Source: a virus. From it: DNA of 37,165 nt. The notes below the pieces were generated by a model. The model was not told the origin of the DNA. It worked only from the letters and a program-made list of their open reading frames with translations, and did not search any database. The position numbers and the translations under genes were made by a program. Shown in pieces: positions 1 to 37,165 of this stretch. Location: the IMG/VR virus record IMGVR_UViG_3300028800_000203, positions 1 to 37,165 of that record. One strand, written 5' to 3'. Position 1 is the first letter of the stretch; each line of letters begins with the position of its first letter.

Positions 1-110
1 ACCTAGGGCAAAGTGTTACGCTACCTAGGGCAAAGTGTTACGCTACCTAGGGCAAAGTGTTACGCTACCTAGGGCAAAGTGTTACGCTTTCTAGGGCAAA
101 GTGTTACGCC
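1..110. repeat. Five tandem 22-bp iteron-like repeats
   Basis: Four perfect 22-bp units lie at 1-22, 23-44, 45-66 and 67-88. A fifth unit at 89-110 begins tt instead of ac and ends in c instead of t. The shared core is TAGGGCAAAGTGTTACGC. A 22-bp period is two helical turns, as in iteron origins bound by plasmid and phage initiators. There are no unique spacers, so this is not CRISPR. A role as replication origin or packaging signal is inferred from the periodicity and the adjacent AT-rich inverted repeat. Confidence 0.9.
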
Positions 111-160
111 TGTCCAAAAAAAGGGTTGTTCTTTCGGGCTCTTTTCCCATTTCTCCATTC

Positions 161-199
161 GATAAAGAGATAAAGACATTAAGACATTATCTCTTTATC
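161..199. repeat. AT-rich inverted repeat next to the iterons
   Basis: The arms GATAAAGAGATAA (161-173) and TTATCTCTTTATC (187-199) are perfectly complementary over 13 bp around a 13-nt spacer. The spacer region carries a short direct repeat of AAGACATT. In the right-end copy the outermost base of the left arm is changed (37092 is t), which breaks the last pair. Position beside the iterons suggests a melting element of an origin or a protein-binding site. There is no T tract for an intrinsic terminator. Confidence 0.75.
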
Positions 200-311
200 G
201 CTATCGCCTAATCCTGTGCGCCTAAGGGCTACAGGTATTGGCTCAGCTCTCAAAATTAGGAGCGACATTCTCAGTCCGGAAAATCCTTGCGCAGTTCATA
301 GTTTTTCAGAA

Positions 312-923
312 TTAAGACTCAGTATTTTTACTATTCGTGAGCTCTGTCCTTAAAGACTTGATCTGCATCCTGACCGCTTCCATATACTTTTCTATGGATT
401 CATTAAATAGCGCTAGATTCCGCTTATCCGCACTCGCTTGCTCCATCTTATTACTCATCTCTAACAGGCAACGGCGGTGATCATTAATGTCATCGTCTAT
501 GGATCCATAACAGTTATTACATCTACTGTGTATATCCTTATACCTAGATTCTTGATATTCCGCAGCGCACTGAGCGTGTTTTGCTGCCGTCTTAAAAGGC
601 TTCTTACAGATGTAACAGCTTAAAAGATAGTAAGGAAATTCAGTAAAAACTGACTTAGGATTACAAAAATGACATGGGCACCCCCAACTTGTGACTTTAT
701 CAAGCAGCTCATGCTTGATAAAATCCTCAACTTTCTGAAAGTCGATAGGGCGCCACTTTTTCTTTAGAGAAAAAACTAAAACAACAAAGTGCCCTGTTTG
801 TGGATATTTATAGACATATCCAGCCACATACTCATCACCTGTCTTTATATCTTTACCTATAAATCCTTCATCGGAGTATTTTTTTCTATGAAAAGCTATG
901 CCATTAAAATTCGGCACTCTCAT
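312..923 (-). CDS. Cys-rich protein of unknown function
   Basis: This 203-aa protein starts with ATG behind a good ribosome binding site (AAGGA). I do not recognise its family. The middle holds three Cys/His clusters: C82, C84, C87; then C103, C106, H116, C119; then C135, C138, H149, C152. The last two share a CX2C...HX2-3C layout typical of small zinc-binding folds. The C-terminal third looks helical and charged. It follows the large terminase by 18 nt on the same strand and is probably co-transcribed with it. Zinc binding is inferred from the Cys spacing; a nucleic-acid role is only a guess. Confidence 0.55.
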   Translation of the reverse strand: MRVPNFNGIAFHRKKYSDEGFIGKDIKTGDEYVAGYVYKYPQTGHFVVLVFSLKKKWRPIDFQKVEDFIKHELLDKVTSWGCPCHFCNPKSVFTEFPYYLLSCYICKKPFKTAAKHAQCAAEYQESRYKDIHSRCNNCYGSIDDDINDHRRCLLEMSNKMEQASADKRNLALFNESIEKYMEAVRMQIKSLRTELTNSKNTES

Positions 924-941
924 AATTCTTCCTTAATAAGG

Positions 942-2294
942 TTACAAATCGTCCCTAAAGACGCTCGGTAGCGTGCTCTGCTCGCCATAAATAGCTTCCA
1001 TATATCTCTTATCTAACTCTTCAGGTGTCAATCCATCCCTAATTTTAGGTAGACTAACACAAAGATAACGCATTGCATCACAGGCGTGGCTAAATTGATT
1101 GTGTAATGGCTGTGCTTTGTACACCTTACGCTTAGAATCAAACTCTTGCCGATAGTTCTCTAGCGACCTAATAAGCTGATGGCACTTAGACTCGTCTATG
1201 TAGATCTTACTCAGGGCAGACCTTACTGATTCAATTCCGTCCATTATTGACACATCATTAGACGTGATAAATTTGAGCCCCAGGTTCTTTGCTTTTTCCA
1301 GTCGGGTCATACCGCTACCCCATTCCCGAACGGCGATGTCATGGGGCGCTATGTGCTTGCCATAAGTATACGGCTTAGAATCAAGCACCTTAATGTAATG
1401 CTCAAGCCCCTCTTTGCTGTTTTCGTAGAAGTCGATAATACGAACCGTAGCGCCTATCGACTGATAGAATATTATTGAGGTACTATCGCGCACACCAATA
1501 TCCCAGGCTGTATGGACCTTAAAGCCCGTCTCCCATGGCACATCGCCAATCTGGCGGTTGACCCGCATACGATCGATATACTTGGTATAGTACGCACCCT
1601 CTATACCTAATTCAAAGCTATTAAAATATTCTTGTTGTATTAAATCCTCAGACATAATACCTTCACGCTTCTCGCGCTCTATATCTTCCATGGATATGTG
1701 CTTGGTATCTTCCACTGTTAGCTTAAAGCAGTACCAGGATGGGCTCTCCTTGGCGATATTATACAGCTCCCAGAGATGATTACGTCCCCGGACTGTGCTG
1801 ATGAATACAGCCCATCCTCCGTTGTGTGTGAGTATTGGTCGTATGTACTGATACGCTCGTGGATCCTGTAGGGCATACTCAGAAAAGACACAGCCAATAG
1901 GGTTAGACCCAACCAGCGAATCTACGTTGTCTGAACCGATTATTTGTATTAAAGATCCGTTTGTAAGCTTTATTTTCATCTGTTGAGAGTTAGATGAAGC
2001 GATTAGGCATTTCGGAATAAAATCCAAAAACTTGGTCCCATCGCCAAGCATGCCATCCCAAATTACCTTCAGACCTTGCGCATAAGTGGGCAGTATATAC
2101 CAAAACACACCAGGACGGCGTATAGCAGCGCGCACCATCAAGTTCCAGCAGGCAACGTCCTTACCAGCCCTGCGTGGAAGAATCGCGAGGACCTTGGTGT
2201 ATTTTTTATTTTCTACCGCATCAAGAATGGGAAGCTGGTACCAGCGGGGCTTAAATTTACTAAGTGTAATTTTTGATTCAACTGAGACATCCAC
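942..2294 (-). CDS. terL: Terminase large subunit
   Basis: This is the ATPase-nuclease motor that drives DNA into the procapsid through the portal. The 450-aa protein has a Walker A-like RRAGKD at residues 41-46, a Walker B-like CVFSEYAL around 135-142 with E139 as the likely catalytic Glu, and a coupling motif near ISTVRG (165-170). Its C-terminal RNase H-like nuclease shows acidic residues D265 (WDIG), D319 (PHDI) and D406 (CDAMRY). The start is a GTG at 2294 with a weak AGGA; it overlaps the 3' end of the HNH gene by 17 bp. A second, diverged version of the N-terminus lies beyond that endonuclease gene (2985-3041), so the present 5' end may be a replacement. Confidence 0.93.
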   Translation of the reverse strand: MDVSVESKITLSKFKPRWYQLPILDAVENKKYTKVLAILPRRAGKDVACWNLMVRAAIRRPGVFWYILPTYAQGLKVIWDGMLGDGTKFLDFIPKCLIASSNSQQMKIKLTNGSLIQIIGSDNVDSLVGSNPIGCVFSEYALQDPRAYQYIRPILTHNGGWAVFISTVRGRNHLWELYNIAKESPSWYCFKLTVEDTKHISMEDIEREKREGIMSEDLIQQEYFNSFELGIEGAYYTKYIDRMRVNRQIGDVPWETGFKVHTAWDIGVRDSTSIIFYQSIGATVRIIDFYENSKEGLEHYIKVLDSKPYTYGKHIAPHDIAVREWGSGMTRLEKAKNLGLKFITSNDVSIMDGIESVRSALSKIYIDESKCHQLIRSLENYRQEFDSKRKVYKAQPLHNQFSHACDAMRYLCVSLPKIRDGLTPEELDKRYMEAIYGEQSTLPSVFRDDL

Positions 2295-2940
2295 TCTTAA
2301 TCCTATTAGGCCATCCCCTGTGGGAAATGTGTTTACAATTTATACATTGAGTCGTTCCCCCACTCCTAAGGTCTCCTCCAGATTTTATAGAAATTGTGCC
2401 ACAAGCGCACTGGCATTCATAATATCTGTGTCCAGGTTTATGCTTTACCCTTGTCTTGACGGTCCACTTTCCAAATACTTTTCCCGGCATGTCATCCTTG
2501 AGAGTTCCATTCATTCCTGGATGATTCTCAGCCCTAGTTGCCCATCGACAATTTCCGGGCTCGTAATGGCCATCATTATCTATTCTATCGACTTCTTTAT
2601 TGCCAGGACGATGGCCCATGTCAGCAAAGAAGTTCTCGAATTTAAGCCATCTGTCGCAGACTTTAATGCCGCGCCCACCGTAATATTTATATATTTTAAC
2701 CCTAGGATTCTGGCATCTTGTAAGAATTCCAGCCCATATTTTATATATGCCAGTCTTAGACATTCCGTGTCTTTTAAATGCACAATCTCGACACATGGTT
2801 GACATGCCTAATCGAAGAGAAGTACCTATGACTACAACTTCATTTCCGCAATCACATCTACATAAATAGTGTTTACAGTTTTGCTTTGGCTTAGGTTGCT
2901 CGGAAAGAACAACCCACTTATTAAATCTAGATCCGATCAT
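2278..2940 (-). CDS. HNH-type homing endonuclease
   Basis: This 220-aa protein resembles free-standing phage HNH endonucleases. Residues 66-135 hold the family core: IYKIWAGILTRC, then YYGGRGIKVCDRW (87-99), then the nuclease stretch VDRIDNDGHYEPGNCRWA (117-134). The core is flanked by two copies of a small zinc-ribbon-like unit (1-59 and 153-207), each with a G-x-x-F-x-K-W start and a CxCxCG-type cluster plus a later CxxC; these are probably DNA-recognition arms. Such enzymes cut an allele lacking the insertion and are copied in by repair. Its 3' end overlaps terL, and a relic terL 5' end lies just upstream, marking the invaded gene. Confidence 0.88.
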   Translation of the reverse strand: MIGSRFNKWVVLSEQPKPKQNCKHYLCRCDCGNEVVVIGTSLRLGMSTMCRDCAFKRHGMSKTGIYKIWAGILTRCQNPRVKIYKYYGGRGIKVCDRWLKFENFFADMGHRPGNKEVDRIDNDGHYEPGNCRWATRAENHPGMNGTLKDDMPGKVFGKWTVKTRVKHKPGHRYYECQCACGTISIKSGGDLRSGGTTQCINCKHISHRGWPNRIKSGCLS

Positions 2941-2984
2941 ATAAATACCTATGTTTAAATATAGTATATCCTACAATCGGAATA

Positions 2985-3041
2985 TCACCATCGGGGTTTA
3001 AATTTATTGAGAGTTACTTGTGCTTCAACAGGCAATGACAT
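2985..3041 (-). pseudogene. Stranded 5' end of terL (18 codons)
   Basis: A strong ribosome binding site (GAGGAGGAG) precedes an ATG at 3041 that opens MSLPVEAQVTLNKFKPRW and then stops at TGA. The functional terL begins MDVSVESKITLSKFKPRW. The two match at 11 of 18 residues, and the last 21 nt match at 18 positions. The HNH gene lies between the two copies. The simplest reading is that this is the original terL start, cut off when the endonuclease arrived with a substitute 5' end. It may still be translated as an 18-aa peptide. Confidence 0.8.
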
Positions 3042-3090
3042 GGGCTCCTCCTCGGTTTGCCCAAAGATACCATGTATTAAGCGCCTATAT

Positions 3091-3127
3091 AAACAAAAAC
3101 CCCGGATGCACATGGATGCACCCAGGG
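3091..3127 (-). terminator. Rho-independent terminator
   Basis: On the minus strand an 11-bp stem (5' arm CCCTGGGTGCA, 3' arm TGCATCCGGGG, including two G-U pairs) closes a six-nt loop and is followed by TTTTTGTTT. It lies 50 nt beyond the stop of the 530-aa gene and insulates it from the HNH-terL unit. Confidence 0.88.
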
Positions 3128-3176
3128 AAACAAAATACCCGGACATATCATAAATACTCAAGGCGCAGTTATTATA

Positions 3177-4769
3177 TCAATTATCAGAAGATTTCCTAAT
3201 CAAATTGCTCAAGTAGCTTCCTCCTGCAAATAGAGCAGCCATTGGCCAGCTATATCCCATCGCAACAGATGCCCCAAAAGTGATAACGGGATCATTCAGA
3301 ACGTAATTAGATACGGTATATTTCGTTATCTCGCTCACTACACCCTGTGGAGTCGTTAGATTCAAGGCAGTCTCAGCCATTCCCTTAATGACAACCGCGT
3401 TGGCTGCATACTTACCTACAACTCGTGCGGTGTTGATATTATCCATTCTCTGACGATCAGTCTGCGCAGGAGATAGGTTCATACCGCGCATATGATCAGT
3501 CACCCCAGGAACAGTATGAAAGATATTGCCACGAAGGATATGAGTGAGAGAACTATCGGTAAAATCCTGAGGAGTCTGAATGGTTGAAGTGTATCTCTTG
3601 GGCCGCTCCAAGGATTGTTCTGGACGATCTGGCGACTCAGGTATCTCAATCAAGCTCACCATAGGCCCTGTCACCGTGATAGGCTCAGACACTTTCTCAG
3701 GAGCTTTGTAAGATGCAGGCTGTGCGGCTGGAGTAGGCAGCGGCTTTACTCTATCACCATCAACCGGTATACCATTGGAAGGGGTCGTTAAGATAGTATC
3801 CCTTCCAATAGTTGTGTCCCTGCATAAAGCAGTAAATTGATCTTGAGATTTTTTATCACCAGAAACGGCGATGGTCATAGAGTTTTTGCTTTCGGAAGTA
3901 ACCGTGATTACCGGCTTATTCTCTTTGGGTAATGACACCATTCCCCTATCTAATGATTGAGCTGCTTGCTTATGTACGATAGCTGTTACTTGTGCCGCTC
4001 TAACTCTTTCTTTATCAGCCGCTATCTGCGCAGCATGTTCATGCTGGTACCGACGCTCAGCTGCTGCTTTAGCTTGCTCGCCAGCTTCCTTAAGCTTCTG
4101 GTTAATCTCCGACTGCTGAGCAGGAGTTCCCAAAGAAGTAGCCTTCAGAATGTCAGCACGGCGCTCGCGCTCATTATAGAACTCTTCTTCGCTCATACGA
4201 GGATACTTCTGTCGTGCCTGCTCATACTCTTTGTTATTTCTCATCACGCTACGGTTGGCGTCAGGATTAGGAGTTCCGCAACCATTGCCAGAAGGTATAT
4301 TCTGATTAGCCGCAGAATCTATCACAGCATCTTTCACGGTGCTCTTGGCGCTATCAGCAAATGCGCTTAGTGCTGCATCCACTAGAGATCCAGCCCAGCT
4401 ATTACCCGCTGCGCCAGGTCCATTAAAGGAGAAGCTGCCACCAAACTTAACACCACCAGGTCCACGAACTCGAGACTCTAGTTCTATAGTGCCATCTTCT
4501 AGCTCTTTGACCTTGATGTACCCCACATCCAAGAATGACTCCAGTTGCTCTTTTGTCATGCCACGAAGGGTAGAGTCAAGCTGATGATTCTGAAGCGCTG
4601 TAGTCCATCCTGATCGGTCTAAGGCGAATCCCAGGTCAGAGTGATACAGATTCACGTCCCCCATTGCTTGAGGAGCAAAAAACGAGCGGCGCTCTAGTTG
4701 TGTAATAGTAAGATTCTCTACAGCTGCATACATCGATGCAGAAAGAAGTGATAGTGCCAGATATCTCAT
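3177..4769 (-). CDS. Secreted or envelope 530-aa protein, unknown function
   Basis: I do not recognise a family. The first 15 residues (MRYLALSLLSASMYA) look like a signal peptide cleaved before AVENL. Residues 100-130 are Gly-rich. Residues 185-275 are charged, helical and probably coiled-coil (EEEFYNERERRADIL, AAAERRYQHEHAAQ). Residues 330-400 are Pro-rich and likely disordered. The end has two hydrophobic Ala/Gly stretches (AANAVVIKGMAETAL; ITFGASVAMGYSWPMAALFAGG). The ATG follows AAGGA. The gene has its own promoter candidate (4807-4834) and terminator (3091-3127), so it is a single-gene unit. Candidate roles are lysis, superinfection exclusion or host manipulation, all speculative. Confidence 0.65.
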   Translation of the reverse strand: MRYLALSLLSASMYAAVENLTITQLERRSFFAPQAMGDVNLYHSDLGFALDRSGWTTALQNHQLDSTLRGMTKEQLESFLDVGYIKVKELEDGTIELESRVRGPGGVKFGGSFSFNGPGAAGNSWAGSLVDAALSAFADSAKSTVKDAVIDSAANQNIPSGNGCGTPNPDANRSVMRNNKEYEQARQKYPRMSEEEFYNERERRADILKATSLGTPAQQSEINQKLKEAGEQAKAAAERRYQHEHAAQIAADKERVRAAQVTAIVHKQAAQSLDRGMVSLPKENKPVITVTSESKNSMTIAVSGDKKSQDQFTALCRDTTIGRDTILTTPSNGIPVDGDRVKPLPTPAAQPASYKAPEKVSEPITVTGPMVSLIEIPESPDRPEQSLERPKRYTSTIQTPQDFTDSSLTHILRGNIFHTVPGVTDHMRGMNLSPAQTDRQRMDNINTARVVGKYAANAVVIKGMAETALNLTTPQGVVSEITKYTVSNYVLNDPVITFGASVAMGYSWPMAALFAGGSYLSNLIRKSSDN

Positions 4770-4806
4770 GGCTGTTCCTTATGGTTTGGTTGGATTGTTA
4801 TTTGTT

Positions 4807-4834
4807 ATGATACATATCCTAAAATGACCTGCAA
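4807..4834 (-). promoter_or_regulatory. Promoter candidate for the 530-aa gene
   Basis: On the minus strand TTGCAG (4834-4829) and TATCAT (4812-4807) stand 16 nt apart, close to sigma-70 consensus at both boxes. The start codon follows about 38 nt downstream, and the terminator of the preceding unit lies just upstream, as expected for an independent unit. Confidence 0.5.
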
Positions 4835-4853
4835 GAGGGAATGTTTTGGGGAC

Positions 4854-4890
4854 AAAAAAGCCGCAGTGAATATTACTCCACCACGGCTTT
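4854..4890 (-). terminator. Rho-independent terminator
   Basis: On the minus strand AAAGCCG (4890-4884) pairs with CGGCTTT (4863-4857), and the T run extends to six. The loop can form extra GTG/CAC pairs. It ends the unit containing the small-terminase candidate. The rest of 4891-4996 holds no ORF that I can support; a TTAGGT/ACCTAA inverted pair near 4970-5000 is the only structure seen. Confidence 0.75.
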
Positions 4891-4996
4891 GATAAGTTTG
4901 TCTAACGGGTACTCTATTTCCCCGAGCATCATGTGTGATACCGGAGATAGTAATAGACTATGAACCAAGTTAGGTCAATCTATGCTCTATTCCAAC

Positions 4997-5290
4997 CTAA
5001 TTGATCTGTTCTTTTTGCCTAATTCCTTCAATCACAAACTGCGCAATTTTTTCCGCCTTATCCATGGTGTAACTTATGACCATGACATTAACTGACATTG
5101 CATAAATATCTTTGCTTAGAACCGCGTTGTCGTATTTCTTGACGGCAAATTCTAATATATCCACCAATGGTTGTAACATTTTAAGATCATTTGTCTCAAT
5201 ATCATGCGTCGGAATTTCTTGCCGAGAAAAATGTTCTATGACTTCAAATGATCGTTCGAAAACTTTAACAATTCTTTCTGTGTTATTCAT
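4997..5290 (-). CDS. Small helical protein of unknown function
   Basis: This 97-aa protein is almost entirely predicted helix, with alternating hydrophobic and charged residues and no Cys motif or membrane segment. Its ATG at 5290 overlaps the end of the small-terminase candidate by 8 bp and uses an AGAAGAAGG ribosome binding site inside that gene, so translation is probably coupled. Position suggests an accessory packaging or DNA-metabolism role, but no family is recognised. It is the last gene before the terminator at 4854-4890. Confidence 0.6.
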   Translation of the reverse strand: MNNTERIVKVFERSFEVIEHFSRQEIPTHDIETNDLKMLQPLVDILEFAVKKYDNAVLSKDIYAMSVNVMVISYTMDKAEKIAQFVIEGIRQKEQIN

Positions 5291-5822
5291 CCTTCTTCTC
5301 CGGTACCAAGGGTGAGTTTGGCATTCTCTCTACGACCACTATGCGTTGAGTGGAATCCAGTGAATCTTGGTTATTCAATTTCGAATTCCACTCAACAACT
5401 TCTTTGTATACTTCATCATAATGAGCTTGGACTTTGAAGACCGCTGTAGCATCTAAGCGTCTTTCTATAGCCCCAGATTCTCTTCTCTCGGCTATTACCA
5501 TCTTAGCCATTTCTATAGCCCTGAGAAGATCCTCGCTTTTCTGGGACCATTTATAGAGCGTTCCTCGGTGCAGTTCTTTCATGATACAGAACTTCTCTAG
5601 CCGATACGCCTTCTCGTCCTCTTTTACCCATCTAACGAGCTCTCTTGCCAGCGATGTTAAGAACTCTTGACTCGGATCCCGTTCTCTCCAGGATCCCCAT
5701 AAAATACCCACCTTATACCCCTCATGCACTGATTCCCTATTTGGGGTCTTTTTTTGCGCCTCTGTTATAGTGGGGGGTTTATTGCCTAACTGTTTTTTGG
5801 ATTCTTTTTGGATGCGCGCCAT
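5283..5822 (-). CDS. Putative terminase small subunit
   Basis: This 179-aa protein has the layout of small terminase/DNA-packaging proteins. Residues 1-35 are basic and disordered. A helical domain follows at about 52-125, with FLTSLARELVRWVKEDEKAY, then EKFCIMKELHRGTLYKWSQ resembling a helix-turn-helix. Further helices (IEMAKMVIAERRESGA) are of the type that drives ring assembly, and the tail is acidic. It would recognise packaging DNA and load the large subunit. It lies between the RusA-like gene (36-bp overlap) and a 97-aa gene in one unit. A generic HTH regulator is the main alternative. Confidence 0.6.
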   Translation of the reverse strand: MARIQKESKKQLGNKPPTITEAQKKTPNRESVHEGYKVGILWGSWRERDPSQEFLTSLARELVRWVKEDEKAYRLEKFCIMKELHRGTLYKWSQKSEDLLRAIEMAKMVIAERRESGAIERRLDATAVFKVQAHYDEVYKEVVEWNSKLNNQDSLDSTQRIVVVERMPNSPLVPEKKDE

Positions 5823-6211
5823 TCATCATTCTCTCGTAAAATTATTTCAGTTCGTGGTTCATGGGCATACTCTTTACTCAGATTGAGTGATATAACACTG
5901 TTAGTTCTATCAAAAAGTACCTGAGACGTAACCTCTTCCACGAATCTATACAACAACAACAAAGAAGGGCTCGTGACATGATAAGGTCCTCTTGCCAGAC
6001 GAGTAGCCTCTCGTACCGGATACTTAAAGAAAAACCTAACATTCATTTCCAATGGCCCAGAAAAGCGGGGACGCTCATCATGCTGGGCCGTCAATGACAA
6101 TATAGCCATACGGTGTGCTGCTCGGGCTGGGGTCCACTCCCTGCAGTCCCCCACAACCCTGATCACGTACGATTCTGGTTCGCCTTTTATGATATATATC
6201 GCTTCACGCAT
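5786..6211 (-). CDS. RusA-like protein lacking the catalytic acids
   Basis: The ATG at 6211 is preferred over the one at 6229 because AAAGGAGC sits just before it; the product is 141 aa. Its layout matches RusA Holliday-junction resolvases: ERPRFSGPLEMNVRFFFKYP (46-65), a loop, HVTSPSLLLLYRFVEEV (78-94), a DRTNSVISLNLSKEY strand-helix (101-115) and the typical PRTEIIL (119-125). In active RusA the loop reads roughly PDxDNxxK. Here it is SPSLLLLYR, so both Asp and the Lys are gone, and only D101 might remain of the later Asp pair. It may bind branched DNA without cutting, or have another role. Confidence 0.65.
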   Translation of the reverse strand: MREAIYIIKGEPESYVIRVVGDCREWTPARAAHRMAILSLTAQHDERPRFSGPLEMNVRFFFKYPVREATRLARGPYHVTSPSLLLLYRFVEEVTSQVLFDRTNSVISLNLSKEYAHEPRTEIILRENDEWRASKKNPKNS

Positions 6212-6264
6212 AAAGCTCCTTTGCTCCATGCCGCAAGGATACTACGCACGCTATTTGCCATCCA

Positions 6265-6354
6265 CTAAAACTTACTGCCACTGGCACCACAACTCGAGCA
6301 CATAACGGTTTTAGTATACTCAGTGACAGCAAGCATATCTTTACTACCTGGCAC
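6265..6354 (-). CDS. Possible mini gene with a CxxC motif
   Basis: A frame open from a TGA just upstream reads VPGSKDMLAVTEYTKTV then MCSSCGASGSKF and stops at 6265. It looks protein-like and resembles the tail of a small zinc-ribbon protein. The possible GTG (6354) or ATG (6336) starts lack a clear ribosome binding site. It could be a remnant. The rest of the gap 6355-6568 shows no gene I can support, only a purine-rich stretch around 6409-6433. Confidence 0.25.
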   Translation of the reverse strand: MPGSKDMLAVTEYTKTVMCSSCGASGSKF

Positions 6355-6568
6355 TACGTCAGATGGGCAATCATGAACATTATTTCAGTAGCGCCAGGTG
6401 TTTTTCCCCAAAAGGAGAGAGAAGGGGAGAAATTTTCAAATAACAAGGACAGGGCTCACGGAATAACAACTCACGGTAGCAACCGGATTAATCAGAGGAA
6501 CTGATATATTTTATCGTAATTATTCTCACTTGCCCCGTCCCCGCAACAATAGCCAACCTGTGAAACCC

Positions 6569-7654
6569 TCAGGAGCCGACATCATCGTATCCGGTTTCAT
6601 CCGGTAAATCAACCATAGGCTTAATTGCGTATTTAGCCCGTTGCTGAGCCTGATATGCAGCCAAAAGTGGATCATGATGGACCCTAGGCCCAGAAGGACG
6701 AACTCCAGGCTTAGCCATAGACTTCACTTGATCCCTAATCGAAGATTTACCCACAGGACCAGAAGTAACCTGAGTAGGCTGAGGACGGTTATCAGACTTA
6801 CCTACTTTCCAAGGTTGGGTTTCTTCCCAATCATCAAATGCAGCTCTCAGTGACGCTTCTTTATCCAGTACCACAGGGTTATGACTCCCAATTTCTAGAG
6901 ATGCTTTACGGTCAAATACGTATTTCCAGAGCTTCTTAAGCCCATTCTCTTTGCAGAAGTTCTCTGCACACCTGACAACATACCCAAACATGTTCCGTAT
7001 CCGTCGCTTGCCACGAGCTACGTTCACCGCATGCTGCAAAGCCGATGCCGGATAGGCAGTTAGTATCGTCTCACCCGTCGCCGTGAGCTGGATAACGTCT
7101 TTGCTCCCTCTCAACACCGCTCTTGCTCCCCCTATGTGTATATAATTATTTATATATATATTATTCTTTCGTTTATACGATAATCCATTTCTTTGTTGTA
7201 AATAGCTTGATGATTGGAGCGATGCCAATGATACAAGTAGAAAGATAGAGAGGTATCGCATGCACTTAAAAATAGGGGAGAGCAGCTCTTTAATCTCAGA
7301 GTCAAAGAAGAAGTTGTTCAGGGCTATAATCTTACCCGTCTTAGTGCTGTAGTGGGTTGCCACCAGACCCTGCTTCTTAAACTCACGGAAACTCTTGTCC
7401 ACTTGGGAAAAGTGTATACCCGCACGCGCTGCTATATCATAGCTCGACATTTGAAAGACAGGACCACGCTGGGTGGCTTCTTCCAGTAAAACACGGAGAG
7501 TTCTGTGTTGGGTATCCAGTATATTAGAGAAATAGTCGACAGGATTATCTTTAATCCAGCCGGATATATTTCCTACTTGTGCATCATGGCCTAATAAAAC
7601 TTTTTTATCGGGCTGTTGCTTTTTACGGTAATGTTCAGTATGATTTAAGAACAT
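6569..7654 (-). CDS. Putative replication initiator (winged helix)
   Basis: This 361-aa protein has a winged-helix-like N-terminal half. Residues about 45-115 run DTQHRTLRVLLEEA, then SYDIAARAGIHFSQVDKSF as the recognition HTH, then KQGLVATHY and a beta wing (TGKIIALNN). The C-terminal third is basic and Pro-rich and may contact helicase or host factors. Such proteins open the origin and recruit the helicase (lambda O-like or plasmid Rep-like). The gene has the strongest ribosome binding site in the region (AAAGGAGGT). An unusual AT-rich tract inside it (7137-7186) encodes an odd NNIYINNYIHI segment and could be an internal unwinding element. A transcription regulator is the alternative. Confidence 0.55.
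   Translation of the reverse strand: MFLNHTEHYRKKQQPDKKVLLGHDAQVGNISGWIKDNPVDYFSNILDTQHRTLRVLLEEATQRGPVFQMSSYDIAARAGIHFSQVDKSFREFKKQGLVATHYSTKTGKIIALNNFFFDSEIKELLSPIFKCMRYLSIFLLVSLASLQSSSYLQQRNGLSYKRKNNIYINNYIHIGGARAVLRGSKDVIQLTATGETILTAYPASALQHAVNVARGKRRIRNMFGYVVRCAENFCKENGLKKLWKYVFDRKASLEIGSHNPVVLDKEASLRAAFDDWEETQPWKVGKSDNRPQPTQVTSGPVGKSSIRDQVKSMAKPGVRPSGPRVHHDPLLAAYQAQQRAKYAIKPMVDLPDETGYDDVGS
7137..7186. other. Extreme AT-rich tract inside the initiator-like gene
   Basis: A run of alternating T and A (tatataattatttatatatatatta and similar) interrupts otherwise mixed sequence. Lambdoid phages place their origin inside the initiator gene, with iterons beside an AT-rich melting tract. I see no iterons here, so an origin role is only suggested. 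Confidence 0.4.
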
Positions 7655-7663
7655 AACACAACC

Positions 7664-7722
7664 TCCTTTCGGGGAGGGGAAGCTCCTTCTCTTTCGGGAA
7701 GTGCAAGCTCCTTCTTTTTCGG
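7664..7722 (-). repeat. Three Shine-Dalgarno-like repeats before the initiator gene
   Basis: On the minus strand the leader carries CCGAAAAAGAAGGAGCTT, CCGAAAGAGAAGGAGCTT and CCGAAAGGAGGTTGTG in tandem, the last being the real ribosome binding site. The upstream copies end in GAAGGAG and could bind ribosomes or mask the true site. Similar duplicated leaders occur at two other places in this genome. Confidence 0.6.
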
Positions 7723-7750
7723 TTGTTTGTTGTTATAGTGATGCCTTAAA

Positions 7751-7790
7751 TCCATATGTTCCAGAAGGTAGGATGTCAAAAATATATGGA
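7751..7790. promoter_or_regulatory. Divergent control region with inverted repeat
   Basis: The 233-bp gap 7655-7887 separates the minus-strand initiator unit from the plus-strand membrane protein/Erf unit. TCCATAT (7751-7757) and ATATGGA (7784-7790) form an inverted repeat. Inside it, on the minus strand, lies a consensus TTGACA (7779-7774); a weak TATGGA -10 follows after 17 nt. A plus-strand promoter is not clear. The layout fits an operator overlapping the initiator promoter. Confidence 0.4.
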
Positions 7791-7866
7791 TATAAGAGTA
7801 TCGGGGGATTAAGGGGCGTCAAGCAATTGGCGCCTAAATCTTTTAAAAACACCTAAATTTCACTGT

Positions 7867-7896
7867 ATATCTATCGAAAGGCATCTCATGGATATA
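7867..7896 (+). repeat. Duplicated leader, copy 1
   Basis: These 30 nt contain the ribosome binding site GAAAGG, the start ATG and the first two codons of the next gene. They recur at 8209-8238 with one difference (c to t at base 9). The same start region thus drives two adjacent genes. Confidence 0.85.
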
Positions 7897-8202
7897 ACAA
7901 AACAGTTCCCGGTTAATCACGCCGATATACGTATATACCTCGCTCTCATCGCTGCCATCATATTCTGTCTCATAAATGATTTCCCGCTGCTTGCAAAACT
8001 ATCTATACTCACTGCTCACTTCGCCAGCCTCGTTTCCTTCTCATGGGGTAGGTACAACAGGATAATCATCAAGAATATGCGTAAAGAAATGGTTACTCAG
8101 TTGGCTCTCTACACCAAAGCCCGACAAGAGATAGACGAAAAAATGGGCAGAATCAAACGGAAACTCGATGGCTGCATTTGCCATAAACAGAAATCTGAAT
8201 AA
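7888..8202 (+). CDS. Small membrane protein, holin-like layout
   Basis: This 104-aa protein has hydrophobic stretches at about residues 14-31 (IRIYLALIAAIIFCLIND) and 33-51 (PLLAKLSILTAHFASLVSF). A basic, charged C-terminal half with a helical segment follows and ends CICHKQKSE. Two N-terminal membrane segments plus a charged tail suit a holin or a membrane anchor, but no family is recognised and no endolysin gene is adjacent. It shares its leader and first codons with the downstream erf gene, from which it is separated by 27 nt, so the two are probably co-translated at similar levels. Confidence 0.55.
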   Translation: MDITKQFPVNHADIRIYLALIAAIIFCLINDFPLLAKLSILTAHFASLVSFSWGRYNRIIIKNMRKEMVTQLALYTKARQEIDEKMGRIKRKLDGCICHKQKSE

Positions 8203-8208
8203 CTCTAC

Positions 8209-8238
8209 ATATCTATTGAAAGGCATCTCATGGATATA
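8209..8238 (+). repeat. Duplicated leader, copy 2
   Basis: Second copy of the 30-nt initiation region at 7867-7896, here driving erf. It differs at one base. Confidence 0.85.
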
Positions 8239-8976
8239 TCTACGATAAAAGATCTGATAGAAGCGATAGCAACTCTTCAGGAGAAATCACTATCATCAAA
8301 GGTAGAAGAGAAGCTCAAACAGCTCGCCCCAAAAGAAAAGCCCACATCTTCCGAACATATCAATGAGCTCATGGCCGCACTGTCCAAAGCACAATCTGAG
8401 ATGAAGACTGCAGGCCTCGATAAAGACAATCCATACTTCAAGTCAAAATACGCAGACCTTGCCACCATTGTGCAGGCATCCCGTCCAGCGCTCACCAAGA
8501 ACGGCCTGGCTGTGGTTCAGAGAGTAGTCCTGAATGATGACGGGTCACAGACATTGGAAACGATCCTGGGGCATTCTAGCGGCCAATGGATAAGCTCGCG
8601 CATGAGAATAATACCCCCTAAAAATGACGTGCAGTCTATTGGTAGTTACATAACTTACCTGCGCAGATATTCCTATGCCTCTTTGGTGTGTGTCATTGCT
8701 GCTGATGAAGACGACGATGGCGAACGCGCAATGGAACGTGCACGATCAGAACTCAGTAAGCCCAACATAAATTCTTACAAAGGCAAGGATCAGGCAGTTG
8801 AGACAGTGACACGCGAACAGCTTGATGAACTAGAATACGAATTGATTGATCTTCCTGAACTAGCAGAAGATATACTTGAAAGATTGCACATACAATCGTT
8901 AGCCGATATGCCTAAGAGCCTATACTCTCCGTCTATCAGGCGCATACGCGAGATAAAGGCAACTAAAGCGAAGTGA
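8230..8976 (+). CDS. erf: Erf-family single-strand annealing protein
   Basis: This 248-aa protein belongs to the Erf recombinases, which anneal complementary single strands and can circularise terminally redundant phage DNA. The family core is clear at residues 45-165: LMAALSKAQSEMKTAGLDKD, NPYFKSKYADLATIV (67-81), SRPALTKNGLAVVQ (84-97), GSYITYLRRYSYASLV (138-153) and the acidic end DEDDDGE (159-165). The C-terminal helices (195-248) are variable in the family. Its presence fits a genome with repeated ends. It is the central gene of a short plus-strand unit facing the late genes. Confidence 0.9.
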   Translation: MDISTIKDLIEAIATLQEKSLSSKVEEKLKQLAPKEKPTSSEHINELMAALSKAQSEMKTAGLDKDNPYFKSKYADLATIVQASRPALTKNGLAVVQRVVLNDDGSQTLETILGHSSGQWISSRMRIIPPKNDVQSIGSYITYLRRYSYASLVCVIAADEDDDGERAMERARSELSKPNINSYKGKDQAVETVTREQLDELEYELIDLPELAEDILERLHIQSLADMPKSLYSPSIRRIREIKATKAK

Positions 8977-8983
8977 GTACACC

Positions 8984-9268
8984 ATGGCTCTCATTCATGA
9001 TAAATTCACCCCACCAACTAAACTCGACTTTGCTGAGTTTGGAACCATACACAAAGTCGTGACAGATGCCGGAACGCAAGAGTATATCCAGACCAGCAGA
9101 GATGAAGAAAAGCCCCATTGGATGACGATGGGGCAATTTCTTTATAAAGCACTATCACCCTGCGTGGCCCACAAGGAGTTCCTGCAGGCATGCCTAGATT
9201 CGTTTGAGCAGCAAGATAAGGCCGGCTACAAGCTCGCTACAAGGATCATAGATATCATGAACCGGTAG
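8984..9268 (+). CDS. Small protein of unknown function
   Basis: This 94-aa protein starts with ATG 7 nt after erf, with only a weak GTGAG ribosome binding site, and is probably coupled to it. It is mixed alpha/beta with no membrane segment. Residues 30-50 (AGTQEYIQTSRDEEKPHWMT) and a helical C-terminus (ATRIIDIMNR) are the main features. No family is recognised. A recombination accessory role is suggested only by position. Its last 14 bp overlap the end of the convergent gene at 9255-9491. Confidence 0.55.
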   Translation: MALIHDKFTPPTKLDFAEFGTIHKVVTDAGTQEYIQTSRDEEKPHWMTMGQFLYKALSPCVAHKEFLQACLDSFEQQDKAGYKLATRIIDIMNR

Positions 9269-9491
9269 TAGGTTCTTGAGGCGGAAGGGGTGGTATCTCA
9301 CTATCCTTAACATCAGTTTCCTGAGAAGGGAGATTGAGATTGATATCAATACCTGTCTCCTTCTGGATAACCTCTTCTGCGACCGTCTCAATGGGATTAC
9401 CACTGCCCATACCTAAATACTGTGACATTATCCCTGCAATAATGCAGATCATAACTACAATCAGTATGACTAAATTTGTATCTACCTTCAT
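9255..9491 (-). CDS. Small single-pass membrane protein
   Basis: This 78-aa protein has one N-terminal membrane segment (residues 7-24, LVILIVVMICIIAGIMSQ). A soluble part follows with GNPIETVAEEVIQKETGIDI (31-50), a motif I associate with small conserved phage proteins, and a Pro-rich acidic tail. Its function is not established. It is the last gene of the tail-fibre strand, and its start region is duplicated upstream (9523-9542). It could act in lysis timing or as a virion membrane component; both are guesses. Confidence 0.6.
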   Translation of the reverse strand: MKVDTNLVILIVVMICIIAGIMSQYLGMGSGNPIETVAEEVIQKETGIDINLNLPSQETDVKDSEIPPLPPQEPTTGS

Positions 9492-9542
9492 TCTGATACC
9501 TCTCCCATCAAATAGGTTAACTTTCTGATACTTCTACCATCA
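9491..9542 (-). repeat. Duplicated initiation region of the 78-aa gene
   Basis: Bases 9491-9510 and 9523-9542 are 20-nt direct copies with two differences. On the minus strand the downstream copy ends in the ribosome binding site and first base of the start codon of the 78-aa gene; the upstream copy has no start codon after it. Confidence 0.75.
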
Positions 9543-9546
9543 GAAA

Positions 9547-10275
9547 TCACTGACTTATACCATACAAACTAAACGTCCCTGAGGATATAACATTCGTTAA
9601 TCCACCCGCAACATAAAATTGTATAGCATTAATCGAGGTTGACGTTGAAGAGCTATTTAAATATTCCCCAGCGCTAACAGAGAAGCCCCCAGAAGCAAAG
9701 TTATACCACATTCCCCGGGTCATATACGCAGTACCTGAGTTCGATGCTCCTGAGCTTATATTGTACATCCACAGGATTCCACTAAAGGGCGTATTAGATC
9801 CCGTTCTTCCCGTTAGCTGATTACTATATCCCGTCACATCAGCCGTACCATTAAGTCCCGTTGCCGAACAATAGCTAATATCTCCATTGAGATTGTTATA
9901 CCATGTAGATCCATTGTCAGTGGATATCTGAAACTGCAAGAATATATTCGAGTGGACGGGGTCACAGATAACACTTTGGAATATAACAACATACGTAGGA
10001 TATGCATTGGTCAGCGAACTAAAAGTAACCACAGAGCTTGAAGCAGTCTTCGTTCCTATCAGGGTCCAACCCCCTGCGCCAGTGGGCGCAGATTGAAACG
10101 ATGGTGCCATAGTAGCCCCATTAGATCTGAGTACGTCCGTAGCAGATCCTGCGCCTGTGGTGACCACCTGTGTACCATTGTAGTAGGCAACACCATAAGA
10201 AGTCTGGGTATTGGTAAATGTGCCACCCGAGACTATACCAATTGGATTAGTAGTATTTATAGCACTATTTGTCAT
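9547..10275 (-). CDS. Tail fibre/receptor-binding paralogue 1
   Basis: This 242-aa protein is the last member of a tandem family. It has an N-terminal linker (TNSAINTTNPIGIVSGGT), a GGT-type fibre repeat with YYNGTQ and VLRSNG, and then a Ser/Thr/Gly-rich beta domain of about 170 aa. That domain contains STDNGSTWYNNLNG and ends INAIQFYVAGG...ISSGTFSLYGISQ. The C-terminal layout is shared with the genes at 10284, 11030, 12833 and 13553. Such domains usually bind host surface structures. The ATG follows AGGATACCCC. It diverges most from its neighbours in the central loops. Confidence 0.75.
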   Translation of the reverse strand: MTNSAINTTNPIGIVSGGTFTNTQTSYGVAYYNGTQVVTTGAGSATDVLRSNGATMAPSFQSAPTGAGGWTLIGTKTASSSVVTFSSLTNAYPTYVVIFQSVICDPVHSNIFLQFQISTDNGSTWYNNLNGDISYCSATGLNGTADVTGYSNQLTGRTGSNTPFSGILWMYNISSGASNSGTAYMTRGMWYNFASGGFSVSAGEYLNSSSTSTSINAIQFYVAGGLTNVISSGTFSLYGISQ

Positions 10276-10283
10276 GGGGTATC

Positions 10284-11021
10284 CTATTGCACCAAGGCAT
10301 ATAAACTTGCATATCCACTCACGATGGGATTGCTTCCACTGTATATCAACTGTATAGCATTTACATTCTCAGAATCAGATGTAGTTGCTGCGTATACCTG
10401 AGTAAATACTGCAGCTACCCCTATACCCTGCTGCGCATACACCGTACTTCCAACCACCGAAGGATAGATTCCCGATGTATTAGTTGCCGGATTATATATA
10501 TAAAGAGTCCCACAGGTGCCTGCGTTCGATGGGGATGCAGGGGTACTGGCAGCCGTGTCGTTTAATAGTATAGATCCACTATCAGATGCACTCTTTGCGC
10601 CCGTTATCCCCCCAATCCACGAAACAAGTCCACCCGTATACGAACTTATATAAGTCGAACCACCGTTAGTGGACATCAAAAGCTGTAGATAGGCCGATGT
10701 TGACGCGGTAGTAAGTAGATTATCAAGCACCAACGCATACGTAGAGTAGGTAGATGATATAGAAGTAAAGACCAAACTCGCCGAATTATTTGCTGTTAAT
10801 GTCTGAAGCAATATCCACTCTCCCGATCCTGCCACCGTTTGAAATGAGGGAGCACTTGATCCATTGGAGAGCAATACCTGACCCACAGTTCCCGGCGATA
10901 TCGAGGTCAGTGTTGTACCATTGTAGATTACCGTACCATTGGTATGCGCAAAGCTTGAAACACCCGTCCCCCCCGATGATATCGATATAGGATTAGTGGT
11001 ATTTATAGAACTATTTGTCAT
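10284..11021 (-). CDS. Tail fibre/receptor-binding paralogue 2
   Basis: The ATG at 11021 is preferred over that at 11027 because AGGA lies at the right distance and the product then begins MTNSSINTTNP, as in paralogue 1. The 245-aa product has GGTGVSSFAHTNGTVIYNGT, then VLLSNGSSAPSFQ and ILLQTLTANNSASLVF. The beta domain has STNGGSTYISSYTGG and ends NAIQLIYSGS...SGYASLYALVQ. The final motif departs from the usual SLYGIxQ. It lies 8 nt from paralogue 1 and belongs to the same late transcript. A receptor-binding role is inferred from family and position. Confidence 0.75.
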   Translation of the reverse strand: MTNSSINTTNPISISSGGTGVSSFAHTNGTVIYNGTTLTSISPGTVGQVLLSNGSSAPSFQTVAGSGEWILLQTLTANNSASLVFTSISSTYSTYALVLDNLLTTASTSAYLQLLMSTNGGSTYISSYTGGLVSWIGGITGAKSASDSGSILLNDTAASTPASPSNAGTCGTLYIYNPATNTSGIYPSVVGSTVYAQQGIGVAAVFTQVYAATTSDSENVNAIQLIYSGSNPIVSGYASLYALVQ

Positions 11022-11029
11022 CGCCATTC

Positions 11030-11758
11030 CTAACTAGATATACCAAAAAGACTAATAGATCCGGAAAGTATATTCCCTGACGTGAACTGGAAACTTATGT
11101 TCGTTATACCCTGCGTATCGGAAGTTGTTTTACCAAATCCCGTGGTCCAATTAAGCGCCGATGAGGTAGGGTGTCCCACATCTGCATAATACGCAGGATA
11201 ATAGGTAGCGGCATTCTGCGTCATGCTCATAAGAAACATAGTTCCGGATAAGGGTATTCCGCTCGTGGCGACACCAGGGGCGCTCACATAACAATAGGTA
11301 TTAGTGGAGGAAGAGCTTTGAATTATAGTGGCAATTCCAGTATATATGGGATACGAGTAATAGCCTGAATTATATGAAGACAGGTATGTTGAGCCACCAT
11401 CAGTTGACCATAGCATGCTAAACGTCTGGCTTGCGGTGTCTGGCACGATTCCATTAAATATGACGGCATAATTACTATAAGTACTCGTTGAAAATATCAA
11501 GTTTCCCGAAGTAGATGCAGTCAGGGTCTGGATAAGATTCCATGCGCCTGCCGAGCTGGGCAGCGCCTGATAGGTGGGCGCAGAGGAACCGCCATTACTC
11601 GTCAGCGCATATCCCGATGTTCCGGTAGTTGTGGAAGAAAGCTTCGTGCCATCAAAATAAACCGTTCCATTGGTATGCGAAAAGCTTGCAGTATTAGTGC
11701 CACCCGATACTATGCCGATAGGGTTGGTAGTGTTAATTTCACTATTGGTTACCATCAT
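11030..11758 (-). CDS. Tail fibre/receptor-binding paralogue 3
   Basis: This 242-aa paralogue starts MMVTNSEINTTNPIG and continues with SGGTNTASFSHTNGTVYFDG and ALTSNGGSSAPTYQ. Its beta domain has LIQTLTASTSGNLIF and STDGGSTYLSSYNSG and ends ISFQFTSGNILSGSISLFGISS. Its start overlaps the stop of the 275-aa gene by 4 bp, so the two are translationally coupled. The N-terminal 60 residues are closest to paralogue 2, while the C-terminal domain is strongly diverged, as expected for variable receptor-binding tips. Confidence 0.75.
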   Translation of the reverse strand: MMVTNSEINTTNPIGIVSGGTNTASFSHTNGTVYFDGTKLSSTTTGTSGYALTSNGGSSAPTYQALPSSAGAWNLIQTLTASTSGNLIFSTSTYSNYAVIFNGIVPDTASQTFSMLWSTDGGSTYLSSYNSGYYSYPIYTGIATIIQSSSSTNTYCYVSAPGVATSGIPLSGTMFLMSMTQNAATYYPAYYADVGHPTSSALNWTTGFGKTTSDTQGITNISFQFTSGNILSGSISLFGISS

Positions 11759-12582
11759 GTCACCGTTATATTACCGACTGAGTTAATGACATTCCATGCA
11801 GTATTGGCCGTGACACACACCAGATCTATAGTATCTCTTATTTGTGTGGATGCTAGCGATCCACCCGTCCCTGTGATCGTAGTGCTCGTGCCAAAGAATA
11901 TAGTCTGGCCTGAATTTTGAGCTATGAGCCATCCTCCAGCTCCCTTGCCAGTAACGGTAAGCCTCGTGCCAAAAACTGCTGTAGCAGGCAACGTCAGCGT
12001 TACCAATCCAGCGTTGTTGGCTACGTAACCAGTGTTGGCTACCATAGCCTGTGTAGTACCCGTGACCTCAACCCAGTTTTCTGCGGGAGCGGTCGACGAT
12101 ATGGTAACAGTGCTCCCTGAAGCAACGGTGGTTATCGATCCAGTTCCAACGATATTTAACACGCCGCCAGATGGAGTTGCGCTTCCAGAGTTGCCATCAT
12201 AGGTCGTTGCTACCGCGCCGGTAGTATTAAAGGTAATCGTATTGCCAGCGGCAGAAGTAGATATAGTAGTGCCGTTACCAAAAAGATTGATGACACCGGC
12301 CGCTGGGAATGCGGTTACTGCATTGTCAGCGGTCAGTCCCGTGACTGCACCCGAACCAGTAGTAAGTAAAGCCCATACAGCATAATTAGAGACAGGAGGA
12401 CTTCCAGCAGGTCCAGATAGACTGACGAGCTGGTAGACGTCTTGAGAGGTTCTATTAAGCCAAACGGTTCCCAGATAGAAATTTTGGTAATCATTTTGGG
12501 TGGGCGATCGGTAATATGCCACAAAGGGCACAGGGTTTATCGGATATGGAAGAGCATTGAGCCCATCATATAAAAGACTCAT
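11755..12582 (-). CDS. Tail fibre protein with the second C-terminal domain type
   Basis: This 275-aa protein begins with an attachment-like domain (PFVAYYRSPTQNDYQNFYLG, TVWLNRTSQDVYQLVSL) related to the N-terminus of the gene at 17479. Glycine/serine fibre repeats follow (residues 90-165). The C-terminal domain of about 105 aa has TGYVANNAGLVTLTLPATA, GAGGWLIAQNSGQTIFFG and SVGNITVT. That same domain ends the 762-aa protein, so the locus uses two distinct tip types. Its ATG overlaps the stop of a 47-aa gene (ATGA). Confidence 0.75.
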   Translation of the reverse strand: MSLLYDGLNALPYPINPVPFVAYYRSPTQNDYQNFYLGTVWLNRTSQDVYQLVSLSGPAGSPPVSNYAVWALLTTGSGAVTGLTADNAVTAFPAAGVINLFGNGTTISTSAAGNTITFNTTGAVATTYDGNSGSATPSGGVLNIVGTGSITTVASGSTVTISSTAPAENWVEVTGTTQAMVANTGYVANNAGLVTLTLPATAVFGTRLTVTGKGAGGWLIAQNSGQTIFFGTSTTITGTGGSLASTQIRDTIDLVCVTANTAWNVINSVGNITVT

Positions 12583-12722
12583 TGCTTAACTCCAGTCTCT
12601 ACCACGTAGACATAATCATTTTCTAAATCGACTAAACAAACAATAGGATCGGTACCAACATGTACTATCTCCAAGCTGGGTTGCGCACTGGTCCCCAGAA
12701 TGCTCATTATTATCCACCACAT
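12579..12722 (-). CDS. Small gene inside the fibre array
   Basis: ATG at 12722 behind AAGGAA encodes 47 aa: MWWIIMSILGTSAQPSLEIV, then HVGTDPIVCLVDLENDYVYV and VETGVKQ. The N-terminus is hydrophobic and short; the rest looks like a small beta unit. The stop overlaps the start of the 275-aa fibre gene (ATGA), strongly suggesting coupled translation, and an 18-bp hairpin lies just upstream. No family is recognised. A start at the inner ATG (MSILGTS) is possible. Confidence 0.6.
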   Translation of the reverse strand: MWWIIMSILGTSAQPSLEIVHVGTDPIVCLVDLENDYVYVVETGVKQ

Positions 12723-12738
12723 ATTACTTCCTTCACCG

Positions 12739-12788
12739 TATGGTACCTGTCATCTAGAGTTAAGGGTTCTTAGATAACAGATACCATA
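12739..12788 (-). other. Long hairpin between fibre genes
   Basis: Arms at 12739-12756 and 12771-12788 are complementary over 18 bp with two exceptions. These become G-U pairs in the minus-strand RNA, so that transcript can form an unbroken 18-bp stem with a 14-nt loop. No T run follows; the ribosome binding site of the 47-aa gene comes next. It may be an RNA-processing or attenuation site. The remainder of the 12723-12832 gap is AT-rich with no gene seen. Confidence 0.65.
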
Positions 12789-12832
12789 TTCATATATGAT
12801 TTTAAAACTTACTCTTAATAAAAGATTCCCGT

Positions 12833-13543
12833 TCATTGCTGTACGCCATAAAGAGAAAAGCTGCCGGAAGTTATAACGCCCGTCGAATATGCGAGCTTTA
12901 TGTTATTAATAGTACTCGTAGAGCTATTAGTACCGCCCAACATGTAATAAAGTGCCCCCGTGCTGGTATTATTCCTAATCTCCCCTCGATAACAAGCAAC
13001 AGCTCCAACCGGAAAATAAAGGTAAATTGCACCATTTAACAGGAAATTTGCCGTACCTATAACATGAGTCAGTGGAGCGAACGTGGTCGAATTAACATTG
13101 GTTATGCCGCCAGAAAAGTTATAGGCAAAGTAATTAATGCCACCTTGATAACCAGTAGCTAGATAACTACCACCATTATTTGTTGACCATGTCATTTGTA
13201 GCTGCGCGCTGGAGCTTCCACTATTTATATCATTAACCAACAAAAGATACGTTGTGAAGGCGGAAGTGAGATAAGTAGCCGTAAAGGTTAAACTGGAAGA
13301 GTTTGAAGCTGTTAATGTTTTCAGAAGGGTTATTTTGCCGGGGACCGCTGCAAAATAAGGCGGGTTTCCGGCCCCTTGACTCGTTAATACCATTCCCGAT
13401 GCACCATTTGGAACTACTTGCAAGGGGCTCGTAGATGTAGTTCCCGCTACCAGCACATTATAAGCAGCCACCGATGAAACACCAGTTCCACCGGCACTTA
13501 CATTAACAGGAAATCCTGTATTATCAGCATTGTTTTTTGCCAC
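12833..13543 (-). CDS. Tail fibre/receptor-binding paralogue 4
   Basis: This 236-aa protein starts at a GTG behind AAGGAGA. It begins MAKNNADNTGFPVNVSAGGT, an alternative linker to the INTTNPI type. VLTSQGAGNPPYFAAVPG and ITLLKTLTASNSSSLTF follow. The beta domain has STNNGGSYLATGYQGG and ends INNIKLAYSTGVITSGSFSLYGVQQ. It is closest to paralogue 5 in the C-terminal domain. The hairpin at 12739-12788 lies just downstream, possibly lowering expression of the more distal paralogues. Confidence 0.77.
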   Translation of the reverse strand: MAKNNADNTGFPVNVSAGGTGVSSVAAYNVLVAGTTSTSPLQVVPNGASGMVLTSQGAGNPPYFAAVPGKITLLKTLTASNSSSLTFTATYLTSAFTTYLLLVNDINSGSSSAQLQMTWSTNNGGSYLATGYQGGINYFAYNFSGGITNVNSTTFAPLTHVIGTANFLLNGAIYLYFPVGAVACYRGEIRNNTSTGALYYMLGGTNSSTSTINNIKLAYSTGVITSGSFSLYGVQQ

Positions 13544-13552
13544 ACAATCTCC

Positions 13553-14257
13553 TTATTGAACTATTCCATAGAGAGAAACAGTGCCGGATGTTATATTCCC
13601 CGAAGAATAAGAGAACTCTATATTGTTAATAAACGTAGTCCCTGAGTTCGTTCCACCGACACTATATACATGCCCATCACTGGTTTGACAGTTTCCAACC
13701 ATGGCGGCGATAGCACTTTGAGGCAATGTGAGATACATAGTTCCACTGTAACTTGTAGAAGTTGCCAGTGCAGCTGAAAGCGGAGTCGTTGTTGCTGAGT
13801 TAACGTTAGTAAATGTGGTGCTATTATATGCAAAATATAATAGACCTGATTTATAGTTAGCATTGAGATAGCTAGATCCATTATTAGTAGACCAGTCCAT
13901 ATTCAACGTAACTGAGTTGCTCGCATTAACAAAACTATTGATAACGATCATGTACATAGTATAAGTACTTGTGAGATAAGTACTTGTAAACGCAAGACTC
14001 CCTGAAGAAGATGCTGTTAGGGTGTGAAGTAAAACTATACTTCCGGTAGCAGGAGCAGCGCCCCATGTAGGAAGCGCACCAGCGCCTGCGCTCGTTAAAA
14101 CTTGTGACAAGGTTCCCACGCCTGAAACATTTTGAAGAGCCGCTGCCGATGTCGTGCCACCACAAATAACCGAATATGCCGTAAAACTAGTCTCTCCCGT
14201 GCCTCCCTGACTCACTACAATTGGAACAGGCATATTGGTAGCATTATTTGTAGACAT
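13553..14257 (-). CDS. Tail fibre/receptor-binding paralogue 5
   Basis: This 234-aa protein has the linker NNATNMPVPIVVSQGGT, a fibre repeat (GGTGETSFTAYSVICGGT, QVLTSAGAGALPTW), then LLHTLTASSSGSLAFTSTYL. Its beta domain has STNNGSSYLNANYKSG and ends INNIEFSYSSGNITSGTVSLYGIVQ. The TAYxVxCGGT stretch also occurs in the 762-aa fibre, indicating exchange of segments among members. It is 7 nt from the preceding 762-aa gene in the transcript. Confidence 0.77.
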   Translation of the reverse strand: MSTNNATNMPVPIVVSQGGTGETSFTAYSVICGGTTSAAALQNVSGVGTLSQVLTSAGAGALPTWGAAPATGSIVLLHTLTASSSGSLAFTSTYLTSTYTMYMIVINSFVNASNSVTLNMDWSTNNGSSYLNANYKSGLLYFAYNSTTFTNVNSATTTPLSAALATSTSYSGTMYLTLPQSAIAAMVGNCQTSDGHVYSVGGTNSGTTFINNIEFSYSSGNITSGTVSLYGIVQ

Positions 14258-14264
14258 AGAAATC

Positions 14265-16553
14265 CTATACGTATGTTATGTTGCCAATAGATGACGTCAC
14301 CACAAAATCAGTATTCGCGACATTGCAAACTACAGACACGGAATCGTATCGCAAGCTTGATGCCAGAGACCCTCCAGATCCCGTAGTGGTATTCACATTA
14401 CCAAAGTGTATAGTTTGGCCACTATTTTGAGCTATTTTCCAGCCACCCGCGCCACTTCCTGCCACCGCTATTACTGATCCAACTGCGGCAGTTGCGGGCA
14501 GCGTGAGTGTTACAAGTCCGGCATTATTGGCGATATAGCCATTATTAACGGCCATCGCAGCGCTTGTGCCTGTTACGTTATTCCAGGTAAATCCACTTGG
14601 AATAGTAGCGGTTCCTAACTGCTCAGTGGAATTATCTATCACTACCATGAGTTGGTTGCTGACAGAGACGCCATTAATACCAGAAATATATGCGGCGCTC
14701 AGTTGCTGCGCGCCAGCACCAGAACCGGCTCCTATACGCAACACATTGCTCTCGCCCACTGTTCCTGGATTATTTATGAGAATATTGCTGGACTCGTTAG
14801 CTGTGTAACCATTTCCCGCAGAATATCCTATCGCGGTGTTATAAGTAGCCGTAGTTATAGAAGCGAGAGATCCGCTCCCAAATGCGGAGTTATACGAACC
14901 GCCACTAAGGGTTATTGCAGTGTTACCCGCGCTACTTCCTATGATGGTATTGCTATTGACATCACTGACATTCAATTGCAATTCAGTGGAGCTTAGGCCA
15001 TTAAATTTAACGCTACTACCACAGACAAGCGTCGCATTTCCCGCATCAATATTGATCGTAGCCGAACTTACCGATACGCCTGCATCACCATTTATGGTGC
15101 CAATTGCTGTAGGTCCCGTAGAAAAACCAAGTTGCTCAGTTACGCTATCGATAGTTACAAAGACAGGATTTTCTGTGACGATGCTATATATGCCAGATAT
15201 ATATGCGGCATTAAGCTGTCCCACTCCACCTCCCGTTCCAGCGCCAATTCTAAGCGTATTACTCTCCCCGCCACCACCCGGATGACTAAGCACTATGTTT
15301 GATGACTCGGTACTTGTGTAATTACTACCGGCATTATTCCCGATGATAATATTATAACTACCAGTACTCAGATCAGGTCCGGCGTTGTATCCAATACCCA
15401 CATTTCCATAGCCGCCGATCAGTGTGGTTAGCGCGTTACATCCTACCGCAGTGTTATAAATACCATCCTGCATCGCATTTAAGGCATACGACCCAAATGC
15501 GGAATTCTCCGCACCATTGGTCAATCCGACTAGAACGCCCGCTCCGAATCCAGTATTATTTGTGTTACTAAGAGTCGCATTCCCAGATCCCAGCCCCATA
15601 ATGGTATTGTCAGATAGGTCAGTTACCTGCAACTGAAGATTTGTAGTACTTGCCCCATTAAACAGAACACTACTACCGCAGGTTTGGCTAACAACATTAG
15701 TCGTTATCTGGACTGTCGTTCCTGTAACAGGAACACCGGTGTCTCCGTCTATCGTGACAATACCGCTACCTCCAGAAACAGCCTGCCATGTAGGCAGCGT
15801 AGACGAGCCGGTGCTGGTCAATACATAGCCAGGGTTAGAAATGCCTGTAGAGGCGCTTTGTAGTGCGCCTGTGGTGGTTGTGCCCCCACATACGGGAGCA
15901 TACGCCGTAAATGAGGCGTCACCCGTTCCACCATTGGAGACTATAAGCGTTCCCTCTAATGTTTCAGTAGTCCCTGCACCCGAGAATGTAAGCCCAGTAG
16001 AACCACCCGTAAACGTAAAGGCGCTTCCTGAGAGTGCTCCTCCGCTATCGCCAGTAATCGTGATAGATCCTGACGAGGACGTAGCAAAATGAGGGGGATT
16101 TCCTGCGCCTTGGCTGGTAAGCACTTGTCCTGCAGTCCCGACTGCGGTATCAACGAGCCCGGTACCATCAAAATAAACCACGCCATTATTATTGGTAAAT
16201 GAACTTGCATTAGTTCCCCCATTGGCGATAGCTACTTGGCCGGTCAATCCATAAGAAACAGTCGATCCAGCCGCAACCGAAGTTATATTCGTACCACCTA
16301 AGAAATTTATATTACCCGAAGAAGGAGAAGCGGTTCCCGATACTGCCGTGTACGTGGTAGCTAAACCACCAGCTGCGCTGATCGTGAGGGTATTGCTCAG
16401 TGGTGTTCCTACCACATTAATGGTAGTCCCATCACCTTTAACATTGATATTGCCCGAGCCATTGGGGGAAACTGCACCACCAGTGTTTCCCGTCAATGTC
16501 TCGACGTAGGTACCTGGAGTAATTCCTTTTTGGCCTACTGTTATCTGTGACAT
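14265..16553 (-). CDS. Large tail fibre with YadA-head-like repeats
   Basis: This 762-aa protein is the largest fibre of the locus. Residues 1-265 are Gly/Ser/Thr repeats of the GGTxxSF...VLTSxG type. Residues about 290-476 and 509-647 are an internal duplication: a CGSSVxFNG start, then head-like repeats of trimeric adhesins (NSAFGSYAL, YNTAVGCNAL, YNTAIGYSAG), then ESNxLRIGAG, AAYISGI and a V-ID-TEQLG end. The C-terminal 105 aa (YIANNAGLVTLTLPATAA, GGWKIAQNSGQTIHFG, SIGNITYV) match the tip of the 275-aa protein. The repeats predict a trimeric beta-helical shaft ending in a receptor-binding tip. Confidence 0.82.
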   Translation of the reverse strand: MSQITVGQKGITPGTYVETLTGNTGGAVSPNGSGNINVKGDGTTINVVGTPLSNTLTISAAGGLATTYTAVSGTASPSSGNINFLGGTNITSVAAGSTVSYGLTGQVAIANGGTNASSFTNNNGVVYFDGTGLVDTAVGTAGQVLTSQGAGNPPHFATSSSGSITITGDSGGALSGSAFTFTGGSTGLTFSGAGTTETLEGTLIVSNGGTGDASFTAYAPVCGGTTTTGALQSASTGISNPGYVLTSTGSSTLPTWQAVSGGSGIVTIDGDTGVPVTGTTVQITTNVVSQTCGSSVLFNGASTTNLQLQVTDLSDNTIMGLGSGNATLSNTNNTGFGAGVLVGLTNGAENSAFGSYALNAMQDGIYNTAVGCNALTTLIGGYGNVGIGYNAGPDLSTGSYNIIIGNNAGSNYTSTESSNIVLSHPGGGGESNTLRIGAGTGGGVGQLNAAYISGIYSIVTENPVFVTIDSVTEQLGFSTGPTAIGTINGDAGVSVSSATINIDAGNATLVCGSSVKFNGLSSTELQLNVSDVNSNTIIGSSAGNTAITLSGGSYNSAFGSGSLASITTATYNTAIGYSAGNGYTANESSNILINNPGTVGESNVLRIGAGSGAGAQQLSAAYISGINGVSVSNQLMVVIDNSTEQLGTATIPSGFTWNNVTGTSAAMAVNNGYIANNAGLVTLTLPATAAVGSVIAVAGSGAGGWKIAQNSGQTIHFGNVNTTTGSGGSLASSLRYDSVSVVCNVANTDFVVTSSIGNITYV

Positions 16554-16560
16554 GCTTCAC

Positions 16561-16911
16561 CTATGTGTTGCTGGCGCCAAGGCCATAAAAGACTGATAAA
16601 TAGACCGAACCACTTCCCGGATCACCCGATACATAGATAGATTTGCCCTGGCCAAAATAAAGCTCTCCTGCGGCAGTAGACATATTACTTCCCACATCAA
16701 GCACTATCTGGCCCATAGATGGCAATACCAGGTGATCATTAATACCATCCCAACTAAAGGTCAAAAGCACATCAGTCTCATTCTGAAGCACGAGAAGCTT
16801 GATAGGATTAGCGAATGCCGATCCTATACGCGCATATGTGCCTGAAATTGACCCATACGCCAATGTTCGGAGAGTTTCAGGGTAAAGCTGCACCGCCAAA
16901 TTAAAAGCCAT
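16561..16911 (-). CDS. Small structural protein, paralogue A
   Basis: This 116-aa beta-rich protein has VLLTFSWDGINDHLVLP and GKSIYVSGDPGSGSVYLSVF. The neighbouring 114-aa protein has the aligned stretches ITISYDGVTDNDIVP and GTSVYLKGTADSTGTAYLAA, so they are paralogues, each probably one small beta-sandwich domain. They sit between the fibres and their likely attachment proteins, which suits a fibre-anchoring or tail-decoration role. The ATG follows AAGGGG. No family name is recognised. Confidence 0.6.
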   Translation of the reverse strand: MAFNLAVQLYPETLRTLAYGSISGTYARIGSAFANPIKLLVLQNETDVLLTFSWDGINDHLVLPSMGQIVLDVGSNMSTAAGELYFGQGKSIYVSGDPGSGSVYLSVFYGLGASNT

Positions 16912-16912
16912 T

Positions 16913-17257
16913 CTAGACCCCTTGTGGTTGATAGTAGGCAGCTAGATAAGCCGTGCCCGTACTATCTGCCGTTCCCTTCAGGTACACCGATGTACCACCC
17001 GGAAAGAGCGCAACGTTGTTGTTTGGCTGCGCATTAGCCTGGGAGTTGATCTGAAGTACTGTACCCGTAGGAACGATGTCGTTGTCTGTCACACCGTCAT
17101 AACTAATAGTTATATCCACGTCGCTGTTATTGTAGATGCGCAGTATGCATATCCCTTTAGGGAGGCCAGTTGCGTTAAACAACTGGTAGCTCCCCGTGAA
17201 ATCTGCACCCGTCACCTTAGATAAGGCAGCTGCGGCAATGATATTCTTAACTGACAC
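16913..17257 (-). CDS. Small structural protein, paralogue B
   Basis: A GTG at 17257, preceded by GGGAG, is the likely start, because the longer reading adds a basic segment lying inside the upstream gene. The product is 114 aa: an Ala-rich start (SVKNIIAAAALSKVTGADF), then beta strands (ICILRIYNNSDVDITISYDG) and SVYLKGTADSTGTAYLAAYY. It is a paralogue of the 116-aa product. It overlaps the preceding gene by 11 bp, indicating coupled translation. Confidence 0.6.
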   Translation of the reverse strand: MSVKNIIAAAALSKVTGADFTGSYQLFNATGLPKGICILRIYNNSDVDITISYDGVTDNDIVPTGTVLQINSQANAQPNNNVALFPGGTSVYLKGTADSTGTAYLAAYYQPQGV

Positions 17258-17453
17258 TCGCGTCTCCCGTATCTTGAGCCGGAGCCGCAGGAGCCGCACG
17301 TGCCGCTATATTCTTAGCCTCTTCAGCTACCTTCTGAAGCATCTGAAATAGAACATCATAGGTCTCACCACAGGGTGCACCGACTGGCATTTTAAAGGTG
17401 TATACGTTGTCGTTTTTAGTTACTGAAAGCTCGAGTGATGGCTTAAATTCCAT
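17247..17453 (-). CDS. Small conserved phage-like protein
   Basis: ATG at 17453 follows AAGGATACCT and gives 68 aa; the longer frame to 17531 runs back into the preceding gene and is rejected. Residues 1-30 form strands (SLELSVTKNDNVYTFKMP). Residues 31-58 form a helix (YDVLFQMLQKVAEEAKNIAA), and the tail is Ala/Pro-rich and acidic. The layout suggests a small assembly or chaperone-like factor for the fibres, but this is inference. Confidence 0.55.
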   Translation of the reverse strand: MEFKPSLELSVTKNDNVYTFKMPVGAPCGETYDVLFQMLQKVAEEAKNIAARAAPAAPAQDTGDASVS

Positions 17454-17478
17454 AGGTATCCTTTGTAAAGAGATGCAA

Positions 17479-18102
17479 TTAAGAAGTTGCTTGCCAATAG
17501 GGAACATACGCGGTAACCACTGAAGTTCCATTGTGGGTATAGAATTTCAAGAATCCCGAGCTAGCCGTGGTTGCACTTCCCGTTGTGGGAGCTACTACAA
17601 ATCCAGTTCCAGTTCCATTCACGTATGTGACAGACCCGCCAGCTATGCCCGTTTGACTCGCTATAAGTCCAGATCCTGATCCCACACCAGTTGCAACAAA
17701 CATACCAGCCGATGCTAACCCATTTCCGGTTGTAATAGTCAGACCTGTTCCCGCCGTCATAGTAGTCGCAGAATTTATTTGACCTGTGCTCGTGGTAACA
17801 ATATTAGCTGGAGATGTGATTCCGCCAGTAGCGGTGAGCAATCCCGTAAGATTAGACGTTCCAGAAACAGTCAGATTAGTGAACGAACCTGAACCACCAG
17901 TGAGACCCCCCCAGTTTGCCGAGTTGTTCACTATAGAGGTAAGCACATAGGCAGCATTCGTAGGCTGGTATATCCACAAAGTACCGTAGTCTGCTTTATC
18001 TGCCGTTGTGGGAGCTCTTTGGCTCACAATAGGAGCAGGGAATACATTTATGAGGGCCTGTGTGAGGCCATACGCATTTTGGTTATAGGGAGCCGTGGAC
18101 AT
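17479..18102 (-). CDS. Tail fibre attachment or shaft protein
   Basis: ATG at 18102 follows AGGAGATTATT; upstream codons to 18156 lack such a signal. The 207-aa product opens the fibre unit. Its N-terminal 70 residues (IVSQRAPTTADKADYGTLWI, AAYVLTSIVNNSANW) are related to the start of the 275-aa protein and look like a virion-attachment domain. Low-complexity Gly/Thr fibre sequence follows. The end (GFLKFYTHNGTSVVTAYVPYW) is a short beta tip. As the first gene of the locus it may anchor or precede the variable fibres. Confidence 0.65.
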   Translation of the reverse strand: MSTAPYNQNAYGLTQALINVFPAPIVSQRAPTTADKADYGTLWIYQPTNAAYVLTSIVNNSANWGGLTGGSGSFTNLTVSGTSNLTGLLTATGGITSPANIVTTSTGQINSATTMTAGTGLTITTGNGLASAGMFVATGVGSGSGLIASQTGIAGGSVTYVNGTGTGFVVAPTTGSATTASSGFLKFYTHNGTSVVTAYVPYWQATS

Positions 18103-18165
18103 AATAATCTCCTGAGTAAATTTGATCCTATATAAACATAAGAACACAAAACGCATACAAACTAT

Positions 18166-18193
18166 TTGACAAAGTTATGAACATATGTACATT
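18166..18193 (+). promoter_or_regulatory. Promoter candidate for the RHH regulator unit
   Basis: TTGACA (18166-18171) matches the -35 consensus exactly; TACATT (18188-18193) stands 16 nt downstream as a moderate -10. The -10 lies inside the palindrome at 18184-18201, so a bound repressor would block it. The region 18103-18165 also lies upstream of the divergent fibre unit; no clear minus promoter is visible. Confidence 0.5.
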
Positions 18194-18201
18194 TGTACAT
18201 A
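18184..18201. promoter_or_regulatory. 18-bp perfect palindrome, likely operator
   Basis: TATGTACATTTGTACATA is perfectly symmetrical around a central TT. It overlaps the -10 box and ends 9 nt before the start of the ribbon-helix-helix gene. Such regulators bind paired half-sites as dimers of dimers, so autoregulation is a natural reading. Confidence 0.7.
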
Positions 18202-18210
18202 GAGGTGAAT

Positions 18211-18408
18211 ATGGCAGATAAATTGAAATGTTCGGAAATGGCTGAAGGGCACCTGTGTGGTGACTGTGGCAAGCGGATTATAGCGGTGGTTCCATCAAAG
18301 CTACATGCGGAGATAAAGACCATGGCGTCCCAAAAGGGAACAAGTATCCGGAATTACATATTACAGGCAATTATGTACAAGATGAGTGAAGATTTAAGGT
18401 ATAAATAA
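18211..18408 (+). CDS. Ribbon-helix-helix (Arc/CopG-like) regulator
   Basis: The ATG at 18211, preceded by AGAGGTG, is preferred over an upstream TTG inside the palindrome. The 65-aa product has an N-terminal Cys cluster (C7, C16, C19) followed by the fold: strand KRIIAVVP (21-28), helix A (29-42, KLHAEIKTMASQKG), turn and helix B (45-58, SIRNYILQAIMYKM). The strand contacts the major groove in such dimers. It sits between the divergent fibre unit and a short plus-strand unit, so it may control either. The Cys cluster is an uncommon addition and could bind zinc. Confidence 0.7.
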   Translation: MADKLKCSEMAEGHLCGDCGKRIIAVVPSKLHAEIKTMASQKGTSIRNYILQAIMYKMSEDLRYK

Positions 18409-18409
18409 T

Positions 18410-18509
18410 ATGGAAAAATTAATGAATCTATCACCATTGGAAAAAGCAGTATGATGTGGATAATTACATAGTTAGAGCAAATAAAAATGTGAGACTGGTA
18501 AGAAAATAA
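18410..18509 (+). pseudogene. Possible frameshifted small gene
   Basis: ATG at 18410, with AAGG upstream, reads MEKLMNLSPLEKAV and then stops. One base later the next frame reads KKQYDVDNYIVRANKNVRLV and RK, then stops at 18509. The switch falls at a run of five A. Removing one base would give about 32 residues of ordinary-looking protein. It could be a sequencing slip in the A run, a decayed gene, or chance. Confidence 0.35.
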
Positions 18510-18531
18510 TAACAACTTAGGGGGAAACAAC

Positions 18532-18822
18532 ATGGAACTACAACATCTTATACGGGACTATAAGCAAGCGTTGTCGGAATACGAAACGGCATCAAAGAAG
18601 AAAGAATATCTCAAAGAACAATTCCTGAAGGTGATTGAATGGACTCCGGGTACCTATGGAGATGTATTGGTATCTAAGACCAAGCAGTCGCCGGTAATTG
18701 AGTGGAAAGAATTGATAGATCATTTGCGCGTGGATCAAGAAATTATATCCAAATATACTGTTTATCGCCCAGAAATACTGAGAGTTTCAGTTAAAAGATC
18801 TATAAATATCGATACAAATTAA
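18532..18822 (+). CDS. Small protein of unknown function
   Basis: This 96-aa protein follows a strong AGGGGG ribosome binding site. Residues 1-38 form a charged helix with coiled-coil character (YKQALSEYETASKKKEYLKE). The second half has GDVLVSKTKQSPVIEWKELI and DHLRVDQEIISKYTVYRPE. I associate this SPxIxWKxLxxxL...I.KYT pattern with small phage proteins near recombination functions, but no activity is known to me. It shares the plus-strand unit with the RHH regulator. Confidence 0.6.
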   Translation: MELQHLIRDYKQALSEYETASKKKEYLKEQFLKVIEWTPGTYGDVLVSKTKQSPVIEWKELIDHLRVDQEIISKYTVYRPEILRVSVKRSINIDTN

Positions 18823-18830
18823 GGAAAGCA

Positions 18831-18923
18831 ATGCATTATACTTCATTTTTTTTTATAATAGCATTTCTCATGCCAATCATAGTTGCATTCTTGCCATCTC
18901 CACGGGAACCCTGGGAAAACTAA
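18831..18923 (+). CDS. Tiny membrane protein
   Basis: ATG at 18831 follows AAGGAAAG with good spacing. The 30-aa product is one hydrophobic segment (FFFIIAFLMPIIVAFL) and a short polar tail (PSPREPWEN). It ends just before the convergent terminator-like repeat. Size and layout fit a small phage membrane peptide of unknown role. Confidence 0.55.
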   Translation: MHYTSFFFIIAFLMPIIVAFLPSPREPWEN

Positions 18924-18937
18924 AAATAAACTGCTGG

Positions 18938-18966
18938 GCGCGTCCTATTCTTCTTTAGGGGCGCGC
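18938..18966. terminator. Terminator-like inverted repeat between convergent units
   Basis: GCGCG plus CCT (18938-18946) pairs imperfectly with AGG plus CGCGC (18957-18966). On the plus strand it is followed by TTGATAATTTT. On the minus strand TTTATTTTTAG follows after some 14 nt. It overlaps the 3' end of the 496-aa gene. A weak bidirectional terminator is likely. Confidence 0.45.
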
Positions 18967-20435
18967 TTGATAATTTTAAATGTCTTATTTCTGGGGCTTT
19001 CGGGTTGGGCACTCATCTTTTCCTTGATATTTGAATCAGCATAACGATTCAATCTTGAAATAGCTCGAGTAAATTGGGGTATTTCCCTATTTGCCACACC
19101 CTTGAATACATCTTTAAGTATCCTCTGAGTAGCGGGCTTTTCCAGGAACTTACTAATTGTTTGGACATCCCTCATAGCAATTGATCCTAGACCAGTCGCC
19201 GCACCTACACCCGCCGCCGCAATTGGATTGCTCCATCCTGAATAACCTGCCCCAATACCGAGCCCCTGCAAAATAGAAGCCGCCCAAGGGTTCTTTACTA
19301 TTTCAGCTATCTTTTCTTTATTCAGTTCGCCCAGGTTTTCGGAATACTTTAGAGCGCTATAAATATCGTCAGCATCATTCCAGGAGTTCAACCACTCCTT
19401 ATTTGTCTTGCCTATACTTTTAGCAGTTTCCTTGGTTATTCCTTGGAGCTCATTGAACAATTCCTTAGCTACCTTATTTTTGGATACTAAGTTATACAAG
19501 CCGTTATTATCTTCGTGTATTTGGGCCAGTTTGGATCCATTAATAAGATTCGCGGGAGCTGTAGTTATATTTCTCTCTGCTGAGTTGGCAGCATTGAGTA
19601 GCTCTTTTCGCATATCCGACGGAATACCCCTATTTCGCAGCTCTTCCCTAAAAGATTCCAATTGGCTTCGATATTTAGTGCCATTGCCCCATATTTTTTC
19701 ACCAAGGTGCTTTTCGCGCTGATAAAGCTCACCAGATATTTTCTTTGCGGTTCCGGCTATGTCCTTCGTTCCCGATCCCACTATATTCGATATATATTGT
19801 AATCCCTTATCGGTAGCTTTAGGACCAAAGATACTACTGGAAACACTAATGGCCTTTGGGCTTTCCGATAGGCTCTGAATTCCTTTGCTTAATAAAGTGG
19901 TTCCCTTATTTGCTAATCCTGAACCCAAAATAGAAGCACCCAGTTGCGCAGCTGTTCCCGAAAGAGTACCGCCCTCTTCACCTAGAGACTTGAATCCAAG
20001 TGCCTCAGCGCCCTTCTCACCCGCAGCACCTCCAAATACAGATGCCGCTGCTGCCAATGGATTTGTCCCACGATAAATAGCCGCAGCCGCTCCGGGAATC
20101 GCCGCTCCAGCGCGCCTCACATAGGATTCGTTAGGATATAAATACCCTTCCGGGAGTACAGCCTCTGACGCGCTACGAATGGCTCCGCCAATACTTGGCA
20201 ACTCAGGCGTTACTTCCGTTAATTGACCTTCAGGAGTTATATGAGGAACATTTCCTAAAATTTTCCTAGGAATATAAGTACCCACTGTAGCAACCAAGTC
20301 CGCTAAATTACCCGCCGATTCAACTCCGCTTTGCAAGAAGTTGGCCGCTCCTCTTACAAGGGGATTATACTGAGGCCGCTGCTGTTCGGGCTGGCCATTG
20401 GTAGGAGTTCCCGGCTTTATAATTTTATAGGCCAT
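18945..20435 (-). CDS. Putative DNA-ejection/internal virion protein
   Basis: This 496-aa protein starts behind AGAAGGATAAAT. It has Ala/Gly-rich hydrophobic stretches (residues 108-150, RRAGAAIPGAAAAIYRG, NPLAAAASVFGGAAGEKGAE; and 391-420, ASILQGLGIGAGYSGW, AAAGVGAATGLGSI). A long helical region between them is charged, and the C-terminus is basic. This mix resembles podovirus ejection proteins, which leave the capsid with the DNA and line a channel through the envelope. It is the last of three consecutive low-complexity virion genes. The assignment rests on composition and order. Confidence 0.6.
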   Translation of the reverse strand: MAYKIIKPGTPTNGQPEQQRPQYNPLVRGAANFLQSGVESAGNLADLVATVGTYIPRKILGNVPHITPEGQLTEVTPELPSIGGAIRSASEAVLPEGYLYPNESYVRRAGAAIPGAAAAIYRGTNPLAAAASVFGGAAGEKGAEALGFKSLGEEGGTLSGTAAQLGASILGSGLANKGTTLLSKGIQSLSESPKAISVSSSIFGPKATDKGLQYISNIVGSGTKDIAGTAKKISGELYQREKHLGEKIWGNGTKYRSQLESFREELRNRGIPSDMRKELLNAANSAERNITTAPANLINGSKLAQIHEDNNGLYNLVSKNKVAKELFNELQGITKETAKSIGKTNKEWLNSWNDADDIYSALKYSENLGELNKEKIAEIVKNPWAASILQGLGIGAGYSGWSNPIAAAGVGAATGLGSIAMRDVQTISKFLEKPATQRILKDVFKGVANREIPQFTRAISRLNRYADSNIKEKMSAQPESPRNKTFKIIKRAPKEE

Positions 20436-20437
20436 AT

Positions 20438-21532
20438 TTATCCTTCTAGTACATTTCCGTCTTTATCGACATACTTACCATTCTTCAGATAATATCTTAC
20501 GCCTGCTTCGTCTTCTATTTCCTCGGCACCCTGATTCAAAGCATCCGCTAAAGTTGAAACTTCGAGAGGATTTTTCTTATGGATGAGGATTTTTTCCCTG
20601 AGGCTTGCAGGTATATTCCCGCTTTTATTCCGCAGAGCATCCTTAATAATTAAATCATCTTGAAATACTTCATCAGATTCTTTAATCACGTCATTCAAGA
20701 GAGCTAATTGTGTTGCCAATGGTTTATCTACGCCCGCTTTTATAGCTTCTTCTAGCTTTATTTTCGCATTTGTTGGGTTACCCCGACGTGATTGAGCGGC
20801 AAGGACCGCCAGTTTCTTAGCATAAGAATCATAGAGGCTAATATCTTCGTCGTTCCATATCGCAGGATCAAGCCTTCTTGTCGCGTAAAATTTAGGAAAC
20901 TTATCGGCATGTTTTTTCAATATGTCGATCATTTTAAGAGCAGTATCCCGAGCGGGCTTCATGATCTTGACATCTTCAGCATGTGTATCAAGTAATTTAT
21001 CATTATCTGATTTATTCAAGGCTGCTTGTCGAATATCATTTCCTCTTTGCTTCTCCTTGAGAGTAGCTTGCTCTAAAACCTGTTTTCTCGAGGGACGGGC
21101 AAACGCCTGCGCAACATTCGTGGGGGCTGCTTGTGGCTGCTGAGCGGCAACCTGTTCAGCCATTTGAGGCTGCTCTTGAAACTGTTGTGGTTGATTATCT
21201 TGCCCCGGAATTCCCATCTGCTGGAACGCCTGTTCTTGAGGCGTAGGCTGATATTGTTGCTGGGATTCTTGAGGCGCCAATAGAGATTCTAAAGCACCCG
21301 ATTCCCCTAGTTGCTTGAGTATTTGAACTTGTTGTTCAGGCGCATATCCACTCAGGAATTGGGCAAATCCAGGATTAAATCCTGTCGCTTGAATCCTTTG
21401 CGCAGCGGCACCTTGCTGCCTTTGCTGAGCAAATTCATTAAGTTTCTGTTCGGCTAAAGCCCTGAGTCCAGTCCCCAGAGACTCGCCCAATCTTCCACCA
21501 AACGATGGATTATTTAGTATCTGTACAGCCAT
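20438..21532 (-). CDS. Putative internal virion protein, Gln-rich
   Basis: This 364-aa protein starts behind GGAGGATACTAAC, only a few bases after the preceding gene. The N-terminal 60 residues (FGGRLGESLGTGLRALAEQK) are helical. Residues 85-150 are a Gln/Pro-rich, probably disordered stretch (SQQQYQPTPQEQAFQQMG). The C-terminal half is charged and helical, ending in a small beta motif (VRYYLKNGKYVDKDGNVLEG). Its place between two ejection-like genes suggests a second ejected protein. Confidence 0.55.
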   Translation of the reverse strand: MAVQILNNPSFGGRLGESLGTGLRALAEQKLNEFAQQRQQGAAAQRIQATGFNPGFAQFLSGYAPEQQVQILKQLGESGALESLLAPQESQQQYQPTPQEQAFQQMGIPGQDNQPQQFQEQPQMAEQVAAQQPQAAPTNVAQAFARPSRKQVLEQATLKEKQRGNDIRQAALNKSDNDKLLDTHAEDVKIMKPARDTALKMIDILKKHADKFPKFYATRRLDPAIWNDEDISLYDSYAKKLAVLAAQSRRGNPTNAKIKLEEAIKAGVDKPLATQLALLNDVIKESDEVFQDDLIIKDALRNKSGNIPASLREKILIHKKNPLEVSTLADALNQGAEEIEDEAGVRYYLKNGKYVDKDGNVLEG

Positions 21533-21533
21533 G

Positions 21534-22133
21534 TTAGTATCCTCCGCCCAGTATTTGATTTAAAGCTGCATTCTGGGGTGCTCCCGACTGAAAACCATTA
21601 CCAAATGAATTTCCTCCTAACTGGAAACCAGTATTACCAGAAATGGGCGCTTTTGGTCCAAATTGCGGAGCTGGCTGCCCGGTAGTAGGTATTCTGCCAG
21701 ATCCCGATATGCCAGCAGCTATTGCCCCCGCGATCTGTGGAGAAATCTGGAACAGCTGATTCAATAAGTTCTCAAAAAATCCGGGTTGTTCCGGCTGATA
21801 GAGAGTTCCCTCTTGGCCAAATTGTGACAATAGACCCATAAGTCCGTATTGCTGGGCAGAAAGATCTTGCTGTAATCCTTGTCCTGCATTTTCCAGAGCG
21901 CCCCTAAAAGCACTAGATCTTTGCGATCCAGACCCCAAGGAACTAAACCTCTCGGCCAGGGATGGAACTGTCTGCGTGTTAAATCTCTGAACCGCCTGTT
22001 GGCCTATTGGATTCAATCCGCCTTGGCCATTAAGAATTTGCATCGCCTGGCGAAGGCTCTCATTTTGAAATTGCTGCTGTTCTGGGGTACCTGTTCTAAT
22101 GGCTTGACCCGGTGTGCGTGAAAATAGCGCCAT
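21534..22133 (-). CDS. Putative ejection protein, small
   Basis: This 199-aa protein starts behind GAGGAG. Residues 40-100 hold GLNPIGQQAVQRFNTQTVPS, LAERFSSLGSGSQRSSAFRG and DLSAQQYGLMGLLSQFG, a stretch I associate with small internal or DNA-transfer proteins of podoviruses. A hydrophobic helix (SPQIAGAIAAGISGSG) and a Gly/Asn-rich tail follow. It is the first of three adjacent candidate ejection genes, an arrangement like P22 gp7-gp20-gp16. Confidence 0.6.
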   Translation of the reverse strand: MALFSRTPGQAIRTGTPEQQQFQNESLRQAMQILNGQGGLNPIGQQAVQRFNTQTVPSLAERFSSLGSGSQRSSAFRGALENAGQGLQQDLSAQQYGLMGLLSQFGQEGTLYQPEQPGFFENLLNQLFQISPQIAGAIAAGISGSGRIPTTGQPAPQFGPKAPISGNTGFQLGGNSFGNGFQSGAPQNAALNQILGGGY

Positions 22134-22142
22134 AATGGCTCC

Positions 22143-22682
22143 TCAACTTTTAAGATACTCCAACACTATATAACAGACGTTAAAGTTAGATCTATTAGAT
22201 CCTGTAGTGACAACTACATTAGAGCTCGTCACGGATAATTCTATATTGTTAGCCGAAGTAGGACTGGCATAGGGCAGCGGTATATAATTTTTACCACTCG
22301 TATCACTAGCTGCTCCATATATGCGCGTAAATGTCATCGCAGCGTTTGTAGATATGTTATGGGCCACTGATTTAGTAGTGGTATTTGGTAGCGTCCCAAA
22401 GTTAATAACCGTCCTAAATACTTGTCTTGGCTGAGCCGTTTGAGGTGTGGACGAATTCAATTTTGGATTGCTAAAATAGGTCTGACCATTCACAAACTCC
22501 ATGGTTTCATACATGCCCGTATCTTTAACATTGAGCACCAGCGATATGGCGTTAATATTCTGATACATCCTTACTAGTAGCTCTTTGAATTCCGGGCTTG
22601 TTACATCAGTCTGGTAAAGCTCCTGCACATCCCATATATAGGTGGAATTTACAAAAGCGCCATATTGAGAAGGTTGTGCCAT
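22143..22682 (-). CDS. Virion structural protein, unknown function
   Basis: This 179-aa protein starts behind GAGGATGCAATA, its ATG overlapping the stop of the large gene upstream (TAATG). The N-terminal 60 residues are helical (VTSPEFKELLVRMYQNINAI). The rest is beta-rich (VFRTVINFGTLPNTTTKSVA, NNIELSVTSSNVVVTTGSNR) and ends SNFNVCYIVLEYLKS. The beta domain looks like a small tail or collar appendage. Direct coupling to the large tail protein suggests they assemble together. Confidence 0.6.
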   Translation of the reverse strand: MAQPSQYGAFVNSTYIWDVQELYQTDVTSPEFKELLVRMYQNINAISLVLNVKDTGMYETMEFVNGQTYFSNPKLNSSTPQTAQPRQVFRTVINFGTLPNTTTKSVAHNISTNAAMTFTRIYGAASDTSGKNYIPLPYASPTSANNIELSVTSSNVVVTTGSNRSNFNVCYIVLEYLKS

Positions 22683-25333
22683 TATTGCATCCTCGAAGTG
22701 GTTGCCTGAGCATAAATAACCCAGCCTTCCATCTCAAAATCAGAAAGGGATATATTCCTATTGATCATCTGATCATAGGTCATATACATATATAGCTGTA
22801 TGGAGTTTCCATCAGACTGGAAATACACCGGATGCCAGAGCCTATCTTGAAATTGTTCCAGTGGATAATAAGCCGGATCATAGGGAGATGTTTCTAAAAC
22901 AGAAGTACCCATAAGAGAAGCAGTAGAAGCGCCGCCACCCACCATCGAAACCTCGGAGGATGATGGATAATAGTCTACGGTCATTTCACCATTCTGAGTC
23001 CGCTGAACGGCAAAATCAATCCTATGCAAGAAGACGTTTCGGTCATCCTTCATGTAGGGATTCATCTGTTTGGTCTCTATCTGGATATTGGATACACGAG
23101 TGAGAGTTCCGCCGCCAGTATAAGTTCCTGAAGTCAGCACATGTCCATATATAGGGGGATTTGTATCAATGAGAATGGTATTTACATCAACAAAGGTCAC
23201 AGGGAATATAGATCCATTGAGAACGGTCTCTGTATAAGCATCACCAGTTACATTCTCGATAAGAACATAATCGGCATTCTCAAGAGTCCCCTCTTCGTTA
23301 TCATTGGAAAAATTATGATTTATAACAGTTAGCAGCAGTTGTCCATTGCCATTCACCCATGGATTTGTTGGCATCACCGCATTGTCAGTAATGTTAGTTA
23401 TCTGCATAGTGGGAGCATTGCGAGATAAGCCACTCGCTATCCTCACTACGAACCCCTCAGGAGTTCCTGCAATTATTTGTCTCTGATTAGACTCAATAAG
23501 ATCGTCTTGCCAACGCGCATTGAAATTTTGCCACTGTATAGGGTAACTATCAGCCCACGTTAAGCCCGTCTGCTGCTCAAAATATCCAAATGCCGTGAAG
23601 CAGTCATCAAAGAGCGCCCAGGATTGATTTCTGTAGTTATAAACTAATATCTGGTTCGGGAATGACTGACTACCCGTCTCAGAGGTTTCCACAAACGTCC
23701 AATATACGAGCTCGTTAAAATAATCCCGTATGCCAGCAGTCCTGACAGTAGCCCCATCAGCCGCTTCAAACTCATCAAACACCGCATCAGGTATCTTAGT
23801 GTCAATACGAACGACGTTGGCTCCATTACACGCATGAATGCCAGTGTTACCTACCGTAAGGATATCCTTATCAAATGGAACTGTGCTGAACGTCGATTGA
23901 GATCCAAGCTCTGTATTAATCTTCTGCCACACAAAGGGAAGAACTTGGTTGCCAGTGAAGGCAAGCTCCCATGTTGATCGCTCAAAGTATACAATGAGTC
24001 GGTCTTTTATGAATTCTGCGCTTATTATCTGTTCGGTAGTGGAAGCATCAATGTATCCTGCGCCTGCGGCTATATTGTTATTGTTTGATGCTCCTGCTCC
24101 GCTGTCCTGCTCATTGGCTTCGTACCATCCATTGCGGGCAAAGGGGGATCCATTGATAGAATATCTACATCTATTAACGTGTGAGCTATTAACACCAGCG
24201 CTTGTTCCTGAATAATAATAAATAGCAGAACTCGCAGGAGCCCCTGTGAAAGTGTAAGCACCGGTTGTGGTATCAAAAGTACCCGCTCCGGTACCTATGA
24301 CGGTAAGTGCGCCACTTGCAGCAGTTACTTCAAATATAGATGTATCTATGAGGAAGAATTGCCCTATCATTCCAGATCCAGAAGCGACAGTTCCGGATGC
24401 GCCGCCAGTCATATCGGTATTTCCCAGATTGGCAGGCGTCGAGTTGTCGTTCTCAACGGTATTAAGAAGTATGAGTCGATCTTTGAAATAGGCTATAATG
24501 CGCGCAGTCTGAATAAATGGACCTGTATAAACAGTTCCGCCCCCAGGAAGGAAATAGAAAGCATTAAATCCTATGCCAGCAGTCCAATTTGATCCATCTA
24601 CTGTCCACCAAATAGGGTCATCAGTAGTTGCTGGAGTAGGCACAGTGGCGTTAAAGTTTGTGACGAATAAGACGGGAACGCCATCTATATTCTGCCAGTT
24701 GGATATCCAAAAGAAATTAGTGTCTCCGCCCTGCCAAAACGCCTCTCCCGATCTTGCCCATCCAGAAGTTGTGTACAAGTACGCAAACTGTGTATCGAAT
24801 GCATACGTAGGATGATTATTTACCTGACCGCTTTCGTACTGACCTATTCCCATCACGGGATTAGCCGGGTACCAAAAAACCTGTAGGGTTGCCAATGCGG
24901 GATCAGAGCCCGCTATCTGGAATTCATACACATTCGGGGCAGCAGACACGAGTTGAATAGTACCTGTTGCCAATGGATCAGTTGAAAGAGTAGGTAGGGC
25001 ATTTCCAGGGCCTGTCATAGTGGGCACCTGATATACCGAAAAGAGCACTGGGCCTACAGAAAAAAGAGATCCCTCATTCAATACCGCAGACGGTATAGTA
25101 GAATCTGCATAGGCCAAGTTACCACTGCCATCAGTAGTGCCAATCTGTACTCGCAATCTACTCGATTGCTGGGTTGATCCCATGAGTAATGATCCAAATC
25201 GCTTCCTGACGCGCCCCCTAAATATATAAGCGTTCTGTAATTCAGTGAAAGCGTCATCCAAAATTAAAAACGGCTTCAAATCTGTTTGCAAACCGGTATT
25301 AAATGGGGCAACGAGAAAGCGATCAAATGCCAT
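22682..25333 (-). CDS. Large tail nozzle/hub-like protein
   Basis: ATG at 25333 after GGGAAC is preferred over 25351, giving 883 aa starting MAFDRFLVAPFNTGLQTDLK. The opening LDDAFTELQNAYIFRGRVRK resembles the start of podovirus nozzle or stabilisation proteins, which state that a fixed set of residues wraps the tail tube. The body is beta-rich with recurring WYP, YTGG and NNI turns, consistent with a beta-propeller hub. A likely role is to close the tail channel and hold the needle or fibres. Length is well above P22 gp10 (about 470 aa), so extra domains are inserted. The assignment is by layout and gene order. Confidence 0.6.
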   Translation of the reverse strand: MAFDRFLVAPFNTGLQTDLKPFLILDDAFTELQNAYIFRGRVRKRFGSLLMGSTQQSSRLRVQIGTTDGSGNLAYADSTIPSAVLNEGSLFSVGPVLFSVYQVPTMTGPGNALPTLSTDPLATGTIQLVSAAPNVYEFQIAGSDPALATLQVFWYPANPVMGIGQYESGQVNNHPTYAFDTQFAYLYTTSGWARSGEAFWQGGDTNFFWISNWQNIDGVPVLFVTNFNATVPTPATTDDPIWWTVDGSNWTAGIGFNAFYFLPGGGTVYTGPFIQTARIIAYFKDRLILLNTVENDNSTPANLGNTDMTGGASGTVASGSGMIGQFFLIDTSIFEVTAASGALTVIGTGAGTFDTTTGAYTFTGAPASSAIYYYSGTSAGVNSSHVNRCRYSINGSPFARNGWYEANEQDSGAGASNNNNIAAGAGYIDASTTEQIISAEFIKDRLIVYFERSTWELAFTGNQVLPFVWQKINTELGSQSTFSTVPFDKDILTVGNTGIHACNGANVVRIDTKIPDAVFDEFEAADGATVRTAGIRDYFNELVYWTFVETSETGSQSFPNQILVYNYRNQSWALFDDCFTAFGYFEQQTGLTWADSYPIQWQNFNARWQDDLIESNQRQIIAGTPEGFVVRIASGLSRNAPTMQITNITDNAVMPTNPWVNGNGQLLLTVINHNFSNDNEEGTLENADYVLIENVTGDAYTETVLNGSIFPVTFVDVNTILIDTNPPIYGHVLTSGTYTGGGTLTRVSNIQIETKQMNPYMKDDRNVFLHRIDFAVQRTQNGEMTVDYYPSSSEVSMVGGGASTASLMGTSVLETSPYDPAYYPLEQFQDRLWHPVYFQSDGNSIQLYMYMTYDQMINRNISLSDFEMEGWVIYAQATTSRMQ

Positions 25334-25334
25334 T

Positions 25335-25991
25335 TCAGTTCCCGATTGCAAAATAATATATATTAACGGTCGACCCAGAAGGAGTTCCTATAGCTCTAGG
25401 AAAAACCTGGAAAGTGGATGAGGTCAATGTACCTATGCATATTGCGGTGTTTAAGTTACTTTGGCTGGGCAATGAATCTAAGTTCTCATTACCCACTATG
25501 CTAAAACAGGCATTGGGAAATGCTATCGGAAAATTATAAGGTCCGTTCACTGTGTTTCTGACGACGCCGGTGACTATTCCCCACTGTATTAGTATGCCGG
25601 AGGGAAGGTAGCTCCAACCACTCGATGCATTTCCAGGAGCAGGAGTGATGCCCAAAATGGAAGCTGTAGCGGGTACCTGAACGGTTACCGCGGAACCGCC
25701 TGTTCCATTCTGTTTATTTATCCAGAGTTCATTTTGATCAGTTATGCCATTATTAGCGGAGTATAGACCTATATTTCCCGTCGGAAATGAAGAAGATGCT
25801 GGAGGTATTACTCCTTGAGGAGGCAAATAGATCCAGTTAAACCCAGCGCTGCTATTTATGGAATAACTTGCACCAGCCGTTCCATTACCCGCGATAGCGC
25901 CAAGAACCTGGAAGTTATTCTGAATATTGCCCTGAGAAACAGCAATTATATCTGTAGCTGCAGGTATATTAGGTAAAAATGTTCCCGGCAT
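25335..25991 (-). CDS. Tail fibre/spike with a gp53-like tip
   Basis: This 218-aa protein begins FLPNIPAATDIIAVSQGNIQ, a common opening of small phage fibre proteins. A beta linker follows, then a C-terminal domain from about residue 125: GWSYLPSGILIQWGIVTG, NFPIAFPNACFSIVGN and GSTVNIYYFAIGN. The LPSGxxIQWG...FPxxFP pattern matches the receptor-binding end of gp53-like tail fibres. It lies apart from the fibre array, beside the hub gene, so it may be the constant fibre. Its ATG overlaps the stop of the 34-aa gene. Confidence 0.75.
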   Translation of the reverse strand: MPGTFLPNIPAATDIIAVSQGNIQNNFQVLGAIAGNGTAGASYSINSSAGFNWIYLPPQGVIPPASSSFPTGNIGLYSANNGITDQNELWINKQNGTGGSAVTVQVPATASILGITPAPGNASSGWSYLPSGILIQWGIVTGVVRNTVNGPYNFPIAFPNACFSIVGNENLDSLPSQSNLNTAICIGTLTSSTFQVFPRAIGTPSGSTVNIYYFAIGN

Positions 25992-26095
25992 CAGTCTTTC
26001 CTCAGTAGATTACTATCTTTTATATAGGTGTATATGACTACACAAACTATCGTTCCCGTTATCGCGGCCAAAATTGCCATGCTCACTTTATCCAT
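25991..26095 (-). CDS. Tiny membrane protein
   Basis: ATG at 26095 follows AAAGGA. The 34-aa product is MDKVSMAILAAITGTIVCVV then IYTYIKDSNLLRKD: one membrane segment with a basic tail. The stop shares a base with the ATG of the fibre gene (TGATG), evidence of real, coupled translation. Function is unknown. Confidence 0.65.
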   Translation of the reverse strand: MDKVSMAILAAITGTIVCVVIYTYIKDSNLLRKD

Positions 26096-26105
26096 AGTAA
26101 ATCCT

Positions 26106-27167
26106 TTAAAAGTTGCCGCCGCCCCATCCCCATCCATTGAAGCCCATGCCATTTCCAGCTACGTCTTCCGTGTAAATAGTAGCGGTGCGTTCGTTGGTGT
26201 ATTGGACAATGGTTCTACGGAGACACAAAGCTTCTTGTTTTTTGTATTCAGGCATTATTTGCTGAACACTATCGAGATCCATTCTGTCTTCAAACACTTT
26301 CTTGGCAGCTCCGTATGCTATGTATTGCCACCATTCTTCCAGTTCAGGACTCTGATTCAGCGCTAAAAGTTGGCTTGGCCTTTGATAGACTTCCATCTGC
26401 ACACGATATGGCTGATCAGGCACCGGTCGCAATATAAACTTCCCATCATAAAAGCACATGGCTATGGGACGAGTAGGCGCTTGGAATACTACCTGGCTAT
26501 TGACCGTAGCACCCGCAGCAGGAGCGGTTGGAAAATTCGCGGTAAACGCCCCTGTGACGTAGTTAATTTGCCCATAAGGAGAGGGGAGAGTCTGGGGTTG
26601 ATCCGGCAAGCCAAGGGCGCCAAGGAGAGGCGATACCGGGTAGTCCACGAGTGCCAACCCATTGCCATTGGCATCTATCGAGCTGAACAGAACGTCATTG
26701 CGCAGAATACACGTCAACTGAGTACTATTGGGCGGATTTACCGTTTGACTGGTATTTACTACGCCCGTAAAACTGGTTGTCGTACCGTCCCCATATCCAC
26801 ACTCGGATATACTATTTATCTTTGGGTATATATTGAAGAATTCCTGACGCGATTGCGTAAAAAATGATAGGAATCCTGCTATATAGATCGGTGGATGAAT
26901 GGTGAGATATTCCTGAACGAAGTTATAAAGAGGACTATTCGGATCAGTGCTACTTTCATACACATCAATAAATGGCTCTGTGTAGAAGGTGAACGTTTTA
27001 CGTAGATTAAATAGCCTGAGATGTTCAGGAAAATCATAAATAATAAACGTATTTATATAATCTTCTAGCTGTTGATCGGTCAGTTGAGCCTCAGACGGAC
27101 TACGCGTAAGTCGACGCACCTTTTGCTGTATGACTGAAAGGCTTGAGCCTACAGGATTTATTGCCAT
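26106..27167 (-). CDS. Head-tail adaptor/connector-like protein
   Basis: This 353-aa protein opens with a helical domain typical of connector proteins below the portal (SVIQQKVRRLTRSPSEAQLT, DQQLEDYINTFIIYDFPEHL). A beta-rich middle with tandem Gly/Asn turns follows (residues 120-245), then a helical end (ELEEWWQYIAYGAAKKVFED) and a Gly/Trp tail (GFNGWGWGGGNF). Podovirus adaptors bind the portal and nucleate the tail. Its position between head genes and hub agrees. Confidence 0.65.
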   Translation of the reverse strand: MAINPVGSSLSVIQQKVRRLTRSPSEAQLTDQQLEDYINTFIIYDFPEHLRLFNLRKTFTFYTEPFIDVYESSTDPNSPLYNFVQEYLTIHPPIYIAGFLSFFTQSRQEFFNIYPKINSISECGYGDGTTTSFTGVVNTSQTVNPPNSTQLTCILRNDVLFSSIDANGNGLALVDYPVSPLLGALGLPDQPQTLPSPYGQINYVTGAFTANFPTAPAAGATVNSQVVFQAPTRPIAMCFYDGKFILRPVPDQPYRVQMEVYQRPSQLLALNQSPELEEWWQYIAYGAAKKVFEDRMDLDSVQQIMPEYKKQEALCLRRTIVQYTNERTATIYTEDVAGNGMGFNGWGWGGGNF

Positions 27168-27176
27168 ATTTCACCT

Positions 27177-27545
27177 CTAGTACGGTAGCACGTTATTGGT
27201 GGCGGCCGTTAAGATATCGTTATCCTCACCAATAGGGATGACCTGGGCATCATTATAGCCTGGCGGAAAAGAAGAGGGCAAAGTAAAAACATCAAAAGTT
27301 GTAGTGTCTATATCTACCGCAAAAGTAGTCGGCGTGAGAACCAAAATACTGCCCGTTAATTGGTTTGCTTGGGTCATTCCAAACCCTGTCGGAACTATTA
27401 ATCTCACTATAGTTCCACTAATATATTGATTGTTGATCGTTGTAGTTACCACGGCCGGGAATGCGTTGGTGATATTAGCAATAACACGCATAGCTGGCTG
27501 ATACACGGGGCTTTTAAACGAGAAGCTGGGGATGTAGGGACACAT
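27177..27545 (-). CDS. Small structural protein with an FCCH-like beta domain
   Basis: This 122-aa protein contains ITNAFPAVVTTTINNQYISG, FGMTQANQLTGSILVLTP and TTFAVDIDTTTFDVFTLP. The pattern matches the ubiquitin-activating-E1-FCCH-like domain found in phage virion proteins, and an equivalent copy lies in the 401-aa protein at 28026-29231. Both copies end in a P-x-GED motif. It may be a minor head or neck protein. Its start follows TAGGAATTGT. Confidence 0.65.
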   Translation of the reverse strand: MCPYIPSFSFKSPVYQPAMRVIANITNAFPAVVTTTINNQYISGTIVRLIVPTGFGMTQANQLTGSILVLTPTTFAVDIDTTTFDVFTLPSSFPPGYNDAQVIPIGEDNDILTAATNNVLPY

Positions 27546-27552
27546 ACAATTC

Positions 27553-27975
27553 CTAAATGTGCTGTACCGTTATGATAGATTTTCCTGGCATTGGAAGATC
27601 TTCTATATCGATAAACTCGAGGCTTTGGAATCCCATGCGATGCACACGCTCTTTGATGTTCATGCTTGGCTTTCCATTATCATCAAGCATATGTCCATGG
27701 ATAGGATATGCGCAGTTGCTATTTAGATGCTTAGCAACACCCAGAGGAATCGTGTATTGTTGTCCATCTACGAGATCAAATCTTTCATACGGGTCCCCTT
27801 TATATTTATGGAACGTAAAGGAAACCGAACCGCCCGGTACTTCATAGAATTTAAAAATACCGCGGACTGGCTCTCTATCTTTGGCTCGTTGATACTCCAA
27901 ACCTTTTGGCTTCTTATCTTTTTTATCAGCAACGTTCTTTTCTGAGCGTTCAAACTCTTTAATATCTGCTTCCAT
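27553..27975 (-). CDS. Conserved structural-region protein, unknown function
   Basis: This 140-aa protein has a basic start (residues 1-40, EKNVADKKDKKPKGLEYQRA), then a beta core (IFKFYEVPGGSVSFTFHKYK; ERFDLVDGQQYTIPLGVAKH; CAYPIHGHML) and ends LEFIDIEDLP...IITVQHI. It lies between the 401-aa head protein and the connector-type genes, as small head-completion proteins do. No family is recognised. It starts behind AAGGATTAAG, just after a perfect palindrome. Confidence 0.55.
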   Translation of the reverse strand: MEADIKEFERSEKNVADKKDKKPKGLEYQRAKDREPVRGIFKFYEVPGGSVSFTFHKYKGDPYERFDLVDGQQYTIPLGVAKHLNSNCAYPIHGHMLDDNGKPSMNIKERVHRMGFQSLEFIDIEDLPMPGKSIITVQHI

Positions 27976-27990
27976 CTTAATCCTTCAGGA

Positions 27991-28016
27991 AAGAGGAGTG
28001 GGCGCCCACTCCTCTT
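27991..28016 (-). terminator. 26-bp perfect palindrome between head genes
   Basis: The arm AAGAGGAGTGGGC is followed by its exact reverse complement, with no spacer, 9 nt after the stop of the 401-aa gene. In RNA it forms a GC-rich hairpin of up to about 11 bp. Only TTTCC follows on the minus strand, so it is a weak terminator or a stabiliser/processing site protecting the abundant head-gene message. Confidence 0.55.
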
Positions 28017-28025
28017 GTTAATTAA

Positions 28026-29231
28026 TTACTGTCCGCCGTAAGTAGACTTACCTGCCACCCAATACATAACGTCACGAGCATCGATAACGTCTCCTGAGGA
28101 GAAGTGAACCGTACCCGCAGGCCCAGAAACAGGCACCGAAGACAACTCAGTTCCCAGACCACCACCCCCAAGGAGCATGCCTAAGAATCCAGTGTTGACC
28201 GTCGAGTCTGCCAGTATTCCTGTGTTAGCGTTATAAATTGGGAGACCCGATGCATCCAATGGAACTTGAGCAGCGTTAGACAACAATGCCGTCGCCGTAT
28301 CTTCACCAACGGGCGTCATTTCAGGGAATGAGCTTGGTTGTTGAGCGATAGTAGGCCACGTAAATGCCGTAAAGCCAGTTGTGTCGACGTTGATAGTAAA
28401 GTTGTACAAATCAACAACCGAAACGACCGTAGCTGTAAGGTAGTTATTAGATGGAGTTGCATTCAATCCAACCATCCCAGAAACACTAGGAATATTGAAG
28501 CGAATTGCTTGTCCTGGCGTCATGCCGTGAGATACCGACGTACTTACTTGCGCATTGGTTGCTTGAGTAATGTTCGTGATATACCGACGGCGTGGGTAGA
28601 ACAATGGATCCGTGTTAACAATACGATAGAAACCAGCACCACCGATAGCACCAGGAGCGGTAGCTAAAGCATTGGTAGAGGTCAACAGCGTAAAGCTGGT
28701 ACCAGCGCTGACTGCGCCAACTACCATATCAATACCATTAACATCCGTTTGAGCGGTATTACTCATACGAACTACAGAACCCACTGTGATTCCAGAAGTC
28801 GTACCGGTAGATACCACAGGACGGGTAACATTGGTAGAAGCAGTCGTTGCAATAGGAGCGCTTAAAACTGGTTGAGCACCGGGCGTGTTGCCTGATGGAT
28901 CATACAGCGTAAAGCCTCCAGATAACATGGTATCTTGGTTAACTACCGCGGTTGTATTCGCTTTGTATTTAACCATACCGGTACCTGCAGCCATGCCACG
29001 TTGCCAGTAGTATTCAAATCCAACAAACGAGTTGCCGGTACCTTGAAAATACGCACCAGAACTACCCGCAGCACCAGCTTTAGTATAGTTATAAACCTTC
29101 ATCCAATCAGCGCCAGAAGGAATCTGGACTAATATAGCTGCAGCATCTTGGATCAGCGCATTACCCGAGTTAGGTGTTACGCCGAAGAATTGGGAAGTAA
29201 AAGTTCCTTGACCCAATATTGTTCCATCCAT
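28026..29231 (-). CDS. Head decoration/structural protein with an FCCH-like domain
   Basis: This 401-aa protein starts behind TTAAGGAGTTAACC. Residues 40-100 are a jelly-roll-like stretch (DWMKVYNYTKAG, FEYYWQRGMAAGTGMVKYK). A repeated beta region follows (PVVSTGTTSGITVGSVVRMS). Residues about 218-315 match the FCCH-like domain of the 122-aa protein (ITNITQATNAQVSTSVSHGM, PVGED). The C-terminus (SSGDVIDARDVMYWVAGKST) is conserved-looking. It follows the MCP directly in the transcript, so a capsid decoration or minor head role is likely. It should not be mistaken for the MCP. Confidence 0.6.
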   Translation of the reverse strand: MDGTILGQGTFTSQFFGVTPNSGNALIQDAAAILVQIPSGADWMKVYNYTKAGAAGSSGAYFQGTGNSFVGFEYYWQRGMAAGTGMVKYKANTTAVVNQDTMLSGGFTLYDPSGNTPGAQPVLSAPIATTASTNVTRPVVSTGTTSGITVGSVVRMSNTAQTDVNGIDMVVGAVSAGTSFTLLTSTNALATAPGAIGGAGFYRIVNTDPLFYPRRRYITNITQATNAQVSTSVSHGMTPGQAIRFNIPSVSGMVGLNATPSNNYLTATVVSVVDLYNFTINVDTTGFTAFTWPTIAQQPSSFPEMTPVGEDTATALLSNAAQVPLDASGLPIYNANTGILADSTVNTGFLGMLLGGGGLGTELSSVPVSGPAGTVHFSSGDVIDARDVMYWVAGKSTYGGQ

Positions 29232-29241
29232 GGTTAACTCC

Positions 29242-30566
29242 TTAAGCTAGCGTTGCGCGCAGGTTGAGAACCCAAAGGTCGTTAGTGATACGAGGCACTT
29301 CGGCGAATTTATAGCCCACCGACGCATTAAGAGCCAATGGCCCATCATAGATAGGTGGACGGTAGATAAACGCTGCAGAATAACCATCTTGCTCAATGCA
29401 GGCATAGGCTTCCATGCCCACACAGAAGATGTTATAGATAGTGTTGCCCAAGTTAGATGCATTTGGCACTTGAGATCCGATCGAGGAGATCAAGAATCGT
29501 AAGTTGCCAATAGCGCCCCACTCAGAACGCATAGCATTCATAGGCGATGGATATTGGTTCTTTTGAATGAAACCATTAACCGCATCTAAGTTACCCGTAA
29601 GCTGGGTTGAGCATAATGCGAAGTACGCATCACGAACAGGCGCTGTACCGAACTTATCTTCACCCTCAATGTTATCCATGATTGTGTACGCATTGTTATT
29701 AAGCAATGAGCGCACGATCGCATCAACGTCTGATCGAGTGATCTCGGTGGGATTATCGCCGTTTACACCACCCGTACAGTTGATAAAGCTGGCCGTTGAG
29801 GCAAGCATGTCCCTGGTGAGTTGATCTTCCGTTTGACGGAGAGACACACCCAGACGTGCTGCGCATTCATTAAGTACCTATCTGTTACTTTTGTGACCAC
29901 GCCATAGCTTTATGCGACGGCGGGCGGGGACTTTCTCTACTTATCCCTCACTGCATTACTGCAATGTTCAGAGCACCGCATCTCACATTTGTGTGAGTCT
30001 TCTCGCTTGCTGCGTTCAGGCTGAATGTATTCCGCAATCAATATTTTTAGGTTTTCAAAACAGTTGCCGCAATATTTAAAGGCTAGCCCTCGAGGACCCC
30101 TGGCCAATTGCGTTCCCTTTAAGGATTGAACATCCCCTTCTGAAATCCACTTATCACATTTGTTGCATACAAACATTCTTGCCCCTTGTTGCCGTTAACT
30201 TAATAATACGGGTTTCAAGTCTATCAGAGAAGATTTATAGACCCCATACATTTTAGGGTCTTGGTTTTGAAGAGTTACCTGTTCATTTAGCACTACATAC
30301 GTACCGTAAAACGATAGCTTCGCATCGATGTCCACGGCCGTTAGGTTTTGTGGAGGAGGTGTAACACCCGAGTTACCTAATGGTACCATCGCGGTGTTTA
30401 AAGGGTTATACCTACGCATACGAAGAGTCGTACCGCCATTACGAGGCATGTTCTTACGCATTGCAGGGATTTTATGGATCATGTTTGGCACAGGCACAGA
30501 CAGAAGTTTATAACTAAAACTTTGCTGCACTGGCGCTGGCAAACTGCTGGTGGTTGTTATAGACAT
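29242..30566 (-). CDS. Major capsid protein, N4-gp56 family, split by an intron
   Basis: The coding parts are complement(30255-30566) and complement(29242-29877); joined they give 315 aa. Exon 1 encodes 104 aa (KLLSVPVPNMIHKIPAMRKN; TLRMRRYNPLNTAMVPLGNS; YVVLNEQVTLQNQDP). Exon 2 resumes VLNECAARLGVSLRQTEDQL, TRDMLASTASFINCTGG and ends LRATLA. NQDP|VLN matches the continuous reading in this capsid family. The protein builds the icosahedral shell. Read without splicing, exon 1 ends at a stop inside the intron, leaving a truncated 123-aa product, so capsid production depends on splicing. Start is behind TAAGGAC. Confidence 0.9.
29878..30254 (-). ncRNA. Group I self-splicing intron
   Basis: The 377-nt insert splits the MCP gene between codons. 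P1: exon end GACCCU pairs over six bases with GGGGUC (30245-30240), with the diagnostic U-G pair at the splice site. P10: the first exon-2 bases GUAC can pair with GUAU just 5' of the internal guide. The intron ends in G (29878). A possible P7 is GACU (about 29999-29996) with AGUC (29932-29929), and a P9-type hairpin CGCCGU/AUGGCG lies near the 3' end. I did not derive P3-P8 completely. Exon phase and family alignment fix both ends independently. Confidence 0.88.
29937..30176 (-). CDS. Intron-internal Cys-rich ORF
   Basis: Inside the intron an ATG at 30176 behind AAGGGG opens 79 aa with C4-x2-C7 and C36-x2-C39, a zinc-ribbon layout, plus C64, C68 and C72. It lacks the HNH, GIY-YIG or LAGLIDADG motifs of typical intron endonucleases. 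It covers much of the intron, so it must overlap the ribozyme core, and its last third may be fortuitous. It could be an endonuclease remnant, a small DNA-binding protein, or chance. Confidence 0.35.
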   Translation of the reverse strand: MFVCNKCDKWISEGDVQSLKGTQLARGPRGLAFKYCGNCFENLKILIAEYIQPERSKREDSHKCEMRCSEHCSNAVRDK

Positions 30567-30650
30567 AGTAGTCCTTAATAATACCTATCAAGTTTCCTAT
30601 GCTGACGAGGCATACGTGCGTCACCCGAATGCGATATCGGCTACAGCGTG

Positions 30651-30677
30651 AGTGAACGACGCTCAATACGGTTCACT
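30651..30677. other. Inverted repeat upstream of the capsid gene
   Basis: AGTGAAC (30651-30657) and GTTCACT (30671-30677) form a 7-bp stem with a 13-nt loop in the gene-free stretch 30567-30720. No T run follows in either direction. It may shape the 5' leader of the capsid message. No other feature is seen there. Confidence 0.35.
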
Positions 30678-30720
30678 AGGATTTATACATCTTTTATGGG
30701 CGAATCACAAAGTTTGCCAG

Positions 30721-30984
30721 CTATTTACTCTGACCACATCCCATGAAGTGCCATACAGCGAATAGCACAGCGGCACTAATTGAAAGCACATTTCCGCCAA
30801 CAGCCAATTTAAAGTGCGTGTTTTTTCGCTCTAGCTGCTCTTCGACTGAGGGTTCAACATGAGTGATCTGTGCATCATCATCTTGTATGATGATTGTGTG
30901 TCTATCGTTATATCCAGGAAGAGATCGGTTGTGATCAGCGCCGTAACAACCAAATATTGATAATAAAATGAATATGTACACCAT
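30721..30984 (-). CDS. Small membrane protein, spanin- or anchor-like layout
   Basis: ATG at 30984 after GAGGTG is preferred; the longer frame to 31086 lacks a signal. The 87-aa product has an N-terminal signal-like segment (MVYIFILLSIFGC) that could be a signal peptide or a weak lipobox ending at C13. An acidic linker (RHTIIIQDDDAQITHVEPSV) and a C-terminal membrane helix follow (SISAAVLFAVWHFMG). Proteins held at both ends recall unimolecular spanins, but no homology is recognised. It sits alone between the scaffold terminator and the MCP gene. The stretch 30985-31134 shows no other gene. Confidence 0.5.
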   Translation of the reverse strand: MVYIFILLSIFGCYGADHNRSLPGYNDRHTIIIQDDDAQITHVEPSVEEQLERKNTHFKLAVGGNVLSISAAVLFAVWHFMGCGQSK

Positions 30985-31134
30985 ACAACACCTCATAAAG
31001 TGTGATCCTGTATACAGAGTATCATGGTGGGTCATTCCGTATGAAATATATACTTCTTGAATGGATGAACCACACCACATTCGCATTGCGTGGGACCCGG
31101 TATATGCCTAATTTCTTCCATGACATACTTTGCG

Positions 31135-31171
31135 AAAAAGGGCTGCAATAAGCGTTAACTCATTGCAGCCC
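31135..31171 (-). terminator. Rho-independent terminator
   Basis: On the minus strand GGGCTGCAAT (31171-31162) pairs perfectly with ATTGCAGCCC (31149-31140) around a 12-nt loop, followed by TTTTT. It lies 20 nt past the scaffold gene and separates the portal-scaffold unit from the capsid unit. Confidence 0.9.
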
Positions 31172-31191
31172 CGGAAAGGAGAGTAGTATGT

Positions 31192-31980
31192 TTAATAATC
31201 CCTACGAGCATCTGTCATTTCTTTAAAAAGAGCCGCTTGTAGTTCAGGAGTCAGGCCATTAGCGAAAGCATTTGCCTGAGATAAGGGCGTGCTTCCCATT
31301 TGAGGAGCAATGCTGACTACCGGTTTAGGCTTTGCAGAATTTCTCTGGGCAACTTGTTTATCTCGTTCATGCTCGCTTGATTGATGTATACCAAACTTCT
31401 TAATGAGAGTATAAGCAGAAGCCGCTTTATTGTACAAGTCCGTGCTGCTATAAATCGTGTTGTAGATCTCCGGATACGAATCTTTTAGCTCGTTAAGGGC
31501 ATCTACCGTGACTACTCTATCAAAGTCGTTATATTGGCTTTTTAAGCGCAATTCTATGTTGGATTGCTCTATCTTGCTCTCAAGCACCTTAAGCTTATCA
31601 GCGTAGCGCTTAAGATGCTTACCTTCTACGATATCATCTTCGCGCACATCCTCTTCTTGAGGCTGAGCTTTTTGCTGGATCTCGCGCATCAACCGTTCAT
31701 TTTCTTCACGGAGTCTACGTTGTTCAGCTCGCATTTCTCGAAAGTTAGACTGCTCATCAAGGCGATTCTTGCGCTGATGAAGGCTTTCCTGGGGCGCAGA
31801 TTCTTGTTCGACCGCAGAATATTCTTGATCAAGTTGTTCTAATACAGCGCTTTGATCTTCTTGCTGGGGTTGTTCTACTGCCCGAGCGGGCTCTTGTATG
31901 ACTTCTTGTGGTAATGGAGGCATTTCTATTTCAGCTTTTGGTGCTTTTGAATGTTCCTGGAGCGACAATTGATAGCTCAT
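31192..31980 (-). CDS. Putative scaffolding protein
   Basis: This 262-aa protein is acidic and Gln/Glu-rich. It has a disordered start (residues 1-65, PPLPQEVIQEPARAVEQPQQ), a long charged coiled coil (66-155, RKNRLDEQSNFREMRAEQRR; LREENERLMREIQQ) and a small C-terminal domain (TPLSQANAFANGLTPELQAA). Length, helical core and position between portal and MCP match phage scaffolds, which template the procapsid and leave before maturation. The start follows AGGAG. Confidence 0.7.
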   Translation of the reverse strand: MSYQLSLQEHSKAPKAEIEMPPLPQEVIQEPARAVEQPQQEDQSAVLEQLDQEYSAVEQESAPQESLHQRKNRLDEQSNFREMRAEQRRLREENERLMREIQQKAQPQEEDVREDDIVEGKHLKRYADKLKVLESKIEQSNIELRLKSQYNDFDRVVTVDALNELKDSYPEIYNTIYSSTDLYNKAASAYTLIKKFGIHQSSEHERDKQVAQRNSAKPKPVVSIAPQMGSTPLSQANAFANGLTPELQAALFKEMTDARRDY

Positions 31981-31986
31981 ATTTTC

Positions 31987-32460
31987 CTACTCCTGCAAAA
32001 GTGGTGAATGCTGCGACTCATTATTTAACTTCTTGCTTAGCTCAAAAAGGGTACCGTCAGCAAAATCAAACACGTATTGTAATAATTGCTTCTCTTCATC
32101 AATAACATACATAGCATTCTCTTTCAGGTGAATGCAAGCATCTTTTGAGGGAATTACCCATATAAACTCAATATTTTCGTCTTTTGCGTTAAATTTATAG
32201 ACCGCTTGATCATAGTCTGGGGTGGGACACGTGTAGCGCGGCACGAAGTAGTTCCTAAATACATTAGGCATCAACTTCTCATTCTTCGTGATCCCTACTA
32301 CAAAGAAATCTCCGTTTGTCTTCTCGCGAAATGACTCTACAGTCGCAAGGAGATCACCTAGGTAGTTCTCAGTCATTTCCCTTTGAAGCTCAACAGGATC
32401 AGTCGATATAGGATCCTTAAGCGCTAATTCTGCCGATATGGCTCCAACTGTCTTTTTCAC
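31987..32460 (-). CDS. Conserved-looking head-region protein, unknown function
   Basis: A GTG at 32460 with AAGGAG at ideal spacing is preferred over the ATG at 32505, which lacks any ribosome binding site. The 157-aa product starts KKTVGAISAELALKDPISTD, then has a helical part (LLATVESFREKTNG) and a beta/alpha part (FFVVGITKNEKL; NIEFIWVIPSKDACIHLKEN; LLQYVFDFADGTLFELSKKL). The domain is soluble and Cys-poor. It precedes the scaffold by 6 nt, so a head-assembly role is plausible. No family recognised. Confidence 0.55.
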   Translation of the reverse strand: MKKTVGAISAELALKDPISTDPVELQREMTENYLGDLLATVESFREKTNGDFFVVGITKNEKLMPNVFRNYFVPRYTCPTPDYDQAVYKFNAKDENIEFIWVIPSKDACIHLKENAMYVIDEEKQLLQYVFDFADGTLFELSKKLNNESQHSPLLQE

Positions 32461-32578
32461 TAATAACTCCTTGTGGTACGCGCAGACTATACCATGATTT
32501 GCCATATGAATTAAAGTGTATTAGTTTGTAGGAACGTGAGGTTTGTCCTGTACATGCATTCTCGCGACCTTTTCTTTG

Positions 32579-32608
32579 TATAGCCCTGGCACATTCACCA
32601 GGGCTATA
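32579..32608. terminator. Perfect 11-bp hairpin after the DUF6496-like gene
   Basis: TATAGCCCTGG and CCAGGGCTATA flank an 8-nt loop. It begins at the stop of the 95-aa gene on the minus strand. The sequence after it on that strand is A-rich rather than T-rich, so termination would be inefficient. It may instead stabilise the message end. Confidence 0.5.
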
Positions 32609-32896
32609 TTATTTACGGCTCTTAACTTTCTGACCAGCTTTTCTAGCCTCAGAAAGGGCTATGGCAACAGCTTGTTTCTGGTTGGTTACTTCAGGGCCTT
32701 TTTTGGAGCCACTATGCAACTTCCCTTCTTTCCACTCATGCATAACCTTAGAAACTTTCGAATCTTTTGCAGAAGACTTTTCTTTCTTCTTAGATTCGTG
32801 CTCTTTATGTTTTGTTTCGTGTTTTTTCACTTTTTCGTGTTCTTTGTGCTTCCCATGAGCCTTTTCACTCTCATGCTTTTTATGCTCTTTCTTCAT
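32609..32896 (-). CDS. DUF6496-like small basic protein
   Basis: This 95-aa protein is extremely Lys/His/Glu-rich in its first 55 residues (KKEHKKHESEKAHGKHKEHE), a charged repetitive helix. A compact C-terminal motif follows: KVMHEWKEGKLHSGSKKGPE, VTNQKQAVAIALSEARKAGQ. That motif is the DUF6496 core, found in small bacterial and phage proteins of unknown role. The Lys/His tract could bind nucleic acid or metal. It overlaps the preceding small gene by 4 bp. Confidence 0.75.
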   Translation of the reverse strand: MKKEHKKHESEKAHGKHKEHEKVKKHETKHKEHESKKKEKSSAKDSKVSKVMHEWKEGKLHSGSKKGPEVTNQKQAVAIALSEARKAGQKVKSRK

Positions 32897-33093
32897 TTTA
32901 TCCTCCGAGAACTTTGATTGTACATCGCAAGCCTTTCCGGATATCTATTAGCATCAAACTGATGATAGACCTTCCCTTGGGGTAAATTTGCCATAGAGGT
33001 ATGAGATTCAGAGATCATATTGGCATCAGCCAGTTCTTGGCGTCGACGGGGGTCAACATTGGGAGCGCCAATCCAGTATAGTGTTTCATTCAT
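32893..33093 (-). CDS. Small protein, RRRQE family member 1
   Basis: ATG at 33093 after GGAAGGAAAATAAT gives 66 aa and is preferred over 33117. It has RRRQELADANMISESHTSMA then NLPQGKVYHQF. The 87-aa protein at 33604-33867 has RRRQEMQDAGMIREDHSAIA then NMPQEV, so the two are paralogues with a conserved RRRQE-DA-MI-E-H-AN-PQ core. This type recurs near portals of related phages to my knowledge, but no function is known. Confidence 0.6.
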   Translation of the reverse strand: MNETLYWIGAPNVDPRRRQELADANMISESHTSMANLPQGKVYHQFDANRYPERLAMYNQSSRRIK

Positions 33094-33094
33094 A

Positions 33095-33397
33095 TTATTT
33101 TCCTTCCTGTTCTTCATGCCGCATCTTCAGTTGCGGATATTTTTTATACACAGCGCTACGGATTCCTGAAGGATCTGGTGCGTAATGTGCACGAGCTAGC
33201 GCATTGCGGGCGCGGGCGAGAGTATTGATAGGAAAGGAGTACTTAGAAGCTCCACCCTTTGCGCCCGCAAATTCTTTTTTCTCTACTGTTTTATATTTAC
33301 CAGCCGAAGAGGAGCCTTCTTTCTCGCGCATCTTCTCTTCAGCGCCACGTTTTACCTTGACGCCTTTAGCTACGGTAACTTTTTTTTCTTTGGACAT
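33095..33397 (-). CDS. Small basic protein of unknown function
   Basis: ATG at 33397 after AAGGATTATC is preferred over 33442, since the longer frame spans a terminator. The 100-aa product has a Lys-rich start (SKEKKVTVAKGVKVKRGAEE). A motif FAGAKGGASKYSFPINTLAR, ARNALARAHYAPDPSGIRSA, VYKKYPQLK (residues 47-93) then recalls a small domain common in phage genomes next to prohead proteins (DUF6582-like). The function is unknown. Confidence 0.6.
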   Translation of the reverse strand: MSKEKKVTVAKGVKVKRGAEEKMREKEGSSSAGKYKTVEKKEFAGAKGGASKYSFPINTLARARNALARAHYAPDPSGIRSAVYKKYPQLKMRHEEQEGK

Positions 33398-33407
33398 GAT
33401 AATCCTT

Positions 33408-33435
33408 AAAAAAGGGGCACGTTTCCATGCCCCTT
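33408..33435 (-). terminator. Rho-independent terminator inside the portal unit
   Basis: On the minus strand AAGGGGCA (33435-33428) pairs with TGCCCCTT (33419-33412) around an 8-nt loop and is followed by a run of six T. It falls between the 48-aa gene and the 100-aa gene, so only a fraction of transcripts from the portal promoter should reach the scaffold. Confidence 0.85.
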
Positions 33436-33438
33436 GCT

Positions 33439-33585
33439 TCATCTGACGCGCATTGTTTCGTCAAACCGAAGTTTGTTTTCTACTTTTTCTAATGCCTTAG
33501 GACGCTTGTAATCAAAATTTGCTGGTTTACCCAGTATCTTGAAAGCCATCTTAGTCGCATTAGATTTAGGTCGCGGCATAACCAT
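33439..33585 (-). CDS. Small basic protein
   Basis: ATG at 33585, with GGAA upstream, encodes 48 aa: MVMPRPKSNATKMAFKILGK, PANFDYKRPKALEKVENKLR, FDETMRVR. It is basic, with a likely helix at the end. A start at the ATG 6 nt later is possible. It lies between the two RRRQE-family neighbours and before the internal terminator. Family unknown. Confidence 0.55.
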   Translation of the reverse strand: MVMPRPKSNATKMAFKILGKPANFDYKRPKALEKVENKLRFDETMRVR

Positions 33586-33603
33586 ATCAATTCCAAACAG
33601 TAT

Positions 33604-33867
33604 TTAATACTTATGTGGCTTGAAGTGTTTCATCATCTTTGAATGATCAGCACTTTTCTGCTCATTAATACCACGTATGGTATCATCAAGATTTTCTGGC
33701 TCATATCCGCCGCCATCAGGCCATGCTTTCATCATGACTTCTTGGGGCATATTTGCGATAGCGCTGTGATCTTCTCGGATCATTCCTGCATCTTGCATTT
33801 CTTGACGACGACGCTCGCTTTGACCTTCATAGTGGCCTTCTCTCATGTGATGATGACGTTTAGCCAT
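33604..33867 (-). CDS. Small protein, RRRQE family member 2
   Basis: This 87-aa protein starts behind AAAGGAGCCATT. It has a His-rich basic start (AKRHHHMREGHYEGQSERRR) and the shared core RRRQEMQDAGMIREDHSAIA, NMPQEVMMKAWPDGGGY (residues 18-54), then a charged tail. It is a paralogue of the 66-aa product. It sits directly after the portal gene. The function is unknown; position suggests a small head-associated protein. Confidence 0.6.
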   Translation of the reverse strand: MAKRHHHMREGHYEGQSERRRQEMQDAGMIREDHSAIANMPQEVMMKAWPDGGGYEPENLDDTIRGINEQKSADHSKMMKHFKPHKY

Positions 33868-33921
33868 AATGGCTCCTTTGGTAGTAACTGTGCGCTTATT
33901 TGGCGCGACAAGGTGTAACCT

Positions 33922-35979
33922 CTAACTACCTACCGTTGTAGGCGTTGGTGATACTGTACTAGAAGGATTCACAACAGGGGAAACATTATTTTGAGTGATT
34001 CCTGAGCTATCCACCATGTGTGATAAAGTGATGAGTTTTTCCAAATGCTCTAGATCAATATGTTCGATTTCCTTAAGAGCCTTAACCAGATTAAGCAGTC
34101 CAATCTCATGATCCTTCTCAGCCTGAGCCTTACGTTCAATAGCAAGTGCTTGGTTCTCTTGTACGCGACTAACTCGTTCAAGCCCAAGCCCTTTATCGGC
34201 AACCTCACGGGCTTTCGCCAGATCGATCCTCGATTGAACTTCAGCCATTTGCAATTGCTGTTGCTGCTGAGCCATCTGTTGCTGCTGCTGCTGTGCCTGC
34301 ACAATACGATCAGTGAGATCTTTCTTGTGTTGTACAGTGCACGATTCCACCAAGATATCATCAGGTATTGGTACACCCACTTCACGCAACTGCAAGAGCT
34401 GTGCAAACTGCATCTGTCTTTGCGTAGAGGTATTCAAGCCCTCTTCCACTACTGCATCATAGCGACCAAAGTTCTTATTGTAGAACTGCTGGGCAGGCTC
34501 TTCGCCTCCCAGAATCTTTTTAATCTTACCCGGCGTAAAGTTAGCCTGGATGAGATCAAGCTGCAGTTTTCCCAAGAGCTTCTGAGAAGTGTCAAGCTGA
34601 TCAAAAAGCACTTGTAGTTGGGTTAAGCCAGCACCTTGGCGCAGCATGGATAATATACCAGCCTTGTCATCAACAGCCGCTCCTAGGAGCTCCTCGTTCA
34701 CGCCAGATATCAAAGGTATCTCTTTACCTAGATTCTCTGAGAGCTGGATCATAGTAGCAGGAATATTTGGCGCCAAGATCTGCTCGACGTCAGTCATCTG
34801 GGCCTCTTCTTTGAGCGCCAGACCACGACCCTGACCAGACAAGAATACATCCTTAGGATTGACCAAGGCGTTCTCTTTGTACTTCCATCCAGAGTTGATT
34901 TGAGACTCAAGAATATCGAGCTCTATTATTTTGCGACGGTTATACAGATACTGAGCGTCACGAAGACCGCGAACAACACCTTGAATCCTATTAGGGAAAT
35001 AAGGCATCTGAGGGTTGTAGTAGGCATACACAGGAACAAAAGGGTATTGATCAATGCCCATAGGCTGAGGTCCATCATAGAATACCTTACCCTGCACCAC
35101 GATGGCTAGCCTTACTGTTGGTATTTCCTGCTCAATGACGGTAACAGAGGGATAAGCTCTCAAGTACATCTTGAGCTGATCATCGTTTCCCTTCCATTCC
35201 ATCGTCTCGCCAGTCTCGGAATCAGCGAGCATTTTTTGCAGCCTGTAATCACGATAATAGAATTCATCGTAGGTGAGTAAATTCTTATACGCATAGCCGT
35301 ACGATTCAGGCATAAACTGAAATTTCCCATCTCGGCCGGTTCCCGAATCGGTTCCCCATAAGCCCGCTATGTCTTCTGCGTAATCAGGAAGAAGGGATAT
35401 ACAGTCTCTTTTGGTCAAAAATGAGCGCTTCCATATGGCATTACAGTCAGAAAGATCATGCTTACGAAAGAAGGGATCAATCAAGAATCCATTGTATGAC
35501 GTGTTGTCTACGCGGATGTTACCCGATATAGGATCAGATCGATAATCCATCCAGACCTGCAGAAGATTCATGCCGGTGACAAGAGCCCCATGAAATGCTT
35601 GGGAGATAGTCTCAAGCACGTTGTCTTGGCTATTGATCCACATCAAGACCTTCGTGAATTGATCTGCTGTTTCCGCATCGCCATTCTCCACGGGAGTGAC
35701 GATGGTAGACTTGCGGTTCTTTCGCTGGAATCCGCCAATCATGTTAATGGTGGGGCGAATATGATTGAACTGGAACATCCTACGACGATTAGCGGGAAGG
35801 TTGCCATACATGTCATTCCAGAGTGTCTGATCGTTTGCTTCAAACCGGGTATCAGTGTCTGCCTCACCCCAGAAAGATTGATTGATCGTTATTCCCTCTG
35901 CATAGAATGACTCCATACGGGATAAAATACCCTTATGTTTTTCGTCATAATACTGGGGGCCAAGTTCTGGGAATATCAT
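33922..35979 (-). CDS. Portal protein (P22-like)
   Basis: The second ATG (35979) has AAGGA at good spacing and is preferred over 35994; the product is 685 aa. The N-terminal half matches P22-type portals (RFEANDQTLWNDMYGNLPAN, RRRMFQFNHIRPTINMIGGF). A typical stem/wing region follows (PQMPYFPNRIQGVVRGLRDA, QYLYNRRKIIELDILESQIN). The C-terminus has a Gln-rich coiled coil (about 560-590, QQQQQQMAQQQQ) like the P22 barrel, and a disordered Ser/Thr/Pro end. Twelve copies form the DNA channel, dock the terminase and hold the adaptor. It opens the late head unit. Confidence 0.9.
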   Translation of the reverse strand: MIFPELGPQYYDEKHKGILSRMESFYAEGITINQSFWGEADTDTRFEANDQTLWNDMYGNLPANRRRMFQFNHIRPTINMIGGFQRKNRKSTIVTPVENGDAETADQFTKVLMWINSQDNVLETISQAFHGALVTGMNLLQVWMDYRSDPISGNIRVDNTSYNGFLIDPFFRKHDLSDCNAIWKRSFLTKRDCISLLPDYAEDIAGLWGTDSGTGRDGKFQFMPESYGYAYKNLLTYDEFYYRDYRLQKMLADSETGETMEWKGNDDQLKMYLRAYPSVTVIEQEIPTVRLAIVVQGKVFYDGPQPMGIDQYPFVPVYAYYNPQMPYFPNRIQGVVRGLRDAQYLYNRRKIIELDILESQINSGWKYKENALVNPKDVFLSGQGRGLALKEEAQMTDVEQILAPNIPATMIQLSENLGKEIPLISGVNEELLGAAVDDKAGILSMLRQGAGLTQLQVLFDQLDTSQKLLGKLQLDLIQANFTPGKIKKILGGEEPAQQFYNKNFGRYDAVVEEGLNTSTQRQMQFAQLLQLREVGVPIPDDILVESCTVQHKKDLTDRIVQAQQQQQQMAQQQQQLQMAEVQSRIDLAKAREVADKGLGLERVSRVQENQALAIERKAQAEKDHEIGLLNLVKALKEIEHIDLEHLEKLITLSHMVDSSGITQNNVSPVVNPSSTVSPTPTTVGS

Positions 35980-36014
35980 AATGCGATCCTTCATATAAAA
36001 CTGGTATAAACAGC

Positions 36015-36044
36015 AGTATAGAACTCTCGTCCAGAATAGAGCAA
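36015..36044 (-). promoter_or_regulatory. Promoter candidate for the portal unit
   Basis: On the minus strand TATACT (36020-36015) is a good -10, with a weak -35 TTGCTC (36044-36039) 18 nt upstream. The start codon at 35979 follows 35 nt later, and a strong terminator lies immediately upstream (36097-36134), as expected at a unit boundary. Confidence 0.4.
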
Positions 36045-36096
36045 AGATGGAGAGATATTTACTGACAAGTCGTTAGTAAATTAATCAATCTAAAAT

Positions 36097-36134
36097 AAAA
36101 AAACCCTGGCAGAAACTTAGGATAACTGCCAGGG
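36097..36134 (-). terminator. Rho-independent terminator
   Basis: On the minus strand CCCTGGCAG (36134-36126) pairs perfectly with CTGCCAGGG (36112-36104) around a 13-nt loop and is followed by seven T. It ends transcripts that come through the two small genes, or from terL if the ends join, before the portal. Confidence 0.92.
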
Positions 36135-36196
36135 AGAAAAGGGATCCAAACAGATCACTTAGGGGTATTTATTGGGATGGATTCAAGCCATAGCTG

Positions 36197-36271
36197 TCAA
36201 CACGCGTCACGTTGTTGGAAAAATACAGCGAAACCATTATAGCATGTCTTTAATATTAAGCACCTCTCCAT
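36197..36271 (-). CDS. Possible mini gene in the 36135-36351 gap
   Basis: ATG at 36271 after AAGGGG reads MERCLILKTCYNGFAVFFQQ RDAC and stops. An overlapping frame (36314-36237) reads MTDNNDSVSILRGNNGEVLN IKDML but lacks a ribosome binding site. Neither is recognised. A TTGACA (minus strand, about 36201-36196) has no convincing -10. The gap otherwise shows nothing. Confidence 0.25.
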   Translation of the reverse strand: MERCLILKTCYNGFAVFFQQRDAC

Positions 36272-36351
36272 TATTACCCCTTAAAATTGAAACAGAATCA
36301 TTATTATCAGTCATCGCAATATATCATTGTGTTATTTATTTTAGTAATGAG

Positions 36352-36696
36352 TTACTTCAGTTTAGAAATTTCCTCGAAATCGGCACTATCGAGGTAGTAA
36401 TAACTTCCACGCTTTTCCTGATAATAGGGGAATTTACCCCTTCGAACTGCTCTCATGATACGATTAACGGTTTTCTTTAACAAAATAGAAGCTTTTGATA
36501 TCCGTATAAGCCTTGACTTATCAGGAGACAAATCAAAAGGGAGTGGCTGTACGAACATCGGGAGTAATTGATGGCACGAATCACATCTTTGCGTCTTTCG
36601 TTCACGTTTTTCAATTAAATCCAATTCCTTTTTTCGCTTCCATTTTGCTATTGAATCATTAAGTTCTTTTTCTATCTTTAAATCGCGGATCCACAT
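36352..36696 (-). CDS. Small HTH-like DNA-binding protein
   Basis: This 114-aa protein has a charged helical start (KIEKELNDSIAKWKRKKELD). A CxxC pair (C38, C41, in RCDSCHQ) follows, then a C-terminal domain (residues 66-112): RISKASILLKKTVNRIMRAV, RRGKFPYYQEKRGSYYYLDS, ADFEEI. The order of helix-turn-helix, RRGKFP and Y-LD matches excisionase/MerR-type helix-turn-helix units. It overlaps the upstream 78-aa gene by 19 bp. A role in recombination, packaging or regulation at the nearby iterons is possible but unproven. The ribosome binding site is weak. Confidence 0.55.
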   Translation of the reverse strand: MWIRDLKIEKELNDSIAKWKRKKELDLIEKRERKTQRCDSCHQLLPMFVQPLPFDLSPDKSRLIRISKASILLKKTVNRIMRAVRRGKFPYYQEKRGSYYYLDSADFEEISKLK

Positions 36697-36914
36697 GATT
36701 TTTTCTCTAAAAATTCTGTTAATTCTGTGAGTAGGTTTGGGTTTTTCATAATCTGTTCGATAAGAGCATTATGTTGTCTTTCTACTTCTTCGATGTCTAT
36801 TTCATCAATATCTATACCATCAAGGTGTTTGGGCTCTTTATACTGAGAATCCATCCAATTCATATTCAACTTTTTCAACCTTGTGCCCAAATACTCAAAA
36901 GCAGAGATGACCAT
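36678..36914 (-). CDS. Small acidic protein of unknown function
   Basis: This 78-aa protein has a basic start (LGTRLKKLNM), an acidic middle (LDGIDIDEIDIEEVERQHNA) and a helical end (LIEQIMKNPNLLTELTEFLE). Its ATG at 36914 has no clear ribosome binding site, so a start at one of the inner ATGs (MNWMDSQ) is possible. It lies 17 nt from the right-end iterons and overlaps the HTH-like gene, with which it probably works. Confidence 0.45.
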   Translation of the reverse strand: MVISAFEYLGTRLKKLNMNWMDSQYKEPKHLDGIDIDEIDIEEVERQHNALIEQIMKNPNLLTELTEFLEKKSCGSAI

Positions 36915-36931
36915 TCCGAAGTTTGAAAGAC

Positions 36932-37041
36932 ACCTAGGGCAAAGTGTTACGCTACCTAGGGCAAAGTGTTACGCTACCTAGGGCAAAGTGTTACGCTACC
37001 TAGGGCAAAGTGTTACGCTTTCTAGGGCAAAGTGTTACGCC
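36932..37041. repeat. Right-end iteron array
   Basis: Five 22-bp units, at 36932, 36954, 36976, 36998 and the variant at 37020-37041, are identical to those at 1-110. The array lies directly upstream of the 78-aa gene, with its start facing away. Confidence 0.9.
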
Positions 37042-37164
37042 TGTCCAAAAAAAGGGTTGTTCTTTCGGGCTCTTTTCCCATTTCTCCATTCTATAAAGAG
37101 ATAAAGACATTAAGACATTATCTCTTTATCGCTATCGCCTAATCCTGTGCGCCTAAGGGCTACA
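36932..37164. repeat. Right copy of the terminal direct repeat
   Basis: Matches 1-233 with a single internal difference (37092 t for g). That change removes the outer base pair of the AT-rich inverted repeat. The last base of the window no longer matches, so the repeat ends within one base of the window end. Confidence 0.9.
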
Positions 37165-37165
37165 T

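Follow-up and report, generated by a model that had tools for sequence, protein, structure and literature searches.

The window, i.e. the whole 37,165-base stretch of viral DNA analyzed here, carries the 5' end of the large terminase gene terL twice on its minus strand: a stranded copy (the relic) comes first, followed by an HNH gene and then by the intact terL (Table 1). The relic and the new terL copy each have their own start codon and their own ribosome-binding site. The HNH ORF lies intact between them, with its last 17 nt shared with the beginning of terL. Its product has a zinc-ribbon–HNH–zinc-ribbon architecture and matches PHROG 374, a family of free-standing phage HNH homing endonucleases; it matches nothing in Pfam, and no relative with a solved structure is found. 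In the following it is assumed to be an active nuclease. The coordinates given for the locus in the preliminary description, 942–3041, are correct.

Table 1. Features of the terL locus, in window positions
Feature	Positions	Strand	Details
Ancestral terL leader, SD AGGAGG at 3052–3047	3042–3070	minus	best match among 109 relatives is L001
Relic, stranded terL codons 1–18 (MSLPVEAQVTLNKFKPRW)	2988–3041	minus	ATG...TGG 3041–2988, then TGA 2987–2985
Spacer, 44 nt, relic stop to HNH start	2941–2984	minus	terL similarity not significant
HNH endonuclease ORF, 220 aa	2278–2940	minus	phrog_374, E=5e-64
Substitute terL 5' end, codons 1–18 (VDVSVESKITLSKFKPRW)	2241–2294	minus	GTG start, SD AGGA at 2304–2301
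Functional terL (large terminase), 450 aa, GTG start 2294	942–2294	minus	phrog_2, E=9e-25

The stranded duplicate of the terL start is real and not a product of chance. Relic and new end are identical at 11 of 18 residues with both starts counted as Met, or at 10 of 18 if the GTG is read as Val. An HMM of the terL N-terminus, made from 123 relatives, gives the relic 15.7 bits, while the best background score is 8.2 bits; for this background both strands were scanned over as much as 4 kb ahead of 128 terL genes, leaving out the intein-split terL genes L045 and L053 and the second genuine case, L205. A stranded terL start is found at two of the 128 related terL loci, the window and L205. The 200 nt upstream and the 200 nt downstream were compared blindly for 218 non-redundant HNH ORFs. 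The highest score, 25, is that of the window, and none of 2171 mismatched-pair controls reaches 22. The diverged copy with a ribosome-binding site beyond the HNH gene, as first proposed from the letters alone, is therefore upheld. Its similarity to terL ends at codon 18, and the junction between the two lies near this codon. A continuation of the relic beyond codon 18 and its TGG (TTCCGATTGTAG, resembling LPIVD) was considered and rejected as not significant (p 0.06–0.37).

A duplicated short 5' end around an endonuclease gene might also be explained by a spliced intron, in which exon 1, formed by relic codons 1–18, would be spliced to codon 19 of terL and the HNH gene would lie within the intron. 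In phage ICP1, terL is spliced, its N-terminal exon is short, and an endonuclease gene lies nearby (PMC10448857). However, no group I or group II intron of Rfam matches the region at the gathering threshold or even at E<=5, and the downstream copy is complete, with a start and a ribosome-binding site of its own and none of the 18 in-frame codons missing. A spliced intron would require a second copy of exon 1 at the intron 3' end. We regard this explanation as highly improbable, and splicing from 2988 into terL, which the preliminary description had named as the observation to speak against its reading, finds no intron family in its favour. The locus does not have the form of an intein either, as the relic ends in TGA and the HNH gene and terL are separate overlapping frames.

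The nearest relative of the window is L001, with a terL 86% identical and the first 200 aa of the portal protein 89% identical. L001 is without HNH and has a single terL start, 193 nt past the upstream gene. Of the terL leaders of 109 relatives, that of L001 matches the relic leader best, with TTGGGC and AGGAGNAGCCCATG present in both, and the relic thus occupies the ancestral terL start. In codons 1–18, relic and new end share 37 of 54 nt, relic and L001 share 36, and new end and L001 share 36. With this equidistance, the foreign 18 codons in the window cannot be named. In common with the new end L001 has the residues SVESKITL, and in common with the relic it has TAACTCTCAATAAATT. The coding codons do not decide which end is old, and the proposed origin of the new end in another phage is therefore plausible but unproven at the window. 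Between the new end and L001 the differences at the three codon positions number 4, 2 and 12, and between the relic and L001 they number 8, 2 and 8; from this pattern, in small numbers, the new terL 5' end looks to be under constraint. A donor search with the back-translated relic peptide AQVTLNKF returned 33 contigs, none of them with a terL relative. Relatives of the upstream 530-aa gene were sought and none was found. GTDB genomes contain a single terL relative, which belongs to a Methylococcaceae bin.

The same architecture is observed at the portal gene of sister phages. HNH genes related to that of the window lie directly before the portal gene at 14 of 109 portal loci, and a stranded portal start is found upstream of the HNH start or fused to it. 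In L064 the relic MPLFPQLGPQYYE is fused to the HNH protein and the new portal start reads MPLFPVLEPQYYDE. The stranded starts of the other phages are MLFPQLYLQY (L007/L008), MLFLCPQLAP (L401), MLFPHL (L402), MLFPFPQVAP (L399/L219), MLLSFPQFAP (L400), MPFTQLDP (L204) and IIFPQL (L391). Taken together, the 13 portal-adjacent HNH genes that could be tested have higher portal-start scores than the remaining 205 HNH genes (p=0.004); scores above every control are reached by L064, L007 and L401. No clear relic is seen at the portal-adjacent HNH genes of L397, L405, L179 and L038. The HNH reading frames of L391 (2821–2838) and L401 (2532) begin at the old portal start. As several frames do so, the nuclease would have taken over the translation start of the host gene, and in L391 and L401 it appears to use the ribosome-binding site and the start codon of that gene.

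For three of these loci a relative with an empty site is available. The leader and relic of L391 (contig 3300048893_000113, also L018) match the portal leader and start of its empty-site relative L025 at 55 of 58 nt, and portal codons 21–60 match at 115 of 120 nt. In contrast, the new portal codons 1–20 of L391 match L025 at only 42 of 60 nt (Fisher p=3e-6). For L401 and the empty-site L197, leader and relic are related, the new 5' end is 65% identical and the body 85%. The difference between body and 5' end is 0.20 in both pairs, and in 15 HNH-free control pairs it has a mean of 0.004 and a maximum of 0.15, so that all controls lie below 0.20. The third pair, L400/L197, shows no 5' drop in similarity. 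A native stranded end and a foreign joined end are hence seen at the portal gene in L391/L025 and L401/L197. Relatives with the start of the relic and the continuation of the host gene had been predicted for terL; it is at the portal that they are found, with a difference only in the first ~20 codons, those replaced. The portal gene of the sister phages would therefore illustrate the mechanism better than terL of the window. To be noted, the portal genes of L025 (5371) and L197 (8119) appear to start at ATT, in the contexts AAGGAGACGGCC-ATT-ATC-TTC and GGGAGACAACC-ATT-TTA-TTT, with no in-frame ATG, GTG or TTG nearby.

The serious rival is plain mosaic recombination, in which an illegitimate crossover between two phages near the terL start imported the HNH gene together with a terL 5' end, the old start stayed behind, and the HNH gene is not the driver. 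It is serious because L205 has the same scar around an ORF without nuclease match. There, a second stranded terL start (TTG, LTPIVLDKFSPRPYQSPIIDPK) is found at 1148–1213, corresponding to relic codons 1–22 with 77.8% over 63 nt, followed at 1292–1663 by an ORF of 123 aa that contains a CxC...CxxC cluster, and then by the intact terL at 1663. The 123-aa ORF has no family match and is not a recognisable nuclease, which indicates that ordinary illegitimate recombination can make such a scar. Duplicated terL fragments without HNH are also held by L003 and L009. Against this explanation, the scars recur at HNH genes, both at portal and at terL, far above controls, and the foreign segment in L391/L025 and L401/L197 comprises only about 20 codons beside the HNH gene, as in break repair and not as in block exchange. 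We consider mosaic recombination unlikely as the general cause. As to the other counter-observation named in the preliminary description, both copies in relatives free of any endonuclease, such relatives have a single copy, with L205 as the exception.

In L003 (5774–5887) and L009 (2569–2694) the extra terL fragments are internal or 3' ones downstream of the intact terL, and they are close in sequence to the intact terL of the same genome (within-genome duplications). Several other terL genes carry insertions. Likely inteins are seen at the Walker A motif in L036 (1264–1860), L045 (3957–5210) and L053 (4182–5000) and at residue ~125 in L047, L049 and L050, where the continuous ORF has 794–821 aa; L059 and L060 are also listed with likely inteins. 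Further insertions at residues 224 and 405 are found in L034, L056 and L058.

The HNH protein might instead be a domesticated factor that aids packaging like the HK97 gp74-type HNH proteins, with the relic being incidental. HNH genes beside terL can aid packaging, as discussed in two reports (PMC10448857, PMC12724721). But most relatives have a terL without such an upstream HNH gene, only 10 of 128 having one within 2.5 kb, and the HNH family is also found at portal, helicase and deaminase genes, sites that a packaging role cannot explain. This possibility is thus very unlikely. Where an HNH gene lies directly upstream of terL in L018, L020, L024 and L212, the HMM detects no relic.

A nuclease gene between a complete gene and a stranded end of that gene, the arrangement of a terminus-replacing homing element, is found at terL of the window and at the portal gene of L064, L007, L391 and L401. 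That an endonuclease gene brings along a replacement end for its target gene, so that splicing is not needed, is well supported by these sequence comparisons. The replacement strategy that the preliminary description proposed for a phage terL stands in its core idea, mostly through the portal loci; for the window, its foreign new end is plausible but unproven, and its HNH cut near codon 18 is putative. The HNH gene is probably the cargo of a homing element which settles in a conserved late gene by replacing the 5' terminus of that gene. In the proposed mechanism, the endonuclease would cut an uninterrupted terL within the first ~20 codons, and a phage already carrying the element would serve as repair template. 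Recombination would take place on one side in the leader and the severed 5' end and on the other side in the terL body. The product would consist of the old leader and 5' codons of the recipient (the relic), the HNH gene, and the 5' codons of the donor in frame with terL. The new allele would escape cutting through its substitute end, whose sequence at the cut site is different, and a further round of homing would use the relic as left homology arm. As the host gene is never interrupted, no intron or intein would be needed. We infer the cut site, the resistance of the new end, the repair route and the foreign origin of the new end in the window from this comparative analysis.

This mechanism is similar to that of the WHO elements, in which a nuclease gene homes into the essential FBA1 gene of Torulaspora and Lachancea yeasts and replaces one end of it (PMC7282813). 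The old FBA1 end is left as a fragment that acts as recombination arm, the new end is resistant, and no splicing is involved; this homing model was proposed and partly tested, and cleavage by WHO was tested (PMC7282813). As in the phage loci, a nuclease gene lies beside an essential gene with one end duplicated and stranded. However, WHO concerns the 3' end of a yeast nuclear gene and an HO-like, intein-derived nuclease, whereas the phage loci involve the 5' ends of terL and portal and an HNH nuclease and are known from sequence. In Allomyces atp6 and in Glomus atp6, atp9, cox2 and nad3, a mobile endonuclease ORF brings a foreign terminus and the native one is stranded beyond it (PMC3630166). 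These ORFs replace 3' (C-terminal) ends of mitochondrial genes and encode LAGLIDADG or GIY-YIG enzymes, unlike the 5' end, HNH and phage gene of the window.

Among phages, T4 Seg/Mob (PMC2988022) and ICP1-like HNH/T5orf172 nucleases (PMC10448857) are likewise free-standing and intronless, occupy boundaries between genes in the vicinity of essential ones, terL among them, and show flank co-conversion. The insertions described are intergenic or in split genes, and the passages found in the two papers say nothing of a 5' end left stranded beside a replacement start. In skunaviruses each phage has several HNH genes that are free-standing, and some of these lie close to terL or portal; terminus duplication is not mentioned in the passages searched (PMC12724721). 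In the open-access literature, phage HNH genes near terL are described and stranded and substituted 5' ends are not, by which novelty is unproven. The phage loci may be read as terminus-replacing homing, previously known at 3' ends (WHO/FBA1; atp6), carried out here at 5' ends by HNH enzymes.

We lean slightly towards a whole class of such elements, in which an HNH gene with a substitute 5' terminus invades the first 6–20 codons of essential late genes such as terL and portal, borrows the old start for nuclease expression, and keeps the severed start as homology arm, so that the N-termini of packaging proteins are repeatedly rewritten. The borrowed start would comprise, with the same slight preference, the leader, the ribosome-binding site and sometimes the start codon. 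Such a class would account for selfish nucleases residing within essential phage genes that have neither intron nor intein, and it would carry the fungal 3'-end strategy over to 5' ends in bacteriophages. Through it, terminase and portal proteins could also diverge abruptly at their N-termini. With an HNH gene, a 54-nt relic and empty-site relatives, the locus would offer a compact bacterial system for the order of cutting, repair and resistance.

A 3'-end counterpart of this class may exist at helicase and deaminase genes. HNH genes between two copies of the end of the preceding gene are observed in L120 (3959–4645), L099 (3998–4834) and L118 (3974–4640). In L120 the HNH protein ends with MPPAFEGFM and the preceding DnaB-like helicase with MPPAFEGFF, the old helicase end having turned into the HNH C-terminus. 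The end of a cytidine deaminase is found on both sides of the HNH gene in L099, and that of a small gene in L118. These three are leads, apparent 3' versions of terminus replacement. In the flank comparison, 14 of 218 HNH genes reach a score of at least 16, against 6 of 2171 mismatched-pair controls, and some of these 14 are low-complexity or paralogous neighbours and not cases. The flank matches of L017, L203, L065 and L062 were rejected as neighbouring paralogous genes, and those of L114 and several GC-rich loci as low-complexity.

Elsewhere in the window, a terminal repeat of 233 bp is found (1–233 equal to 36932–37164, 99.6%), and the window is therefore probably a whole genome. Inside this repeat, positions 1–109 hold five head-to-tail copies of ACCTAGGGCAAAGTGTTACGCT. 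A row of related, tail-fibre-like genes of ~240 aa with N-termini TNSxINTTNPI... extends over 9547–14257, suggesting tandem duplication.
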